DNA from: Steroidobacter sp.
GTDB taxonomy: Bacteria > Pseudomonadota > Gammaproteobacteria > Steroidobacterales > Steroidobacteraceae
DNA: 64,000 nt
Reading direction: 5' to 3'
Assembly: GCA_025929585.1 (NCBI GenBank)
Contig: JAICPY010000005.1
Coordinates: 1 to 64,000, forward strand
The position numbers and the translations under genes were made by a program. Of this stretch, positions 1-64,000 are shown piece after piece (positions within the stretch are counted from its first letter, which is position 1; each line of letters starts with the position of its first letter). The notes beneath the pieces were generated by a model that was not told the origin of the DNA, made no database searches, and saw only the letters and a list, made by a program, of their open reading frames with translations.

Positions 1-102
1 AAGCAGCTTGCGGGTGAGGAGATCGCCAGTCGGCGAGCGCGCGACGATGTCCGTGAAGGTGCCGCCGCGATCAATCCAGAATTGCCAGCGTTCGGGAGTC
101 AA
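1..102 (-). CDS. 5-oxoprolinase/hydantoinase family protein, N-terminus only (partial)
   Basis: Only the first 34 codons are present; the gene runs off the left edge. The reverse strand reads [19 protein letters not shown] and continues to the edge with GDLLTRKLL. This matches the conserved N-terminus of ATP-dependent 5-oxoprolinase/hydantoinase A proteins, where the DRGGTFTD loop begins the actin-like ATPase fold. The start is inferred: an in-frame TAA lies at 130-132 and the only conventional start after it is TTG at 102. Family members open the 5-oxoproline ring to glutamate at the cost of ATP. Whether this copy is full length, and its exact substrate, cannot be seen here. About 200 bp without a gene separate it from ftsH. 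Confidence 0.72.
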
Positions 103-307
103 GGATTCACTCGAGAGAAGGTGCCGACTTTAGGATACGCGGTACATCTATCGAATTCATTTGGTCATGATGCGAACGTTCCAAGTAGTGCAAAGGCTTG
201 GAGTCTCGAAGCTCGTGTGCCAATGACTGGAATCGTAGCGGATATAGCCTTGCTTCCCCCATCATCGCTGCACCTTTCTCCTCGTCACCCTTACTGTTAA
301 AGGGTCT

Positions 308-2353
308 TCAGCTACTCGCCGCCGCAACGCGGCCGCTTTCGAGTGCCGGTGCGGGCGGTAGGCCTGTCACTTGTAGGATCTCTTGCTCATCCAGCGTCTC
401 GCGAGCGAGCAGTGCCTCGACGAGCGCATCGAGTTGTCGGCGATGCTCGATGAGCAAGCGCTTTGCTTGCTCATGGCTTTCGTTGATGATCCGCAGCACT
501 TCCGCATCGACGATGCGAGCCGTCTCTTCGCTGAAAGGTTTCTCGCTTGCGAAGCCGCCGCCGAGATACGGATTCTGCCGGCTGGCAAGCTGCACCATCC
601 CGAGCTTCTCGCTCATGCCCCAACGCGTCACCATATTACGAGCTAGATTCGTTGCCTGTTCGATATCGTTCTCGGCGCCGGTCGTCTTCGTGCCGTAGAC
701 AACTTCCTCCGCGGCTCGCCCGCCGAGCATGCCGACGATGCGAGCGCGTAGGTAAGCTTCCGGATAGTTGTAGCGATCGGTTTGGGGACGTTGATACGTG
801 ACGCCCAGCGCCTGGCCTCTGGGCACGATGGTCACGCGATGCACCGGATCGGCGCCGGCCACCACTAACCCTAGAATCGCGTGACCGCTTTCGTGATAGG
901 CAATTCGTTCTCGATCCTCGCGGCTGAGGAGTAATGGCCGTTCCGGCCCGAGCACGATTTTCTCCAGCGCATCCAAGAAATCCTTCTGGCGCACTTCCTT
1001 CTGATCGCGCCGTGCGGCGAGCAGTGCGGTTTCATTGGCCAGGTTCTTCAGATCCGCTCCGGAAAATCCAGGCGTGGATGCCGCAAGCTCGCTTAGGCTG
1101 ACATCGCTCGCCAGCGGCACTTTGCGTGTGTGCACCCTGAGAATGGCTTCGCGTCCGGCTTTGTCCGGAAGATTGACGATCACGCGCCGATCGAATCTGC
1201 CGGGCCGCAGCAATGCCTTGTCGAGCACGTCGGGCTGATTCGTGGCAGCTAACACGATCACGCCCTCGCGGCCGGAGAATCCATCCATCTCGGTGAGGAT
1301 TTGATTGAGCGTCTGCTCCTGTTCGCTCGAGCCACCGATGGTGGCGGGACCGCGAGCCCGGCCAATGGAATCGATCTCATCGATGAAGATGATCGCTGGT
1401 GCATGCTTGCGTGCTTCCTTGAAAAGATCGCGTACACGCGCGGCTCCCACGCCGACGATCATCTCGACGAATTCGGCAGCGCTCATCGAAAAGAACGGCA
1501 CACCAGCTTCGCCTGCGACTGCTTTTGCGAGCAAAGTCTTGCCCGTACCGGGCGCGCCGATGAGCAGCACACCCTTCGGCGCAGAACCTCCAAGCCGCGT
1601 GTACTTGTCCGGATCTTTCAAGAAGTCCACGATCTCGACCAACTCGTTCTCCGCCTCATCGATCCCTGCCACGTCATTGAACGTGACCTTGGTTTCGGCC
1701 TCTTGATCGTATCGGCGCGCCTTACTCTTACCGATGCCCATCAGCGCGCTGCCCATCCCGCCGCCCTGCTGCGATGCGCGTCGGAAGATCCAGACGTAAA
1801 AAGCGATGATGAGAATCGCAGGCCCGAACCCGAACAGCAGTGTCGCCCAAGGACTCCCACCTTGAATGGGACGCGCGCTGATCTCGGTGTCGTTCTCGAT
1901 CAGGAACGATTCCAATCCGGGATCGACGAAGGCGGGCAGTGTCGTCGTGAATGTCTTCGAGGTTTGGGGCTCGGTGGATTCGAAGAATGCGGCCGGTGGC
2001 TCGGCCTCCTTCTGCTTGGATTTCTCGACCTGTTCAGGTGGCGGCCAAGTCACGGCTTCGGCGAAACGTCCTTCGATGCTCGCGCCCTGACTATAGATTG
2101 CCTCGACGTTGCCTTTCGCCGCTTGCGCTTTGAACTCAGTATAGGGAATGGTGACGGCATCATCCGGCGCCGGAAACAACAACCGCATCAGGAAGTAGTT
2201 CAGCGCGATGATGAGGACGAAGGTCAGCCACGTTCTGCGAGTGGGCATGCTCGGCGGCTGTGGCGAACCGGGAGGCGGCCGGGATCCGGGCGAGAGATTC
2301 CGCGAATCGGAAGGCTCGCGATCGCGCCTGGTTTGTTGCGTCGGCCAACTCAT
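308..2353 (-). CDS. ftsH: ATP-dependent zinc metalloprotease FtsH
   Basis: Membrane-anchored AAA+ protease of 681 residues that degrades misfolded membrane proteins and short-lived regulators. A Pro/Arg-rich cytoplasmic leader is followed by TM1 (about 40-58), a periplasmic domain, and TM2 (about 170-190). The AAA module has Walker A GAPGTGKT near 265-272 and Walker B IIFIDEID, then the SRH. The zinc site HESGH sits near 487-491. The start was set at ATG 2353 because a GAGG Shine-Dalgarno lies 6-7 bp upstream; a longer reading frame would run into the ATPase gene. It is the last gene of an exchanger/Ca2+-ATPase/ftsH operon, 26 bp after the ATPase, rather than beside rlmE and folP as the housekeeping ftsH of gammaproteobacteria usually is. 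It may therefore be a second, stress-linked paralogue (inference). Confidence 0.93.
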
Positions 2354-2379
2354 GTTCGCCTCGGAGGTGACGATGAATT

Positions 2380-5187
2380 CTACGGTGCGCGGTTTCGTCC
2401 GATCAGTTTGGTGAGCTCTCGCAACCAAAGGACCGAGCTTCCGACCGCCGCACATTTCAGCCAATCGCTTCCGCTCAAGGGTGAGGTGGAGAACGCTTGC
2501 TGTAGGAATGGCACATAGACAACGGCGACCTGTAGGATCAGCGAGACGATAACGGCTATCCACAGCCATTTGTTCGAGAACAAACCCGCGAATGCCGTTT
2601 GTTCATCGGAACGCGCATTGAAGACCGTGAACATGGAAAAGAACACGAGCGTGGTGAACGCCATCGTCTGCGCATAATGAATATCCCCAGAACCTGCGAT
2701 GAGCCCCTCCGGCAGGCTCGCATCCAAGATCAAGAGCGTTCCGATGGCCATGATTGCGCCGACGAAGACGATGCCACGCCACATCTTCGGTGTAATCACA
2801 CCTTCTCCATGGGGCCGCGGCTGCTTTCGCATCACATCGCTATTCGCCGGGTCCACACCAAGAGCGAGTGCTGGCGCGCCATCGGTGATCAAGTTGATCC
2901 ACAGGATTTGAGTTGCAAGCAACGGCAGGACGACGCCACCGGTTTGCGCGGCCGACAAGCCGATCAGATCGGCAAGGAGAACACCGAAGAACATCGTCAT
3001 GACTTCGCCGATGTTCGAGGACAATAGGTATCGCAGAAACTTGCGAATGTTCTCGAAGATCGCTCGCCCTTCCTCCACCGCGGCCACGATGGAGGCGAAG
3101 TTGTCATCGGCGAGCACGATATCGGCCGCTTCCTTGGACACATCCGTTCCCGTGATGCCCATGGCAACACCAATGTCCGCCGTCTTCAACGCAGGTGCGT
3201 CGTTGACTCCATCGCCGGTCATCGCGACGATGGAGCCGCTACTCTGCAGCGCTTTCACTATGCGGAGTTTGTGATCGGGATTGACGCGCGCATAAACGGA
3301 TGTTCGCTGGACGAGCTTCACAAGCTCCTCATCCGGCATCTTCTCGATCTCAAGTCCGCTGGCCGCGCGAGCCTGCGATTCAATCCCCAGCTCCGCCGCT
3401 ATAACCCGTGCGGTCACAGGATGATCGCCCGTGATCATCAATGGTCGGACACCCGCAGCTTTCGCTCGCGCCACGGCTTGCGCCGCTTCGGCGCGAGGCG
3501 GATCGATCATGCCGATCAATCCTAAGAACACGAGATCTTCCTCGACATGCTCATCGAAAGACGCATTCTCGAACGCCTCTCTCGGCAGCAATCGCAGCGC
3601 GACACCGAGCGTTCTGAGTCCTTCGCTGGCCAGCTCTTCGTTGAGTCGAGAAATATGTTCGCGACGCTCGCTCGTCAGGAGCCGCCTCTGCTCACCTACT
3701 TCCTCCTGCGAACAGCGCGCGAGCAATACATCCGGTGCGCCTTTCGTGAAGGCAATCAGGAATTCCTGCCGCTTGGTGTCGCTGTGAATCGTGCTCATCA
3801 GCTTGCGTTCGGAGGAGAATGGCACCTCACCTACGCGCGCGAAGCGCGCCGCGAGAACGTCCTCTTCGAATCCTGCCTTGCGCGAAGCGACGATCAAGGC
3901 ACCTTCGGTCGGATCGCCCTGAACGATCCATCGACCTTCCCGCTCCTGCAGCACCGCGTTGTTTGCGCGATCTGCGGCGGCGAGCGCTCGCATGAATTCG
4001 CTGCGAAGCGCGCCTTCGATGCGCCCTCCGTTTTCAGGCAACACCTCGCCCTCTGGCGCATAGCCGGTGCCACCGAAGTTGACGCGCCCGCTCGCCGTGA
4101 CGACAACTCGCACCGTCATCTCGTTCTTCGTCAACGTGCCGGTTTTATCCGAAGCGATGATGTTCGCGGACCCGAGCGTTTCGACCGCGGCTAGGTGCCG
4201 AACGATTGCATTGCGCTTCGCCATGCGTTGCACGCCGAGAGCAAGCACGGCGGTCACCACTGCAGGCAGTCCTTCGGGGACGGCAGCAACAGCAAGTGCA
4301 ACGCCGAGAATCAGCACGTCGAAAAATGCGCTGAAGCCTTCGACCTCTTCGACTAAGAGGATCGTGCCGATCATCACAATCGCGATGGCGATCACGACCA
4401 GGCCAAGCATGCGCCCGACATTTGCCAGTTCTTTCTGTAGCGGAGTGGTCTCGGCGGGCGCCTCTTTGAGCATGCCCGCGATCCGCCCCATTTCGGTTTG
4501 CATGCCGGTTGCAACGACGACGGCTTTGCCTCGACCGTAAGTCGCAGCGGTGCCGCTGAACACCATGTTGGCGCGATCGCCGATTGTCGCTGCTCCATCG
4601 ACAGGAGCCACGTCTTTGGCGACCGGTAAACTCTCGCCGGTCAGCGCTGCTTCAGCCGTGTGCAGCGCAGTGGACTGAAACAATCGCGCATCTGCCGGAA
4701 TGGTGTCTCCTTCCTCGATGAGAATGACATCGCCAGGAACGAGCTCCGCAGCCGGTATGCTTTGGCGCACACCTTCGCGAAGCACGTTGGCGCGAGCGGC
4801 CGACATTTTCCGGAGCGCGGCCACGGCTTGTTCTGCACGCGCTTGCTGTACGTAACCCATGACCGCGTTGAGCAGGACGACGGCAAGTATTGCAATCGCT
4901 TCATAAGGAAGCGCCGATTCACGCTCGATGAACCAGAGCGCAGCCGAGATTGCTGTCGCAATCAGCAGCAGAATGACCAAGACGTCTTGGAACTGGGCGA
5001 GGAACTTTCGCCATCCAGGAATGGGACGCTCGACAGTGAGCTCGTTGCGCCCATACTGCTTGAATCGCTCGCTGACTTGCGCAGCTCCCAGCCCTACTCG
5101 TCCGTCGGTTCCCCAGCGCGTCAATACTTCATCGACGCTCAGCCGATGCGAATCGGGTGGAGGTTTTTCCGATAACAAGGCGTTCAT
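2380..5187 (-). CDS. P-type Ca2+-transporting ATPase (type II)
   Basis: A 935-residue cation pump of the SERCA/PMR1 class. It shows an N-terminal cation-ATPase domain, the actuator TGES motif near 180, and phosphorylation site DKTGTLTKNEM with Asp347. Hinge GDGVND lies near 655 and C-terminal M5-M10 follow. Ca2+-liganding positions known from the family are present: PEGLP in M4 (near 305), SSNIGEV in M5 (near 722) and NLITDG in M6 (near 762). This favours Ca2+ over Mg2+ or K+ as substrate. The start ATG at 5187 overlaps the stop of the upstream exchanger by 4 bp (ATGA), indicating translational coupling. A longer frame upstream lies inside the exchanger gene and was rejected. Manganese transport remains possible. 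Confidence 0.92.
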   Translation of the reverse strand: MNALLSEKPPPDSHRLSVDEVLTRWGTDGRVGLGAAQVSERFKQYGRNELTVERPIPGWRKFLAQFQDVLVILLLIATAISAALWFIERESALPYEAIAILAVVLLNAVMGYVQQARAEQAVAALRKMSAARANVLREGVRQSIPAAELVPGDVILIEEGDTIPADARLFQSTALHTAEAALTGESLPVAKDVAPVDGAATIGDRANMVFSGTAATYGRGKAVVVATGMQTEMGRIAGMLKEAPAETTPLQKELANVGRMLGLVVIAIAIVMIGTILLVEEVEGFSAFFDVLILGVALAVAAVPEGLPAVVTAVLALGVQRMAKRNAIVRHLAAVETLGSANIIASDKTGTLTKNEMTVRVVVTASGRVNFGGTGYAPEGEVLPENGGRIEGALRSEFMRALAAADRANNAVLQEREGRWIVQGDPTEGALIVASRKAGFEEDVLAARFARVGEVPFSSERKLMSTIHSDTKRQEFLIAFTKGAPDVLLARCSQEEVGEQRRLLTSERREHISRLNEELASEGLRTLGVALRLLPREAFENASFDEHVEEDLVFLGLIGMIDPPRAEAAQAVARAKAAGVRPLMITGDHPVTARVIAAELGIESQARAASGLEIEKMPDEELVKLVQRTSVYARVNPDHKLRIVKALQSSGSIVAMTGDGVNDAPALKTADIGVAMGITGTDVSKEAADIVLADDNFASIVAAVEEGRAIFENIRKFLRYLLSSNIGEVMTMFFGVLLADLIGLSAAQTGGVVLPLLATQILWINLITDGAPALALGVDPANSDVMRKQPRPHGEGVITPKMWRGIVFVGAIMAIGTLLILDASLPEGLIAGSGDIHYAQTMAFTTLVFFSMFTVFNARSDEQTAFAGLFSNKWLWIAVIVSLILQVAVVYVPFLQQAFSTSPLSGSDWLKCAAVGSSVLWLRELTKLIGRNRAP

Positions 5188-6149
5188 ATTCGAACGATGA
5201 CCAGATAGAGCAAGTAGACGAAGTATGCAGCGACGAAGAGACCGCCTTCGATCCGGGAAACTCGCCGCTTGGTCAGGAATACCGGCACACATGCGAGTGT
5301 CGCAGCGGTCATCACGGGAATGTCTATGTGCATGAGGTCCGGCTCGACTTCCAGAGCCGATGCGGGCACCAGACAAGTAATACCCAGAATCGCCAGAATG
5401 TTGTAAATGCTGGAACCCAAGAGATTACCGATGGCGATGTCGCGATCGTCGCGAATCGTTCCAACGATGGTCGTCACCAGCTCGGGAGAAGAGGTGCCGA
5501 TCGCAACAATAGTCAATCCAATCACGGCTTCGGACACTCCGAAGCGGCGTGCGAACACGGTCGCGCCGTCGACCAGCCAATCAGACCCGAGCACGACGAT
5601 GATGATGCCTGCGATCAAGGCGCTTCCCGACCACGCCAGCGAAGATCTTCGACTCGCGCGTCCGGCATACTCGTGCGCGAACTCTACCTTCGTTGCACGA
5701 CTTTCGCCTCGCGATAGCAGGATGATAGCGAAGGTGTAACCGATTCCCGCCATGACCATGAGCACGCCATCTACGCGTGTGAGATATCCATCCCAAGCCA
5801 GAAATAGAAACCCCACTGCCACGATCGCCATTGCAGGCAGATCGAAACGGACGGTGTGCATGTCCAGCGAGAGAGGTTTCAGCAGCGCACTCAGGCCGAG
5901 AATCAATAGAAGATTGACGCTGTTCGTGCCGGCGATATTACCGATCGCCAGAGCGCCGTTGTCGCGAGTGGCCGCTTCGATCCCGATCGCCAATTCGGGT
6001 GCGCTCGTCCCAATGGAAACCAATGTCAAGCCAATGACGATCGGCGAGACGCCCAGACGAGCTGCGAAACGCGAGCCGCCCCGCACGATGAGCTCGGCTC
6101 CCGCTATTAGCGCAATCAGGCCGAATATCAGCAAGGCAACGGCGCTCAT
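5184..6149 (-). CDS. Na+/Ca2+ exchanger family protein (CaxA/YrbG-like)
   Basis: An inner-membrane cation/Ca2+ exchanger of 321 residues, close to the usual 320-330. The two inverted alpha repeats are clear. The first has GTSAPELAIGIEA followed by GNIAGTNSVN; the second has GTSSPELVTTIVG followed by GNLLGSSIYN. The acidic residue in each GTS(A/S)PEL is the family's ion ligand. About ten membrane segments are predicted by eye. It is the first gene of an operon with a Ca2+ ATPase (4-bp ATGA overlap) and ftsH, which suggests joint control of Ca2+ export and membrane-protein quality. Some relatives are annotated as sodium/potassium/calcium exchangers, so the counter-ion is uncertain. Confidence 0.9.
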   Translation of the reverse strand: MSAVALLIFGLIALIAGAELIVRGGSRFAARLGVSPIVIGLTLVSIGTSAPELAIGIEAATRDNGALAIGNIAGTNSVNLLLILGLSALLKPLSLDMHTVRFDLPAMAIVAVGFLFLAWDGYLTRVDGVLMVMAGIGYTFAIILLSRGESRATKVEFAHEYAGRASRRSSLAWSGSALIAGIIIVVLGSDWLVDGATVFARRFGVSEAVIGLTIVAIGTSSPELVTTIVGTIRDDRDIAIGNLLGSSIYNILAILGITCLVPASALEVEPDLMHIDIPVMTAATLACVPVFLTKRRVSRIEGGLFVAAYFVYLLYLVIVRI

Positions 6150-6616
6150 CGCCGAAACCTAGCAGTTCGGTCCGCGGGTGTCAGGCCGGCACTCGAGCTG
6201 CGAGGAGAGTCAATAGCATTACGTTCGACGGCCATCTGTGCGTCTCAACGATGAGCACTCGGCCATGATGTCGGCCAAGCGGTATGCTCGTCATGCAACG
6301 CGCCGCCGGTCCGAATCGAAAGACGCCGCCCACAATCCAGAGACGGAAATGCATCGGACCCATCGAGAATGAGTCTACTCTGGATTAGCTTGTCAGTTAC
6401 CTCGGGAACCTTGCGGCGAAGCGCGCCGTCATGATGTTCTGAATGACGACTGCGCTGAGCGCCGGAAGGTTCGAGAGGTAAGTCTCATTGCGGCTCGTCC
6501 TTTTACGCAGCGGCCCGCAATTCGCATCCTGGTTCTCAGTTCTGGAAGATTCGTCGCGGCTAAACTGATCACGCAACGAAGGTTGAGGTATTTGCCACTA
6601 CTCGCGCGAGGAGCAT
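6150..6616. other. 467-bp gene-free interval
   Basis: This spacer lies between the divergently placed exchanger operon and the first receiver gene, so it should hold promoters for both. A 60-codon reverse frame (6181-6363) has no recognisable domain or ribosome site and I do not call it. I found no copy of the 18-bp palindrome or the heptamer arrays seen elsewhere in the window. Confidence 0.5.
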
Positions 6617-6976
6617 GTGTTGCCAGTCAGGATTCTCGTGGTCGATGATGAACGCAGCGTTCGCGTCAGCCTCTTGAGAATATTACGCGCCACCGGCTAC
6701 GACGCAGTCGGCGCGGGGAGCGGGCAGGAGGCGTTGGCAAAGGCACTTGAATGGCATCCCGATGTCGTCTTGATGGACCTGATGATGCCACTGGAGAACG
6801 GAATGGATACCGCGCGCAAGATGCGCAGCCATGCGCCGCTCGCTTGCATTCCCATCATCGCGCTCACCGCCTCCAGTTTATCCGTCGAGACGCAATCATT
6901 CTTTCAGCTCGTGCTGACCAAGCCGTGCCTGTCAGTCGACCTGCTAAGTGCGATCGCGAATGTGACTCGCCAGTAG
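6617..6976 (+). CDS. Single-domain response regulator (receiver only)
   Basis: 119 residues consisting of one REC domain. The acidic pocket is VVDDE near the N-terminus, the phosphoacceptor Asp lies in VVLMDLMMP, the switch Thr in IALTAS and the invariant Lys in LTKPC. There is no output domain, so it should act by protein-protein contact or as a phosphate sink or relay. The start is GTG 6617, or TTG 6620 one codon later. The latter has better spacing from the AGGAG at 6609-6613. A second receiver-only gene follows 114 bp downstream with the same design. No kinase is adjacent; the nearest is the MASE1 kinase at 10778. Confidence 0.88.
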   Translation: MLPVRILVVDDERSVRVSLLRILRATGYDAVGAGSGQEALAKALEWHPDVVLMDLMMPLENGMDTARKMRSHAPLACIPIIALTASSLSVETQSFFQLVLTKPCLSVDLLSAIANVTRQ

Positions 6977-7090
6977 CACATTACGGACACATGCGCGAGC
7001 AAGTTCGTCGAAGCTGCTCGGCCTCGGAACAACATCGTGAAGTGTACGTTGATCAGATCGCAAGCGGGGTGTAGTGAATCCAGCTAAGGG

Positions 7091-7477
7091 ATGAGGGAAC
7101 GCGTGCACTACGGATCGAGTGAAACGATAATGGTGGTCGATGACGATCGCAGCTTTCGCATCAGTCTATTGCGTCTCCTCAAGACCCTTGGTTATCGGGT
7201 TATCGATGCCGCGAGCGGCACGGAGGCAATGGAGAAGGCGTCATGCACTGCGCCTGCCGTGATTCTCATGGACCTGCATATGGACAACTGTGGTGGAGTC
7301 GCGGTGACGCGCGCATTGAAAGCAAATCCACTGCTCGCCAACATTCCAGTCATCCTCCTCACGGCAACTCCGCCACCTGAAGCTGAGCTCGATCGGCTCT
7401 TCCACGCGATTCTCGACAAGCCTTGCACTACCAGCATCCTCAGCGAGACGCTGGAGAGAGCGCTGGCATCGCAATGA
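7091..7477 (+). CDS. Single-domain response regulator (receiver only)
   Basis: 128 residues forming one REC domain with MVVDDDRSFR (acidic pocket), VILMDLHMD (phosphoacceptor Asp), ILLTATPP (switch Thr) and LDKPC (conserved Lys). It is similar in layout to the receiver gene just upstream, including the KPC ending. This suggests tandem duplication followed by divergence. AAGGG immediately before the ATG is the likely ribosome site. Its partner kinase is not identifiable from position. It lies 147 bp before the formylglycine-generating-enzyme homologue on the same strand. Confidence 0.88.
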   Translation: MRERVHYGSSETIMVVDDDRSFRISLLRLLKTLGYRVIDAASGTEAMEKASCTAPAVILMDLHMDNCGGVAVTRALKANPLLANIPVILLTATPPPEAELDRLFHAILDKPCTTSILSETLERALASQ

Positions 7478-7624
7478 CGCGCATCGCGCATCATTGCTGA
7501 GTACCCCGAACACCTATTGCCACTTAGCTTTCGCGAAACTAGTTTCCGATTGGTCCTTCGCGCTCGGCTTGCCAATGCCGGTGCGATTGAATGGAAATAG
7601 TGATGACGACGAGAGCATGGAAAA

Positions 7625-8596
7625 ATGTTTGCGAGGTTCAGCGCAGAAGAGCCGATAGGACTGGCAGGGAACTCAGCCAAGCAACTCAAGATCGAACGGC
7701 CCAGCCTCCCGGAGATGAGGCTCGTGCCCGGAGGAATCTCTACGATCGGCTCCGGTCTGTCGGCACGGCGCGTAGCAACCGCACCGTTCTGGATTGATGC
7801 CACTGCGGTGACGAATAGAATGTTCGCGAACTTCGTCTTCGCAACAGGATACGTGACGCTCGCAGAAACTCCCCTGGATCCCGAAAGCTACCCCACGGTA
7901 CCGAGAGAACTCCTTCGCGCCGGCTCCACGGTCTTTGCACCAGGAAGGGAGAGAGCTGATCTGCAGGATTGGAGTAATTGGTGGGCCTTTCGCTTCGGCG
8001 CGTGCTGGCGCCGCCCTTACGGCATCAATAGTTCGATTGCTGGACTCGAGAATCATCCCGTCGTGCATATCGCGTTCGAGGATGCTCAGGCGTTCGCGAA
8101 ATGGATCGGCAAGGAGCTTCCTACAGAAGCGGAATGGGAACGAGCCGCGTGGGGTGCGTCTGTCGATCACGCGTATCCGTGGGGCGAGGAGCTCACTCCG
8201 AACAACTGCCACATGGCCAACACCTGGCAAGGTGCATTCCCGTACGAAAACCTGCGCGCGGATGGGTACGCGCGAACCTCGCCCGTGCATGCTTTCCCCC
8301 CCAATCGATACGGCCTCTATGACATGCTAGGAAACGTTTGGGAGTGGACTGTGGAGATGCCTTCAGATGGCGAGTTGCCTCACCATAGAGGCTGCGGCCT
8401 CGACGCGCCGCTCGCTGCGCGCGAGCCGCGTGGCAACGGGACGCCGACCACTTCCCACCTCTATCGAGTGATCAAAGGCGGATCGTTTCTCTGCGTACCG
8501 GAGTCCTGCAACGACATCGGCCGCAATGCGCGTCGTATTCACCGGATCGATGCACCGGCGTGCCATATCGGCTTTCGCTGCGTGGTTCGCGCCTAG
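7625..8596 (+). CDS. Formylglycine-generating enzyme (FGE/SUMF1) family protein
   Basis: 323 residues. Landmarks of true FGEs appear in order: an N-terminal PGG stretch, VTNRMFANFVFATGYVT, HPVVHIAFEDAQAFAKW, LPTEAEWERAAWG, ANTWQG, YGLYDMLGNVWEWT, and the C-terminal VIKGGSFLC...HIGFRC. Two cysteines five residues apart (Cys290 and Cys295, in LCVPESC) correspond to the copper-binding catalytic pair of aerobic FGE. They distinguish it from inactive SUMF1-domain proteins. FGE oxidises a Cys in sulfatases or alkaline phosphatases to C-alpha-formylglycine using O2. No sulfatase is encoded in the window, so the target is elsewhere or unusual. It follows two receiver genes and converges with a glycine-zipper gene. 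The start is ATG 7625 with a weak GGA upstream. Confidence 0.88.
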   Translation: MFARFSAEEPIGLAGNSAKQLKIERPSLPEMRLVPGGISTIGSGLSARRVATAPFWIDATAVTNRMFANFVFATGYVTLAETPLDPESYPTVPRELLRAGSTVFAPGRERADLQDWSNWWAFRFGACWRRPYGINSSIAGLENHPVVHIAFEDAQAFAKWIGKELPTEAEWERAAWGASVDHAYPWGEELTPNNCHMANTWQGAFPYENLRADGYARTSPVHAFPPNRYGLYDMLGNVWEWTVEMPSDGELPHHRGCGLDAPLAAREPRGNGTPTTSHLYRVIKGGSFLCVPESCNDIGRNARRIHRIDAPACHIGFRCVVRA

Positions 8597-8665
8597 AAGA
8601 ACACATCGATGACGAGATCGGACCGACGCCGAAAGCAGGCATCGGTCAGCGATGCGTGCGCACTC

Positions 8666-9247
8666 TCATCCGTTACACAACAGTTCGACCTTGCGAGCTG
8701 CCAGATCGGCCGTCTCTTGGGTCGACTCCAGCAATGCCTGCTTGGCACTTTCACATGCGAGAGCATCGGAAGTCGTGTGATCTTCGATCGAGCTGACTGC
8801 GCGTTGGTTTTGCTTATCGCAATAATCGGAAGTCGCACGACGAATGTTGGACGTATCTCGGACCCGCTCGATAGCGACGCAGTCCCCTTCACGAATATCG
8901 CGCTGATCCGTGATGATCGTGGTCGTGGAGCCATCTAGCATCTCGACCGTATAGGACATTCCTCTGCGACTGCCCTCCGTCGCGCCAGTCACCGCCCCTC
9001 CTGCACCTGCTCCGATGATGCCATTACGCACGCTGCGTGAGGATCGACCGCCACCTGAGACTACGCCGAGCATTCCGCCGACGAGCGCTCCGCGCGGCGC
9101 GTTGGACTCGAGATCGACTTCCTTCGCGCCGCGAACGACACCGAACTGCACGCTTACGCTTTGTCCGGCGCGTTGTGCATACGAAGGACCGTGCAGCATC
9201 GCGCACAATCCGATGGAGAATATGCATAGGTAGATTCGCTTCGACAT
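8666..9247 (-). CDS. Exported glycine-zipper protein
   Basis: 193 residues with a signal peptide (hydrophobic core LCIFSIGLCAML, probable cleavage after SYA). A glycine-zipper block follows: GALVGGMLGVVSGGG and GIIGAGAGGAVTGATEG at about 50-95. This recalls SlyB/PcP-type outer-membrane-associated proteins, but there is no lipobox Cys. The second half contains MLDGSTTTIITDQRDIREGDCVAIER, quoted here as two pieces MLDGSTTTIITD and IREGDCVAIER, as in small beta-barrel tails of this group. The C-terminus is Glu/Ala-rich and helical. It is convergent with the FGE gene (69 bp between stops). Role unknown; an envelope-integrity function is inferred. Confidence 0.72.
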   Translation of the reverse strand: MSKRIYLCIFSIGLCAMLHGPSYAQRAGQSVSVQFGVVRGAKEVDLESNAPRGALVGGMLGVVSGGGRSSRSVRNGIIGAGAGGAVTGATEGSRRGMSYTVEMLDGSTTTIITDQRDIREGDCVAIERVRDTSNIRRATSDYCDKQNQRAVSSIEDHTTSDALACESAKQALLESTQETADLAARKVELLCNG

Positions 9248-9808
9248 AGCAGTTACCCCGCCGTGGACGCCATCAGTGCTCGGCTGCTGAGCGAACTTGA
9301 TTCAGCTCGCTTACCTCGCAGCATGCAAAACGCGGCGTGCTTTGGGCATCCGTAGTTGGGGCTTTTCCAGTCAGCGCAGCGGAAAGACTCTGATCTTGAA
9401 GTTCATCTTTTTATCTCGGCGGCTGTCACGTAGTTTGTCGTCTGGTTCCTTCCCCCGTTTACGGGGGCCGCTCCAGTGCATCCATGCACATCGCGCCATT
9501 CGCACGTCCGTGTGCATCAGAAGGTTAGGTAGGGGGCCTCTTCGTCGGGGCTTTTTTGCCAGCTGCTTCGTTCGCGATAATGCGTTCGCTTACTGCCCCT
9601 CCCTACCCTCCCCCGTAAACGGAGGAGGGAATTTCCATCTCTTTACTCTGCGGGCTCCGCGTCTCTGCGAGATATTTTCTTCTCGATCTTGATGAGATCT
9701 CCTCACCGCTGCGCCGCTGCGAGAAATTTTTGATGACCATTCCTTTGGCGCGCCACGAAGCACGGCACGAGGCTTCCTGAAGCTCGATCAAATCGCCTCA
9801 CCCTCCTT
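9248..9808. repeat. 561-bp gene-free interval with palindromic repeats
   Basis: No credible gene. At 9452-9467 there is a perfect palindrome CCCCCGT-TT-ACGGGGG. At 9608-9629 there is a near-perfect one with the same core, CCTCCCCCGT-AA-ACGGAGGAGG, with one mismatch in a 10-bp stem. CTGCG-rich imperfect repeats lie at 9646-9671 and 9700-9726. The two palindromes about 150 bp apart look like copies of one intergenic repeat family. A 131-codon frame at 9297-9692 spans these repeats and has no domain. Confidence 0.6.
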
Positions 9809-10579
9809 CTACGGCCCAGTCTCACTGTGAAACTGCATAAACGCTCTCGCCGGCAACGATGTAGAAAACAAGTAGCCTTGCGCCATCTGGACACCGGAAG
9901 ATGAAAGCACTTCTGCCTGGTATTCCGATTCCACGCCCTCGGCTATCACGGTGAGTGACGAAGTACTGAGTAGCGATCTGAGACCGGCAAGCCACTCAGG
10001 CGGTGGAAGGTGTTCGATCAGCTGCGCAGTGATCGTCCGGTCCAATTTGATGATGTTGAAGGCGCAACGCGACAACAGCGCAAGATTGGCGCCGCTGAGC
10101 ATCGTGTCATCCAGCGCAAGGCGCACTCCGTATTTGGACATGGCATTGATTGCCTCAACGCCCAGCCGGTCGGGTACACCGCGCTCGGTGATCTCCAGCA
10201 CAATTTGATCGACGCGCGCCCGCAGTCCGGATCGCACGGCCGCGTACTCCAAGCCTCCCCGGCCGAGAATCTCGGGAGGCACATTGATGCTGATGTAAGC
10301 ATCTTCATGCTCGCTGAGCCAAACGCCAAGCTCGGTCGCTACGGCGTCGATTACCCAGTAAGTGAGTCGGCCCGACAGAGGTGTGTTCTCGATGAGCGGT
10401 ATGAAGCGGTGCGGCGCCAGCACGACGCCCGAGCGGTACCAGCGCACCAGCGCCTCTGCGCCAACCGAGCAGCGAGTCGCAAGCGAAACGATGGGTTGAT
10501 ACTCCAGTATCAGCTCTCCTCGATCCATCCCCTCACGGATATCCTCAATAGTGATCACGAGGGCCTCATGTCCGCACAT
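9809..10579 (-). CDS. EAL-domain protein (cyclic-di-GMP phosphodiesterase family)
   Basis: 256 residues, essentially a stand-alone EAL domain. The signature Glu is present in GAEALVRW. NVPPEIL supplies the metal-site Asn and EITER the Glu. LALDDT carries the paired Asp and IIKLDR the Lys. AEGVE and the terminal QGYLFS are also present. The catalytic ligands are therefore retained. Loop 6, normally DDFGTGYSS, reads DDTMLSGANL, which may weaken dimerisation-coupled activity. There is no sensory domain and no membrane segment. The start near 10579 is uncertain; a nearby internal Met is possible. The gene is divergent from the MASE1 kinase gene with about 200 bp between them. Confidence 0.85.
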   Translation of the reverse strand: MCGHEALVITIEDIREGMDRGELILEYQPIVSLATRCSVGAEALVRWYRSGVVLAPHRFIPLIENTPLSGRLTYWVIDAVATELGVWLSEHEDAYISINVPPEILGRGGLEYAAVRSGLRARVDQIVLEITERGVPDRLGVEAINAMSKYGVRLALDDTMLSGANLALLSRCAFNIIKLDRTITAQLIEHLPPPEWLAGLRSLLSTSSLTVIAEGVESEYQAEVLSSSGVQMAQGYLFSTSLPARAFMQFHSETGP

Positions 10580-10777
10580 TGGAATTCGGGGTCACTGTAT
10601 GCGCGATGAGACTTTTCCAACATCGGTGGAAGGGGCGCGCCGTCAGGTGGGCAATGCGATCAACACGCATTGTTCGCCGACACGCGTGTAGTATTGTGCC
10701 GACCTGCCTGTATTGTCCGCGCGCGCCACTGACCCACTACGCTTACGAGGGACGACGCCTTGTGGTGAAGCTCATCG

Positions 10778-12985
10778 ATGACTGATCAAAGGATGCCCGA
10801 TCAGCTTGTCAACGAATCGGCCGTGCCGCAGAGCAACGCTCTGCTTTTTTTGTCTGAATCATCGCCCTTCGCCGCTTTTTTGGCCTGCGGTTCGCTTTAC
10901 TACGTTGCCGCCGAAGCGGGGATTGCGTTCCGATTTACCGATGAGCCCTCGGCAGCGGTTTCCCCATCTAGCGCGTTACTCACCGCGATGCTGTTGCTGC
11001 TACCAGCTCGCCGTTGGTGGATTGCACTACTGAGCATCGTGCCCGCGCATTGCGCCGCGCACGCAAGCGAGCTTCTCCCGATGTGGCGGCTTGTTTGGCA
11101 GGTCGCCTACATCTGGACTCTCGCTGCCGCGATCGCATTCGCGTTGCGCCAAACAATCGATGCGCGTCGCCCTCTCGGTACAGTGCGCAATCTGGTGCTT
11201 TACATTGGCATCACCGCGAGCGTCTGCGCGGCAATCGCAGTGCTTGCGCCGCGTACCGTACTCACGTGGCTGGAGCTTGCAGGGCCGCAGCAGCAAACGC
11301 TTGGGCTCGCTTGGCGCTCAGTCTACCTTGCCACCTTCGTAACCATACTAACGATGACCCCTGCGTTGTTCCTGTGGGCATCGCATGGACCACGATGGTT
11401 ACGGCACGCCTCGGCGTCGCGATGTCTCGAGCTGGCTCTCATCGCGGCAGTGATCTGCGCCGCATATGCTTCCGCTTCAGTCAACTCTCAGTCGCACGCG
11501 CCACTCTACTTGTTAGCAGTCGCCGCATTATGGGCTGCGGCGCGCTTCGCAGTGGCAGGCGCCGCCTCCGCGATGTTCGTCATTGCCACGTTGTTGGTGA
11601 GTCCGGATCAAGTGCCGCATAGCTTGCTCGTTCGGCAAGCCCCGGCGGCGGAGGTTCTCGACCTGCAGATTTTCTTGATCGGCATCTCCTTGAGTGTGTT
11701 CATTCTGGCGATTCTAGTCGAGGAGCGTGACAGATCCGCTGAGTCACTGCGCCGGAGCGAAGAGCGTTTTCAGCTCGTGGTGCGAGCTACCAATGACGCG
11801 ATATTCGACTGGGACATTGTCGGCGGAAATTGGTGGTGGAGCGTGAAAGGCACCGAGCACACGCATCCTGCAGATAGATCATGCTCGAGCACTTACGAAT
11901 GGGTCGAGCGGATCCACGAAGAAGATCGCGCTCGCTACCTTCGAGAGCTCGATGCAACGCTCAGTGGCACACAGAACGCCTGGGACATCGAATATCGCTT
12001 GTGGCGCGAGGACGGCTCGATAATGCATGCACATGAGCGCGCATCCATGCTGCGGCTTGCCAACAATGCGCCTTCGAGGATGATCGGATCGCGAATCGAT
12101 GTTACAGATCGTAAGCGACGCGAGGAAGCCGACCGTGCACTCGCGCGAGCCGCCCGGCTTACCAGCCTGGGAGAAATCACCGCCTGTATCGCGCACCAGA
12201 TCAATCAGCCTCTCGGTGCCATTCTGAACAATGCCGAAGCTGCTCTTCTCTTGCTCAAATCAGGATCTCTCGAGGCTTCCGAGCTCGAGCAGATCTTACT
12301 GGATGTGCGCAGCGACGATCTAAGGGCGAGCGCAGTCATCCGCAGGCTACGTGCGCTACTGCAAGATCGCAGGCTCGAGCGCCGGCCTCTGGATCTCAAT
12401 GAGATCGCGCAAGACATCGCACATCTCGTACGCGCGGATGCGAATCGCCGCTCGATTGTATTGCATTTACATTGCGAGCCGATTCCGCTCATCGAGGGTG
12501 ACGGCACGCACCTGCAGCAAGTCTTACTCAATCTCGTACTCAACAGCATGGATGCGTTGTTAGGAGTACCTGAGCCGCAGCGTTACATCCGAGTGCACAC
12601 AGAGGTGCGTGAGGATGATGCCGTACAAGTTCGTGTCGTAGACGGCGGCTGCGGGATCTTGCCGGAGCATCTGCCGAAGGTATTCGACTCCTTTTACACC
12701 ACCAAGGACAATGGTCTTGGATTGGGTCTATCGATCGCCCGTACGATCGTGACTTCACATGGCGGAAGGATCTGGGCGGAGAACAACGAAGACGCAAGCG
12801 GCGCGACGTTTCGGTTCGAGCTTCCAGCTCTCCCTCAGGGCCGTCGTGTGCAAGGTCTAGCGTGCTGCGACGAGTCGGCCCGCATCGAACATTGGCATCA
12901 TGATCTCCATGACACCTTAGCGAAGGAATTGCCAGGCGGCGTAGATGTCCGCTCCGGCTCTCGATCATCCCCGCCGCTCAACTAA
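10778..12985 (+). CDS. MASE1-PAS sensor histidine kinase
   Basis: 735 residues. About eight membrane segments in the first 310 residues form a MASE1 sensor domain (note AVSPSSALLTAMLLLLPARRWW). A short linker leads to a PAS domain (about 330-450, starting SEERFQLVVRATNDAIFDW and ending DVTDRKRREE). The HisKA dimerisation box is AHQINQPLGAILNN with His near 473. The HATPase_c has N-box LNLVLNSMDAL, G1 VDGGCGI and G2 GLGLGLSIARTI. The FixL/NtrB-like AHxINQPL motif is typical of kinases that pair with FixJ-type regulators. It converges with such a regulator (4 bp between stops), the most likely partner. The ligand of the MASE1 domain is unknown. Confidence 0.92.
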   Translation: MTDQRMPDQLVNESAVPQSNALLFLSESSPFAAFLACGSLYYVAAEAGIAFRFTDEPSAAVSPSSALLTAMLLLLPARRWWIALLSIVPAHCAAHASELLPMWRLVWQVAYIWTLAAAIAFALRQTIDARRPLGTVRNLVLYIGITASVCAAIAVLAPRTVLTWLELAGPQQQTLGLAWRSVYLATFVTILTMTPALFLWASHGPRWLRHASASRCLELALIAAVICAAYASASVNSQSHAPLYLLAVAALWAAARFAVAGAASAMFVIATLLVSPDQVPHSLLVRQAPAAEVLDLQIFLIGISLSVFILAILVEERDRSAESLRRSEERFQLVVRATNDAIFDWDIVGGNWWWSVKGTEHTHPADRSCSSTYEWVERIHEEDRARYLRELDATLSGTQNAWDIEYRLWREDGSIMHAHERASMLRLANNAPSRMIGSRIDVTDRKRREEADRALARAARLTSLGEITACIAHQINQPLGAILNNAEAALLLLKSGSLEASELEQILLDVRSDDLRASAVIRRLRALLQDRRLERRPLDLNEIAQDIAHLVRADANRRSIVLHLHCEPIPLIEGDGTHLQQVLLNLVLNSMDALLGVPEPQRYIRVHTEVREDDAVQVRVVDGGCGILPEHLPKVFDSFYTTKDNGLGLGLSIARTIVTSHGGRIWAENNEDASGATFRFELPALPQGRRVQGLACCDESARIEHWHHDLHDTLAKELPGGVDVRSGSRSSPPLN

Positions 12986-12989
12986 GCTG

Positions 12990-13664
12990 CTACGTCGTTA
13001 TCCAAAGCCGCGATGCGGACGTGTTGGCGTGCGAGATCCCGCTGTCTAATCGCACGCTGAGGGGAGCATGGGCATCCTCTAGCAGTTTCGCTGCCTTGAT
13101 GAGATCGGGCACGGTCGCGACGCGCAGCTTTTCCATCATGCACGCGCGACGCGCCTTGATCGTACGTTCGCATAAGCCCAAATCGGCGGCGATTTGTTTA
13201 TTGAGCTTGCTGTTTGCGATACCGAAAAGAACCGCCCGTTCCACCTGAGTGAGACTTGCGAAACGCGAGTGCAGCTCGCGCGATTCGTTCTCGGCGGCTC
13301 GGCGAGCCTCATCGAGATCGACCGCTCTACGAACGGCTGGAATGAGGCGTTCAGCGCTCGCGGGTTTCACGATATAGTCGAAAGCCCCTTGCTTCATAGC
13401 CTCGACGCTGGTCAATACATCGTCCCGGCCCGTGATGACGATGACGGGATGTGTGAACCTGCGCAGCGACAATGCCTTCAGCAAATCGATGCCGCTCACG
13501 CCGGGCATCGTGATATCCAGAAGGACACAGCCGGTCCGATCGCTAGGTGGGGACGTCAAGAACTCACCGGCGCTGCGATAACCCACAGCATGCAAGCCGA
13601 CCGCGGCAAGCATCCGTATCATGCTCATCCGGAAATTGTCATCGTCATCGATCACTCGAATCAT
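12990..13664 (-). CDS. FixJ-type response regulator (REC-HTH)
   Basis: About 224 residues. The REC domain starts IRVIDDDDNFRMSM, with the phosphoacceptor in CVLLDITMPGVSG, the switch Thr in IVITGRDD and the Lys in DYIVKPAS. A coiled linker and a LuxR-type HTH follow (LTQVERAVLFGIANSKLNKQ, then ERTIKARRACMMEKL). The HTH is slightly divergent: VERAVL replaces the usual RERQVL. The start is unsure: ATG 13664 has AAGGA 11 bp upstream; ATG 13697 also fits. Longer readings start inside a heptamer repeat and are artefacts. It converges with the MASE1 kinase gene and has a copy of the 18-bp palindrome 175-208 bp upstream. It is one of two candidates for the factor binding that palindrome. Confidence 0.88.
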   Translation of the reverse strand: MIRVIDDDDNFRMSMIRMLAAVGLHAVGYRSAGEFLTSPPSDRTGCVLLDITMPGVSGIDLLKALSLRRFTHPVIVITGRDDVLTSVEAMKQGAFDYIVKPASAERLIPAVRRAVDLDEARRAAENESRELHSRFASLTQVERAVLFGIANSKLNKQIAADLGLCERTIKARRACMMEKLRVATVPDLIKAAKLLEDAHAPLSVRLDSGISHANTSASRLWITT

Positions 13665-13712
13665 CGATGCCGGGTTCCTTGCGAGTTGCACGCTCATTGG
13701 AGTTGGCGCGAT

Positions 13713-13787
13713 GTTGACGTTTGACGGTGGCAGTTGACGGTCAGAAAAGACGCCCACTTCGGCTGTCAGCCGACAACTGTCAACCGG
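13713..13787. repeat. Heptamer inverted element A (GTTGACG family)
   Basis: Left array: GTTGACG, TTTGACG, a degenerate unit and GTTGACG. The core begins with GTCAGAAAAG and includes CACTTCGGCTGTCAGCC. The right arm AACTGTCAACC is the complement of the left. The core matches elements C, D and E (GGTCAGA...TGGC). It lies upstream of the FixJ-type regulator and creates a false N-terminal extension in its reading frame. Confidence 0.75.
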
Positions 13788-13871
13788 CGACTTAACTCAA
13801 GTCCCGTGGAATCGTTCATCTCTCGACTCTTGCTGTACGAAACAAAGTAGCGGCGGGTAGGGAATGCCGCA

Positions 13872-13889
13872 ATAAGCCCTTGGGCCAAT
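13872..13889. promoter_or_regulatory. 18-bp palindrome, site 1
   Basis: ATAAGCCCTTGGGCCAAT. It is one of ten sites in the window fitting RTTRGNCCNWGGKCYAAY. It lies in the divergent region between the FixJ-type regulator and the eRF1-like/hibernation-factor operon, 168 bp before the GTG of the latter. An operator role is inferred from recurrence and position. Confidence 0.6.
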
Positions 13890-14056
13890 AATGATCGAGC
13901 GGCTGTATTTCCCAAAACACCACTCGATCCACACCACTTCTGCGTCAAGGACCAATTGTGCCTCCTCCAATACGGCTTAGTCTGCGACCAGCCGTTGCGG
14001 GAGACTCGCATCCACATGCGCTGTCGATCTCGAAAAGCTCGATCTGGAGGACACTC

Positions 14057-15193
14057 GTGGAAACGCTCGCACAAGATTTCAACGACCTGTTGTTACAGAC
14101 GCATGAGGCGCCCTGCTTGTCGCTGTATCAGCCGACACATCGCCATCATCCGGACAATCGGCAGGATCCGATTCGCTTCAGAAATCTTCTTGCCAAACTG
14201 CAACACGCTTTACGCTCGAGCTACCCGCAGCACGACCACGTCGCCTTGCTGCAACCGTTCCTCGCCCTGGCGGATGATCGGCCTTTCTGGAATCAGACAC
14301 TCGACGGACTTGCGGTACTGGCAAGCAAGACACTGCACCGCGTCTATCGCTTGCAACGAACGGTGCCGGAGAGAGCTTTCGTCGCCGATAGCTTTCATCT
14401 CAAACCGCTGATTCGCATTCTGCAATCCGCCGATCGCTATCAGCTGCTTGCGCTTACGCGCACCACGGCACGGTTGTTCGAAGGTAATCGCGATGTGGTC
14501 GACCCTTTACCGCTGGAGCCGGCTGTGCCCGGGACGATAGAAGATGCGCTCGGGCACGACCTCACCGAGCCGTATCTCACGGGATCGACGAGAACGGGAT
14601 CGGGCGCTGCCATCTTCCACGGGCACGGCTCGAAGAAGGATGAGCGAGATATGGATACGGAACGGTACTTTCGGATCGTGGATCGAACCGTATGGATGCA
14701 TCATTCGCGTCCTTCGGAACTGCCGCTCATTCTCGCCGCATTGCCGGAGCACCACGCCACTTTTCGGCGCGTCAGCCGCAATCCGCTGCTTGCCTCGGAA
14801 TCCATCGCGGTCAATCCCGATACGCTCAATGAGGAAACGCTGCGACGTCTGGGATGGCAGGCCGAGCAGCCGCGCTATCTTGCGCTCACGGCTGATCTCG
14901 TGAATCGATACCACAACGCGCTGCCGAACGGTCGCGCTTCAGATGAATTGACGCAAGTGGCGAGTGCTGCAGCGAGCGGCCGCATCGCAACGCTGCTCTT
15001 GGATGCCGATCATCATATTCCCGGTCGAATCGATACACGCAGCGGTGCTATCGAGACGGCGGCGGCGCCCGAGGTGGATGATCTGTTGGACGATCTGGGC
15101 GAATTGGTCCTCAAACGCGGTGGGCGCGCCGTTGTCATTCCCAGCGATCGAATGCCGACGCACACCGGCGCCGCCGCAATCTATAGGTACTAA
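14057..15193 (+). CDS. Bacterial archaeo-eukaryotic release-factor-like protein (baeRF family 3)
   Basis: 378 residues. The opening CLSLYQPTHRHHPDNRQDPI followed by RFRNLLAKL matches the baeRF3 family, distant bacterial relatives of eRF1/aRF1 and Pelota. These are predicted to act on ribosomes, probably in stalled-ribosome rescue. The middle contains the eRF1 domain-2-like SDRYQLLALTRT region (in the form SADRYQLLALTRTTARLFEG). The C-terminal L7Ae-like part ends KRGGRAVVIPSDRMP. GTG 14057 was chosen because GGAGG sits 6 bp upstream; a longer frame starting at 13958 has no ribosome site. The stop is 3 bp before the hibernation-factor gene, so the two are surely co-transcribed. Function in ribosome rescue is inference from fold and context. 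Confidence 0.85.
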   Translation: METLAQDFNDLLLQTHEAPCLSLYQPTHRHHPDNRQDPIRFRNLLAKLQHALRSSYPQHDHVALLQPFLALADDRPFWNQTLDGLAVLASKTLHRVYRLQRTVPERAFVADSFHLKPLIRILQSADRYQLLALTRTTARLFEGNRDVVDPLPLEPAVPGTIEDALGHDLTEPYLTGSTRTGSGAAIFHGHGSKKDERDMDTERYFRIVDRTVWMHHSRPSELPLILAALPEHHATFRRVSRNPLLASESIAVNPDTLNEETLRRLGWQAEQPRYLALTADLVNRYHNALPNGRASDELTQVASAAASGRIATLLLDADHHIPGRIDTRSGAIETAAAPEVDDLLDDLGELVLKRGGRAVVIPSDRMPTHTGAAAIYRY

Positions 15194-15196
15194 ATC

Positions 15197-15511
15197 ATGC
15201 GCGTGCAAATCAACAGCGACGATAGCGTTAAAATTCCCGAGGAGCTCGCGAGTCAAGTCATCGCGACCGTCGAAGGCGCGCTCTCGCGCTTCAGCGATCA
15301 GATTACTCGAATCGAGGTTCATCTTGCCGATACGAACGCCAACAAGGGAGGCTCCACGGACAAGCGCTGCGCTTTGGAAGCTCGTCTAGCAGGCCTGCGG
15401 CCGATCGCGGTGACGCATCGTGCCGGCACTTTCGAGCACGCAATCAGCGGTGCAGCAGGCAAGCTGCAGCGCGCCCTCGACAGCACTTTGGGCCGGCTGC
15501 GCTTGCATTAG
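15197..15511 (+). CDS. hpf: Ribosome hibernation promoting factor / RaiA family protein
   Basis: 104 residues, the size of short HPF/YfiA proteins. The fold signature is visible: an N-terminal strand MRVQINSDDSV, a helix with VEGALSRFSDQITRIEVHL, then a basic segment and the terminal helix AISGAAGKLQRALDSTLGRL. These proteins sit in the tRNA/mRNA channel of the 30S subunit and silence ribosomes in stationary phase or energy stress. It is encoded 3 bp after the eRF1-like gene and 34 bp before the MscS-family channel. This operon therefore joins ribosome silencing, possible rescue and osmotic protection. It diverges from family consensus in the middle, so the assignment is to the family only. 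Confidence 0.82.
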   Translation: MRVQINSDDSVKIPEELASQVIATVEGALSRFSDQITRIEVHLADTNANKGGSTDKRCALEARLAGLRPIAVTHRAGTFEHAISGAAGKLQRALDSTLGRLRLH

Positions 15512-15545
15512 AGTCTTGGCATGAGCATCAACCGATCCTAGCTCT

Positions 15546-16760
15546 GTGGAATTCGTAGCGAACGCGTTGACTCAGTTACAGGAGCGTCCGTGGACGATCA
15601 CGGCGCTTGAACTAGTGCTGTTGCTCGTACTCGTGTGGGTCGCATACGTATCGGCCAACTGGCTGCTTTCAAGAGGTATCGGCAGCACCGCGCCTGCCAC
15701 TGCTACGCGCTGGGACAACACGCTTCTGAATAGTGGTGTGCTCTCTCGTCTGTCGCATATCGCACCAGCGCTGGTGGTGTACTACGGCGTCATCCTCATC
15801 AATGGTTTGCCGGAAAAGGCAGTCACGGCCATCAGAGTCCTGGCGAGCGCTTACACCGCGCTTGCTATCGCCTTGTCGTTGAGTGGCGTGTTGGCCGCCA
15901 TGGGCAACATATACGAGGCCCGCTATCCGGAGCGCGCGCGGATGCGCCCGATAAAGAGCTATCTGCAAGTCGGCAAGCTCGTCATCTATCTGGTAACAGC
16001 GACTCTGATCGTGGCGATGCTGTTCAATCGTGATCCGTTATTGCTTCTGTCCGGGCTCGGTGCAATGACAGCGGTGCTGATGCTGGTGTTCAAGGACACG
16101 CTCCTGTCTCTAGTTGCAAGCGTGCAGCTAGCGACGCTCGACATGCTGCGAGTCGGTGACTGGATCGAAATGCCGCAGCTCGATGCCGATGGGCACGCAA
16201 TCGATATCTCATTGCACACGGTGAAGGTGCGCAACTTCGATAACAGCATCACCACGATTCCGACCTGGCGCTTGATCAGCGAAAGCTTCAAGAACTGGCG
16301 CGGAATCGAGGACTCCGGGGGACGTCGAATCAAACGCGCGCTGTTCCTCGATCAAAACTCGATTCGGTTTCTCGACGCCGATGATTGGAACAGCCTGCGC
16401 CGCTTTGCTTTGATCGATGACTACTTGGAGCGCAAGCGCACCGAGCTCGATGCACACAATGCCGAGCTCATAGCTGCCGGACGCGATGCGCTCAACATCC
16501 GCCGCATCACGAACGCGGGCACTTTTCGCGCATATGTGCTCGCCTATCTCAAGGCGCATCCGAGTGTTCTACAACATATGGACTTACTGGTGCGCCAGCT
16601 CCCGCCCGGCCCGACGGGACTGCCCCTTGAAATCTATTGTTTCACCTCGCCGGCCTGGGAAGAGCACGAACGCGTCCAGGCCGACATTTTCGATCACCTA
16701 TATGCCATCGTCTACGAGTTCGACCTGCGCGTGTTTCAACAACCCAGCGGCTCTCGGTGA
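15546..16760 (+). CDS. MscS-family mechanosensitive channel (YbdG/MscM-like)
   Basis: 404 residues. Four to five N-terminal helices lead to a pore-lining segment (LLLLSGLGAMTAVLMLVFKD) and the MscS beta domain (LRVGDWIEMPQLDADGHAID, NFDNSITTIPTWRLISESF). A long C-terminal cytoplasmic domain, ending with YIVYEFDLRVFQQPSG-like residues, is typical of YbdG. The pattern GDWIEM plus TIPTWRL identifies the YbdG branch, which in E. coli gives the MscM conductance. The start GTG 15546 lacks a strong ribosome site; coupling to the preceding gene is likely. It ends the operon, converging with the BON-domain gene (43 bp apart). Confidence 0.88.
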   Translation: MEFVANALTQLQERPWTITALELVLLLVLVWVAYVSANWLLSRGIGSTAPATATRWDNTLLNSGVLSRLSHIAPALVVYYGVILINGLPEKAVTAIRVLASAYTALAIALSLSGVLAAMGNIYEARYPERARMRPIKSYLQVGKLVIYLVTATLIVAMLFNRDPLLLLSGLGAMTAVLMLVFKDTLLSLVASVQLATLDMLRVGDWIEMPQLDADGHAIDISLHTVKVRNFDNSITTIPTWRLISESFKNWRGIEDSGGRRIKRALFLDQNSIRFLDADDWNSLRRFALIDDYLERKRTELDAHNAELIAAGRDALNIRRITNAGTFRAYVLAYLKAHPSVLQHMDLLVRQLPPGPTGLPLEIYCFTSPAWEEHERVQADIFDHLYAIVYEFDLRVFQQPSGSR

Positions 16761-16803
16761 CAAATCCTCGGTGCCATTGCGACTCGGTACGATTGCCACT
16801 TGA

Positions 16804-17589
16804 CTAATGACTGGCATGTGTTCGGATCGGGTTCGCGGATTCGTTTTCGCGTGCACGTGCTCGAATCAAAATACTCTCGCCGATGTCGGCAGCCGTCTGC
16901 GCTGCCTCATGCGCTACGGCTTGCGCATCCTCACTGCCCGATTCGAAGGCGTCCTTCATTCCTTCGAGCTTTTCCTCCACTTCTGCCTTGGATCGCTTCC
17001 AAAGGGCCTGGCCCGTCTCGGCACCCCACGCACTGAGTGCCTTGCGTTCCTTGACACCCCAGAATAAAAGCGCGCAACTCGTTGCGCCGACGAACACGCG
17101 CCCAGCGATAGACCATCCGTCGCTGGACTTACCGTTATGCGCTGGCCGCACGCCCTCCGCGGGCTCGCGCGGCGTCAGATGATCGGTTACGACACGCACG
17201 CCAGGCACGGCGCGAGTTTCATCTAATGCTTGTTGATGCTCGTAAGTCAGAATATCGCCACGCAAGAAGACGTTGCCGTCACGCACGGCGCACGAGATTG
17301 CTTTCGGCTGAGTCACAGAATGTTCGATTGCGTGTTTGACATTCTTGCAGATCGCCTTATCGCTCATCTCTTTGCGTCCGAGGTGAGACTTAGCCTTGCC
17401 GGCGAGATCCCCAACATGGCTCGACAGGTCGTGGCGCGCATCGCGCGTTCCGAGCTCGAGCCGCTTCGCTGTCTGCGCGCACTGGTCGCGCAGCAACAGC
17501 CGCCGACGCCGACCGCTCACGGGATCCAAGAAATACATCGTGCCTGCAGCGAGCGCCACACTCAATGCCGATCGTGTAACCGCATTCAT
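16804..17589 (-). CDS. BON-domain protein with YtxH-like N-terminus
   Basis: 261 residues. The N-terminus carries a short hydrophobic stretch and the motif YFLDPVSGRRRR common to small envelope stress proteins. A central BON domain (about 75-145) includes AICKNVKHAIEH, VRDGNVFLRGDIL and GVRVVTDHL. A second hydrophobic segment (AGRVFVGATSCALLFWG) is followed by a charged helical tail with KAEVEEKLEGMKDAFESG. BON domains bind phospholipid or membrane surfaces. A palindrome (site 2) lies about 103 bp upstream of the start, so it probably belongs to the shared regulon. The gene converges with the mechanosensitive-channel gene. Confidence 0.82.
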   Translation of the reverse strand: MNAVTRSALSVALAAGTMYFLDPVSGRRRRLLLRDQCAQTAKRLELGTRDARHDLSSHVGDLAGKAKSHLGRKEMSDKAICKNVKHAIEHSVTQPKAISCAVRDGNVFLRGDILTYEHQQALDETRAVPGVRVVTDHLTPREPAEGVRPAHNGKSSDGWSIAGRVFVGATSCALLFWGVKERKALSAWGAETGQALWKRSKAEVEEKLEGMKDAFESGSEDAQAVAHEAAQTAADIGESILIRARARENESANPIRTHASH

Positions 17590-17691
17590 AGATTCGCTCC
17601 TTCATTCCAAGAGGCGACGCCAGCAGCGCTACCTCGCATCGTTTCGGTACAGCCTGTATGCCGATGCTAGATGCTTCGAGCCGAGGGGTAA

Positions 17692-17709
17692 GATGGACCT
17701 AGGGCCAAT
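17692..17709. promoter_or_regulatory. 18-bp palindrome, site 2
   Basis: GATGGACCTAGGGCCAAT, about 103 bp upstream of the BON-domain gene. The inner TGGACC-TA-GGGCCA is well preserved, while the outer left bases deviate. Confidence 0.55.
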
Positions 17710-17732
17710 GAGCCGCTCGAACGAGCCGCACA

Positions 17733-17913
17733 GTTGGCAGTTGACGGTTGGCAGTTGACGGACGGAGGCGGAAGTTCTGGGTTGCAGGGCAGCTACAAAG
17801 CACTGTAGCCCAAGCTGCAGGCTTCTTGACGGTCAACGCTCGGCGGTAAACTTTTCCTTGCCGCGACTCGGCTCGACACTCAGGCTGCCAACTGTCAACG
17901 GCCATCCGTCAAC
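17733..17913. repeat. Heptamer inverted element B (GTTGRCR family)
   Basis: Left array 17733-17760: GTTGGCA, GTTGACG, GTTGGCA, GTTGACG. Right array 17886-17913: TGCCAAC, TGTCAAC, GGCCATC, CGTCAAC, the inverse. The 125-bp interior holds a GTTGCAGGGCAGCTACAAAG-type stem and a second TTGACGGTCAACG palindrome. The right half lies inside the 3' end of the downstream-listed MASE1 kinase gene, supplies its last 25 or so codons, and provides its TGA at 17833-17835. Confidence 0.75.
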
Positions 17914-20022
17914 CAGCGGCTCGCGATCGCCGCTCGGCAACGTAAGATGAAAGACGGCACCCGTGCCGATGCGTGCGTTCTCCGCCCACAGTCGCCCCGC
18001 ATGTGCACCGATGATCGATCTGCTGATCGACAATCCGAGCCCTAAACCTTTTTCCTTGGTGGTCACGAAGGGTTGAAAGATCTTCTCCAGCTGAGCCTCA
18101 TCGATTCCCTCGCCGCCGTCGGCCACCGCAAGCTCCACCTCGTGCGAACCTTGCAGCCAGCGAGTGCTCAAGGTCAGCCGTTTGGCCTCCGGCGGGACGT
18201 CGGCCATTGCCTGGCAAGCGTTCACGATCAGGTTGAGAATCACTTGTTGAATCTGCACTCGATCGCCAGGTACGCACGGCAAACTGGAATCGAGCTTCAC
18301 GCTAGCGAAGACGCCGCGCAGCGCGAGATCGATGCGTGCGAGCATCAAGCTCTCCTGCACTACGTCGTTCAACTGCACCGGCCTGCGATGCGGCTGGACC
18401 TTACGAAGCATGGAACGCAGCCGCTGCACGACCTGCGCGGCACGCACGCTGTCTGCGATGATGTCGTTGAGGATTTCGCGAACCGACTCGACATCGACTT
18501 GCTCAGCCGCCATCAGTAACGCTCCCGCTTCTGCATTGGTCAGCATCGCAGCCAGCGGTTGCCTGATCTCATGAGCAATCGCTCCCGAGAACTCCCCGAG
18601 CACTGCCACACGCGCGAGGTGGGCGAGCTGTTGTTGTTGTTCCTGGACTTCGAGCTCGGCACGTATCCGCGCGGTGACATCGCTCAGGATGATTACGGCA
18701 CCTCGCTCAGGACGCCTCAATGGCTCTATCGACAGCTCGAACCAACGCATTTGTCCGTGATGCGAGCTTGAAAACTCCAACTCGCACCGTGGACGGTCGC
18801 CGGACAACACTCCCTCTAAAGCATCGCGTACCTGAGAACCGATAGGATCGCCGGATTCAGCTACGCCGAGCGTTGCTTCAAGGCAATTATCGCCCGGCAG
18901 CAAGGCGATCACTTGAAAATGCGCACGCTCACGTGCGCGGCGCCACGACTCGTTGATCTCGATGACGATGCCGGCGCTATCGACGACTGCGACCTGATCC
19001 TGGAGAGAGGCTAGAACTGAGCGGTGGAGCACTTCGCTTCGCCGCAGGGCTGCCGCTGCTTCCTTCCGCTCTTGCATCACTGCGGCCAGCAGCAACAGCG
19101 GTGCACAGGTTACGTTCAAGAACAGCACGAGCGACAGTGCGTTGTGAACCGGGACGGGATCGATAAACGGGCCGGCATCGTGCAGCACACCCCACGTTGC
19201 GAGCGCGCCGAGGGTCAGCACCGATCCAGCTGCGCCGATGATTCCGAACCGCACAGTCGCGAACAACAACAACGGGATGGGGGCATAAAGCAAAGCTGGG
19301 AATCGCTCATGGTGCTCGCCGGGCAGAATGAACACCAAAGCGCCCGTGATCACCAGACATGCCGTTATCAGCAGCACCTCGGGGGCGCGGTTCCAATGAA
19401 CGCGAAAATTTCCAGTGGCGAGTGCGTTCGCGCAATGAGCGATCAGCGGTACGAGAGTCATCGTCGCAAACGTATTGGTGATGGTCCGCGCAATCGTTGT
19501 GAGCCAGAACTCATCCGTCAGATTGAGCGCCGTGAATGCACCCGCCATTGCGGCACTCGTGATGAACGGCGCGACCAGGCTCCCCAAGACGATGAGATTC
19601 GCCATCGTGCTCAGTTTCGCAAAGCGCTGCGGCTGCGACTCGAGCCAAAGCAGCGCCGCGGCACCGAGCATCGACTCAGCGCAGTTCAGTACATATTGAA
19701 TTGCCACCTGCTCGATGGGGGATACTGGCAGCTGCGCCATCACATGAAGAGGCAGCACCGCGAGCAGGTACAACCACCAGTGGCGCAGCGGGGTAAGCAA
19801 GAGGACCGCGAACAAGATCGCGTTCGGTGCCCACAACGCGGAGACCGGCGCGGAAGGAAAGGCTAGTGCTTCGCCCAGCTTCGCCGCCAGGAAGTACACC
19901 ACCGCAACGACAGCGGCACCGATTACCGGCAATCGCGCGCCATCCGACCGATATGCAGCAATATTCGCCTCCGAGCGAATCCTCGCGAGACGCATCGGTC
20001 CCACCGATTGTTCGTACCCCAC
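17833..20022 (-). CDS. MASE1-PAS sensor histidine kinase
   Basis: 729 residues. A MASE1 membrane domain occupies about 30-325 (SALWAPNAILFAVLLLTPLRHWW). A PAS-like domain follows (about 345-465). The HisKA box is AHEIRQPLAAMLTN with His near 484. HATPase_c has N-box LNLIVNACQAM, G1 ADGGEGI and G2 GLGLGLSISRSI. It belongs to the same class as the kinase at 10778 and is the last gene before the BON gene in a reverse-strand run, 37 bp after another kinase. The final residues DGWPLTVGSLSVEPSRGK and the stop codon are encoded by heptamer element B, so the native end was probably just after the LPSGD of the ATPase domain. Palindrome site 3 is 75 bp upstream. Confidence 0.9.
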   Translation of the reverse strand: MGYEQSVGPMRLARIRSEANIAAYRSDGARLPVIGAAVVAVVYFLAAKLGEALAFPSAPVSALWAPNAILFAVLLLTPLRHWWLYLLAVLPLHVMAQLPVSPIEQVAIQYVLNCAESMLGAAALLWLESQPQRFAKLSTMANLIVLGSLVAPFITSAAMAGAFTALNLTDEFWLTTIARTITNTFATMTLVPLIAHCANALATGNFRVHWNRAPEVLLITACLVITGALVFILPGEHHERFPALLYAPIPLLLFATVRFGIIGAAGSVLTLGALATWGVLHDAGPFIDPVPVHNALSLVLFLNVTCAPLLLLAAVMQERKEAAAALRRSEVLHRSVLASLQDQVAVVDSAGIVIEINESWRRARERAHFQVIALLPGDNCLEATLGVAESGDPIGSQVRDALEGVLSGDRPRCELEFSSSHHGQMRWFELSIEPLRRPERGAVIILSDVTARIRAELEVQEQQQQLAHLARVAVLGEFSGAIAHEIRQPLAAMLTNAEAGALLMAAEQVDVESVREILNDIIADSVRAAQVVQRLRSMLRKVQPHRRPVQLNDVVQESLMLARIDLALRGVFASVKLDSSLPCVPGDRVQIQQVILNLIVNACQAMADVPPEAKRLTLSTRWLQGSHEVELAVADGGEGIDEAQLEKIFQPFVTTKEKGLGLGLSISRSIIGAHAGRLWAENARIGTGAVFHLTLPSGDREPLVDGWPLTVGSLSVEPSRGKEKFTAER

Positions 20023-20059
20023 AGAGTCCCACCCGCCTTCGAATTTCTAACTTAGCGGT

Positions 20060-21361
20060 TCATCTGTCAGTCTCGCTGCTAGTCTCCAAGGTCCGCATTG
20101 GCCCAAGGTCCAATTGCCTGCGTGTAGACCTATCGAAAGTCGCCCCGGTCGTATCCAACGCGGGCAGTGTGAAATGAAAACACGAGCCGCGACCCTCGTT
20201 TCCCGTCGCCCATAGCCTGCCGCCGTGTGCGGAGATAATCGACCGGCTGATCGCGAGCCCAAGGCCAAGGCCGTCGGTCTTGGTTGTGTAGAACGCATCG
20301 AACACGCTCTCGAACTCGGCTTCGGAAATACCCACGCCGCGGTCGATCACTTTGATATGCACCGTCGCACCTTCGCGTGCGGCGATAATCTCGATTAGGC
20401 GGTCGTGCGCGGGGTTACCGCTCATGGCCTCCGATGCATTCAGCAGAAGATTGAGGAATACCTGCTGGATCTGCACTCGATCGCCACTTACCGCCGGCAA
20501 TTCCTGGGAAATGCGCAAGCTTACGTTGACCTTTCTCGCGAGTAGATCGCTGTGTACCAGCGCCAGCACTTCGTGCACCAATTGCACCAAATCGAGCTGC
20601 TGTATCTGCGTGCCTCCGCGTCTGAGCATTGCGCGCAACCGCCGTATCACCTCGCCCGCTCGCTTATCGTCGTTCACGATATCCTGAACGATGGCGCGCA
20701 CTTCGCCGAGATCGACCGGATCCTGCGACAGAAAATGCTGAGCTGTTTGCGCATTGCTTAAAATCGAAGTTAACGGCTGGTTCAGCTCGTGCGCGAGCGC
20801 GCCGGAGAGCTGACCTAAGATCGCAACACGCGTGAGATGGTTCAATTGCTGCTGCTGGCGCTCCCTCTCAGCTTCGGTTCGTTTTCGATCGGTGATGTCC
20901 ACGACTACACCGCTCGCGCGCATCACTTGACCGCTCGAGCTTCGCCAGATGCGCGCCTTGCTGACTATCCAGCGAACCTCACCTGAGGATGTAATCACCC
21001 GAAAGCTCGAATCCAGAATCTCGCCGGACGCTCGGCGATGCGTCGCGTGGCCAAACAAGTGATCGAAGCTGGATCTATCATGGCTATGTATGCACTGACG
21101 CACCGCTTCTTTCGATAGAGGGGCCGTAGCCGGCAGCCCAATGATCGCGCGGAATCTTTCGGTTGCCCAAAACTGTTCCGGGCTCGAGCTCCAGCGCCAC
21201 AAGGCGATGTTCTCCGGGAGCGTCGCGAGCGCAATACCTTCCTCGTTGTCCTTAAAGGACACTTCGGGACTGCTACGGCGCAATTTATGCCTTGCAAGCG
21301 CGATAATCATCGCCGACTGCAACAGGACGAGCGCCAGCGCTCCTCGAGTGCGCAAACTCAT
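20060..21361 (-). CDS. PAS sensor histidine kinase, single N-terminal membrane anchor
   Basis: About 433 residues from ATG 21361; an alternative start at 21469 would overlap the preceding gene by 68 bp. One hydrophobic helix (GALALVLLQSAMIIALA) precedes a PAS domain with LWRWSSSPEQFWATERFRAI and DITDRKRTEAE. The H-box is AHELNQPLTSILSN with His near 191. N-box is LNLLLNASEAM, G1 IDRGVGI and G2 GLGLGLAISRSI. It is the same FixL/NtrB-like family as its neighbours. The non-conserved C-terminal tail, reading RRQLDLGPM, is the translation of palindrome site 3, so the tail may be regulatory DNA read as protein. It lies between the GH63-like gene (40 bp) and the MASE1 kinase (37 bp). Confidence 0.88.
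   Translation of the reverse strand: MSLRTRGALALVLLQSAMIIALARHKLRRSSPEVSFKDNEEGIALATLPENIALWRWSSSPEQFWATERFRAIIGLPATAPLSKEAVRQCIHSHDRSSFDHLFGHATHRRASGEILDSSFRVITSSGEVRWIVSKARIWRSSSGQVMRASGVVVDITDRKRTEAERERQQQQLNHLTRVAILGQLSGALAHELNQPLTSILSNAQTAQHFLSQDPVDLGEVRAIVQDIVNDDKRAGEVIRRLRAMLRRGGTQIQQLDLVQLVHEVLALVHSDLLARKVNVSLRISQELPAVSGDRVQIQQVFLNLLLNASEAMSGNPAHDRLIEIIAAREGATVHIKVIDRGVGISEAEFESVFDAFYTTKTDGLGLGLAISRSIISAHGGRLWATGNEGRGSCFHFTLPALDTTGATFDRSTRRQLDLGPMRTLETSSETDR
20097..20114. promoter_or_regulatory. 18-bp palindrome, site 3
   Basis: ATTGGCCCAAGGTCCAAT, close to a perfect dyad. It is 75 bp upstream of the MASE1 kinase gene and lies within the last codons of the preceding kinase gene. Confidence 0.6.
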
Positions 21362-21401
21362 GACGCGGTGCACCGATTCAACTGGCGTTCTTTCGCGCAG
21401 T

Positions 21402-23792
21402 TCACGGCCACTCACTCGATACTTCCAACGGCGGCTTGATCGATTCGCCTCGATCGAGGCCAGCTCCATTGAAGCTCGAGTCCTCGCTGGCCCGGTCGCC
21501 TCTTCGATAGGCGATTCGCATTACTGGAGGAGCGTGGCAAGCGGTGCTCTCGACAATCCGATAGCCGCATGCAACACAAAGTAGCGGCGCAATGACCCCA
21601 GCCCATCCCGTGCGTCCTGAGTTATCGGTCTCATCCGAGTACAGTCGCTGATAGAGCGGCATCAGCTCGCTCCATTGCTCCTCGCTGGGCTTCCCAATAC
21701 CCGGATCGACCTTGCTGCTCGCGCTTGAACGCGCGAAGACAGAGGAACTCATTCGCTGCACAATGTCTGCGCTCACATCGGCGAGCGTTCGTGCCGGCCC
21801 GCCGCGGGTTGATGCCGTCACTCGCAGATCCTCGCCGTAGTAATCGTGTAGGCACAATAGAGCGCGTACCAGAACTGCACCGGACGACACGCTGCAGAAC
21901 GGGCGATCCGTCGATGCCGCTACGGCCTGTTGATCCACCAACTGCACAATCAAAGCGCGCAATGTGGATTCATCTACGATCGACAGTATGCGCCTGCCAT
22001 TGATCGAGCTCACTTTGAGCGGCTTGAAACCCGTGAACGGGCCGGCCCGCTCGCGAGTCAGCGCGTGCACATATTCCACCAGGGCGGGCAGCCGCTTGTA
22101 TATCGTTTCCGGGAACATCGCGGCTGCACAGACTGATATCAGATTGGCTGGACGCACGGGCCGTAGAGCTGGGTTGTTGCGCTCGTTCACCGCGTTCGGC
22201 ACGCGCGCTTCAAGCCCTAGATCGATCGCTCCGATGACCGTGACGAAGCGCAGGTACAGCTCGATTGCGGTTTGCTCGTACTGAGCACTCATCAACGCGA
22301 GCTCGACTGCAATCTCGAACATGCTCTGGACATGTAATCCTATCCATGCGTTATCTGGCTCCTGGGCACGCAAGAGATTGAAGGCATGGCGTAAGAAGAT
22401 GAATGCGCGCTGCGGACGGTAAGGGCGCTGCAATCGATACATGAGCAATGTCGCCCACGCATGGAGTGAAGTGTCATAGCGCTCCTCTACATGCGCATGC
22501 TTCGCCACATCATCTATATGAAGAGCGCTCAACAGCGACTCGAGTTGATTACAGGCGATATCGGGATCGACATGTGTGAGCGCAAGCGCATGCAAGATCG
22601 CATGCGAAGCTCCAAGGTGCGTCGGCTGCCATTTATTCGGCATCGCGAGCACACGGCTGGAGGCCACGTGATAGCGAGTGCGACCGCTCGGCACAGAGTC
22701 TGGCGCGCCGCGTCGATCGTATAGCCAGCCGCTCATGTCGTAGAGATAAGTCTGCTTGTTCCACAGAGCTGTCGCGAACGCGCGGCGAAATGTCCTCGAC
22801 AATCTTGCATCACGGGGCTCCGGGGTAAGCGCCGTGTAGAACTGCTCCGCCTCCCGCCGTCGCTGCTGCAGGGTGCTGTCGAATCGGAGCGATGCGAGCG
22901 GCCATACGGAAGGAACGCCGGCGCCTAGCTGCAAGCGAACCGAGCGCGATCGACCCGGGGCCAGCGTGAGCTCATAGTGAACCGCAGCCTTGGTTCCTCG
23001 CGCCGTCGGATTCACTGCGTCCTTCACGCCATTCACGATGTTCTCGCAAATGCCATCCTTCACCCAGCGACTAACGTTCGGCCGATCGAAACAACGCATA
23101 TTGCTTTCGTTATTCGTGAACAGCGTTTGCACCGCCGATTCGTACTGCAAGTAATGAAGACCGGCTGTTGGATGGCGCGCGATGAGAAACGGGCTCCCCA
23201 GGCGGCCGATCGAGCGCTCGATGAGCGGCTTATCAACCGCGCTATCACTCTGCCACGTGTTCCGAAACCAAAGCGTCGGAAGCACGTGCACCATCGCTTG
23301 CTCCGAGCCGCGATTGTCGAGGGTGATCCGTATCAGGATCTGTTCGGCAGAGGCCTTCGCATACTCGATGAGTACGTCAAAGCAAGCCGAATACTTGTAG
23401 AGGGCGCGCATATATGAATGCGTGGGAACATTGTCCAAGTAGATGCAGCGGTCCTTGGACACCTCATCGGCCTCCTCGCTGGCGGGACCCAAACGTTCCT
23501 TCAGCGTGAGATCCCGGCCGTTCCAAAGTGCGACCGCGAAGCACAAGCGCATTTGCTCATCTGAGATTCCGGCCAAGCCATCCTCACCCCATTCGTACGC
23601 CCACGAGCGCGCTTGTTCGTAGGTGAGATCGCGCAACGCCGGATCTTCTGCGCCCTGATTCTCACGCGCGATTCCCCATTGACGCTCCCGAAGATAAGGA
23701 CCCCAGTTGCGCCAGCGCGTTCCGCGCTCGCGCGCCTCTTTAAGCCGTTCATGCTCTGCCGTCATTGCCACGCATTCCCTGTATAGATCCAT
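21402..23792 (-). CDS. GH63/MGH1-like glycosidase homologue, shortened and probably inactive
   Basis: 796 residues from ATG 23792 (or 787 from 23765). The N-terminus EHERLKEARERGTRWRNWGP then YLRERQWG, the HARSxAYxWGEDGLAGI-type segment (here QARSWAYEWGEDGLAGI), ALWNGRD and PTHSYMRALYKY place it with the large bacterial GH63-like glucosidases of about 880 residues. Two segments usual in that family are missing: about 35 residues after LYKY, where the chain jumps to SACFDVLIEYAKAS, and about 50 residues near the C-terminus that normally hold a G-x-SNWRGPVW motif. Here the text goes from VDQQAVAASTDRPFCS to GAVLVRALLCLHDYYG. Loss of that motif suggests loss of catalysis. The reading frame is intact, arguing for a repurposed protein. 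A palindrome lies 40 bp upstream. Confidence 0.8.
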   Translation of the reverse strand: MDLYRECVAMTAEHERLKEARERGTRWRNWGPYLRERQWGIARENQGAEDPALRDLTYEQARSWAYEWGEDGLAGISDEQMRLCFAVALWNGRDLTLKERLGPASEEADEVSKDRCIYLDNVPTHSYMRALYKYSACFDVLIEYAKASAEQILIRITLDNRGSEQAMVHVLPTLWFRNTWQSDSAVDKPLIERSIGRLGSPFLIARHPTAGLHYLQYESAVQTLFTNNESNMRCFDRPNVSRWVKDGICENIVNGVKDAVNPTARGTKAAVHYELTLAPGRSRSVRLQLGAGVPSVWPLASLRFDSTLQQRRREAEQFYTALTPEPRDARLSRTFRRAFATALWNKQTYLYDMSGWLYDRRGAPDSVPSGRTRYHVASSRVLAMPNKWQPTHLGASHAILHALALTHVDPDIACNQLESLLSALHIDDVAKHAHVEERYDTSLHAWATLLMYRLQRPYRPQRAFIFLRHAFNLLRAQEPDNAWIGLHVQSMFEIAVELALMSAQYEQTAIELYLRFVTVIGAIDLGLEARVPNAVNERNNPALRPVRPANLISVCAAAMFPETIYKRLPALVEYVHALTRERAGPFTGFKPLKVSSINGRRILSIVDESTLRALIVQLVDQQAVAASTDRPFCSVSSGAVLVRALLCLHDYYGEDLRVTASTRGGPARTLADVSADIVQRMSSSVFARSSASSKVDPGIGKPSEEQWSELMPLYQRLYSDETDNSGRTGWAGVIAPLLCVACGYRIVESTACHAPPVMRIAYRRGDRASEDSSFNGAGLDRGESIKPPLEVSSEWP

Positions 23793-23831
23793 CTTTCGGC
23801 ACAATCTGAACGTTGGACGGCCCACCTCACA

Positions 23832-23849
23832 ATGCGGCCTTGGTCCAAC
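23832..23849. promoter_or_regulatory. 18-bp palindrome, site 4
   Basis: ATGCGGCCTTGGTCCAAC in the 62-bp gap between the DUF4105 gene and the GH63-like gene, 40 bp before the latter's start. The right half is exact; the left half is weaker. Confidence 0.5.
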
Positions 23850-23854
23850 TTCCA

Positions 23855-24895
23855 TCAGCCAGAGTCGATAGGCAGAGAGGCGCGTATGCGCTCGGAGAAG
23901 TCGGGCGCGGACCCGCTGGACTGGGCGGCCTCGTTGATGAGAGAGCGCCGTCGCAGATCCTCGAATGGCACAGTTGTGCTCAAGCGTCCCTCGCGGTACA
24001 GGGCACGGTCGGCCAAGCCGTTGAGGTAGTGGCGCACGTCGAACGGCAATGGACGTCCGACGACATTCGCGTAGCGGACAATGTTGATGGTGCAGCTGTT
24101 GCTCAGCAGATGATAGAACTCGGGATGGTCCGCCAACTGATTGATGCGCTGCAGATAAACTAGAAACAGCTGTCGCGCGTTCTCCGGCGTCGTTCTGATG
24201 CGATAGAGATACACGTCCTCGGCGCGATGATTGGTTCGCAGGCCGACGATATCTCGCTCCTCGCCGACCACGTAGATGAGCTCGAACTGCTTGAAGAGCG
24301 AGGCAATCGGCGAATACCCCTCGGTGATCTCCGGCCGCACTTCGATCGACACGCTCAATGGAGGCGCATTGTCGAACACGAAGCTCAAGAAGGTGTGCCC
24401 GATCGGGCCGGGCATCCAATAAGAGATATAGAAGTCCACGGCGATGAGGTGCGACAGAGCAACCTCGCGGCTTTTGTAACGCGGCGTAAAGTCATCTTGG
24501 CTCTCGTAGTCGAAATTGCGAACGCCGGTGATGCGAACGCGATCACCCTCGATCGTCGCGCGCGGCATCACGGCTACTTCCTTACGCCACGAACGATCGT
24601 GCGATGGATGAATAGTCATCCACCAAACCACTACGCCGGCAAACAGGACTGCGAAGGCTGCAACGGCGCGTGGACGGCGCACGAACCAGAGCGCCCCTAT
24701 ACCGAACGCCGCAAAGGCAAGCGCTAAGACGGCTCGGGCCCACACCCAAGGAAGATTGGAGAAATAAATGGCAAGCGTGCCCCAGCAAACCACTAGCACC
24801 TGAAGAGCATGCTTCAACGACACTGCCCCCGCGTGCAATAGCTTCCATAGCCAGGTTTTCCAGACTCGCGATTCGTACGTTCGAGGCGATCTCAT
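23855..24895 (-). CDS. DUF4105 (Lnb N-terminal periplasmic domain) membrane protein
   Basis: 346 residues. Three membrane helices lie in the first 95 residues (LQVLVVCWGTLAIYF, ALAFAAFGIGALWFV, AFAVLFAGVVVWWM). A periplasmic DUF4105 domain follows: VRNFDYESQDDFTPRY, WMPGPIGHTFLSFVF, SIEVRPE, ELIYVVGEERDIVGLRTN and the hallmark SNSCTINI. In Bifidobacterium the related domain is part of lacto-N-biosidase. In proteobacteria its role is not established; a thiol-based amidase or peptidase-like activity has been suggested from the invariant Cys. It sits in an operon-like run between a SHOCT protein and the GH63-like protein. Confidence 0.85.
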   Translation of the reverse strand: MRSPRTYESRVWKTWLWKLLHAGAVSLKHALQVLVVCWGTLAIYFSNLPWVWARAVLALAFAAFGIGALWFVRRPRAVAAFAVLFAGVVVWWMTIHPSHDRSWRKEVAVMPRATIEGDRVRITGVRNFDYESQDDFTPRYKSREVALSHLIAVDFYISYWMPGPIGHTFLSFVFDNAPPLSVSIEVRPEITEGYSPIASLFKQFELIYVVGEERDIVGLRTNHRAEDVYLYRIRTTPENARQLFLVYLQRINQLADHPEFYHLLSNSCTINIVRYANVVGRPLPFDVRHYLNGLADRALYREGRLSTTVPFEDLRRRSLINEAAQSSGSAPDFSERIRASLPIDSG

Positions 24896-24934
24896 GGGCT
24901 GCGGATGAGGGCCTGCGATGTGGGCTCTTTCGAG

Positions 24935-25231
24935 CTACATCGCGAGCACTCGGGCCTTCGCAGCGGCGTACTCTTTATCGCTCAATGCGCCTGAGTTTTT
25001 CAGCTCGGCAAGGCGCTGTAAGCTGCCTACGATATCTGGGCTGTTGCCGGCTGAGACAGGCGAAGCCGTCTCGAAGGGCATCGCGGACGCAGCACGATTA
25101 GCTTGGCGACTATCCTGGGCCGCGAACTTCTGTTGTTGGCGGCGCTGCACGCGCCCGGCCACGCTGCTGGCCGTACCCGCAACCACTGCGGTGCGCGCGG
25201 CCGTGCGAAGTAGTCCTCGTCGTCTTGGCAT
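24935..25231 (-). CDS. Small SHOCT-domain protein
   Basis: 98 residues from ATG 25231. A basic leader (MPRRRGLLRTAARTAVVAG) and a Gln-rich stretch lead to a C-terminal SHOCT motif DIVGSLQRLAELKNSGALSD followed by KEYAAAKARVL. This short helical module is found at the ends of many proteins and is thought to mediate assembly. The stop of leucyl aminopeptidase is only 5 bp upstream, so the genes are co-transcribed. A longer frame extends back into the aminopeptidase gene and was discarded. Function unknown; similar SHOCT proteins are common in stress-gene clusters. Confidence 0.82.
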   Translation of the reverse strand: MPRRRGLLRTAARTAVVAGTASSVAGRVQRRQQQKFAAQDSRQANRAASAMPFETASPVSAGNSPDIVGSLQRLAELKNSGALSDKEYAAAKARVLAM

Positions 25232-25236
25232 GATGG

Positions 25237-26841
25237 TTACTCCGCAGACGCACGTTCCGCGCGTTTGATCAAGAACTCGGACAGTAAGGGAACTGGCCGT
25301 CCCGTCGCACCCTTGGCATCTCCGCCTAGCGATGCAGTTCCGGCGATATCCAAATGCGCCCAGCGATAGTTTTGTGCGAACCGCGAGAGGAAGCACGCAG
25401 CCGTCACCGAGCCCGCGGGCCGCCCGCCGAGATTACTCATATCGGCGAAATTGCTCTTCAGCTGATCCTGATACTCATCGAACATCGGCATGCGCCATGC
25501 GCGATCGCACGTCTCGGTACCGCACTGAAGCAACTCGTCCGCTAACGCGTCATCGTTCGCGAACAAGCCACTCGTCTGCGTTCCGAGGGCGATTACGCAC
25601 GCGCCGGTGAGCGTAGCGATATCAATGACGCAATCGGGATTGAAGCGCTCAGCGTAAGTCAATGCATCGCAAAGCAGCAGGCGTCCTTCGGCATCCGTGT
25701 TCAGTATTTCGATCGTAAGGCCAGACATGGATTTGACGACGTCGCCGGGACGAGTTGCATTGCCGCCCGGCATGTTTTCCGCGGCGGCAACGATACCGAC
25801 TAGGTTGATCGGCAGTTCCAGGCGAGCCACGGTCTTCATCGCGCCGAACACGCTCGCCGCCCCACACATGTCGTACTTCATCATGTCGAGGTCTTCGCCT
25901 GGCTTGAGCGAAATCCCGCCCGTATCGAATGTGACACCTTTGCCTACCAGTACAATCGGTTTGCCTTCGTGCTCAGCGCCTCGGTAGTGCATGACGATGA
26001 ACCTGCAGGGTTCATCCGAAGCTCGGCCCACTGATAGGGCTGAGTACATCCCCAGCTTCGCCATGTCCGCGCGCTCGAGCACCTCGACGCCGAATCCGAG
26101 CTCCTTGCCGAGCTCACGCGCGCTATCGGCGAGATAGCCCGGATGACAAACATTGCCCGGCAGATTGCCGAGATCTTTCGTGAGCGCCATGCCTTCGGCA
26201 ATTGCCTGTCCGCTGCGCACGGCGAACTCTAGGTCCTTCGTAACCTCCTCATCGATGAGCAGGGCAATGTTGCGCGCACGACGCTCTGATTTGTGTTTGC
26301 CGTTCTGCTTCTCCTTCGGGGCATCGAAGCGATATCCGCCGTCCGCGAGAATGCGGCTTGCTTGCTGCAGTCGCCATGCTAGTGAACGGCCTGCAACATC
26401 GATCTCGGCGAGCGTCACCGCAACATTGACGCTCGATCCCGATGCCAATGTCGTCGCCACGGCGTTGAGTACGTTTGCGAAAGCGATGTCGTTGAATTTG
26501 TCGCGCGCACCGAGATTGACGAGCAACACTCGTTGCGCCTGCGCGCCCTTGACGTCGAACAACATGATCGAGGAGCCCGCCTTCGGATCCAGATCGCCCC
26601 GCTTGATCAACGCCGATAACTTTCCTTTGGAGGAAGAGTCGAGGGCCTGAGCTGACGGCAGCAACGAACCGTCGGCGAATGCACCGACAACCAGGACATC
26701 GGTGAGCGCATCCAAAGCTGCGGATCTCTTCAGACTGATCTGCGGCGACACACGCTCCAGTACGAGGTAATCGATCGGTTTAGCGCTCGGCGCGGAGCTC
26801 GATTCTCTCGCACGCGAAGAGGCTTCAGTATCGTTGGCCAT
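25237..26841 (-). CDS. pepA: Leucyl aminopeptidase (M17)
   Basis: 534 residues. The M17 catalytic half is intact: VGKGVTFDTGGISLKPGEDL (Lys, Asp ligands), then DMCGAA and the signature NTDAEGRLLLCDALTYA near 380. Two metal ions bound by Lys/Asp/Asp/Asp/Glu and a bicarbonate-binding Arg are expected. It removes N-terminal residues from peptides in the cytoplasm. The start ATG 26841 has AGGAG about 7 bp upstream. The longer frame upstream is heptamer element C translated. It follows an AbgT-type transporter, suggesting uptake then hydrolysis of glutamyl or other dipeptides. A second M17 gene lies at 33898. Confidence 0.92.
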   Translation of the reverse strand: MANDTEASSRARESSSAPSAKPIDYLVLERVSPQISLKRSAALDALTDVLVVGAFADGSLLPSAQALDSSSKGKLSALIKRGDLDPKAGSSIMLFDVKGAQAQRVLLVNLGARDKFNDIAFANVLNAVATTLASGSSVNVAVTLAEIDVAGRSLAWRLQQASRILADGGYRFDAPKEKQNGKHKSERRARNIALLIDEEVTKDLEFAVRSGQAIAEGMALTKDLGNLPGNVCHPGYLADSARELGKELGFGVEVLERADMAKLGMYSALSVGRASDEPCRFIVMHYRGAEHEGKPIVLVGKGVTFDTGGISLKPGEDLDMMKYDMCGAASVFGAMKTVARLELPINLVGIVAAAENMPGGNATRPGDVVKSMSGLTIEILNTDAEGRLLLCDALTYAERFNPDCVIDIATLTGACVIALGTQTSGLFANDDALADELLQCGTETCDRAWRMPMFDEYQDQLKSNFADMSNLGGRPAGSVTAACFLSRFAQNYRWAHLDIAGTASLGGDAKGATGRPVPLLSEFLIKRAERASAE

Positions 26842-26880
26842 CGAGACTCCTGTGTTTCGGCGCGCTTGCGCTTGCCTCAC

Positions 26881-26957
26881 GTTGACAGTTGACTGTTGAG
26901 GGTTGACGGTCAGAACAAGCCCACTCTGCCTCTGGCTGTCAACTGTCAACCGTCAAC
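26881..26957. repeat. Heptamer inverted element C (GTTGACR family)
   Basis: Left array: GTTGACA, GTTGACT, GTTGAGG, GTTGACG. Core: GTCAGAACAAG...CTCTGGC. Right array: TGTCAAC, TGTCAAC, CGTCAAC. This is the cleanest copy, 77 bp, placed between the AbgT gene and pepA of the same operon. Confidence 0.85.
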
Positions 26958-26990
26958 GAAGAAGCGCCATCGTCTTTGGCGCTTCGTACT

Positions 26991-28589
26991 TCAGAATCCC
27001 CAGGGCAGGCCGAGGAGATGCCAGATAACGAAGAGCAGCGTCCATAAGACGAGAATCGTCAGCACATACGGCAGCATCAAAGCGATGACGGTGCCGACTC
27101 CCGCTTTGGGATCGTATTTCTGCGCGAACACCACGATCAACGCGAAGTACGCATTCAGGGGCGAGATCGCATTAATGGGACTGTCCGCTACGCGGTAGGC
27201 GGCGAGCACGACTTCAGGCTCGACATTCAATCGCATCAACAGTGGCACGAACACGGGAGCGAAGATCGCCCACTTCGGAATAGAGCCGGTCATGATCAGA
27301 TCGAGTAGGAGAATCGCCGCGATGAAGCCAAGCAGTAGCGTGAGGCCACCGAACCCCGCGTTCTCCAGCGCATCGCCCAGATTCACGGCGGCAAGTGTCG
27401 CCATGTTGCTGTAGGTAAAGAACGCCAAGAATTGACTGATGACGAACAGCAGGAAAATCAGCCCGGCAAGACCTTTGACCGCCTTCTCCATTGCTGAGAC
27501 GACATCGACGGTGCTGCGGATGGTCCTCGCACCGGCGCCGTACATCCATCCCGCCGATAGAAATAGAATCGTGATGAACACGATCAGCCCGTTCATGAAG
27601 GGCGAATCGCCAATCAGCGCGCCGGTTTCGGGATTACGCAGCGGCGCTCCCGGTGGCAGCGTCAGCAAGCCAAAAATCAACAGCGCGCCCAACAATCCAT
27701 AGCCAGCGAACTTCAGCCCGCGCGATTCTTCGGGCGACATCGCTCCCTTACGCTGGGGCGGTGGGCCTTCTCCTGTGTAAGCACCGAGCCGAGGCTCGAC
27801 CACTTTTTCGGTGATGAACGACACCACCAACGTCAGTAGTACGACGGAGGCGACGGAGAACCAGAAATTCGCGGTGAGATCGATGGACGCGGTCGGATTC
27901 ATCAGATGAATCGCATCGTTCGTAATGCCTGTCAGAATGCCGTCGAGCGGCTTGATGAGGATGTTGACACTGAACACGGCCGCAACGCCTGCGAACGAGG
28001 CGGCGAGACCGGCGAGCGGATGTCTGCCGAGCGTCAGAAATGCCGCTGCGGCAAGTGGAATCAGCACGAGGTATCCGGCATCTGCCGCGATGCTCGAGAG
28101 GATGCCGATAAACACCAAGATGTACGTCATGAGCGCGCGCGGCGCGACATTGACCAGTTTGTGAATCAGCGCCTTGATCAGACCCGCTTCCTCGGCGACG
28201 CCGACACCCAGCATCGCCACAATGATCACACCGACCGCATTGAAGTTCATGAAGTTCTGCACGACTTCGGTGAACATGAAACGGATGCCGTCCGCGGTCA
28301 GTAAGCTTTGGGCACTGGCAGTAACTTCTTCAGCCTCGTGCGTATCGGGATTGATCGCCTGATACGTGACGCTCGAGCCCATCATGTAGAACACGTGCGA
28401 GAGCACGATGACTATTCCGATCAACAGCACGAAGATCACTACGGGGTGGGGAACTTTGTTCCCCACCCGCTCGACGACATCGAGCATTCGCTCCATACGT
28501 GTCTTGGAGCCGGCCTTGCCTGTCGATCTCGCGGGCTCATCCGCATGCGCGAACTCAGGAGAGTCGATCGGAGGCGAGTGTTTCGCCAT
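26991..28589 (-). CDS. AbgT-family transporter
   Basis: 532 residues with about eleven to thirteen membrane segments. The AbgT signature appears early (VERVGNKVPHPVVIFVLL), followed by GVGVAEEAGLI, SSIAADAGYLVLIPL and, near the end, SPLNAYFALIVVFAQKYDPK. E. coli AbgT imports p-aminobenzoyl-glutamate. Relatives (MtrF, YdaH) export sulfonamides, so import of a glutamyl conjugate is only one option. It lies 38 bp after the DUF1269 gene and is followed by pepA, an arrangement that favours peptide uptake. Codons for the N-terminal GNKVPHP contain an 11-bp perfect hairpin (28444-28468). Confidence 0.92.
   Translation of the reverse strand: MAKHSPPIDSPEFAHADEPARSTGKAGSKTRMERMLDVVERVGNKVPHPVVIFVLLIGIVIVLSHVFYMMGSSVTYQAINPDTHEAEEVTASAQSLLTADGIRFMFTEVVQNFMNFNAVGVIIVAMLGVGVAEEAGLIKALIHKLVNVAPRALMTYILVFIGILSSIAADAGYLVLIPLAAAAFLTLGRHPLAGLAASFAGVAAVFSVNILIKPLDGILTGITNDAIHLMNPTASIDLTANFWFSVASVVLLTLVVSFITEKVVEPRLGAYTGEGPPPQRKGAMSPEESRGLKFAGYGLLGALLIFGLLTLPPGAPLRNPETGALIGDSPFMNGLIVFITILFLSAGWMYGAGARTIRSTVDVVSAMEKAVKGLAGLIFLLFVISQFLAFFTYSNMATLAAVNLGDALENAGFGGLTLLLGFIAAILLLDLIMTGSIPKWAIFAPVFVPLLMRLNVEPEVVLAAYRVADSPINAISPLNAYFALIVVFAQKYDPKAGVGTVIALMLPYVLTILVLWTLLFVIWHLLGLPWGF
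28444..28468. other. Strong hairpin inside the AbgT coding region
   Basis: GGGTGGGGAAC, loop TTT, GTTCCCCACCC: 11 perfect pairs near codons 41-49 of the transporter gene. It encodes the conserved VGNKVPHP segment, so the structure may be a by-product of codon choice. Confidence 0.6.
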
Positions 28590-28627
28590 GGCGGTTCTAA
28601 GCCTTGTGAAGTGATCGGCTGTTTCAA

Positions 28628-29119
28628 CTACGCTACTTCGAGAGCTTCGCGCAGCGTGGTTTCGTCGTCCTTGTTCAGCGAAGTCTGGAACACCTTGCCC
28701 TTGCCGGCGAAGTCCTTCAGCCCAGCCAGCACTTTATCGGCCGTGGCGCGACGCACGAGAACGAACAACGCCGATGAGCCAGGCTTAAAGGACTGAGCAA
28801 GATCTTTCATCATCTGATTGTTGAGGCCGATGTCCGTGAATCGGGCTGACACCATGCCGGCAGTTGCGCCGAGTGCGGCACCCAACAATGGATTCAAAAA
28901 GATGAGTCCGATCAGCATGCCCCAGAAGCCGCCGCCTATCGCTCCCGAGTAAGTGAGATTCACTGCTTGATCGAGTTTGGTCTTGCCTTTCAGATCCTTG
29001 GTGACGACCACCGAATCCTCCAGCTCGACTAGATGCTCTTTCTGCATCTTGAGGAGTGCCGTACGCATTTCGAATGCCGTCGTCGGATCGTCGAATACCA
29101 CCGCTACGAGTGTGCTCAT
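28628..29119 (-). CDS. DUF1269 family membrane-associated protein
   Basis: 163 residues. Family hallmarks are visible: STLVAVVFDDPTTAFEMR, then LVELEDSVVV, LDQAVNLTYSGAIGGGFWG, LIGLIFLNPLLGAALGA and FKPGSSALFVLVRRATADKV. A glycine-rich hydrophobic hairpin sits in the middle of a ferredoxin-like fold. The biochemical role is unknown; such genes recur with stress and low-oxygen genes. It heads the long reverse-strand run (AbgT, pepA, SHOCT and so on). It is divergent from glutaminase, with a palindrome (site 5) 88 bp upstream. Confidence 0.88.
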   Translation of the reverse strand: MSTLVAVVFDDPTTAFEMRTALLKMQKEHLVELEDSVVVTKDLKGKTKLDQAVNLTYSGAIGGGFWGMLIGLIFLNPLLGAALGATAGMVSARFTDIGLNNQMMKDLAQSFKPGSSALFVLVRRATADKVLAGLKDFAGKGKVFQTSLNKDDETTLREALEVA

Positions 29120-29206
29120 TTGTATCTCCTAAAACGTACCAATCACTCCGGGATCTCGTCTGCAGAAATCGTTAGGCGAGAATGTGACTCGCCTCACGCG
29201 ACGTCT

Positions 29207-29224
29207 ATTGGGCCTAGGGCTAAC
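29207..29224. promoter_or_regulatory. 18-bp palindrome, site 5
   Basis: ATTGGGCCTAGGGCTAAC in the 151-bp divergent region, 47 bp before the glutaminase TTG and 88 bp before the DUF1269 ATG. One site could serve both directions. Confidence 0.6.
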
Positions 29225-29270
29225 GACGCGATGCGAAAGAATCGGTCATTCTCTACGGGAGGCAAGACAA

Positions 29271-30299
29271 TTGCGCACGCATTCCCACGTAGAAGAGATC
29301 GCCGATTCGTCGCGAGTGTCGACAGGTGCGCTGCCGTCCGCGGAACTCGTGCGCGCAGCGATGAAGCAGGCCTACGAGCGCTATCGCTCGATTCAAGAAG
29401 GTGAACTCGCTACCTATATTCCCGCACTAGCCGCCGCCAACGCAGGTTCATTTGGCTTGTGCATCGTCAGCGTGGATGGCGCTGTGTCCGCGATCGGCGA
29501 TTCGAGCTGCAGGTTCACGATTCAAAGTGTCGCGAAGCCCTTCGTACTGGCACTCGTGTGTCAGGCATGCGGCTGTGAGGAGACTCGCGAGAAAGTCGGC
29601 GTTAACGGTACGGGCATGGGCTTTGATTCGATACTGGCGATCGAATTGAATCCGCAACGCACGATGAACCCGATGGTGAATGCCGGTGCGATTGCCACGA
29701 CCAGCCTCGCGCCCGGAGAAAGCGCCGCGGACAAATGGCGATTCATTCACGATGGGCTGTCCCGCTTTGCCGGCCGCACGCTCGAGCTGAACGAGGATGT
29801 CTATCGGTCCGAAACAACCGCCAATCAGCGCAATCTCGGCATCGCCTACCTGCTGGAGAGTTATCAGCGCGTGTACTTTGACGCGGCTCAAGCGACTGAT
29901 GTCTATACCAAGCAGTGCTCGCTCGACGTCACAGTCGAGGACCTGGCGGTGATGGGTGCGACGCTTGGAGACGGTGGCGTCAATCCACTCACGGGCGAAC
30001 AAGTCGTCGATCCGGCGATATGCAAACGCGTCCTCGCCGTGCTCGCGACCGCCGGAATGTACGAGCGCTCGGGTGATTGGCTGTGCGACATCGGACTGCC
30101 CGGTAAGAGCGGCGTCAGCGGCGGAATCGTCACGATCGCGCCAGGCAAAGGTGGCATGGGAGCGTTCTCGCCGCTCCTCGATGAAGCAGGCAACAGCATC
30201 CGGGCTCAGCTTGCAACTCGATTCCTGTCGGAGCAGCTCGGGCTCAATCTGTTCGCATCGAAAGCCGCGCAGGGTTCCGCTCACGTGAGAGCATCATGA
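29271..30299 (+). CDS. glsA: Glutaminase (serine-dependent, GlsA type)
   Basis: 342 residues. It has the beta-lactamase-like fold of GlsA/YbaS enzymes, which convert glutamine to glutamate and ammonia. FTIQSVAKPF carries the catalytic Ser-x-x-Lys (Ser near 86). NPMVNAGAI, QRNLGIAYLL and LPGKSGVSGGIVTIAPGKGG are also present. TTG 29271 is chosen as start: GGGAGG lies 8 bp upstream, and any longer frame would include palindrome site 5. The stop overlaps the ATG of the next MFS gene by 4 bp (ATGA), giving a translationally coupled glutaminase/transporter unit. By analogy with E. coli YbaS-YbaT, this may support acid tolerance or nitrogen release. Confidence 0.92.
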   Translation: MRTHSHVEEIADSSRVSTGALPSAELVRAAMKQAYERYRSIQEGELATYIPALAAANAGSFGLCIVSVDGAVSAIGDSSCRFTIQSVAKPFVLALVCQACGCEETREKVGVNGTGMGFDSILAIELNPQRTMNPMVNAGAIATTSLAPGESAADKWRFIHDGLSRFAGRTLELNEDVYRSETTANQRNLGIAYLLESYQRVYFDAAQATDVYTKQCSLDVTVEDLAVMGATLGDGGVNPLTGEQVVDPAICKRVLAVLATAGMYERSGDWLCDIGLPGKSGVSGGIVTIAPGKGGMGAFSPLLDEAGNSIRAQLATRFLSEQLGLNLFASKAAQGSAHVRAS

Positions 30300-31975
30300 A
30301 CCACAAAGTCACGCCGAATAGCGCCACCGCAGAGGCACCGGATGCGTCCTGGATGCCGATGATCGTCATTGCGATGGCGCAGATCATGATGATCTTCAAC
30401 GTCTCGACGCTGCAGGTTTCGATCGATGGCATCGCATCGAGTTTGGATATCTCGGCGACTACGGTGGGCACCGCGATCGTGACCTACGCGCTGGTGGTCG
30501 CCGGATTGATTTTGCTCGGTGCTCGAGTCGCGCAGCTCTATGGCTCGCGGCGCGTGTTTCGCGCAAGCGTAGTTCTGTTCGGCGCTGGGATGGCAATCAT
30601 GGCCTTGAGTCCTGGCGTAATCACGATGATCGTCGCACAGGTCATCGCCGGTACGGCGGCGGCGGCTCTCGTGCCTACGCTCGTCGTCTTGATCGCCGAC
30701 AACTACAAAGGTAATCAGCAACAAAAAGCACTCGGCTGGCTCGGTGGAGCGCCGGCGATGGGTATCGTACTTGCCTTTCTCATCGCCGGTTCTCTAGCGA
30801 CGTGGGTCGGCTGGCGTTTCATGTTCGCCTTGCTCGTTGCGTTATCTGCGGGCGTTTACAAGCTCGGCGCTAGACTCAATCCGGCTAGCGGCGACTCGGC
30901 CGTGAGAATCGATTGGGCAGGAGCCGTTTTCGCGGCGCTCGGAATTCTCTTGATCAGTGTCGGCAGCGACAATCTCACCGCCTGGGGAACGTTGCTGGCA
31001 CGCCCCGCCGCGCCTTTCAGCGTGCTGGACATGTCTCCGGCGCCGCTCATGATTCTCGGCGGGATCTTTCTCGGTCAGGCTTTCATTACCTGGTCACGAA
31101 GACGCAGCGCCGCTGGCGGGATGCCGTTGGTCTCGCTCGAAGTGCTGGACACGCCCAAGGAGAGATCGGCGCTGTTCTCGATATTCATCATCAGCGCCTT
31201 GGCATCCGCGACCACCTTTCTGATTCCGCTCTACATTCAGGTCGTTCAGGGCGGCAGCAGCTTTCAGACTGCGCTCGCGGTCATTCCCTTCTCTGTCGCG
31301 AGCTTCGCAGCCGCAGTGCTCGTAATTCGTCTATACGAGCGAGTCAGTCCGGCCCGCATCGCACGCAATGCATTTCTCATCGTCGCAACAGGCCTTGCGC
31401 TCCTGGGCACAGTGATCCGCAACGACTGGAGCGACACCATGGTGATGATCAGCATGGCGGTCGCCGGCCTCGGTGAAGGTGCGCTCGTGACATTACTATT
31501 CAACGTGCTCGTCACGGCCTCTCCGAAAGCACTTGCGGGCGATGTGGGATCCGTGCGTGGCGCGACCAACAATCTCGCGACTGCTGTGGGCACAGCCTTG
31601 GCCGGCGCACTGATCGTCGGTTTGCTGACCTCCGGTGTGCACAAGAATCTCATTCACAATGCGCGGATTCCCATCGAGCTGAAAGCTCAATTCGAGCTCG
31701 ACAGTGTTCCGTTCATCAGCAACGGTCAACTGCGGCAGACTCTGGAGCGCACGCGAGCGCCTCCGGAACAGATCGCCGAAGCGGTTCGCATCAATGTCGA
31801 TGCGCGATTGCTGGCATTGAAACTCACGTTCTTCACGTTCGCGGGTTTCGCCTTACTGGCGTTCTTTCCCGCCGGCTCGCTGCCGAATCATTTGCGCAGC
31901 GAAGAGTCGCGGTTCGAAACGCAGCAGCGCGCTTCCAAGCCGAAAGAGCGTTCCGCAATCTCGCCCGCTGCGTAG
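30296..31975 (+). CDS. MFS transporter, DHA2/EmrB-like (first of a tandem pair)
   Basis: 559 residues with about 14 membrane segments, the DHA2 arrangement. MFS motif A-like LLGARVAQLYGSRRVFR follows TM2, and IVAQVIAGTAAAALVP is the motif-B/C region. A periplasmic stretch with PFISNGQLRQTLERTRAP precedes the last helix. It is coupled to glutaminase by a 4-bp overlap and followed 7 bp later by a paralogue. Substrate unknown: drug export is the family norm, but linkage to glsA suggests an amino acid or related amine (inference). Confidence 0.88.
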   Translation: MNHKVTPNSATAEAPDASWMPMIVIAMAQIMMIFNVSTLQVSIDGIASSLDISATTVGTAIVTYALVVAGLILLGARVAQLYGSRRVFRASVVLFGAGMAIMALSPGVITMIVAQVIAGTAAAALVPTLVVLIADNYKGNQQQKALGWLGGAPAMGIVLAFLIAGSLATWVGWRFMFALLVALSAGVYKLGARLNPASGDSAVRIDWAGAVFAALGILLISVGSDNLTAWGTLLARPAAPFSVLDMSPAPLMILGGIFLGQAFITWSRRRSAAGGMPLVSLEVLDTPKERSALFSIFIISALASATTFLIPLYIQVVQGGSSFQTALAVIPFSVASFAAAVLVIRLYERVSPARIARNAFLIVATGLALLGTVIRNDWSDTMVMISMAVAGLGEGALVTLLFNVLVTASPKALAGDVGSVRGATNNLATAVGTALAGALIVGLLTSGVHKNLIHNARIPIELKAQFELDSVPFISNGQLRQTLERTRAPPEQIAEAVRINVDARLLALKLTFFTFAGFALLAFFPAGSLPNHLRSEESRFETQQRASKPKERSAISPAA

Positions 31976-31982
31976 ATGGCAG

Positions 31983-33608
31983 ATGGAAGCTGGCGCCAGC
32001 TCGCGAGCCTCTTGGACGCCGCTCGCCGTCATCGCGATGGCGCAAGTGCTCCTGGCTTTCAACATCATCACCTTGAAGATCGCCATCGACGCGATCGTGA
32101 CGAGCTATAACACGCCTGCGAGCACGGTGAAGACCGCGATCATCTTCTACTCGCTGGCCGTGGCCGGCTGCATCATGCTCGGCGCACGGATCGGCAGCGT
32201 CTTCGGCTCGCTGCGCGTATTTCGCACCACCATCGCATTGTTCGGCGCCGCCATGCTGATGATCGTGCTCAGCAGGAATGCGCTTACGATGATCGTTGCG
32301 CAAATCATCGCCGGAATCGCAGCCGCCGCAATGGTTCCAACATCGGTGGCACTGATCGCGGACAATTACCAGGGCGATCAACAGGCGAAGTCGCTCGAAT
32401 GGTTGGGCACGGTGCGCAGCATCAGCCTAGTGCCGGCTTTTCTGCTCGCCGGCGCGCTGGCGACGTACAGCGATTGGCGCGTCGCTTTCATTCTGTTGCT
32501 GGTGCTGACCGCGAGCATCTACAAACTCAGCGGTAAACTCAGCTCCTCCCCGGTTCAGTCGGGCGTGAGCATCGACAGGGTCGGCTTCCTGTTGACCTGC
32601 CTGGCCGTACTACTGATTGGTCTCGGATTCAACAATCTTACGGACTGGGGAGTGTTGCGGGCCAGACCGGAGGCACCGTTCAGCGTGCTGAGCCTTTCTC
32701 CGGCGCTACTCGTGATCCTTTGCGGCGTGCTGTTCGCAAAGTTGTTCATGCTTTGGGCGCACAAGCGCCGCGCCGAAGGGGCCGCGCCTCTCATCGCGTT
32801 GGAAATGATCGTCGCTCCGCGAGAACGATCGGCGCTATTTTCAATATTTACCATTGGCGCCGTCAGCTCCGGCATCACCTTCCTGATCCCGCTCTATATC
32901 GAGATCGTGCAGGGACGCAATAGTTTGTACACGGCGCTCGCGATGATCCCCTTCACGCTATCGAGTGTTGCCGCCGCATTGATGGTTGCACGACTGCGTG
33001 GTCGGGTGCGCCCGCGACTTATTGCACGCTATGGCTTTCTGATCGTGGCCGCCGGATTGACCATTCTCGGCGCGACCATCCGCAACGATTGGAGCGACAC
33101 TCTGGTGATCTTCAGCATGATCGTCGCCGGCCTTGGCGAAGGCGCACTCGCGACACTTCTCTTCGACGCATTGGTTACCGCCGCACCCCGGGAAGTCGCT
33201 CAAGACGTGGAACCTCTGTGCGATGCCACGAGCCATCTCGCAATGGCCGTGGGCACCGCCTTGGCGGGTGCACTTGTGATCGGCGTATTGAGCTTCGCGG
33301 TCCATCGCGATCTCTCAGTCAATCCCACCATTGCCGCAGAGCTCAGAACGCACCTGAATCTTGAGCGGGTTGCTTTCGTCAGCAACGACCATCTGCAGCA
33401 AACATTGGAACGCACCTCCGCCACTGCCGAGCAAGTTGCCGAAGCCCTGCGCATCAACACGCAGGCGCGGCTGCGTGCGCTCAAGTTTTCATTCTTCGCG
33501 TTGGCAGGTCTCGCTCTGCTCGCGTTCATCCCGCGCGCGGGAGTCGGAGAGGATGAGTCAGAAGGGGACACTCCTCGGGGGCCAGAAATGTCCCCAGTTG
33601 ACAGTTGA
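31983..33608 (+). CDS. MFS transporter, DHA2/EmrB-like (second of a tandem pair)
   Basis: 541 residues, clearly a tandem duplicate of the preceding gene: LGARIGSVFGSLRVFR, VLLIGLGFNNLTDWGVL, TFLIPLYIEIVQGRNSLYTA and VAFVSNDHLQQTLERT align with it throughout. It starts 7 bp after the upstream stop. The last residues (EGDTPRGPEMSPVDS) are not transporter sequence. They come from an inverted repeat beginning at 33564, and the TGA (33606-33608) lies inside a GTTGACG heptamer of element D. The duplicates may form a heteromer or have split substrates. Confidence 0.88.
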   Translation: MEAGASSRASWTPLAVIAMAQVLLAFNIITLKIAIDAIVTSYNTPASTVKTAIIFYSLAVAGCIMLGARIGSVFGSLRVFRTTIALFGAAMLMIVLSRNALTMIVAQIIAGIAAAAMVPTSVALIADNYQGDQQAKSLEWLGTVRSISLVPAFLLAGALATYSDWRVAFILLLVLTASIYKLSGKLSSSPVQSGVSIDRVGFLLTCLAVLLIGLGFNNLTDWGVLRARPEAPFSVLSLSPALLVILCGVLFAKLFMLWAHKRRAEGAAPLIALEMIVAPRERSALFSIFTIGAVSSGITFLIPLYIEIVQGRNSLYTALAMIPFTLSSVAAALMVARLRGRVRPRLIARYGFLIVAAGLTILGATIRNDWSDTLVIFSMIVAGLGEGALATLLFDALVTAAPREVAQDVEPLCDATSHLAMAVGTALAGALVIGVLSFAVHRDLSVNPTIAAELRTHLNLERVAFVSNDHLQQTLERTSATAEQVAEALRINTQARLRALKFSFFALAGLALLAFIPRAGVGEDESEGDTPRGPEMSPVDS

Positions 33609-33730
33609 CGGTTGGCCGTTGGCAGCCAGAAGCGATGGGGAAATTCCTCGTCTTCGAGGAGTGTCCCCATTCTCTCGATGACCGTCAGAGGACGCCTGCT
33701 CTGGCCGTCAACCGTCAACCGTCAACTGCC
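33564..33730. repeat. Heptamer inverted element D with nested 14-bp inverted repeat
   Basis: Heptamers GTTGACA, GTTGACG, GTTGGCC, GTTGGCA at 33597-33624 face three CGTCAAC units at 33706-33726. A second layer is GGGGACACTCCTCG at 33564-33577 with its exact complement at 33655-33668. A near-copy, GGGGAAATTCCTCG at 33637-33650, makes a local hairpin with the latter. The core GACCGTCAGAGG...CTCTGGCCGTC matches elements A, C and E. The element lies between the MFS pair and the second aminopeptidase. Confidence 0.8.
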
Positions 33731-33769
33731 GCCTCGCCAAGCGACATTGCTCCTAACCTACTCTGTCGT

Positions 33770-33801
33770 CATCACCTCATCACTTCATCTCCTCATCACC
33801 T
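33770..33801. repeat. Octamer tandem repeat (CATCACCT)
   Basis: CATCACCT, CATCACTT, CATCTCCT, CATCACCT: four units, directly after element D and before palindrome site 6. The unit is 8 bp, unlike the 7-bp units elsewhere. Confidence 0.6.
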
Positions 33802-33819
33802 TCGCGAAAACGCGCGTCT

Positions 33820-33837
33820 ATTGGGCCATGGTCCAAA
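33820..33837. promoter_or_regulatory. 18-bp palindrome, site 6
   Basis: ATTGGGCCATGGTCCAAA, 61 bp upstream of the probable GTG start of the second aminopeptidase. It separates that gene's control from the glutaminase/MFS operon. Confidence 0.6.
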
Positions 33838-33897
33838 GGCGCGCAGCGTTCGCACCGTGGCATGGTCGTGTGCGATGTAGCAAGCGGAGTACTTATC

Positions 33898-35436
33898 GTG
33901 GCCAGGACAACCGAAACCGTGCAGCGCCAGACAAAGCCTTTTCTGCTCCAACGGCCGATGAGCGCGAATGTGTCGGTGGCCACAGCGCTCGCCGCGAATG
34001 TGACAGCGCTCGGGATCCCTGTGTTCGAGGCGAGGGAGCCGCCGAAAAACCTGGGATTGAGTTTCGATCGGTTGAAGGCGGCAGGATTCACGGCGAAGCC
34101 GGCCTCAACGCTGGTCGTTCCTCAAGCCGACGGACCACTCATGGTCGCGGTCGGAGTAGGCGCGTCGGATGCTCTCGATGCAGGGAACATTCGCGATGCT
34201 GCCGCGGCCTTCGCTCAAGCTGCCTCATCCCAGGATCGGCTCGCGTTCTCGCTCGAAGGAATCGACCAACTTCCGTTCGAGGTGGCAGCTCAGGCGGCGG
34301 TGGAAGGCCTTCTGTTAGCGCGCTATGAATACACCGGCTTCGGACGCGAGCGAAAAGCAAGTCCGATAGAGGAAGTCATCTTGCTCACCAGTTCCGCGCA
34401 AGAAGCTGCGGCGCGCAGTGGTGCCGAACGCGGCCATGCTTATGCGAAGGCCACGATCCTGGCACGCGATCTCGCCAACACCCCGCATAGTCATCTCACT
34501 GCAATGCAACTCGCCGATCTTGCGATAAAGCTCGGCAAGGAGAATGGCTTCGAGGTGGAGATCTTCGAGAAGCAAGCGCTGCAGAAACTGAACTGCGGCG
34601 GCCTGCTCGGCGTGAACGCGGGCAGCGTCGAGCCGCCGTGCATGATCAAGCTCACTTATCGTCCAAAGGGAAAAGCGACGGGTAGCATTGGCCTGATCGG
34701 CAAAGGCATCATGTATGACTCCGGCGGCATCAGCTTGAAGCCAAACGACAGCGTGCACGCGCGCATGAAGAATGACATGAGCGGTGCGGCGGCGGTGTTG
34801 GCTGCAGTGGCGGAGTTACCCGAGCTCGGCTGCTCGACGAGCGTCACTGCCTATCTCATGTGCACGGACAACATGCCTTCGGGCACGGCGATGGCACTCG
34901 GAGACATCATCACGACTCATGGCGGCAAGACCGTCGAGGTCAACAACACCGATGCCGAGGGCAGGCTCGTGATGTGCGATGCGCTTGCCATCGCGGCAGA
35001 AGAAAAGCATGACGCCATCCTCGATATCGCAACGCTCACCGGTTCGGTCATGCGCGCACTCGGGCCCGATATCGCCGGACTGTTCGGCAACGACGAGGCA
35101 TTGATCAAGCAAGTGAAGCGCGCCGCTGAGGCGACCGGCGAGCCTGTATGGCAATTACCGCTGCACAAGCCTTACCGAAAGGCGCTCGATTCCGATGTGG
35201 CGGCGATGAGGAACACGGGGCCGACAGGCGCGGCGCAGCCGGATGGCATTCTTGCGGCGATGTATCTGGCGGAATTCATCGGTGACGCGCCATGGGCTCA
35301 TATCGATATCTGCGGGACGGCCTGGAATGAGCGCGATCAATTATGGCGCCGGGCGGGCTGCTCGGGTTTCGGTGCTCGACTGCTCTTGGATATCGCTACG
35401 AACTTCGCTCCGCCTACACCGTCGACGCGGCATTAG
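33898..35436 (+). CDS. Leucyl aminopeptidase family protein (M17), second copy
   Basis: 512 residues from GTG 33898 (GGAG about 9 bp upstream); ATG 33862 or 33958 are alternatives. The catalytic domain is complete: IGKGIMYDSGGISLKPNDSV, then KNDMSGAAAVLAA, and NNTDAEGRLVMCDALAIAA near 350. The N-terminal domain differs from the copy at 25237, so this is a distant paralogue and not a recent duplicate. The role is peptide hydrolysis in the cytoplasm with two divalent metals. It has its own palindrome (site 6). The 3' end overlaps the convergent YihY gene by 23 bp. Confidence 0.9.
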   Translation: MARTTETVQRQTKPFLLQRPMSANVSVATALAANVTALGIPVFEAREPPKNLGLSFDRLKAAGFTAKPASTLVVPQADGPLMVAVGVGASDALDAGNIRDAAAAFAQAASSQDRLAFSLEGIDQLPFEVAAQAAVEGLLLARYEYTGFGRERKASPIEEVILLTSSAQEAAARSGAERGHAYAKATILARDLANTPHSHLTAMQLADLAIKLGKENGFEVEIFEKQALQKLNCGGLLGVNAGSVEPPCMIKLTYRPKGKATGSIGLIGKGIMYDSGGISLKPNDSVHARMKNDMSGAAAVLAAVAELPELGCSTSVTAYLMCTDNMPSGTAMALGDIITTHGGKTVEVNNTDAEGRLVMCDALAIAAEEKHDAILDIATLTGSVMRALGPDIAGLFGNDEALIKQVKRAAEATGEPVWQLPLHKPYRKALDSDVAAMRNTGPTGAAQPDGILAAMYLAEFIGDAPWAHIDICGTAWNERDQLWRRAGCSGFGARLLLDIATNFAPPTPSTRH

Positions 35437-36439
35437 TACTGGTTGACCACGAAACAATCTTGCAGAGCTCGGCGCCGAAGAACAGCACCTGGCTCATGAC
35501 CTTCATCCACAGCATGATGACGAGCGCTGCACCGAGCGCGCCGTAGGCACTGACATTGTGGCCGAAGTAAACAGCATAGAGCGCCAACAGTTCTGCGCCA
35601 ATGAACCAAGCCGCGGAGCACAGCAGCGTTGCAGGCCAGATCGTGTGCCATCGCAGCTTGACGGGTGGCAAGAACCGAAAAAGCAGCGCGAACGTAAGTG
35701 GCACGAGTATCAATGAGCCCGACAAAGCCAGCAGCCAGCCGATCGCACCGCCAAGCAACGGTATGTGACTGAAGAGCCCTCCGACCCAGTGCACGATGCC
35801 TATCAGCACCAGCACTGCCAACAGTACCGGTCCGCCTGCGAGCACCATTACAAACGCCATCGACTTCTCGATGACGGTCTCGAGCACTGCGCCGCGCACC
35901 GATCCGGAGGCAAGCGGCGGCTTGTGCTTCCAGACGGCGCGAAACGTGATGCGCAGATGGCCGAACAGCACCGAAGCGGTGACGAGCAAGCCCGTGAGAC
36001 TGATGACGGTCGCAATTCCCGAGCCTTGCTCGATGCGCTCCAGCAACGTTTCGATCGTCTCGCGCAGCGGTGCGCCGAAACTTGTTTGCACCATGACGAG
36101 CACACGTTGCGCTGTATCGGCCGCGATTGTCGACAGTCGCAGCAGCATTCCCGATGCGGCGAGCAGCAGTAACACAAGCGGCACAAGCGAGATGAGAGCG
36201 TAGTACACCATCGCAGTGGCGAAGTAGCGCGCGTAGTCATGCTCGTACTCGCTCCAGGCGATGCGTAACAGACCGCAGAATGCGCGCGCCCGCGAGCCGC
36301 TCGCACCGCGAGCCCTCGCCGCAGCAAGGCGAACCGCCTGTTCGTGCCGCGCGAGCGCGCTCGACCGCGATGAAGGATCGCGATCACTGATCGCATTCTG
36401 CGCGTCAGATGGTGACGGCATACCTGTTTGCAGCCCCAT
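35414..36439 (-). CDS. YihY/virulence factor BrkB family membrane protein
   Basis: About 341 residues from ATG 36439 (GAGGG 9 bp upstream); a TTG at 36478 would add 13 residues. Six membrane helices follow an Ala/Arg-rich cytoplasmic leader. Family signatures are seen: ARYFATAMVYYALISLVPLV, FRAVWKHKPPLASGSVRGAV, FLPPVKLRWHTIWPATLLC and GALGAALVIMLWMKVMSQVL with LFFGAELCK. Despite historical names (RNase BN, BrkB), the family is of unknown function, possibly transport. It follows aspartase by 72 bp and its 3' end overlaps the convergent aminopeptidase gene. Confidence 0.88.
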   Translation of the reverse strand: MGLQTGMPSPSDAQNAISDRDPSSRSSALARHEQAVRLAAARARGASGSRARAFCGLLRIAWSEYEHDYARYFATAMVYYALISLVPLVLLLLAASGMLLRLSTIAADTAQRVLVMVQTSFGAPLRETIETLLERIEQGSGIATVISLTGLLVTASVLFGHLRITFRAVWKHKPPLASGSVRGAVLETVIEKSMAFVMVLAGGPVLLAVLVLIGIVHWVGGLFSHIPLLGGAIGWLLALSGSLILVPLTFALLFRFLPPVKLRWHTIWPATLLCSAAWFIGAELLALYAVYFGHNVSAYGALGAALVIMLWMKVMSQVLFFGAELCKIVSWSTSTNAASTV

Positions 36440-36511
36440 CGCCGGCTGCCCTCGCCGGCTCGCAAACGCGTGCCGCAAGCATATTCAAGTTGCGGCACCG
36501 GCGCCGCGTAG

Positions 36512-38011
36512 TCATGCACCTGTCCTGAAGCTCTCCTCCAGGATCGGCTCGCTACGCGGTGCAGCGCCGGTAAGCGCTTCGCTTGCAAGCAGTTCCGTGA
36601 TCTGCTCCTTGCTCATCAGCCCTGAGGACACCACGAGGTCGGCGATATTGCTGTTGGCGCGCAACGCTTGCTTCGCAAGGTGCGAGGCGGCGCTATATCC
36701 AATGTGCGGCATCAGTGCCGTGATCACGCCGACGAAGGAATCGATTTGCCTGGCGAGGTGTTCCTCATTCGCTGTAATGCCGACCACGCAATTCTCGCGC
36801 AGGGTTGCCATCGCGGCAGTCATCCACTTCAGATTCTCGAACAGAACATGGGCCATGACGGGCTCGAACGCGTTGAGCTGAAGCTGCCCCGCCTCCGCAG
36901 CCATCGTCAGCGTTACATCTCCGCCGGCGACGGCGAAGGCGACCTGGTTCACCACCTCCGGAATCACCGGGTTCACTTTCCCGGGCATGATGCTCGATCC
37001 CGCCTGCCGCGGTGGCAGATTGATTTCGCCAAAGCCAGCTTGAGGACCGGAGCTGAGTAACCGCAGATCGTTGCAGATTTTCGAGAGCTTCATCGCAGTG
37101 CGCTTCAGCGCGCTGGAAAGCTCCATGAACACGGCGACGTCGGTCGTCGCCTCGATCAGATTCGGTGCCGTGACGATGCAATAGCCGGTTATCTCCTCCA
37201 GGTGTCGGCGCGCGGCTGCCGCATACCCAGAGTCAGCGGCAATTCCCGTTCCGATCGCAGTGGCGCCCAAGTTGATTTCCCACAAATGCATCATGATGTT
37301 CCTGAAGACATCGCGATCCTCCGCGAGCGTGACAGCGAATCCCTCGAACTCCTGTTCTAGCGTCATGGGTACGGCGTCCTGCAGTTGTGTGCGGCCCACT
37401 TTGACGATCCCGGCGAACTCGCGTGACTTCTTATCGAAGGCGAGCGCAAGCAATGAAAGCTCATCGAGCAGGCGCTCGATCGACATGCAAAGCCCAATCT
37501 TGAGCGCCGTCGGATAGGTATCGTTCGTGCTCTGACCGCGGTTCGCATCGTCATTCGGATCGAGATACTCGTAGCTTCCCTTGGGACGACCGGCCAGCTC
37601 CAGTCCGCGATTCGCAATGACCTCGTTCACGTTCATGTTCGTAGATGTGCCCGCGCCTCCCTGCATGATATCTACGACGAACTGGTCTCGAAGCTTGCCG
37701 TCCTTGATCTCCTCGCACACACGGTCGATCAATTGCGCTTGATCGCGATCCAGCACACCGAGCTGCGCATTCGCCCTCGCTGCCGCCTGCTTCACACAAG
37801 CGTAGCCGTAGATCAAATCAGGGTAGATCGAAATCGGCCGGCCGCTGATCGCGAAATTATCCAGAGCGCGACTAACGTTGATGCCCCAATAGGCATCTGC
37901 CGGTATCGCTTTGCTGCCGAGGCTGTCGGTCTCATATCGAGTTGCACCGTGGACAGGCGGCTGTGTGTGTATGCACTCATGGAACGCCGTCTCCGCGCGC
38001 TGATCTCTCAT
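36512..38011 (-). CDS. aspA: Aspartate ammonia-lyase
   Basis: 499 residues. It belongs to the aspartase/fumarase superfamily. GSSIMPGKVNPVIPEVVNQ near 335-345 (SS loop with catalytic Ser) has the VNPVIPEVVNQ ending typical of aspartases, rather than the fumarase VNPTQCEA. TSTNMNVNEVIANR and NDDANRGQSTNDTYPTAL support this. The enzyme releases ammonia from aspartate to give fumarate. Start ATG 38011 has AGGAGAGG upstream. It lies 49 bp after the asparaginase gene in the same operon, so asparagine can go to aspartate and then to fumarate plus two ammonia. Fumarate could serve as an anaerobic electron acceptor (inference). Confidence 0.92.
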   Translation of the reverse strand: MRDQRAETAFHECIHTQPPVHGATRYETDSLGSKAIPADAYWGINVSRALDNFAISGRPISIYPDLIYGYACVKQAAARANAQLGVLDRDQAQLIDRVCEEIKDGKLRDQFVVDIMQGGAGTSTNMNVNEVIANRGLELAGRPKGSYEYLDPNDDANRGQSTNDTYPTALKIGLCMSIERLLDELSLLALAFDKKSREFAGIVKVGRTQLQDAVPMTLEQEFEGFAVTLAEDRDVFRNIMMHLWEINLGATAIGTGIAADSGYAAAARRHLEEITGYCIVTAPNLIEATTDVAVFMELSSALKRTAMKLSKICNDLRLLSSGPQAGFGEINLPPRQAGSSIMPGKVNPVIPEVVNQVAFAVAGGDVTLTMAAEAGQLQLNAFEPVMAHVLFENLKWMTAAMATLRENCVVGITANEEHLARQIDSFVGVITALMPHIGYSAASHLAKQALRANSNIADLVVSSGLMSKEQITELLASEALTGAAPRSEPILEESFRTGA

Positions 38012-38060
38012 GGTCCTCTCCTGAATGTTTGCCGAAGCAACAAGACAGCGCCGCTCGAAG

Positions 38061-39047
38061 TCAGTAACGGTAGAAGGCGTCTTGTATGGCGCTGCGATCC
38101 TTGCCATGAGCAAGGCACAGTTGCAGTAACACGCGGCTCTTCTGCGGATTGAGTTGGTCTGCGGCCACGAAACCGAGGGCATCGTCATCTACCTCGATAC
38201 CTCGGGCGACTTCCCCGCTTCCGACTCGAGTACTGCGTACGACGATGACGCCGCTTGCTGCCGCGTCAGCGAGCGCGTGTGCAATCGATATAGGTACGTT
38301 GCCGTTGCCGAGGCCTGCGACGACGATGCCGCGCGCACCGTTCGACACGCTGTCGCGCACGCAATCCGTCGACATGCCCGTGTAGGCATACAGTATGTCG
38401 ACACGCGGCAAGCGCGTCATATTGTCCATCAAGAACTCGGAGTCCGCGGTGTGGCATCTTGACGGCGTGCGAAAGTAGCGAACCTTACCGAAGCTGGCCG
38501 TCCCTAGCAGTCCTGGCCCCGGCGACACGAACGCGTGCACATCGGTGGTGTTCCCTTTCGTGACATCGCGCGCACAGTGAAGATCATCGTTGATCACCAC
38601 GATGACGCCTCGCCCGTGTGCATTGCGATCGGCGGCAACAGCTACAGCATTGTAAAGATTGAGCGGCCCATCCGCGCTCAATGAATTCGCGGGTCTCATT
38701 GCCCCTGTCAGGACGACGGGATTGCGGCTGTCGATGCACAGATGCAGAAAGTATCCGGTCTCCTCGGCGGTGTCGGTACCGTGCGTGACTACGACGCCAT
38801 CGGCCTCCCCTGCATTGAAGAGCGCGTTGATGCGCGCCGCGAGACTGCACCAAAGTATATCGCTCATATCTTGACTGCCCGTTTGCGAGAACTGCTCGCC
38901 ATGCAAGATTGCGAGCGAGCGAACGCCGGGCACCGCGGCAATCAGTGGCCCGACGCCAATCTCGGCAGAGCGATACCTCGACGCGGTTTCACTCGCCGCT
39001 TCTCCTGCGATCGTGCCGCCCGTCCCCAATATGCGCACTCTTTGCAT
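38061..39047 (-). CDS. L-asparaginase (type II-like, cytoplasmic form)
   Basis: 328 residues. The catalytic threonines are visible in ILGTGGTIAGEA (about 7-18) and VVTHGTDTAEETGYFLHL (about 86-100). GAMRPANSLSADGP follows. The sequence resembles the AnsB group, but no signal peptide precedes the first motif, so the enzyme should be cytoplasmic. It hydrolyses asparagine to aspartate and ammonia. A longer frame to 39116 would include palindrome site 7 and is rejected; ATG 39047 leaves the site 53 bp upstream. It is first in an operon with aspartase and probably YihY. Confidence 0.92.
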   Translation of the reverse strand: MQRVRILGTGGTIAGEAASETASRYRSAEIGVGPLIAAVPGVRSLAILHGEQFSQTGSQDMSDILWCSLAARINALFNAGEADGVVVTHGTDTAEETGYFLHLCIDSRNPVVLTGAMRPANSLSADGPLNLYNAVAVAADRNAHGRGVIVVINDDLHCARDVTKGNTTDVHAFVSPGPGLLGTASFGKVRYFRTPSRCHTADSEFLMDNMTRLPRVDILYAYTGMSTDCVRDSVSNGARGIVVAGLGNGNVPISIAHALADAAASGVIVVRSTRVGSGEVARGIEVDDDALGFVAADQLNPQKSRVLLQLCLAHGKDRSAIQDAFYRY

Positions 39048-39099
39048 CGCCGCTCCACTTGACCGGTTGCAGGCTGGCACCTGAAGGAGTCGGATCGCA

Positions 39100-39117
39100 A
39101 TTAGCCCCTGGTCCAAT
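39100..39117. promoter_or_regulatory. 18-bp palindrome, site 7
   Basis: ATTAGCCCCTGGTCCAAT, 53 bp upstream of asparaginase and 146 bp upstream of the divergent DUF481 gene. Confidence 0.6.
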
Positions 39118-39262
39118 GAACGGGACCGAGGCTTCCACCATACGATCTAGCTGGCCGCTCGTTTGTTTATGGCAGGCGAGGCTCCGTGATCTCGAAGATC
39201 ACGGTAGTACGTTCACCGCCTTGCCATCGGCGATGCTCCGCACCGCTGAACGAGGCGTTCTT

Positions 39263-40273
39263 ATGCGAACACTATTTCAACCATCGTCGTTCCTTGCGTT
39301 CCTGCTGTGGACCGCGAGCGGTCACGCCGCGGATGACTTCGTCGCGCTTTCGAGCGGCAATCGAATGAGCGGAGAGATCGAGAGGCTTTCCCGCGGCCAG
39401 CTGTTCTTCTCCATCGATGGCGCCGGCACAGTCGAGATCGATTGGCAGAACATCATGTCTCTGCGCAGCCCGCGCACGTTCGACGTGGAATTGACGTCTG
39501 GGCAACGATACATAGGAGAGATCGTTTCGCTGTCGGCAGGCGCGCTAAAGATCCGTACTGCTACGGGCGTGGAAACGATCGATATGAAGCAGTTGGTCCG
39601 GATCGAACCGATCCACGCCGATTTCACCGACCGAATGTCCGGATCCATCGATTTAGGGTTCGATTTCCTGACGGCGCACGATGAGATCGATTGGACGCTC
39701 AATGCCAAGGTCGAGCACCGCACGCTGAATTATCTGACGCAGAGCTCGATCAGCTCGCTCCTGCGTCGGCATGACGATGAGACCACGCAACGTCGCAATC
39801 ATTTCGAGATCGGATCGCGCCGGCTGCTCGAGAATCGCTGGTTCGTGCTCGGTCAACTCGAAGCCGAAGAGGATCGAGAGCTCGATCTCGACTCGAGATT
39901 TCTTATCTTGGGCGCGCTCGGACGCTCCCTCGTGCAAACCAACCGTACCGTTCTGTCCGCGTACGCCGGCGTTGATCTGAGCCGCGAAAGATTCCGTGGA
40001 CTGGACACGCAGAACGAGCCGGAAATCCTCGCTGCTCTCGAATGGGATTGGTTCGATGCCGGCTCGGATACCGAGCTCATGATCGAGGCCACCAGCTACT
40101 TCGGTGTCGATATCTCTCGCGTCCGCTTCGAGCTCCAAAGCAGCTTACGACGCGATATCTTCAGCAATTTCTATTGGAGCTTGAATCTGTTCGAAAGTTA
40201 CAACAGCGATCCGCCGGAGGGCCTCGAGAAGAGTGACCTCGGCCTATCGATCACCATCGGTCGATCGTTCTGA
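39263..40273 (+). CDS. Exported DUF481 family protein
   Basis: 336 residues. A signal peptide (FLAFLLWTASGHA, cleavage before ADD) is followed by a short beta region (GNRMSGEIERLSRGQLFFSI, then DGAGTVEIDW). A DUF481 beta-barrel-like domain runs from about 120 to the end and finishes in Phe (SITIGRSF), the outer-membrane barrel signature. Relatives are small salt-induced outer-membrane proteins such as E. coli YdiY. ATG 39263 is preferred; longer frames upstream lack a ribosome site and cross the control region. The 3' end overlaps the convergent FixJ-type gene by 76 bp. Confidence 0.85.
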   Translation: MRTLFQPSSFLAFLLWTASGHAADDFVALSSGNRMSGEIERLSRGQLFFSIDGAGTVEIDWQNIMSLRSPRTFDVELTSGQRYIGEIVSLSAGALKIRTATGVETIDMKQLVRIEPIHADFTDRMSGSIDLGFDFLTAHDEIDWTLNAKVEHRTLNYLTQSSISSLLRRHDDETTQRRNHFEIGSRRLLENRWFVLGQLEAEEDRELDLDSRFLILGALGRSLVQTNRTVLSAYAGVDLSRERFRGLDTQNEPEILAALEWDWFDAGSDTELMIEATSYFGVDISRVRFELQSSLRRDIFSNFYWSLNLFESYNSDPPEGLEKSDLGLSITIGRSF

Positions 40274-40947
40274 CCCACAGCATGCTCGACACGTATGTCC
40301 GAGCGGATCGGGCCGGCTATGGTGTCAGTCGGAGTACCGACTCCGACGGAGGCGGCGATCCGCACCAGTTGCGCAAGTGAACGCACACCCATCTTCTGCA
40401 TGACACGCGCACGATGAACCTTGATCGTCTTCACAACGGTACCCAGCTCCGCGGCGATCTGCTTATTCAAGCGGCCCGCGACGACGTGCGCGAGCACTTG
40501 CCGCTCACGCGGCGTGAGCGTTTCAAGCCTCTCGACTACCGCATGACGGCGCGAGCCCCGCGCACGTTCCTCGGCATCGATGCGCAGCCCTTCGTCGATC
40601 GCTGAGAACAAATCGCGATTCTCGACCGGCTTGGTCAGGAATGTGACTGCACCCGCTCGCATGGCTGTCACGCTGGTTGCGATACTGCCGTTGCCGCTGA
40701 GAAAGATGACGGGGCGGGGGCATCCGGAGGCCGCCAGCGATGCTTGTACCTCGAGCCCATTCATATCGGGCATAGCCAAATCGAGGATTACGCAACCCGC
40801 GAGATCCGGATCGTGTGCAGCCAAAAACTCTGCTGACGAGCTGAACAGTCTTACATCGTAAGCAGCCGATCGCAGCAGTCGCCCCAAAGCGCGACGTACG
40901 TCCGCGTCGTCATCGACAACAAAAACAGTGGCCATCGGCTTACCCAT
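40198..40947 (-). CDS. FixJ-type response regulator (REC-HTH)
   Basis: 249 residues. REC: TVFVVDDDADVRRALGRLL, phosphoacceptor in CVILDLAMPDMNG, switch Ser in IFLSGNGS and Lys in FLTKPVE. The LuxR-type HTH is canonical: LTPRERQVLAHVVAGRLNKQ, then TVVKTIKVHRARVMQKM. A 45-residue tail after the HTH is unusual for FixJ and overlaps the convergent DUF481 gene by 76 bp. It is downstream of, and in line with, the PAS histidine kinase at 41096 (148 bp gap), its probable partner. With the regulator at 12990 it is a candidate binder of the 18-bp palindrome. Confidence 0.9.
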   Translation of the reverse strand: MGKPMATVFVVDDDADVRRALGRLLRSAAYDVRLFSSSAEFLAAHDPDLAGCVILDLAMPDMNGLEVQASLAASGCPRPVIFLSGNGSIATSVTAMRAGAVTFLTKPVENRDLFSAIDEGLRIDAEERARGSRRHAVVERLETLTPRERQVLAHVVAGRLNKQIAAELGTVVKTIKVHRARVMQKMGVRSLAQLVRIAASVGVGTPTDTIAGPIRSDIRVEHAVGQNDRPMVIDRPRSLFSRPSGGSLL

Positions 40948-41095
40948 TCCTTTCTCCGTGGATGTTTCGCCAGGAGCCGCACACTGAAACTCCCTTCTGC
41001 GTACATTTCAATGACGACTTTCCCCGGCGAGTACGATAATGCCCCCGACCCTGCAGTGTTATATACGTATGACTATCCGCGTTGCATCGAAGCTC

Positions 41096-42274
41096 TCACG
41101 ATAGCTGATACATCTCGCGCCGCGGCAAGCGCATCACGAACTCGCTACCGCAACCTGGCCCGCCGCTATAGGCAGAGAGCGAACCGCCGTGCAAGTGTAC
41201 GAGCTCGCGTGCAACGGCCAGTCCAATACCGAGCCCACCCATCGAGGCATCGGAGGGGCCTGAAGCCTGTGCAAATATATCGAAAACGCGTGGCAGCAGA
41301 TCCGCAGAGATGCCGATGCCGTTGTCCCGAACGCGCACGACCGCGACACCTTCGAGTGATTCGAGCAGAACCGAAATACAACCCTCCGGATGGGTGTACT
41401 TCGCCGCGTTGAGCAGGAGGTTGGTGAGGACCTGGCAGAGCCTGACCGCGTCAGCGTCCACTGTGACGGTACCGGAAGGCACATCGATCGTGAGCCGATG
41501 TCTTCGAAGCTCGACCAGGGGCCGTGCCGCCTCGATCGCAGTCTTGATCACCTCGCACAGATCGACCGGTCCTTTCTGAATATCGACTTTGCCGCGCGCG
41601 ACACGCGACACGTCCAAGAGATCATTCACGAGCCGCGTGAGCTGCTTCAACTGGCGCTGGATCACGCCGCGTGCAGCATCTACGGCGTGCGGATCGCGGC
41701 AACATCTTGCAAGCATCTCTGTTGCGTTCGCAATGGGAGCAAGCGGATTGCGAAGCTCGTGCAACAACGTAGCGAGGAACCGCTCCTTACCGAGAAGCAA
41801 CGCCAGCAATTCTTCTTCTCTGCGCTTCTGTTCGTCGATACGCGTGGCCGTTATGAACCAACGGTCCGAGCTTCCGGAGCGCTCGAGCTGCGTTCCGCGC
41901 TCCAGATACCAATGTGCAATCCCATCGCAATCCGATCGCACGCGATACTCGACTTCGTACGGGTAGCCGCTTTGCAGTGCGCGGCGCCACATGCCAAGCC
42001 ATCGCTGCCGATCCTCGCTGTGAAGAAGCCGTTCCGGGATGATGTATTCGACCGCATGTCCCTCGCACGAGCCAAGGCGCCTTCGCACCCCTGAGTTGCA
42101 ATAAAGGAACCGCCCATCGACGCTCGCGGTCCAAACGAGCTGCGGGACCGCATCGAGCAAGTTCGCCAGTCGCGGCATCTCCTCGCAGGGTGCTTGCTCC
42201 GCCGGAGTTCCGAGCATCGGCGGGTGAGAGCCGACGAACCCGGAAGCGCCGGTTACATCGTAAGAGGTGTGCAT
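41096..42274 (-). CDS. Soluble PAS sensor histidine kinase
   Basis: About 392 residues from ATG 42274 (GTG 42286 also possible). There are no membrane segments. A PAS domain (about 35-150) has VPQLVWTASVDGRFLYCNSG and the PAC ending WFITATRIDEQKRREEE. The H-box is LLHELRNPLAPIANATEML with His near 172, a different subtype from the AHxxNQPL kinases in the window. HATPase has LTNLLLNAAKYTHPEGC, RVRDNGIGIS and GGLGIGLAVARELVHLHGG. It lies 28 bp after the gene for an exported protein in the sortase operon and upstream of a FixJ-type regulator. A sortase/two-component unit is likely. Confidence 0.9.
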   Translation of the reverse strand: MHTSYDVTGASGFVGSHPPMLGTPAEQAPCEEMPRLANLLDAVPQLVWTASVDGRFLYCNSGVRRRLGSCEGHAVEYIIPERLLHSEDRQRWLGMWRRALQSGYPYEVEYRVRSDCDGIAHWYLERGTQLERSGSSDRWFITATRIDEQKRREEELLALLLGKERFLATLLHELRNPLAPIANATEMLARCCRDPHAVDAARGVIQRQLKQLTRLVNDLLDVSRVARGKVDIQKGPVDLCEVIKTAIEAARPLVELRRHRLTIDVPSGTVTVDADAVRLCQVLTNLLLNAAKYTHPEGCISVLLESLEGVAVVRVRDNGIGISADLLPRVFDIFAQASGPSDASMGGLGIGLAVARELVHLHGGSLSAYSGGPGCGSEFVMRLPRREMYQLS

Positions 42275-42302
42275 TGACGAACTCACTGAGGGCGGGACAA
42301 CT

Positions 42303-42869
42303 TCACTGCGCGGGCCGCACGTTCACAGCGACAGCCTCCGTGTACATGACTTGTACCTCATCGCCGCGTTTCAGCTCGCGAATGAAAGCCTGTGCTCCTG
42401 GATCCTCCACGGCCACGGTGCGCGTGATCCCGTCCGGGCGCGTAAACGTCACAGTGTCGAACGAAGTGTCGACGGAGTCGATCGAGACAGTGGTCGCAAT
42501 AGTGGAGCCCACGCCCTTGGCTGGCTGCGCACCTTCGGGTGCACGAGCAGTCGCAGTGGCTTTCTTTACGCCCTCAACGCCCTCGCCTTTCGGCTTCACG
42601 TCCGCCGCAAGCGCCACTCGATAGCTCGCCACTACGCGGTCACCCTCGTTGATCTGCTCCAGGTTACGAACTTGCGGGCCGGCAACGATGAGCGTACGCG
42701 CATCGTCCTCACCGCGAAGGACGAGCGTTCGATCTTCATGGTCGACCGATTCGACTTCAGCCGTGACCTCCTTTAAGACTTCTGAAGAGAATGATTTCGG
42801 CTGCTGCGCGAACGCGCCATGTGACGCGAAGGCTGCAACACCGATGAGAATGGCTGCACGTGGAATCAT
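42303..42869 (-). CDS. Exported protein of unknown function in the sortase operon
   Basis: 188 residues with a clear signal peptide (ILIGVAAFASHGAFA). The mature part has VTAEVESVDHEDRTLVLRGE and INEGDRVVASYRVALAADV. The C-terminal half repeats the same small beta module (VDTSFDTVTFTRPDGITRTV, LKRGDEVQVMYTEAVAVNV). This suggests two tandem OB-like or DUF5666-like domains. No enzyme motif is seen. It lies 47 bp after the sortase substrate gene and 28 bp before the kinase gene, so it belongs to the same transcript. Confidence 0.75.
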   Translation of the reverse strand: MIPRAAILIGVAAFASHGAFAQQPKSFSSEVLKEVTAEVESVDHEDRTLVLRGEDDARTLIVAGPQVRNLEQINEGDRVVASYRVALAADVKPKGEGVEGVKKATATARAPEGAQPAKGVGSTIATTVSIDSVDTSFDTVTFTRPDGITRTVAVEDPGAQAFIRELKRGDEVQVMYTEAVAVNVRPAQ

Positions 42870-42916
42870 GACTATCTCCTATGCACTTGTGATGACGACC
42901 GGAGCGAGCGTGTGTT

Positions 42917-43582
42917 TCATGCGCTCGATGGCATGCGGGCCAATCGCTTGCGCCTTAAGGAACGCACGCCGCGGATGGCCCTTGCGCCTACCGCCGCCGC
43001 GATGAAGAACAGCCCCATGGTCGCAACCAAAGGTGCCGGGCCGGCAGTGTCCGGCATAGCCAAGTCTTCTTCTGCGCTCGCAAGCTGTGTTTGGTCGGCC
43101 TCGCGATCTGCCTCACCTGCGGCGGACTGATTCGCCGGCTCTAGAACGAGGGGTGTGACGTGCCAAGCTTGCGCCGGTGTGGCTGGAGCAAGTGCCACCA
43201 TGGGACGGTCCACTCTCACGTAAGCGGTGAGCTCTTGATTGGGTGCGAGATCCCTGACGCGCGTCGGCTCGCCTTCGACAAGAACGCGAAAATCAGGCTG
43301 TGCCGTGATGCTTGTTCTCGGCCCCCGAGATCCGTCTGGATAGTTGAAGCGCACGTGCAGCGTGTTGCCACGCACGCGCTCGAGCTGAACTCTGAATACC
43401 GCGTACTCTTGCCCTCCTCTGGAAATGACATCGAGGCACGATTCCGATGCATTGGGAAAGCGGTTGAGAATATCCTCGCTGAATTGCGCGCTTTTGCAGG
43501 CCATCGGATTCTGTCCGTGCGCGGCATTACCCGCGAACAAGAACAGGCTCGCGCATGCGAGTAGAACGGAATGCGCTCTCAT
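42917..43582 (-). CDS. Exported protein with C-terminal LPxTA-type sorting signal (sortase substrate)
   Basis: 221 residues. There is an N-terminal signal peptide (LLACASLFLFAGNAAHG). The mature domain is beta-rich with few Cys and no known fold recognised. The C-terminus is tripartite as in sortase substrates: MPDTAGPAPL near 176, hydrophobic helix VATMGLFFIAAAVGARAI, and basic tail RSLRRKR. A methionine replaces the usual leucine of LPxTA/LPxTG. Its ATG overlaps the stop of the class D-like sortase by 4 bp, strong support for an enzyme-substrate pair. In Gram-negative bacteria such pairs are known but their anchoring target is unclear. Confidence 0.82.
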   Translation of the reverse strand: MRAHSVLLACASLFLFAGNAAHGQNPMACKSAQFSEDILNRFPNASESCLDVISRGGQEYAVFRVQLERVRGNTLHVRFNYPDGSRGPRTSITAQPDFRVLVEGEPTRVRDLAPNQELTAYVRVDRPMVALAPATPAQAWHVTPLVLEPANQSAAGEADREADQTQLASAEEDLAMPDTAGPAPLVATMGLFFIAAAVGARAIRGVRSLRRKRLARMPSSA

Positions 43583-44376
43583 ATTGATCTCCTTGGCTCC
43601 ATTGAAGACCTCAGCACGGAATGCCTTGGCACGGGTACGGATCGGTCATGGCTGGACACCAGCTCGCTGCGCACGATGAAACGCTGAGGAGCGCGGCCCA
43701 CGAAATAAAATGGATAGCAGGTTACGAGCGTCAACGTCGGTGAGTGTGTATTGCGAAGGAGCGAGGTGTCATGACGCTCTACGACGGCCACGCTGGATAC
43801 TCGATAGAGAAGGTCACGATCGCGCGTGCGTATCTCGATACCATCGCCCTTCTTGATGTCTTTCAATGCTCGGAAATGGCCGTCGCGGTGGCCCGCAATG
43901 CCCGCGTTTCCAGAATCGCCTGGGGCGGCCATTGCAGCCACCAAGCCGACGCCGCGATTCAAGTGCAGCTCACGGGTGTCGATATAGATGGGAGCTGCGA
44001 GATCGAGCGACGGAATAACGAGCGCACCCACGAGAGCGTCCGGCGGCGGTGCCGATGTCGAGCTATACAAGCGCCGGCGGGAGTCGGACCACAAAGAAGT
44101 GTCCGTCGCTTGCTCATCGAACCATGACAAGTCTCTCGAACCGTTGGCAATCGCATCCACGCGCAGCAGCATATAAAGCGAAACCAATACGAGCCCGATC
44201 TTCAACAGCGTGAGCTCCGGTGCTTCGGACTGCAGCCGATAGTCGTCGAAAATCCCTCGCGGCCTTTCTCGCGTCTTGCGGCTCGGACTACACGCCACCC
44301 GGATCATGCCGACAAGCTTCGAGGCGATCGATGTGGCTTGTGCGCGTATGACGCTCATGGTCTTGCGGATACTCAT
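43579..44376 (-). CDS. Sortase (class D-like)
   Basis: 265 residues from ATG 44376. A cytoplasmic basic segment and one membrane helix (about 56-74, LLKIGLVLVSLYMLL) precede the sortase barrel: VGALVIPSLDLAAPIYI, then AGHRDGHFRALKDI with His163, TLVTCYPF with Cys220, and APQRFIVR with Arg232. The His-Cys-Arg triad is complete. The enzyme cleaves sorting signals and transfers the protein to an amine nucleophile on the outer face of the inner membrane. It is the first gene of a five-gene run (substrate, exported protein, kinase, FixJ-type regulator), with palindrome site 8 located 119 bp upstream. Confidence 0.88.
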   Translation of the reverse strand: MSIRKTMSVIRAQATSIASKLVGMIRVACSPSRKTRERPRGIFDDYRLQSEAPELTLLKIGLVLVSLYMLLRVDAIANGSRDLSWFDEQATDTSLWSDSRRRLYSSTSAPPPDALVGALVIPSLDLAAPIYIDTRELHLNRGVGLVAAMAAPGDSGNAGIAGHRDGHFRALKDIKKGDGIEIRTRDRDLLYRVSSVAVVERHDTSLLRNTHSPTLTLVTCYPFYFVGRAPQRFIVRSELVSSHDRSVPVPRHSVLRSSMEPRRSI

Positions 44377-44494
44377 TACGGACCCACTCTCATTTGCCTG
44401 CAGTAACACTGCACGCGCTTTTGTCTAGCTTGAAGACGTTCGCTTGCGAGTCAACGTCGATGCTGGAGCCTGTGACGTTGAAGCGAGTCACTCA

Positions 44495-44512
44495 ATTAGC
44501 CCTTGGTCCAAT
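44495..44512. promoter_or_regulatory. 18-bp palindrome, site 8
   Basis: ATTAGCCCTTGGTCCAAT, the closest match to consensus, 119 bp upstream of the sortase gene and after the Imm1-like gene. Confidence 0.65.
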
Positions 44513-44608
44513 GCCTGATGGGTCGAACGAGATATTCGACCGACGCAACGCCGCTCATCCGTCTTGTCTAGTAGGTGTGGGCGTCTGCCTTAGATCTGTG
44601 CGGGTCGT

Positions 44609-44998
44609 CTAAGACTGGCGCCAATTGAACCTGGGATCCCGCTCGGCGGTGTATAGATAAGTCAGGGCACAGGTAAGGGCGGTTTGCGCATCGAGGATTC
44701 TGTCGCTCGGTAACACTTCGCGGGTTCCGCCGACGTTCACCGTTGCAGTACTCGCCTGAGCCGATGACGCGCCTATCAGGTCGAACAATCTTGACGCACC
44801 ATCTCTCGCGCAGATGACGAACTGGCCTGCTCCTCCACGAATGATGAGTTGCTTATCTTCATCGGCCCTGAGTGCGACCACGGTGTGATGCCGCGCATCC
44901 AGCCTTCGGAGCAACCTCGCAACGTTCCGGGGAGTCGGCTCTTGGAGATTCCATCGGCATGAGTCGCTCGCGGAGAGATCATCGGTGACTAGAATCAT
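44609..44998 (-). CDS. Imm1-like protein (orphan immunity-protein fold)
   Basis: 129 residues, no signal or membrane segment. The C-terminal half shows VGGTREVLPSDRILDAQTAL, followed by TYLYTAERDPRFNW. This resembles the Imm1 family of contact-dependent or polymorphic toxin immunity proteins (pattern VGG..., P...L.D...AL..., then W near the end). No toxin gene is adjacent. It stands alone with palindrome site 9 about 130 bp upstream, shared with a divergent cupin gene. It could be an orphan immunity gene or a domesticated regulator; the assignment is moderate. Confidence 0.55.
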   Translation of the reverse strand: MILVTDDLSASDSCRWNLQEPTPRNVARLLRRLDARHHTVVALRADEDKQLIIRGGAGQFVICARDGASRLFDLIGASSAQASTATVNVGGTREVLPSDRILDAQTALTCALTYLYTAERDPRFNWRQS

Positions 44999-45129
44999 AG
45001 CGTTTCACTCGCTCTTATTTGAACGCGCCAGATTAGCGAAGCCGTAATAAGCTGTTCTTATGGACGCGCCCGAGCATGCATGCAGACGGCGTCCTTCGCA
45101 GATGCTGGCAGCGAGCGGCGATGACGTCA

Positions 45130-45147
45130 GTTGGACCAAGGTCTAAT
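45130..45147. promoter_or_regulatory. 18-bp palindrome, site 9
   Basis: GTTGGACCAAGGTCTAAT midway in the 279-bp divergent region, 132 bp from the Imm1-like start and 131 bp from the cupin start. Confidence 0.6.
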
Positions 45148-45188
45148 CATCTATCGTGCAAGTCGTCGCACCTTCTCCTCGGCGCAGT

Positions 45189-45206
45189 GTTGCGCAATGG
45201 TCCAAT
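45189..45206. promoter_or_regulatory. 18-bp palindrome, site 10
   Basis: GTTGCGCAATGGTCCAAT, 72 bp before the cupin ATG and exactly 59 bp from site 9. The right half is exact and the left half weak. Confidence 0.45.
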
Positions 45207-45277
45207 AGAGCACGACACGGCACTGCCACAGTCTGTGATCGATTAAATCGTTCATTGCTCGGCATCCTGGAGGTTAC

Positions 45278-45637
45278 ATGACTGGCTATGTCACAGATCT
45301 GAAGCAAGAGACTCTCGCCAATGAAGCGTACCGACGTGTGCTCGTGACTGGCCGATATCTGCAGCTCGTGCTGATGACGCTGCGGCCGACCGAAGAGATC
45401 GGCGCCGAGACTCACGATGATCACGATCAGTTCATTTGGGTCGAATCAGGCGTAGGCAAGATACTTCTGGGTCAGCAAGAGCACCCGCTCAGCCCTGGCA
45501 TCGGCGCGATGATTCCGGCGGGCATCAATCACAACGTCGTCAATACCTCTGTTACTCATGCGCTGCGCCTTTACACACTGTACAGCCCACCCGAGCACAC
45601 GGAAGGAACCATGCACCACACCAAGGCAGACGAATAG
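45278..45637 (+). CDS. Small cupin-domain protein
   Basis: 119 residues forming a single cupin barrel. Motif 1 reads EIGAETHDDHDQFIWVESG with His/His/Glu-type metal ligands; motif 2 reads PAGINHNVVN with the last His. Such stand-alone cupins are common near stress genes and may be metal-dependent isomerases or sensors; no substrate is predicted. GGAGG lies 7-8 bp before the ATG. Two palindromes (sites 9 and 10) lie upstream. It converges tightly (6 bp) with the UPF0104 gene. Confidence 0.88.
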   Translation: MTGYVTDLKQETLANEAYRRVLVTGRYLQLVLMTLRPTEEIGAETHDDHDQFIWVESGVGKILLGQQEHPLSPGIGAMIPAGINHNVVNTSVTHALRLYTLYSPPEHTEGTMHHTKADE

Positions 45638-45643
45638 GAGCAT

Positions 45644-46675
45644 CTATCTTTCACTCGCCTGTGACGGCACCGCCGTGGTTGGGATCTTCAGCTGAAATCC
45701 GGGTGCGTCTTGGCCGTATCGGCATCGAGGCGGATCGAGCGCATACCACACTCCAAACGCTAGGCTTGCCGGTAGGACGAGTAACCGGATCAGCACGGCG
45801 ACGGCGAGCGCCGCCTCGTACTCGATCCCGAGCGCCATCGCCGTGCCCGCGAAAGATCCTTCGACGACACCCAGTCCGTTGATGGAGAGCGGGACAAGCG
45901 TCGCAAGACCAGCGACCGCGCCAAGCATGGCGCACAGAGCCCACGATACGGGCGTGCCGAGACTCTGAAAGAGTATGTAGATGTTGGCGATCGCGATCGT
46001 CTGGAACAGAAGTGAGATCGCGAGGAGCGGGAGCCATTTGCGACCGGCGTGCCGGAGGTACTGGAAGTTGTGGCGCACCGCATCGACGAACGTGGCAGAT
46101 CGCAAGCGTTCCGTAAGCGCCTTGACCCAACCTGCATACACCGCGAGTACGAGCGCTCCGCCTAAGAGACCTCCTAATGCGCTCAGCAGTATGAAAACTC
46201 GCGCGGTCCGGCTGTGCGCCATCAACGCGAACGCACCGATGTTGCCGATCGCAAGCAATGCCGCGAATCCGACGATACGTTCGATCACCACAGCCGATAT
46301 TGCGCGGGAACGATAGCCTTCCTTTGGCCAGGTGCTCATGATGCGGTAGGCATCGCCGCCGATGCCGGTGGGAAGAAAATTGTTCAGAAAGAATCCGATC
46401 CCATTGGAAGTCACGAGATAGAAGAGTTTGAAATGCAGATCGTGGATCTTCAGCGCGGCTTGCCACTTCCAGGGACTGATGACGAACGATGCGGCAAGCG
46501 CGCACGTCGAGAGGAGCGTTCCTTGCCATGACAAGCGAGCGAGGTAACCGGGCATTGCCTGCCAATCGATGCCATACGCGAGTAACGACAGAAGAATGAC
46601 ACACGACACGATGCGCAGTGCGCGGTTCAACCGCTGCCTGTTGGATGTCTGCTGATGCAACGCTCTGCTCCCCAT
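45644..46675 (-). CDS. UPF0104/AglD-like integral membrane protein (lysylphosphatidylglycerol synthase TM family)
   Basis: 343 residues with about eight membrane helices. Family landmarks are WKWQAALKIHDLHFKLFYLV, FFLNNFLPTGIGGDAYRI, ISAVVIERIVGF and, near the end, LSINGLGVVEGSFAG. This is the flippase-like membrane module of MprF without the synthase domain. Relatives accompany glycosyltransferases and lipid-carrier pathways. It is divergent from the ACP/acyltransferase/FkbH operon, with which it may act in building a surface glycolipid or polysaccharide. Start ATG 46675 has a weak ribosome site. Confidence 0.85.
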   Translation of the reverse strand: MGSRALHQQTSNRQRLNRALRIVSCVILLSLLAYGIDWQAMPGYLARLSWQGTLLSTCALAASFVISPWKWQAALKIHDLHFKLFYLVTSNGIGFFLNNFLPTGIGGDAYRIMSTWPKEGYRSRAISAVVIERIVGFAALLAIGNIGAFALMAHSRTARVFILLSALGGLLGGALVLAVYAGWVKALTERLRSATFVDAVRHNFQYLRHAGRKWLPLLAISLLFQTIAIANIYILFQSLGTPVSWALCAMLGAVAGLATLVPLSINGLGVVEGSFAGTAMALGIEYEAALAVAVLIRLLVLPASLAFGVWYALDPPRCRYGQDAPGFQLKIPTTAVPSQASER

Positions 46676-46824
46676 TTACATCGAACCCTCTCCCGGTAAT
46701 TCGATGATACGCAGCCTCGAAGGAAGTTCTTCGTGCTTGCCCCAACTACGGACTAGGCCGCCGCCGCTTCGCTGCTAGGCTTTCTAACGGCACTTCGAAT
46801 CAGCTTCTTTTAAGGCGAGTACCC

Positions 46825-47067
46825 ATGGACGAACGGCTGCGTGCGCTGATCGCTGAGATCCTTGATCTGCCGCTCGCCCGTGTCAGGGCCGACATCCGTC
46901 GAGCCGAGACCGAGACTTGGGATTCACTGAGTCACCTTCGCATCATCACTGCTATCGAAGCCGAATTCGATTTGGCATTCACCATGGAGGAGATCGCGAG
47001 GTTTCAAACGCCTGCAGACTTTCAGCGATGCATCGATTCTCGCTGCCGCCTGCGCTCTAACGGATAG
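46825..47067 (+). CDS. Acyl carrier protein
   Basis: 80 residues. An ACP four-helix bundle with phosphopantetheine attachment Ser34 in TWDSLSHLRIITAIE. The DSL motif is followed by the usual acidic helix EAEFDLAFTMEEI. Dedicated ACPs of this size accompany FkbH-type enzymes, which load a glyceryl unit from 1,3-bisphosphoglycerate onto ACP. Five bp separate it from the hexapeptide acyltransferase, so the three genes form one operon. Confidence 0.85.
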   Translation: MDERLRALIAEILDLPLARVRADIRRAETETWDSLSHLRIITAIEAEFDLAFTMEEIARFQTPADFQRCIDSRCRLRSNG

Positions 47068-47072
47068 GCAAC

Positions 47073-47849
47073 ATGGCTCGAACCTCAGACGATGCGGTGA
47101 GCTCTCATGGCAGATTGCACTCATCGCCACCGAAGATTCGTGAGTTACTAGCGCCAGAGGCCGGATCGGCCTTTGCGCGCTATCGCCAATTGACCTGCCC
47201 AGGTTCGATCACCCGCTTCTGCTTGTACGAGCTGGCGACGATGCTGCTGCTTCCCTTACCCGGCGCTTTGGGACTGTTGCTTCGAAGAGCTCTTCTGAAG
47301 CCTTTTTTCGGTGCAATGGGACGTGATGTGATCATCGGCCGAAACTGTGTCTTTCGGCATCCGCAGCGGATCTACATCGGCGACGGGGTGGTGATCGATG
47401 AGAACTGCCTGCTCGATGCACGCGGTTCGGGCACACAAGGTCTGAATATCGCGAAGGGAGTTCTGGTCAGCAGGAATGTTCAGATCAAATCGAAGGGCGG
47501 CTCCATTTACATTGGCCGCGGGGTGAATATCGGAGACAACTCGCTGATCGTGAGCCAGAGCGGCATCTGGATCGGCGATGGCGCGGCGATCGCCGGGAGC
47601 TGTCAAATCATGGGCGGGACATTCTCAATGAACCAGTTCAATCTGCCTGCATCCGAGCGACTGAGCACCAGTGCAGGTCCGATTAGTATTGGATCCGGAG
47701 CTTGGCTCGCCACCAGTGTCATAGTGCTCGACGGCGCGTGCATTGGGAACGACTCCATCGTCTCTGCGGGCTCGGTGCTGAGCGGTGCCCTACCGGCTAA
47801 ATGCGTCGCTCAGGGCAATCCTGCAAGACAACTGTTTGGTATTCGCTGA
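47073..47849 (+). CDS. Hexapeptide-repeat acyltransferase (left-handed beta-helix)
   Basis: 258 residues. An N-terminal amphipathic/hydrophobic region (LYELATMLLLPLPGALGLLL) may contact the membrane. It is followed by hexapeptide turns: VIIGRNCVFRHPQRIYIGDG, VVIDENCLLDARG, VLVSRNVQI, IYIGRGVNIGDNSLI and IWIGDGAAIAG. The C-terminal loop ends GNPARQLFGIR, a common O-acetyltransferase ending. An acyl group is transferred to a sugar or lipid; with the ACP next door, the donor may be acyl-ACP or glyceryl-ACP. The stop is 32 bp before the FkbH-like start. Confidence 0.87.
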   Translation: MARTSDDAVSSHGRLHSSPPKIRELLAPEAGSAFARYRQLTCPGSITRFCLYELATMLLLPLPGALGLLLRRALLKPFFGAMGRDVIIGRNCVFRHPQRIYIGDGVVIDENCLLDARGSGTQGLNIAKGVLVSRNVQIKSKGGSIYIGRGVNIGDNSLIVSQSGIWIGDGAAIAGSCQIMGGTFSMNQFNLPASERLSTSAGPISIGSGAWLATSVIVLDGACIGNDSIVSAGSVLSGALPAKCVAQGNPARQLFGIR

Positions 47850-47881
47850 GTCGGCGTTCGCTGCGCGTAATACAGTGCATG

Positions 47882-49765
47882 ATGAGCCCGATCGAGCACA
47901 TCTGCGGTGTAGATCCATTTAGCCTCAGTGTGAGCGAGACGCACAGACTCGCACGCGAGTTGCGCCGTGCAGGCACCGCGCCTGAAGCGCGCGTCGCCTT
48001 CGGCGGCAATATCGTGTTCGAGCCATTGCCTGAATACTTGGAAGCACACTTGGCATGTAAAGGCATCGCTGCAGCAACGTATTCGGGTGGCTTCAATCAG
48101 CATCTACAAGAGATTATCGATCCGACTTCCGCGTTGCACCGATTCGATCCCAATTTCCTGTTCTTGCATACCGAGCTCGATGCGGTATTGCCGGGGCTGG
48201 TCGATCGGCATGACGGTACGGCAGAGCACTGGCGTCGCGGCATGACAGAAATGCTCAGCTTGATTGAATCGGTCGTGAATGAAGCGCTGGAGAAGACGCA
48301 CGCATCCGTGCTGCTCACGAACTTCGTCGCACCGGATCGTTATGACTTCGGCCTTGCGGATTGGCGCTGCGAACTGGGCGAACAGGAATTCTCTTGGCAG
48401 CTCAACTCGGCGCTGAACAGGCGGTTTCGCACCGAGCCGCGCGTCCAGATCGTCGACCTGTGTCGCTTGATGGCACTTCATGGCCACGAGCGCGCACGCG
48501 ACCGGCGCCTTTACTATCTTGCGAAGGTTCCCTGGCACGAAAGCTTTTTGCCGATTCTGGCGAACGAGCTCACACGACATGTCAGCGTCAGCCTGGGTCG
48601 CATTCACAAATGCTTGGTCGTGGACCTGGACAATACGCTGTGGCACGGCGTCCTGGGCGAGGAAGGTCCATGGGGCGTGCGTGTCGGCACTGGAGACTCT
48701 ATCGCCGAAGCACATCTCGACCTGCAGCGCCGAATCTTGGCAATCAAGCGACGTGGCGTGCTTATCGCGGTGTGCAGCAAGAATAATCGCGAAGACGTGG
48801 AGCAAATGTTTGGGCTGCATCCAGAGATGCCGCTGCGGTTGGATGACTTCGTATGCTTGGAGCTCGGTTGGGAAATGAAGCACGAAGGTCTGCAACGCAT
48901 CGCTGCGAATCTCAACATCGGAACCGACAGCTTGGTATTTCTCGATGACAACCCCGCCGAGATCGAACTGATTCGCCAGATGATGCCCGAGGTCGAATGC
49001 ATTCTCGTGCCCGAAGATCCAGTGCTGCGTCCGATGTGTCTCGATCGCTTTCACGGCCTGGAACGCACGGTAATCACATCGGAGGATCTCGCGAAGACCC
49101 GCCAGTACAAGGAGAACGAGGTTCGCCACTCGGCGCGCAGCGGATTCGCGGATCTGCAGGAGTATCTGTACAGCCTTGGAACACATGTAGAGATTCGCGC
49201 GGCGACGCCCGAGCTACTCGCCCGTGCGCAACAACTGTTCGCAAAGACGAACCAGTTCAATCTCACCTCGCAACGCTACACACTCGCCCAGCTTCACGAA
49301 GTGGAGGTAGATGAAACCTCGACCGTACTACTGATTCGAGCCACCGATCGCTTCGGAGAGTTGGGCTGGATCGGTGCCGTAGTACTGCGAGATCTCGATA
49401 GACCTACGGCACGGATAGACAATTTTGTGCTCAGCTGCCGCGCCATGGGCCGTGGAATCGAAAGCGCGATCCTCAATCACATCAAACGGCTGTGCTTCAC
49501 ACAATCGAGCTGCAGAATCCTGCAGGCGCAATATCTACCCACCGCAAAGAACGCACCTGTCTGTGAGCTATACGAGCAACACGGTTTCCTCGCTACCGGG
49601 ACGGATGTCCACGGTGGCAAGCTGTATCAGCTCCCGAGGGAGGATCTCGCTTTCACATCCTGCGATTGGATCGAAGTCAAGAACGCCGATACAAACGATC
49701 TTGGCGACGAAACACCCCTGAATTGTCGAAGTCCGCTGCCGCTCGTCACCTCATCGAGGCAATAG
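47882..49765 (+). CDS. FkbH-like HAD-family protein
   Basis: 627 residues (ATG 47879 is one codon earlier). The N-terminal domain (to about 235) is SGNH-like. The central HAD phosphatase domain has motif I VVDLDNTLWHGVLGEEG (Asp near 248), then IAVCSKNNREDV and VFLDDNPAEIELIRQ. The C-terminal part resembles a GNAT acyltransferase (NQFNLTSQRYT, FGELGWIGAVVL, SCRAMGRGIESAIL). FkbH proteins dephosphorylate and transfer a glyceryl unit onto ACP to make methoxymalonyl or glyceryl building blocks. Here no polyketide synthase is seen; with the ACP and hexapeptide transferase it may decorate a surface glycan. Confidence 0.88.
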   Translation: MSPIEHICGVDPFSLSVSETHRLARELRRAGTAPEARVAFGGNIVFEPLPEYLEAHLACKGIAAATYSGGFNQHLQEIIDPTSALHRFDPNFLFLHTELDAVLPGLVDRHDGTAEHWRRGMTEMLSLIESVVNEALEKTHASVLLTNFVAPDRYDFGLADWRCELGEQEFSWQLNSALNRRFRTEPRVQIVDLCRLMALHGHERARDRRLYYLAKVPWHESFLPILANELTRHVSVSLGRIHKCLVVDLDNTLWHGVLGEEGPWGVRVGTGDSIAEAHLDLQRRILAIKRRGVLIAVCSKNNREDVEQMFGLHPEMPLRLDDFVCLELGWEMKHEGLQRIAANLNIGTDSLVFLDDNPAEIELIRQMMPEVECILVPEDPVLRPMCLDRFHGLERTVITSEDLAKTRQYKENEVRHSARSGFADLQEYLYSLGTHVEIRAATPELLARAQQLFAKTNQFNLTSQRYTLAQLHEVEVDETSTVLLIRATDRFGELGWIGAVVLRDLDRPTARIDNFVLSCRAMGRGIESAILNHIKRLCFTQSSCRILQAQYLPTAKNAPVCELYEQHGFLATGTDVHGGKLYQLPREDLAFTSCDWIEVKNADTNDLGDETPLNCRSPLPLVTSSRQ

Positions 49766-49958
49766 GGTTCTGCATTCGTCTTGGTAACGGGTCCCCAAAC
49801 CAGACCCAACCTATACCTGCGGAATGGAAGCCAAAACGATTCCCACCGCCAGGTAAATCGTGCCATATTGGCCTCGTATCGCATATCAATCGGGTGCGGC
49901 CTCATGGTCCAGCTTGCGTCGACCTACTAACCTTCCCTTAAAACGTTAGGGGAAAGAC

Positions 49959-52694
49959 GTGCATCTTGCTCATCACCCGATATTCATAGCGCTCTCTGCT
50001 CTGACCGCTTGGCTGGGCGCTTGGACTGCGCTCGATCTTTTCCGCCGAATGCAAGCGCACACGGGGTTCTATCGGCGCGCCTGGGTCGCCGCAGCCGGTA
50101 TAGCCATGGGACTGAGCATCTGGTCCATGCACTTCATTGCGATGCTGGGCTTCGACCCCGGAACAGAGGTGCGCTACGAAGTCCGACTCACGGTGCTGTC
50201 GTTGCTACTGGCTATTGCGGCCACAACGTTCGCCTTCGTGTTTGCGCGACCGACTCGATTGCGCCAGCTCGCCAGCGGATTGGTCATGGCGACCGGCATC
50301 TGCGGAATGCACTACATGGGAATGGCGGCTGTTGTCACACGGGCAACCCTGACGAACGAACCGGTGTTCGTAGTGCTCGCGTTTCTCGTCGCTGTCGTCG
50401 CTTCAGCTGGCGCATTGATGGTGGCGATGAGGGAGACCACTCTCGCCCAGAGATTGTTGGCTGCTGTCGTGCTTGGATTTGCAATCGTAGGCATGCACTA
50501 CACAGCAATGCTTGGCGTGCACATCACTGCCGATCCAAGCTCGATCATTCAATCGAGGGGCATCGAGCCATTCGTGCTTGCTGTAGCGGTAGCGGCAGGC
50601 ACACTTTTCATTCTGATGTTGGCGCTGATTGCCGCATTGTCCGATCAAAGATTCGAAGCCATCGCCGTGCACGAGGCTTTACGCAGCGAAAAGCAAGTGC
50701 GATCCATCCTAGAGAATCTGCCGATGGGAATCTTCGTTGCCGCTTCTCCGTCGGGCGAGATTCAATTCGCGAACGCGGAAGCTGCGCGGCTGTTGGGGCA
50801 TCCTTTAGGCGGAGCCGCGCTATGGGCGCATGAGGGTACTCACGGCGCCATCCACGAGACTGGGCGACGGCTCACGCCGGAAGAACACCTGCTACATAAA
50901 GCCATCCGGGAGAATCGGCGAGCCGGACCGGTGATTCAGAGGTACCGGCGTGGCGATGGCGAGCTCATTCAACTCGAAGTCACAGCAGCACCGATCCCAG
51001 ATCGCGAGAACTGCGGATCATTCTCTGTCGCCGCATTCCAGGATGTCACAGCAAAGATCCTGGCCGAGGAACAAGCGCGTCAGGCTGCCACGTTGCGAGA
51101 AAGCGAAGAACGCTTTCGGCTAATCGCGGAGCAAGCACCGGTCATGTTGTGGATGAGCGATGTGAGTGGCCACTGCGTCTACGTAAACAAGGCGCTGCGC
51201 GAATTTAGCGACTCGGAAACGATCAACAATACGGATGCTTGGATTGCATCGGCCGATGAGGAAGGTCAATCCGACATTCTGAGGCGCATCGAACATGCGC
51301 AGCATGCTCACGAGGGCTTCTCGCTGGAAGCCACTGTGCGCCGCGCCGATGGTGAACGACGCTTGGTTCATATTCTCGCTTGCCCTCGATTCGGCGAAGA
51401 CAGGCATTTCCTGGGACTAATCGGCGTGAATACAGATATCACGCAAGCGCGACAAGCGGAGCGCAATCTGCAACATATAAATGACCTACTCGAGCAGCGT
51501 GTGAAAGCGGCGCTGGTAGAGAAAGGTGAAGCCGAAGCAGCGCTGATGCACGCACAGCGGCTCGAATCTCTGGGCAGGCTCACCGGCGGAGTTGCCCACG
51601 ACTTCAACAACCTGCTCACTGTAATCATCGGGGCACTGGACATTATTCTCAGAGATTCGGACAACGCTGCTCGTCGCGCTCGCCTAGGTGAAGCGGCATT
51701 GAAAGCGGCACGTCGAGGCGAACAGCTCACCGCACAACTGCTCGCGTTTGCACGCCGCCAGCCCCTACAACCCCAAACGTGTGACCTCAACCAGCTGATT
51801 CGAGAATGCGAACCGCTCCTGCGGCGAGCGACGGGCGAGGACCTCTCGCTCACGCTGCGCTTATCTGAGGAAAAGACGATTGCGCTCATCGACCCAACGC
51901 AGTTCGCAGCAAGCTTGCTGAATCTCGTAGTCAATGCGGTCGACGCGAGCACTCCAGGCGGAGCGATCGAGATCGACACCCGGATCGTTCCTGCACCCAA
52001 GGAGAAGGAGCGAAACGCGAAGCATGAACGAGTCATTCGCGTAAGCGTATCGGACCGGGGACAAGGGATGAGTCAGGAGTTGGTCGATCATATTTTCGAA
52101 CCCTTCTTCACGACCAAAGCGCCGGGTAAAGGCACGGGCCTCGGCTTGAGCCAGGTGTATGGCTTCGTCAAGCAGTCCGGCGGCGAAGTACAGGTGGAAA
52201 GCACACTAGGCAGAGGCACCTGCATGAGTGTCATGCTACCGCTCCAAGCAAGCGAGTCGCAGATCGCTCAGCAACGCGCTGTAGCCACGCAGTCGTTCAC
52301 TCGAGCACTGCATGTTCTGCTTGCTGAGGATGACTCGTCGGTTGCCGCGATCACGCAGGCGATGCTGGTCGATTTGGGCCACGAGGTGACCTGCGCGGCG
52401 AATGCCGAGCAGGCGCTTCAAGCATTACAGTCCGATAGCGACGTCGATGTATTGCTCACAGACGTTCTCATGCCCGGCGGCATGAACGGCGTCGAGCTTG
52501 CGCAGGAGGCGGTGAAGATTCGTAATGGGCTGAGCGTTCTACTGTGTTCCGGATACGCCGGTGAAGCACTCGATCAATCGATCGCGCGCGGCGAATGGCC
52601 TTTTCTCAAGAAACCCTTTCAGCGCAATGAGCTGGCCGAAGCGCTCGGATGGTTAGCATCTCAGTCCACAATGCAACGGTCGCGCCGGGGCTGA
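49959..52694 (+). CDS. MHYT-PAS hybrid sensor histidine kinase with C-terminal receiver
   Basis: 911 residues. Seven membrane helices carry the MHYT motifs SMHFIAML, GMHYMGMAA and GMHYTAML, proposed to bind copper and sense O2, CO or NO. A PAS domain (about 245-370), a second PAS (about 375-495), a coiled linker, and HisKA GGVAHDFNNLLTVIIGALD with His547 follow. HATPase has DRGQGM and GTGLGLSQVYGFVKQSGGEV. A receiver domain (about 785-905) has LLTDVLMPGGMNG. Start GTG 49959 follows AGGGGA by 6 bp. No partner is adjacent. Confidence 0.92.
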   Translation: MHLAHHPIFIALSALTAWLGAWTALDLFRRMQAHTGFYRRAWVAAAGIAMGLSIWSMHFIAMLGFDPGTEVRYEVRLTVLSLLLAIAATTFAFVFARPTRLRQLASGLVMATGICGMHYMGMAAVVTRATLTNEPVFVVLAFLVAVVASAGALMVAMRETTLAQRLLAAVVLGFAIVGMHYTAMLGVHITADPSSIIQSRGIEPFVLAVAVAAGTLFILMLALIAALSDQRFEAIAVHEALRSEKQVRSILENLPMGIFVAASPSGEIQFANAEAARLLGHPLGGAALWAHEGTHGAIHETGRRLTPEEHLLHKAIRENRRAGPVIQRYRRGDGELIQLEVTAAPIPDRENCGSFSVAAFQDVTAKILAEEQARQAATLRESEERFRLIAEQAPVMLWMSDVSGHCVYVNKALREFSDSETINNTDAWIASADEEGQSDILRRIEHAQHAHEGFSLEATVRRADGERRLVHILACPRFGEDRHFLGLIGVNTDITQARQAERNLQHINDLLEQRVKAALVEKGEAEAALMHAQRLESLGRLTGGVAHDFNNLLTVIIGALDIILRDSDNAARRARLGEAALKAARRGEQLTAQLLAFARRQPLQPQTCDLNQLIRECEPLLRRATGEDLSLTLRLSEEKTIALIDPTQFAASLLNLVVNAVDASTPGGAIEIDTRIVPAPKEKERNAKHERVIRVSVSDRGQGMSQELVDHIFEPFFTTKAPGKGTGLGLSQVYGFVKQSGGEVQVESTLGRGTCMSVMLPLQASESQIAQQRAVATQSFTRALHVLLAEDDSSVAAITQAMLVDLGHEVTCAANAEQALQALQSDSDVDVLLTDVLMPGGMNGVELAQEAVKIRNGLSVLLCSGYAGEALDQSIARGEWPFLKKPFQRNELAEALGWLASQSTMQRSRRG

Positions 52695-52796
52695 GTTAGA
52701 CAGCGGCAACGACAGCGATTCACGAGGTGCGCGGTTCGGGGGAACCCCATAGGCATCCGAGGACACTCACGGGCTCCGACCCTTCATGGAGCCAAG

Positions 52797-53504
52797 ATGA
52801 AGCACATTCTGTTGACTTTCAGCCTCTTTCTGAGCTCAGCCGTTTTGGCACAGTCCCTTCCGAGCGTCAGCGACACCGACGCGAATGGCAGGAATATGAT
52901 CCATCTCGGTGCTGCCAATACGGGTTTCATATATATGAAATCCGACTGTTCGGAGGAACTCGCGGCAGGACTCAAATGCACAATCATTCAGCCGGCGCCG
53001 GCGCCAACCGAGTTCCAACACGAGGACATCGTCTCGATCAGAATCCCGGCACGCGCAGCCAATTCAATGCTGTGCTTCGATATCACACCGTTGATCGATG
53101 TCACATTCGAGAACACGACCGGCAATCCCGTTGCGAACGCGCTGTTCTCGGGTCGCGCCACCTTGACGCTCAAGAGCCCGGTACTCGAGGATCCATCACT
53201 GGTTCGCCCTGGTAACGGCGAGCCCTACAATGGTGAGCTTCGGATACCGACCGTTCAATATTCCGAGCAGTTGAAGCTCGACGCTGGCGAGCGGAACGCC
53301 CGCAGCTATCACTATACGCGCAGCTGCGGAAGTGCCTCGCTCAGCAAGCAAAAGCTGATCAGCATTTTCGGCTTCGATGCATCGCAAGCAAACAGCTTCT
53401 TCAACAACGCGATCACGGTCGAGCTAGATGCGAGCGCCATTGCCAGGCACATCAGCTACGTGCACTACGACTACCACGTTCGTCTGTACGGCGATCGACG
53501 GTAG
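52797..53504 (+). CDS. Exported protein of unknown function
   Basis: 235 residues. A clean signal peptide (ILLTFSLFLSSAVLA, cleavage before QSLPS) precedes a mature domain I do not recognise. It has three or four Cys (SDCSEELAAGLKC, MLCFDI, TRSCGSAS), which could form disulfides, and many short beta stretches. The ribosome site GGAG precedes the ATG by about 6 bp. The gene stands alone, between the MHYT kinase gene and tRNA-Thr, on the strand opposite to the tRNA. Confidence 0.78.
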   Translation: MKHILLTFSLFLSSAVLAQSLPSVSDTDANGRNMIHLGAANTGFIYMKSDCSEELAAGLKCTIIQPAPAPTEFQHEDIVSIRIPARAANSMLCFDITPLIDVTFENTTGNPVANALFSGRATLTLKSPVLEDPSLVRPGNGEPYNGELRIPTVQYSEQLKLDAGERNARSYHYTRSCGSASLSKQKLISIFGFDASQANSFFNNAITVELDASAIARHISYVHYDYHVRLYGDRR

Positions 53505-53571
53505 GAACGTGGAGCGCTACGAGTTCGGCCTGGCTTTCTGCGCGTGCCTATCGGCGCTGTTCGACCAGGCT

Positions 53572-53647
53572 TGGTGCCGGCTGAGGGATTCGAACCCCCG
53601 ACCCCCTGATTACAAATCAGGTGCACTACCAACTGTGCTAAGCCGGC
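53572..53647 (-). tRNA. tRNA-Thr (anticodon UGU)
   Basis: 76 nt including an encoded CCA. The acceptor stem GCCGGCT/AGCCGGC pairs fully over 7 bp with discriminator A. The D stem is GCAC/GTGC, and the anticodon stem CCTGA/TCAGG encloses loop TTTGTAA with anticodon TGT. The T arm is GGGGG-TTCGAAT-CCCTC. In many gammaproteobacteria tRNA-Thr follows birA-coaX-SPOR and leads into tRNA-Tyr, tRNA-Gly and tuf. Here it is last in the operon and no further tRNA follows in this window. Confidence 0.95.
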
Positions 53648-53656
53648 CCTGAGGAA

Positions 53657-53813
53657 GTGACTCGTGACTGGTGACTCGCAGGTAGTCGGAAGTCGAGAGT
53701 CAGGCTGTGGGACGGGATTGTAATCGCAGCGGAGCTCTACGGCTACTCAGAACCGGCTCCAATACGGCCATTTTTGGCTTCACGAACCGCTAATCACGAG
53801 TCACGAATCACGT
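53657..53813. repeat. Heptamer inverted element F2a (GTGACTC family)
   Basis: Left array GTGACTC, GTGACTG, GTGACTC, decaying into GGTAGTC, GGAAGTC, GAGAGTC with the same 7-bp phase. Right arm 53790-53813 reads CTAATCAC, GAGTCAC, GAATCAC, the inverse. It sits between the SPOR gene and tRNA-Thr. Confidence 0.8.
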
Positions 53814-53823
53814 CTATGCGAAG

Positions 53824-54555
53824 CTACGCTTCGCCAGGACACTGCCTCATCTCCAGTCTCATGATCTTTCCAGGATCCGACTGAAAGATGGCGGTGTCGA
53901 TGACTTGGCCGGGCTTGGAGAGTTCGACGTCCAGCCAATACACAGAACCTGCGCGTTTTCGATCCTCGATGCGAGCATCCAGGCCCAGAGCACGGGCTTG
54001 ATCGGCGCGGCGTTGCGCACGTTGATGATCTGAGAACACGCCGAGGCTCAATGTTTGACCGTCTTCGCCGCCCGGCATCAGATACACGTCCGTGATGTCA
54101 TTGCTTTGTAGAGACTGCATCGCAGCCTCGGCGACTTCGCGCGACGATAGATCTTGAACGCTGACCCAATAGCCCACCCAAAGCTCGCCCTGTTCCACGC
54201 GCTGCTGGGGAGAAAAGCCAGCCTCGCGCAGCGAAGCCTGAGCTTGAGAAGCTTCTGCCAAATCGGCAAATGGGCCGATGCTCGTGCAAGTGAATGAATC
54301 GTTCGGCATCGCGCGCGCAGTGTTTTGAGTGGGCGATTCGATCGCGGAAACGCGCGGGGGCTCGACGTCGCGTATCTCGGCGGGTTCTTCCGTCGGTTGA
54401 GTTTCCTGAACTTCGCGAGCTAACACGATGCGAGGCGGCGGCTCCGCGATACGCGAGGGCGCTCGATCCAACGCATTGACCTGTACGTCGATCATTTGCG
54501 ACCAAATGAAATACAGCGCATTGACGAGGATCAAAATGAGACAAAGGGTGCGCAT
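53824..54555 (-). CDS. SPOR-domain protein
   Basis: 243 residues. An N-terminal signal anchor (LCLILILVNALYFIW), a Pro/Glu-rich linker and a C-terminal SPOR-type domain follow. The last includes CTSIGPFADLAEASQAQASL, then WVSVQDLSSREVAEAAMQSL and LSLGVFSDHQRAQRRADQAR. SPOR domains bind denuded septal peptidoglycan. The gene is in its usual place downstream of birA-coaX, with a small cytochrome gene inserted between. The TAG stop lies 10 bp before element F2a. Confidence 0.87.
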   Translation of the reverse strand: MRTLCLILILVNALYFIWSQMIDVQVNALDRAPSRIAEPPPRIVLAREVQETQPTEEPAEIRDVEPPRVSAIESPTQNTARAMPNDSFTCTSIGPFADLAEASQAQASLREAGFSPQQRVEQGELWVGYWVSVQDLSSREVAEAAMQSLQSNDITDVYLMPGGEDGQTLSLGVFSDHQRAQRRADQARALGLDARIEDRKRAGSVYWLDVELSKPGQVIDTAIFQSDPGKIMRLEMRQCPGEA

Positions 54556-54571
54556 CTAGCAGATCAGGATA

Positions 54572-54592
54572 GGGTGACGGGTGACGGGCAAG
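54572..54592. repeat. Heptamer array F2b (GGGTGAC), single arm
   Basis: GGGTGAC, GGGTGAC, GGGCAAG. The same last unit GGGCAAG ends the left arm of element F2c. No inverted partner is visible, so this is a half element between the cytochrome and SPOR genes. Confidence 0.65.
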
Positions 54593-54649
54593 ATTCTTCT
54601 GTTGCTGGTTGCTGTAAACCGTCAGGTAACACGGCCAACGGCGCATCTT

Positions 54650-54919
54650 TCATCTGCCGCCCGATCCCCAATACGCGGCGATATTGGCGATCTCGGCGGG
54701 CGTGAGATCGATCTTTGTCCGGTGCTTTACCTTCCCGGCAACGATGTCTTTGATCAGACTTTCCAAGGAGGCCGCGTCTTCGCCTTCCCAATCGTCGGCT
54801 TCATGACACTGTACGCACTTCTGTGCCGCAGCTCTCCCCGCCTGAGTGTCCGCTGCATGTGCATCGGAATAAACGAAGGCGATCAGCGCCATCAGAAGCA
54901 CGGAATATACGATCTGCAT
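54650..54919 (-). CDS. Small exported c-type cytochrome-like protein
   Basis: 89 residues from ATG 54919. A signal peptide (IVYSVLLMALIAFVYSDAHA) and heme site CVQCHEADDWEGEDA follow. The C-terminus (IDLTPAEIANIAAYWGSGGR) fits the last helix of class I cytochromes c. The usual axial Met region is replaced by GKVKHRTKIDL, so the sixth ligand may be His or absent. A longer start at 54949 lacks a better ribosome site. It lies between coaX (49 bp) and the SPOR gene. Confidence 0.85.
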   Translation of the reverse strand: MQIVYSVLLMALIAFVYSDAHAADTQAGRAAAQKCVQCHEADDWEGEDAASLESLIKDIVAGKVKHRTKIDLTPAEIANIAAYWGSGGR

Positions 54920-54968
54920 GCTTGTGCCCCTTCCACGAAGAAGCCGCATGATACACGAGGAATCCCGG

Positions 54969-55709
54969 CTACACGGCGAGCAGCGCCAGCCCGCGCAGCA
55001 CTAGATCCTCGACCTGCTCATGAGGGGTTTGAATCAGAGGTGAAAGCCGGGCGGCCGCCCCACCCGTCAATAGCAGCGTAAGCGGCATAGATTCCGGGCT
55101 CTGCATCGTGTTGGCGGCGCGATCGACTAAAGCGGCCAGTGCGTGCAAGCAACCTTGATGTACCGCGCCGAGGGTGTGGCTCGCGAATAGTGCTTCTTGC
55201 GCAGGCTCATCTCCCATCCGTGAAGCGATGTCGCTCGTGTTCGTCAGGAGACTGGAAATCATCAGATCCGGGCCAGGCACGATGAGCCCGCCCAAATGCA
55301 TTCCCGATGCGTCCACTCCATCGATGGTCATCGCCGTACCGACGCTGACAATGCACGCTGCACCTCGATTCATCGAATGGGCGGCGATCACCGCGAGCCA
55401 ACGATCTACGCCCAGCTTCTCAGGCTCTCGATAAGCGTTGGTGACACCGGCAGCGTGGGCGGACGAGATTGAGAACTCTGGCTGTATGTTCCAGCGGCGG
55501 TTGAAAGTTCTGCTGCACGCGGCAGCGATAGCAGGCCCGCCGACGTTCGAAACCAAGATTCGCCGCGGCGGATCGTCGTCTTGGCCGATACGATCGAAAA
55601 CCTGCATGCGATCTTCGGCATGCGTTGCGGCTGACTGTGCACTCAACGCGCCGTTCTCAAGCTGCGCCCACTTGATTCGCGTGTTGCCGATGTCGAGTAA
55701 GAGAATCAT
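54969..55709 (-). CDS. coaX: Type III pantothenate kinase
   Basis: 246 residues. The ASKHA fold is shown by MILLLDIGNTRIKWAQLENG (P-loop-like start), the GVDRWLAVIAAH stretch, VSVGTAMTIDGVDASGMHLG and LTGGAAARL. CoaX makes 4'-phosphopantothenate, the first step of coenzyme A synthesis, and needs a monovalent cation. The family size is about 250. It follows birA as in other gammaproteobacteria. The ATG at 55709 has no Shine-Dalgarno: the preceding transcript sequence is CCTTCCCTCCTTCCC, right after heptamer element F3. Translation may rely on coupling or another cue. Confidence 0.92.
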   Translation of the reverse strand: MILLLDIGNTRIKWAQLENGALSAQSAATHAEDRMQVFDRIGQDDDPPRRILVSNVGGPAIAAACSRTFNRRWNIQPEFSISSAHAAGVTNAYREPEKLGVDRWLAVIAAHSMNRGAACIVSVGTAMTIDGVDASGMHLGGLIVPGPDLMISSLLTNTSDIASRMGDEPAQEALFASHTLGAVHQGCLHALAALVDRAANTMQSPESMPLTLLLTGGAAARLSPLIQTPHEQVEDLVLRGLALLAV

Positions 55710-55722
55710 GGGAAGGAGGGAA

Positions 55723-55861
55723 GGCGATAGGGGATCGGGGATCGGGGATAGTAGTCGGAGACGGGAAAAAGCATTTGCACACTCCAACAAGACACTCGCC
55801 GTTCAGTCGCGCGATCCTCTTTTTCCGATCTGACCATCCCCTATCCCCTATCGCCTATCGC
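55723..55861. repeat. Heptamer inverted element F3 (GGSGATM family)
   Basis: Left array 55723-55750: GGCGATA, GGGGATC, GGGGATC, GGGGATA. Right array 55834-55861: CCATCCC, CTATCCC, CTATCGC, CTATCGC, the inverse. The 83-bp interior is unrelated to the other elements. The right arm encodes the end of birA (KAIGDRG) and its TAG stop. Confidence 0.85.
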
Positions 55862-56878
55862 CTTCTCTCTTCTCACACTCACTTCCCCCGAAACAAACCG
55901 TTTCAACTCGCCATCGACATCGACCAAGAGCGAGCCATCGTCATCCACTCCGCGGGCGATGCCGAAGGTGGTTTCGGAGCCGTTGAGGATCTTCACGTTG
56001 GAGTGTTGGAGCACATCGAGTGAGCGCCACTGTTCGGCATAGGGCGCAAAGCCCTCGGTTGCGAATTTGTCCAGCATGGAGGTGAGCTCATCGATGAGCG
56101 CGGCAACAAGCGTATTTCGTGTCGGCGTACGATCGCGAAGAATCTCATGCAGGTCGGCGATCAGCACGGCTTGATGTTCCGCCAACTGCAGTCTCACAGA
56201 AGCCGGCATGCGCATGTTGATGCCGATGCCGATGACGACGTTCGCGGGACCGGCGGATTCGCCGCGCATCTCGATCAGAATGCCGCCCAGCTTGCGGTCC
56301 TTCCACATGAGATCGTTTGGCCATTTGAGCCCGACTTCTTGAGCCCCGCAGCGTGCAAAAGCTCGGACCGCGGCGACGCCGACCGCGAGGCTCAGAGCGG
56401 AGAATGCCGGCGGAGCTTCGATGAAGCGCCAGCCTAAGGACATGCAGATACCGCTTGCGAATGGCGCCAGCCAAGTGCGACCGCGGCGACCTCTTCCCGC
56501 AGTCTGCAATTCGGCCACACATACTTGGGCGCAACTCGGCTGAGCCTCGCTCAAGTCGTTCACGTACCGGTTAGTCGAGTCGACGGTGAGCGGCACATCC
56601 ATGCTCTGGATCCGCTCGCGCGTGTTCGGACGCATGGCCTCGAAAATCGCTTCGCGATCCAAGAGATCGACCGCATGGGCGAGTCGATACCCTTGACGAG
56701 GGACGGATTGCACTTCGATGCCGAGTGCGCGCAACGATTGCATCAGTTTCCAAATACCGGCGCGCGATATCCTGAGCCGCCTCGCGAGTGCTTGACCGGA
56801 GTGATACTCACCGTCAGCCAACAGGGCTAACAAGCGTCGGCGGCGCTTTTCGGTTGGCGAAATCTTGGCCTTCACCAT
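55841..56878 (-). CDS. birA: Biotin-[acetyl-CoA-carboxylase] ligase and repressor BirA
   Basis: 345 residues. An N-terminal winged helix (LLALLADGEYHSGQALARRL, RISRAGIWKLMQSL) indicates the repressor-type bifunctional form. The ligase core has DSTNRYVNDL, AELQTAGRGRRGRTWLAP (biotinoyl-AMP loop GRGRRGR), LKWPNDLMWKDRKLGGILIE and VVIGIGINM. A C-terminal SH3-like domain (GIARGVDDDGSLLVDVDGEL) follows. ATG 56878 lies 4 bp after the plsY stop. The last residues KAIGDRG and the TAG are encoded by heptamer element F3, implying that the native stop was lost or displaced. Confidence 0.93.
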   Translation of the reverse strand: MVKAKISPTEKRRRRLLALLADGEYHSGQALARRLRISRAGIWKLMQSLRALGIEVQSVPRQGYRLAHAVDLLDREAIFEAMRPNTRERIQSMDVPLTVDSTNRYVNDLSEAQPSCAQVCVAELQTAGRGRRGRTWLAPFASGICMSLGWRFIEAPPAFSALSLAVGVAAVRAFARCGAQEVGLKWPNDLMWKDRKLGGILIEMRGESAGPANVVIGIGINMRMPASVRLQLAEHQAVLIADLHEILRDRTPTRNTLVAALIDELTSMLDKFATEGFAPYAEQWRSLDVLQHSNVKILNGSETTFGIARGVDDDGSLLVDVDGELKRFVSGEVSVRREKAIGDRG

Positions 56879-56882
56879 ATTG

Positions 56883-57527
56883 CTAACGCGGGCGCAGGAG
56901 CCACAAGCGATTGGCGCGATTCTCCGTGCCGGCGCGCATCCGTTGAATGTTCGCACGATGTGTAAAGCACACGAATGCGCACATCGCGATACCAAACGTC
57001 AGCAACGCGGGCGAAGGTTGATCGCCGGCGGCGAGCACGAAGAGCACGAACGCGAACGTCGCTAACATCGTCGATAGTCCGACGAAACCGGTCGTGACGA
57101 GCACGAGCAACCAGACGGCCAGCACCGGACCTAGGGCAAGAGGATCCAGGCCAAGCAGTACTCCGACCAGCGTCGCCGCACCTTTGCCGCCGCGAAACCC
57201 ATACCAAACGGGGTAAACATGACCCAGCACGACGGCCGTTGCGCATGCGACCGCAAGCCACTCACGCGAAAGCGCAGAGTCAATCTCGATCCCAGGCAAT
57301 GCCATTCTTGGCAACAATCCTGCGGCGATCCATCCCTTGCCTATGTCGATCACCATCACCCAGATCGCAAACCCCGCCCCTTGCGTGCGCAACGCATTCG
57401 TCCCACCCGCATTCCCGCTTCCCATCGTGCGGATGTCTATTCCCCCTCGAAGCTGACCGACGATGAGGCTGCCGATCAAGGCACCGAGCAAGTAGGACAA
57501 GAGGGATTTGGTGGCGAGTTCGAGCAT
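56883..57527 (-). CDS. plsY: Glycerol-3-phosphate acyltransferase PlsY
   Basis: 214 residues, five membrane helices. The three conserved cytoplasmic loops are present: RTMGSGNAGGTNALR, then VVLGHVYPVWYGFRGGKGAAT and a C-terminal FTHRANIQRMRAGTENR. PlsY uses acyl-phosphate to acylate glycerol-3-phosphate in phospholipid synthesis. It is close to the family's usual 200 residues. It precedes birA by 4 bp and follows the CtlX-like gene by 119 bp that contain element F2c. Confidence 0.93.
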   Translation of the reverse strand: MLELATKSLLSYLLGALIGSLIVGQLRGGIDIRTMGSGNAGGTNALRTQGAGFAIWVMVIDIGKGWIAAGLLPRMALPGIEIDSALSREWLAVACATAVVLGHVYPVWYGFRGGKGAATLVGVLLGLDPLALGPVLAVWLLVLVTTGFVGLSTMLATFAFVLFVLAAGDQPSPALLTFGIAMCAFVCFTHRANIQRMRAGTENRANRLWLLRPR

Positions 57528-57542
57528 TTCCGGATTGTAGCG

Positions 57543-57650
57543 GAGTGACGGGTGACGAGTGACGGGTGACGGGCAAGAAAGGCGCGTGCAGCCATGCCGC
57601 TGAAGGGGTCTCCGGGTTCCGATTCTTCCTCGTCACCCGTCACTCGTCAC
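57543..57650. repeat. Heptamer inverted element F2c (GRGTGAC family)
   Basis: Left array GAGTGAC, GGGTGAC, GAGTGAC, GGGTGAC, GGGCAAG (57543-57577). Right array TCGTCAC, CCGTCAC, TCGTCAC (57630-57650), the inverse. The arms continue as AAGAA and TTCTT. The right arm supplies the TGA of the CtlX-like gene at 57647-57649. Confidence 0.85.
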
Positions 57651-58579
57651 CTTTTCCTTAGCGCAATCTCCGCCAACATACATCTCACACTCCCTCCACC
57701 GAGCGTTTCGATCGTTGGAATGGGGACGGCAAGGATAGGGCCGGCGTGGGATTCGATGAGCTCGCGCTGTGCAGGGATGAGGGATTCGAGCGCCCGGGTA
57801 GACATGGCCACAACGGAAGTATCTCGGGCTGTACGCAGTTCGAGCATGTTGCCCGCGAAGGCATTCATTTGATCATGGCTCAATTCCAGAACCGCGCGGC
57901 CGCTTGCACGCAAGGTGTCGAGCACACTCGATCGCGCGTCCTCGCGAATGGACGCCGCACATACCGCGGCGAAACGCGCCCCGACCGCCATCAAGACGTT
58001 GGTGTGATAGATCGGCGTGCCCCGTGCATCCACTGCCTCGAAAGATACGATGTCGTAATCCAACTGCTGAGAAAAGTCACCGAGCACATCCAGATCGGTT
58101 CGCGGCGAGACACAGGCATACGCGATGCGATTGACTCGATCGAGTACCAGGCTGCCGGTACCTTCGAGGAACTTCTCGTCCCTCTCGTGCGGTGTCAAAT
58201 CGATGACGCGACGAATCATGAAACCGCGCTTCGCGCTTAGCTCACTCAACACGTCCTCGCGCCGTTCGGCTCGACGGTTCGGGGCCATCATCGGATAAAG
58301 CACCGCCGTGCCGTCCGCGTGAAAACTCACCCAGTTGTTCGGAAAGATGCTGTCTGGGGTATGCGGCTCCAACGTATCACCGACGATATGAACGCCTACG
58401 CCTGCATCCTGGAGCGCTGCGGCGAGCGCATTGAATTCTTGCAAAGCACGTTCCTGCGCTTGCTCATCGGACAAGTCGCAGCGAGCCTGAAAAGCATTCG
58501 AGCTTGAAGTCTGTGGATTCCCGATAAACCTTACGGGCCGGATCATCAGGACGTCACTGGCGGATTGGAGGTCGGCCAT
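57647..58579 (-). CDS. ctlX: Citrulline hydrolase CtlX-like (amidinotransferase/deiminase fold)
   Basis: 310 residues. It belongs to the pentein superfamily, with SIFPNNWVSFHADGTAVLYP, LEGTGSLVLDRVNRIAY, PIYHTNVLMAVG and the C-terminal nucleophile GGGSVRCMLAEI (Cys near 298). The His of YHTN and the Glu/Asp of the first motifs complete the catalytic set. CtlX releases ornithine, CO2 and ammonia from citrulline; some relatives were annotated as arginine deiminase-related or amidinotransferase. It heads the reverse-strand housekeeping operon. The final GCG CTA AGG AAA AGG TGA runs into heptamer element F2c. Confidence 0.85.
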   Translation of the reverse strand: MADLQSASDVLMIRPVRFIGNPQTSSSNAFQARCDLSDEQAQERALQEFNALAAALQDAGVGVHIVGDTLEPHTPDSIFPNNWVSFHADGTAVLYPMMAPNRRAERREDVLSELSAKRGFMIRRVIDLTPHERDEKFLEGTGSLVLDRVNRIAYACVSPRTDLDVLGDFSQQLDYDIVSFEAVDARGTPIYHTNVLMAVGARFAAVCAASIREDARSSVLDTLRASGRAVLELSHDQMNAFAGNMLELRTARDTSVVAMSTRALESLIPAQRELIESHAGPILAVPIPTIETLGGGSVRCMLAEIALRKR

Positions 58580-58637
58580 GGGAGCTATTCATCCGAGTTT
58601 GGGCGAAAGGCTTATTCTCAAGACGGATCTTATACGT

Positions 58638-58940
58638 TGTGACGGCCAGACAAGACGGCCTCTTGCTGCCAACCGCCAACTCGCCGCTTAAGGAAGCGGC
58701 ATTGCCGGTACCCGAGCCATTCCGTTCCCATCTCGCCCTTTGCGCAGACAAGGGCATTGTCTTGCACTTGCTTTCCGGATGGACCCTCGCCCGCGCAAGG
58801 GCGACGAAAGAGTGCCACTCGTGTAGATACGTATGCCCTGAGGGGAGATGGGGATGCAGCAACGCAGCGGCTGACGGTCAGAGAAAAGGCCGGCTCTGGC
58901 TGTCAACTGCCAACTGTCAACTGCCGCTCAAATAAGCGGC
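58638..58940. repeat. Heptamer element E: two direct copies flanking about 160 bp
   Basis: Copy E1 (58638-58701) has TGACGGCCAGACAAGACGGC, then CTGCCAACCGCCAAC and hairpin GCCGCTT-AAGG-AAGCGGC. Copy E2 (58870-58940) has CTGACGGTCAGAGAAAAGGC, then TGTCAAC, TGCCAAC, TGTCAAC and hairpin GCCGCT-CAAATA-AGCGGC. Same orientation, with a non-coding interior that includes TCGCCC-GCGCAA-GGGCGA at 58787-58804. The second hairpin contains the stop codon of the ATP-grasp gene. This fills the 348-bp gap between 58579 and 58928; I see no gene in it. Confidence 0.75.
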
Positions 58941-59899
58941 CCGAACAGGTACTCCGATACGAACTTTTCGGCCGCCGGTGAGGTGAAGCGGCCGTCGGCA
59001 TTGTCGGGGCAGTGCGTGAGCTCGCCGACCAGCAGTTGCGAGCCATTGCTGTATAGATCAACTCTGACGAACCAGAAGTTTCTGCTGAGCTTCGCGGCTA
59101 CGGCAAGCATCTCGGTCAAGTTCTCTGGTTTCGCTAGCGTGCGATCCGCTCGCGGGTACTTGATCGAGAAATCGAGCTCTCGCCAATGGGCATCGAAGTA
59201 CTTGCGCTTGTGGCCGCTGCGACGATCCAGATCCACCTGGATCATTCTGGGTTCTCCCCGGCAGCAGAAGATCTTGTAGTCCTCTACATTCGAGCTCTCA
59301 AAGATGAGCGGCTCGATGATGATCTTTGGACAGAGCAGCTTGTAATTGGCTTCGCGATTGATGCGATAGTAATTCAGCTCGAACCACTCCTTGATTCTCT
59401 GCCTGTGCACCGGCTCGCCATTGCGCCTCAGAATCACTTGACCGCTGGCGTGAGTCGGCTTGATGCAGCAGTTTGCGGGGAACTCGTACGCATCCACAGT
59501 CCCGACGTCTCTGATGACATCGATCGTCGGCACGTTGTACTCATCCCCGACGACGGCTTTGACATATAGCTTTACGTATTCCTTGTCCGAAACGAAAACG
59601 CGCAACGGATCGAGGATGTCCTGTGTCGTCTTCAATTTGTGGAGGACGTCGTTGTACGTCTTCGCGTCGCGCGGCAATCGCTTGTGGAACTTGAAGAACT
59701 CGATATGGGCGAACACTCTGTCGCCGAAGCGATTTTTCGGAAGCGCCCGGATGCACGACCTATAAGTCCGACCCACAACTCGCCTGATCAAGGAAGGCCT
59801 TCTTTTGACCAATGGCGGCTGGCGTTCGGATCCCTGCTGGCCATCCAACCTTCTTGACTCAGCGCTACGCAAGATCTCATTTTGTGCTTGTATCGACAT
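58928..59899 (-). CDS. TupA-like ATP-grasp family protein (exopolysaccharide cluster)
   Basis: 323 residues. It has NNVPT-like YNVPTIDVIRDVG, CCIKPTHASGQVILRRNG, the basic KEWFELNYYRINREANYKL, then IIIEPLIFESSNVEDYKIFC and VRVDLYSNGSQLLVGELTHC. This is the ATP-grasp TupA-like pattern found in teichuronopeptide and exopolysaccharide loci. It probably joins an amino acid to a sugar acid. Its TGA falls in a hairpin of repeat element E2. Three bp separate it from the upstream glycosyltransferase stop. Confidence 0.85.
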   Translation of the reverse strand: MSIQAQNEILRSAESRRLDGQQGSERQPPLVKRRPSLIRRVVGRTYRSCIRALPKNRFGDRVFAHIEFFKFHKRLPRDAKTYNDVLHKLKTTQDILDPLRVFVSDKEYVKLYVKAVVGDEYNVPTIDVIRDVGTVDAYEFPANCCIKPTHASGQVILRRNGEPVHRQRIKEWFELNYYRINREANYKLLCPKIIIEPLIFESSNVEDYKIFCCRGEPRMIQVDLDRRSGHKRKYFDAHWRELDFSIKYPRADRTLAKPENLTEMLAVAAKLSRNFWFVRVDLYSNGSQLLVGELTHCPDNADGRFTSPAAEKFVSEYLFGPLI

Positions 59900-59902
59900 C
59901 AG

Positions 59903-61129
59903 TCATGCTCGACTAGCAGGTCGTCGTCCCACCATTTCAGCGCGCACTGGCGTGACTGCTGTGGACTCGAGTAGATCGAGGTATCGAGCAGCAATCTGAT
60001 GCGCCGAGAACTCGCTCGCGGCAAATGAAAGCGCGCGCGCCCCGATGTGTGCGCATTCCGTTGGGTCACGTAGCAACCGATCGAGCTGCGCGCACATCTC
60101 ATCGACATTGCTGCAGACCCTACCCAGCGCGCGGCGCTGAATCAATCCGTCAGGATCGTAGAAAGAAACCACTGGTACGCGGCGAATCCAGGCCTGTAGG
60201 AAGGTGTTCGGAAATCCTTCGTAATCCGAGGTGTTCAGATGAATGCGCGATCTGTCGAACCAGTCACCGGTACTGCTGTAAGGAACCGCGCCGATGAAGT
60301 CCAAATTCGACAGCGCCTGGGCCTCGCTCTTGATGCGATCGAAATACGCTTGTCCCGCAGGAACGCTTCCACCGACGAATGCGAAACGATACTGCGGAAG
60401 GCGCCGTGCGATCTCGAGCGCAATGTCCGGCCGCTTCACCTCGCGAAAGTTACCCAACCAAAGCACATCGATATCTTTGCTGCGTGGCGCAGCTGCCGCC
60501 GGAAGCTCGACGGCGATGTTCAAGATCTCGCTGTGCACTCCATAATGGCAGGCGAGGAGCTCACGTTGCCTCTCGGTCTGGGCAGCGACCAACGATGAAT
60601 TCCGTACACCGTAGTCGAACATCCAGCGATCCCGTCGATATCTCACAGGTTGCTGGCTATATCTCGCCGGCCGCTGGCTGCGCTGACAATCGCTGTCGGA
60701 TGCAATGCGCGCGATCGAGCTCTTTCCAAATTGTTTTGCGAAGTAAGCAGCGACTCCGGTCCAAGGTGCGGCGGGGGATTGATAGTAAACGTCGGCTTCC
60801 GCCTCACGCATGGCCCGGATCACGCTGGTCAAACGCGGGTGTACGAATCGCAACACTCGCGTGCCGCCATCGCGAGCGAAAGATGCGAGGACGCGGATAC
60901 CATCGATCATGCTGGTTCGCGGTTGGCCGTGGTCGTACACGATGACGGACACGTCGAGTCCCATGTCGCGCCACGCTTTGGCGAGCAACACGTGTTGCAC
61001 CGATTCGCCGCCGATGGGACCGAACGATGAATCGCCTGTAAGCATTGCATAGTCTTCGAGCCCCAGGATGCAGATTCTCTTTATCCCTCTGTTCTGCAAA
61101 GAACTTCCATAGCTTCGCAGTTCGGTCAT
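59903..61129 (-). CDS. Glycosyltransferase, GT4-like
   Basis: 408 residues with two Rossmann domains. The N-domain has GGESVQHVLLAKAWRDMGLD (acceptor side). The C-domain has VLWLGNFREVKRPDIALEIA and FIGAVPYSS, then SDYEGFPNTFLQAWIRRVPV. The second Glu of the usual EX7E motif is Gln here, a variant shared by one GT4 branch. The enzyme adds a sugar in polysaccharide assembly at the inner membrane. Its ATG overlaps the stop of the heparinase-like gene by 4 bp (ATGA). Confidence 0.88.
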   Translation of the reverse strand: MTELRSYGSSLQNRGIKRICILGLEDYAMLTGDSSFGPIGGESVQHVLLAKAWRDMGLDVSVIVYDHGQPRTSMIDGIRVLASFARDGGTRVLRFVHPRLTSVIRAMREAEADVYYQSPAAPWTGVAAYFAKQFGKSSIARIASDSDCQRSQRPARYSQQPVRYRRDRWMFDYGVRNSSLVAAQTERQRELLACHYGVHSEILNIAVELPAAAAPRSKDIDVLWLGNFREVKRPDIALEIARRLPQYRFAFVGGSVPAGQAYFDRIKSEAQALSNLDFIGAVPYSSTGDWFDRSRIHLNTSDYEGFPNTFLQAWIRRVPVVSFYDPDGLIQRRALGRVCSNVDEMCAQLDRLLRDPTECAHIGARALSFAASEFSAHQIAARYLDLLESTAVTPVRAEMVGRRPASRA

Positions 61130-63189
61130 TGGCCTGCGCCTCCGACTGCGCCTCGCCCTCGGTCGCTTGCTTCGGTCGCAATCTGCTCTACATATATATA
61201 TGTAGTCAGAATCGTTCGTTCCTGGGCGACGGAGCGCCAGACGACCGTCGTGGTCGGCTCTTTGTGGCCGAAACGTCGGGAAATCCAGCCACCCTCTTCT
61301 GCCGTGCCGCCGCGATAAAGCTGTACATGAGCTGGCATGGACTGCGGAACGAAACGAATCCGGTGACGGTCGGTTTCCACGTGAATCTCATCCTCCGCGA
61401 CGATAGGCGCTAGATGTTCAGCGAAGTGCCAGTGTTGACACACTTCATGGGTACCCTGCCCCTCCAGAATGTCCTTGATCATGAACAGGCGTTGCACAGG
61501 ATCGAACAGAATCTCGCGCTGATGCTCCAGCGGTTCACGCAGTGCACAGTAGCCATCGTGCTCGCCTAAGAAGCGTTGCTGAGTGCCGTGCTCGCCAAAG
61601 TGCAAACAGCGCGCAACGGCATGACGCGACCACATGAAATTGCCGGTCTGCACCGATTGATCCCGATCATCGACCATGACGGTGTTGTGCGCGCGCGTGC
61701 TCCGAAAATAACGCCGCCACTCTGGCTCCGTATGATAGGAGTACGTGCCTGGGTCGATGAGCACCTCCTCACCGCCCACGTTCAGCGTGACGCTGAGCGC
61801 ATCCGCATGACCATGCGCCGCAATACTCAGATAGCCCAAGGGACCGGAATCGATCACCATGCGAATCTCATCGGGCGTATCGAAGCTCGAACCCAGAACG
61901 TAATACCCTGATTGGGGAAACTCGCGACGTGCGATCGCAGGTCCTCGCGAGCTCGCGAGGCGATCGAAATCCGAGAGCTCATCCGCGGACAGCAACCAGC
62001 GGGTCTTATCATCGAGCTCGCCGACTTTGCGAGCGAAATCCGCACGCCTGAACAATGCCGCGCCCGTCGCGAGAAGCGAACGATAGTTGTCCCCTAGTGT
62101 ATCGGGGCTGTCGATTGCGGAACGATTCGTCGAGCTCAACGCCACGACATAGCCATCGTCGGCATCACCGATCATCGGCACGTGACCCTGAACGTCCATC
62201 ATTGCAGCGAGAAATTCCATCATGCGCTCCATGCGCTGCCAATAGTCGAGAGGAAAGTCCTCGTGGCTGGCGCGCGCCGCGAGCCCTGCAATCAATAAGA
62301 AGTCGAGTACGAATTGCTGATAGGCAAAGGCCTGCTCGCGGTTACCCCCATCCTCGGCGTTCTGAATCATCGCCTCTTGCGACAGGATCTCCTTGCACTG
62401 CAGGCCCCAGGCGCGCATCTGCGGCCAGCAGTTCCAGGTCGTGGACGCGACGTAAACGCCGGCGGTTTCTCCGATCAAGTGATTGTTCGCTGAGGAGAAG
62501 CGCGACAATTTCCGGGTGATTGCACGCGTTTGCAGGAATACCGAGCGCATCCAACGCTCGCGAAAGACTCGGCCAGCGGCATCGGCGAACAAAGGCGCGC
62601 CATAGCCACCGAGCAGCTGCCAGGCGATGCTCCAGTTGATGAGTCGAATCGCCAGCTCGAGCGAGCTGCACCAGTTCGCTCCGCGGCTAGGCGGGCATTG
62701 CTCGATCCACGACTCGATATGCGTTTTGACGGCTTGCGCGTAGCGCAAATCACCAGTCAACGAATACGCTTGTGCGAGCGTCGGGATGTGCAGGTGCCGG
62801 TTCGGCTCCCACAAGTATTTGATATTGCCGACCAACCGTTCGTCTCGATAGTCGAGCGATCCGGCCGCTTGGGGCGGCGCAATCGTGCCTGTCAGCGGAT
62901 CGCGATTCCAGTTCGGCGGATTGCCGAGCTGCACATCCTCGAGATCGAAGATCGAGTATCGTCCCGCGAGAATCTTGTCGGCTTGCCGTACATAAGGTGC
63001 CGCATCGATGCCGGGGTGAGATTGAACGAACGTCGCCGTCGCATGCAATGACTGCGGCGCGGGCACGCTGATGCCATGTGCGCTGATCAAGCGATCTTGT
63101 GTCGAGCGTGCCGCTTGCTTCAAACGATAAGCAAGTTCAGCGGCAGACATTCGGCCAAGACGGCTCACGTACCATTGAAGAGATTGCAT
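61126..63189 (-). CDS. Heparinase II/III family protein (alginate-lyase-like)
   Basis: 687 residues. An N-terminal alpha-toroid (SAAELAYRLKQAARSTQDRL, ANWCSSLELAIRLINWSIAW, SSANNHLIGETAGVYVAST) carries the HxxxE-type and Asn-His residues seen in polysaccharide lyases. The C-terminal beta-sandwich of the family begins near AHGHADALSVTLNVGGEEVL, followed by DPGTYSYHTEPEWRRYFRST and RAHNTVMVD. Such enzymes cleave uronic-acid-containing polymers in the periplasm, often to edit or clear polysaccharide during secretion. No signal peptide is evident at the ATG (QSLQWYVSRLG), a common feature of this exopolysaccharide-linked subgroup. Confidence 0.88.
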   Translation of the reverse strand: MQSLQWYVSRLGRMSAAELAYRLKQAARSTQDRLISAHGISVPAPQSLHATATFVQSHPGIDAAPYVRQADKILAGRYSIFDLEDVQLGNPPNWNRDPLTGTIAPPQAAGSLDYRDERLVGNIKYLWEPNRHLHIPTLAQAYSLTGDLRYAQAVKTHIESWIEQCPPSRGANWCSSLELAIRLINWSIAWQLLGGYGAPLFADAAGRVFRERWMRSVFLQTRAITRKLSRFSSANNHLIGETAGVYVASTTWNCWPQMRAWGLQCKEILSQEAMIQNAEDGGNREQAFAYQQFVLDFLLIAGLAARASHEDFPLDYWQRMERMMEFLAAMMDVQGHVPMIGDADDGYVVALSSTNRSAIDSPDTLGDNYRSLLATGAALFRRADFARKVGELDDKTRWLLSADELSDFDRLASSRGPAIARREFPQSGYYVLGSSFDTPDEIRMVIDSGPLGYLSIAAHGHADALSVTLNVGGEEVLIDPGTYSYHTEPEWRRYFRSTRAHNTVMVDDRDQSVQTGNFMWSRHAVARCLHFGEHGTQQRFLGEHDGYCALREPLEHQREILFDPVQRLFMIKDILEGQGTHEVCQHWHFAEHLAPIVAEDEIHVETDRHRIRFVPQSMPAHVQLYRGGTAEEGGWISRRFGHKEPTTTVVWRSVAQERTILTTYIYVEQIATEASDRGRGAVGGAGQ

Positions 63190-63261
63190 GAAACAGATGT
63201 GCCTAGATTCGATTATGAAGATGAGCTGCTCGCGCGCTCATTTCTTGCGAATGTCGCGGTT

Positions 63262-64000
63262 TCAGACTTCGCATTTGACTTGCTCGGACGTGGCGCTCAT
63301 CGGCTTGCCTCGCGATTCGATCGGTCGCGGCAGCACATCGAGGCCTGCATACAGATCCTCGACTTGGGCGAGCACGGTTTCGGTACTGAACAGCTGCCGG
63401 GCTCGGTTGCGCGCCTCGAGGCCGAATCTTTCCCGAAGAGCAGCATCGCGAAGCAAGCGAACGATCCGGTCGGCAAGCATCGGAATATCGCCCGGCTCTA
63501 CCAGATAACCGGTAACGCCATCGACGATTGCATCGGGAGTACCTCCGACTGCGGTAGCGATCACCGGAGTGGCCGAAGCCATGGCCTCCAGGACGGCCAT
63601 CGGCAAACCCTCTGCGTACGAGGGCAGGACATAGATTGCCGCCTGCGAGAGCTCGCGTTCCTTGATATCGCCGCTCACCCACCCGAGCAGCTTCAATGAG
63701 CTTGCAATACCAAGCTCACGCGCCTGCGCCTCGATGGCCTCCACATCCCCGTGCCCACCACATCGGAGCTCCAGGTTGGGGCACTGCTGCTTGACGAGTG
63801 CAGCGGCTTTCAGCAGATCGAAGAACCCCTTCGCCTCACTCAATCGCCCGAGGAACAACACCGCTTGTGTATTACGAGCCGCAGGTTGATCGCGATCGCT
63901 CGATACTTTCACTGGATTGAAGATGATCGTGATATTCGCCTCAGGCGCAATCTCGCTCAAGGCACGCTTCCACTGTGAGGACAACACCACGACGCGGTCG
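63262..64000 (-). CDS. Glycosyltransferase, GT4-like (5' end outside window)
   Basis: The reading frame is open to the right edge (about 246 codons visible), so the start is missing. Visible are IIFNPVKV, VLFLGRLSEAKGFFDLLKAA (donor-binding domain), LKLLGWVSG and SYAEGLPMAVLEAMASATPV with an intact EX7E, followed by GGTPDAIVDGVTGYLVEPGD. It is a retaining GT4 transferase. It is the first visible gene of the exopolysaccharide operon, 72 bp before the heparinase-like gene. Confidence 0.9.
   Translation of the reverse strand, partial: DRVVVLSSQWKRALSEIAPEANITIIFNPVKVSSDRDQPAARNTQAVLFLGRLSEAKGFFDLLKAAALVKQQCPNLELRCGGHGDVEAIEAQARELGIASSLKLLGWVSGDIKERELSQAAIYVLPSYAEGLPMAVLEAMASATPVIATAVGGTPDAIVDGVTGYLVEPGDIPMLADRIVRLLRDAALRERFGLEARNRARQLFSTETVLAQVEDLYAGLDVLPRPIESRGKPMSATSEQVKCEV

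Follow-up and report, generated by a model that had tools for sequence, protein, structure and literature searches.

A conserved and probably non-catalytic relative of GH63/MGH1-like glycosidases in Steroidobacteraceae

Bacterial GH63/MGH1-like proteins of about 900 amino acids comprise the domains PF22422 and PF03200, and many of them are annotated as 'glucosidase'. The general acid of GH63 enzymes is located in the A'-region, an insertion between the barrel helices 5 and 6, and corresponds to Asp501 in YgjK (excerpts of PMC7263609). For MhGgH, Gly180 and the catalytic Asp182 were described, and the variants D43A, D182A and E419A were each without detectable activity (excerpts of PMC6608630). 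The yeast GH63 processing alpha-glucosidase I (4j5t) and the mannosylglycerate hydrolase from Thermus (4wvb) are active enzymes (PMC7263609, PMC6608630). No openly licensed paper naming both GH63 and pseudoenzyme was found.

We analyzed a stretch of 64,000 nucleotides from Steroidobacter sp. (contig JAICPY010000005.1), hereafter called the window, which encodes a shorter homolog of these proteins. Comparison with intact homologs and with three orthologs revealed residue losses, a common deletion of 43 residues, models that match GH63 folds, purifying selection in the three orthologs and conserved synteny. The gene probably encodes a conserved pseudo-glycosidase (probability roughly 0.7), i.e., an ancestral GH63/MGH1-like enzyme that was stripped of catalysis and kept as a non-catalytic protein.

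The short gene and its relationship to intact proteins

One open frame of 796 codons without internal stops occupies the minus strand of window positions 21402-23792, in accordance with the earlier note, which had described an intact frame over 2.4 kb. The start MTAEH, common to the three relatives, corresponds to the window ATG at 23765 and yields a protein of 787 amino acids (Table 1). By blastp this protein aligned over nearly its full length with intact proteins of about 900 amino acids from related bacteria; the best E-value of 7e-128, obtained with a frame of 918 amino acids, places the proposed resemblance to GH63/MGH1-like proteins far beyond chance. Open frames of the intact relatives mostly comprise 886-958 amino acids, so the short protein lacks about 100 residues or more, compared with the shortfall of about 90 residues against the family norm given in the earlier note. 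Two of the places at which residues had been reported missing could be located: five residues follow at the LYKY site where two printed intact proteins have 39 (a loss of about 35 had been claimed), and at the SNWRGPVW-type region 31 residues stand against 73, so that 42 are gone, motif included (claimed, about 50).

Table 1. Positions of the short gene, its altered sites and its neighbors in the window.
Feature	Position	Strand	Basis
Short GH63/MGH1-like protein of 787 aa, catalytic residues lost	21402..23765	-	Translation, start common to relatives, homology, model
Upstream in-frame ATG of the short gene	23792	-	Translation
N-terminal beta-sandwich domain, better conserved part (limits approximate)	22923..23765	-	Model, column conservation
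Degenerate barrel domain (limits approximate)	21543..22886	-	Model, column conservation
Deletion point behind LYKY (34 residues missing relative to two printed intact proteins)	23388..23393	-	
Junction of the 43-residue loss that carried the general-acid Asp (A'-region equivalence inferred)	22368..22373	-	
His397 codon, position of essential Asp43 (MhGgH numbering)	22602..22604	-	
Deletion point of the WRGP-type region (approximate; 42 residues missing)	21882..21908	-	
Gln715 codon, in place of the general base Glu (Glu419 in MhGgH)	21648..21650	-	
Membrane protein with Lnb_N (DUF4105, PF13387); upstream neighbor, conserved; GHTF and NxCTxN motifs	23855..24895	-	PF13387 118 bits, synteny
BON-domain protein; ortholog directly downstream of the short gene in three relatives	16804..17589	-	Domain match, synteny
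PAS histidine kinase (ORF to 21469, guessed start 21361); neighbor of the short gene in the window but not in the relatives	20060..21361	-	
MASE1 histidine kinase, separating the short gene from BON in the window but not in the relatives	17833..20022	-	

The window protein had no match to Pfam, NCBIfam or PDB sequences up to an E-value of 1, and in a Pfam scan at the same limit neither it (P0001) nor the three short relatives were assigned to any family. PF22422 and PF03200 were present in both intact proteins scanned. The short forms share the homologous two-domain sequence and the (alpha/alpha)6-barrel fold of GH63/MGH1-like proteins, the fold being taken from models of moderate confidence, and they do not reach the curated Pfam cut-off of PF22422 or PF03200. 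This represents an annotation gap: the protein is homologous to GH63 nearly from end to end, yet no Pfam model matched it.

The predicted structure of the window protein reached a pLDDT of 73.7 and a pTM of 0.80, the beta-sandwich being predicted confidently and the C-terminus weakly; for the ortholog of Peristeroidobacter agariperforans the values were 68.8 and 0.74. GH63 glucosidase I (4j5t) was the top match of both models, with Z 16.8, rmsd 5.2 and 562 aligned residues for the window protein and Z 16.0, rmsd 4.5 and 521 aligned residues for the ortholog, which also matched 4wvb at Z 15.1. Sugar phosphorylases came next in the fold lists (Z 13.5 and 13.8), and phosphorylase as well as GH116 chains ranked below the GH63 glucosidases, so that the fold lists by themselves leave room for other families. 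Foldseek likewise placed 4j5t first with an E-value of 1.1e-10, but at a TM-score of 0.48 and an rmsd of 11.4. Because the alignments behind both models consisted mostly of intact homologs (60 rows in the second), the modeled fold is partly given by homology. A hydrophobic N-terminus is absent, the maximum KD19 over residues 1-60 being about -0.8 to -0.9, from which we infer a cytosolic location.

Loss of the catalytic residues

With HH-suite, YgjK aligned weakly and the acid motif could not be placed. The catalytic positions were therefore derived from residue spacing, column conservation and the profile alignments to 4j5t and TTHA0978. The spacing equates Gly180/Asp182 of MhGgH with Gly535/Asp537 of the intact reference protein P0012, and Trp42-Asp43 with Trp428-Asp429.

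A third loss, overlooked in the earlier note, comprises exactly 43 residues and includes the GxD motif of the general acid. The span from Phe507 to Trp562 (P0012 numbering) has 56 residues in the three printed intact proteins, whereas each of the four short forms has 13 and is consequently devoid of the general-acid Asp of the A'-region that characterizes GH63 members. The pocket Asp (Asp43 of MhGgH) is likewise not retained, being replaced by His397 in the window protein and by Ala in the three relatives. The general base is Gln715 in the window protein, and the Glu typical of GH63 is kept in the three relatives. None of the three essential carboxylates is left in the window protein, and each relative has lost two of them. 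Among 79 intact rows, which include one gene twice, Asp was found at the Asp43 position and at the general-acid position in every case, the base Glu in 78 (the remaining row has a gap) and the Trp of WRGP in 78. The comparison with characterized GH63 enzymes, which the earlier note had recommended, thus confirmed for the window protein that the acid is deleted and the base is Gln. The loss of essential residues relative to active homologs, as expected of a pseudoenzyme, extends to three of three in the window protein and to two of three in each relative; the short protein is presumably without hydrolase activity.

All three motifs were present in 135 of 167 open frames, many of them from redundant loci. 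Of the 32 other frames, 15 derive from the four short genes; the remaining 17 are of the intact type and, by their coordinates, stop at the end of the locus or at a frame break. The acid motif was detected at each of 13 further or doubtful loci, where three frames (599, 674 and 754 amino acids) run into the locus end. Stops in G125 and G131 had raised the suspicion of pseudogenes, but each of the two loci contains an open frame of 879 amino acids with all three motifs. At two named metagenome loci (L073 and L131) the frame of the GH63 homolog breaks early or is split, and the DNA match continues.

The short form might also be a re-tooled enzyme, in which acid catalysis passed to a different residue or the same fold now serves another reaction. 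Strong purifying selection (see below) is compatible with catalysis, and the base Glu is still present in the three relatives, as is one Trp from the WRGP loop. However, the window protein has neither the base nor the essential pocket Asp nor the acid-bearing segment. Aligned barrel columns conserved to at least 95% among intact proteins were matched at a fraction of just 0.34 by the window protein and 0.37-0.39 by the relatives. Four intact controls reached 0.94-1.00, and in variable columns the short forms match at 0.27-0.31. We regard a re-tooled enzyme as unlikely.

Distribution, origin and selection

The short form was identified in four of the 14 genomes of the genus, the same four that carry the Lnb_N gene. 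Three of them contain syntenic orthologs with the same loss of 43 residues, and two of these three match P. agariperforans KA5-B and P. soli JW-3. An artefact of a single assembly was rejected because the short form recurs in three other genomes. Profile searches, in which at most two to five candidates per genome were scored at E-value cut-offs of 1e-40 or 1e-60, gave matches in 33 of 217 genomes of the family (four short), 21 of 396 of the order (the same four short), 21 of 369 of the class and 6 of 398 of the phylum, the window's own gene being the only short one in the latter two; among the matches reported from these overlapping samples no further short form was recognized. Elsewhere, the short-form profile gave intact-type matches ending at or before model position 469 of 742. 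Of 171 relatives the best 80, all named loci, were retained, and two of these were short; 76 of the 80 had a span of at least 650 amino acids, and all 76 entered the first alignment. A close relative of the window gene was not found in the searches made. Spread by plasmids was examined by tblastn with a short relative and rejected: 49 plasmid records were matched, all below 60% identity, with 27.6% for the best among the 20 matches listed.

In a quick tree the four short forms constituted one clade with long stems and an SH-aLRT of 100. The tree was built from 64 of 85 rows, 21 having been thinned beforehand, and an odd composition was flagged in the four short rows and three others; long branches and composition could have inflated the clade support. 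Derived residues common to the two deep lineages amounted to 50 of 166 (0.30), compared with 0.20 and 0.15 shared with intact rows when pooled and up to 0.42 for single intact rows, which weakly supports one origin. The equal size of the deletion and the synteny support a single origin of the short forms as well.

Among the three relatives, dN/dS (NG86) of the short gene was 0.106, 0.116 and 0.090 and lay within the range of five flanking genes (0.068-0.249; Lnb_N 0.119-0.150, M17 0.068-0.152, AbgT 0.082-0.126, BON 0.169-0.249, MscS 0.118-0.165). The estimate among relatives that had been proposed as a check therefore indicates purifying selection at 0.09-0.12, a further feature expected of a pseudoenzyme; for the lineage of the window omega is only bounded, because dS to the relatives is saturated (1.7-2.2, with dN of about 0.63). 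As judged from these substitution rates, the short protein combines fast divergence between two lineages with strong present constraint in one of them, the three relatives. Between window and relatives dN was 0.31-0.33 for Lnb_N and 0.62-0.65 for BON, so that the BON neighbor diverges as fast as the short gene. The equal divergence of the two may hint at co-evolution or at a shared relaxation of constraint.

Constraint is unevenly distributed over the protein. In the N-domain, 64 of 95 columns conserved to at least 95% among intact proteins are kept by the window protein (13 gapped) and 41-43 by the relatives; in the barrel the relatives keep 31-32 of 124 such columns. The ratio of N-domain to barrel identity was 1.38-1.40 between window and relatives, compared with 0.75-1.28 in 3080 intact pairs. 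Among the three relatives it was 0.99-1.04, and both halves are therefore constrained there.

That the window gene is a decaying pseudogene, still open by chance, would agree with the loss of most conserved barrel residues (25 of 124 kept, 51 gapped) and with an identity to the orthologs of just 39% over the aligned codons. Against this stand the dN/dS values of the short form in the three other genomes and neutral simulations, in which none of 400 frames remained free of stops at each of three divergences; the mean number of stops was 20.4 at p 0.482, the observed divergence, 12.8 at p 0.241 and 11.2 at p 0.206. In addition, pN between window and relatives (0.42-0.43) was lower than pS (0.67-0.71), and the positional GC of the gene resembles that of the neighboring genes. 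For the relatives decay was rejected on the grounds of dN/dS and the frame simulation, and for the window genome we consider it very improbable.

Gene neighborhood and possible role

All three relatives show the gene order AbgT, M17, Lnb_N, short GH63, BON and MscS, followed by a kinase on the opposite strand. The window contains the same genes, with two kinases of the same direction lying between the short gene and BON. The neighborhood of DUF4105, kinases and an operator site outlined before held in part: the DUF4105 gene is a conserved upstream neighbor, the kinases are neighbors in the window and not in the relatives, and the operator site was not confirmed, as only three short imperfect palindromes were detected in 20000-25300 with the settings used. 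The GHTF and NxCTxN motifs of Lnb_N are kept in all five aligned sequences; PMC12345273 describes Lnb, of which the present protein is a paralog, as a lipoprotein N-acyltransferase. Matches to Lnb_N occurred in 29 of 217 genomes of the family. For four of the Lnb_N regions from other genera (G034, G190, G071 and G196), with identities of 67%, 64% and 45% and, in one case, pieces of 60-72%, tblastn gave no match to the short GH63 gene. When the neighbors of the 80 named loci were clustered, antisense frames dominated and no usable association emerged; Lnb_N and BON matches were obtained only at the two short loci.

Further observations concern the surroundings. The order AbgT transporter, M17 aminopeptidase and Lnb_N (window 23855-28589) is kept without short GH63 in G034, a genome of another genus (L187 5487-9896). 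In G196 (C357:38754-39595) the Lnb_N match is split over two frames, perhaps by a frameshift or an assembly error. The genes at window 30296-31975 and 31983-33608 are neighbors on the same strand with similar matches and apparently encode transporters; a matching pair exists in G034, and the start of a second copy lies at the locus edge in G003 and G001.

The earlier note had suggested glycan sensing for the adjacent kinases as a possibility; in such a scheme a sugar would be bound in the old pocket and a signal passed to the two histidine kinases. In the window both kinases follow the short gene and share its orientation, and Trp730, at the position of Trp436 of MhGgH, is kept in all four short forms. 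In the relatives, however, the next gene is BON and the kinases lie beyond MscS on the opposite strand; the proposal is unsupported because the kinases do not adjoin the short gene there. Moreover, conservation between window and relatives is lower in the barrel than in the N-domain, and of 13 mapped active-site positions one is kept in the window protein and three in each relative, a finding that speaks against a glycan being bound in the old pocket. Sensing for the kinases is thus quite unlikely. The more general suggestion of a non-enzymatic role is well supported by the disappearance of all three carboxylates essential in MhGgH from the window protein and by purifying selection in the three relatives.

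For the pseudo-glycosidase we propose the following course. A GH63/MGH1-like glycosidase of an ancestor within the Steroidobacteraceae would have lost the general-acid segment, the essential pocket Asp and most of the conserved barrel residues, and the degenerate protein would then have been retained as a non-catalytic, cytosolic binding protein. As the residues for cutting are lost and the same crippled form is kept under strong selection, the protein probably acts by binding rather than cutting. Binding might take place mainly via the N-terminal beta-sandwich domain, with the protein serving as scaffold or regulator. The likeliest partners would be the products of the conserved neighbors, the Lnb_N and BON-domain proteins; this is the weakest step and is put forward tentatively. 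It is accordingly conceivable rather than likely that a cytosolic scaffold or regulator, centered on the N-domain, serves an envelope module composed of a BON-domain protein and an Lnb_N-type membrane protein; this would suggest a putative function for the gene neighborhood.

Among known systems, the bacterial GH63/MGH1-like proteins of about 900 amino acids are closest, with homology over nearly the full length and the same domain order. They keep the pocket Asp, the acid, the base and the Trp of WRGP, whereas the short forms are without this full set. The yeast and Thermus enzymes 4j5t and 4wvb are among the best structural matches, at about 11-12% identity to the short forms in the structural alignments. 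YgjK from E. coli, a GH63 member with E727 as base, has a related fold (best rows Z 10.8 and 13.4) and a weak profile alignment; it possesses both carboxylates, whereas the window protein has neither general acid nor base.

Outside GH63, the plant protein ISA2 is a non-catalytic isoamylase paralog (PMC12510319). ISA2 pairs with its paralog ISA1, whereas for short GH63 protein searches detected no intact paralog of the same subfamily in three of four genomes (G000, 97.6% complete, G001 and G012); G003 has two and would thus fit such a pairing. A dead partner of an active paralog in the manner of ISA1/ISA2 was rejected on this account. PF22422 finds other members in G000, G001 and G012 that were not reported by the protein searches. 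In common with ISA2, the short form is a member of a glycosidase family kept without a functional catalytic site, and as a natural lineage without the acid-bearing segment, at dN/dS near 0.1 in three species, it would offer a probe of what the GH63 N-domain does without catalysis.
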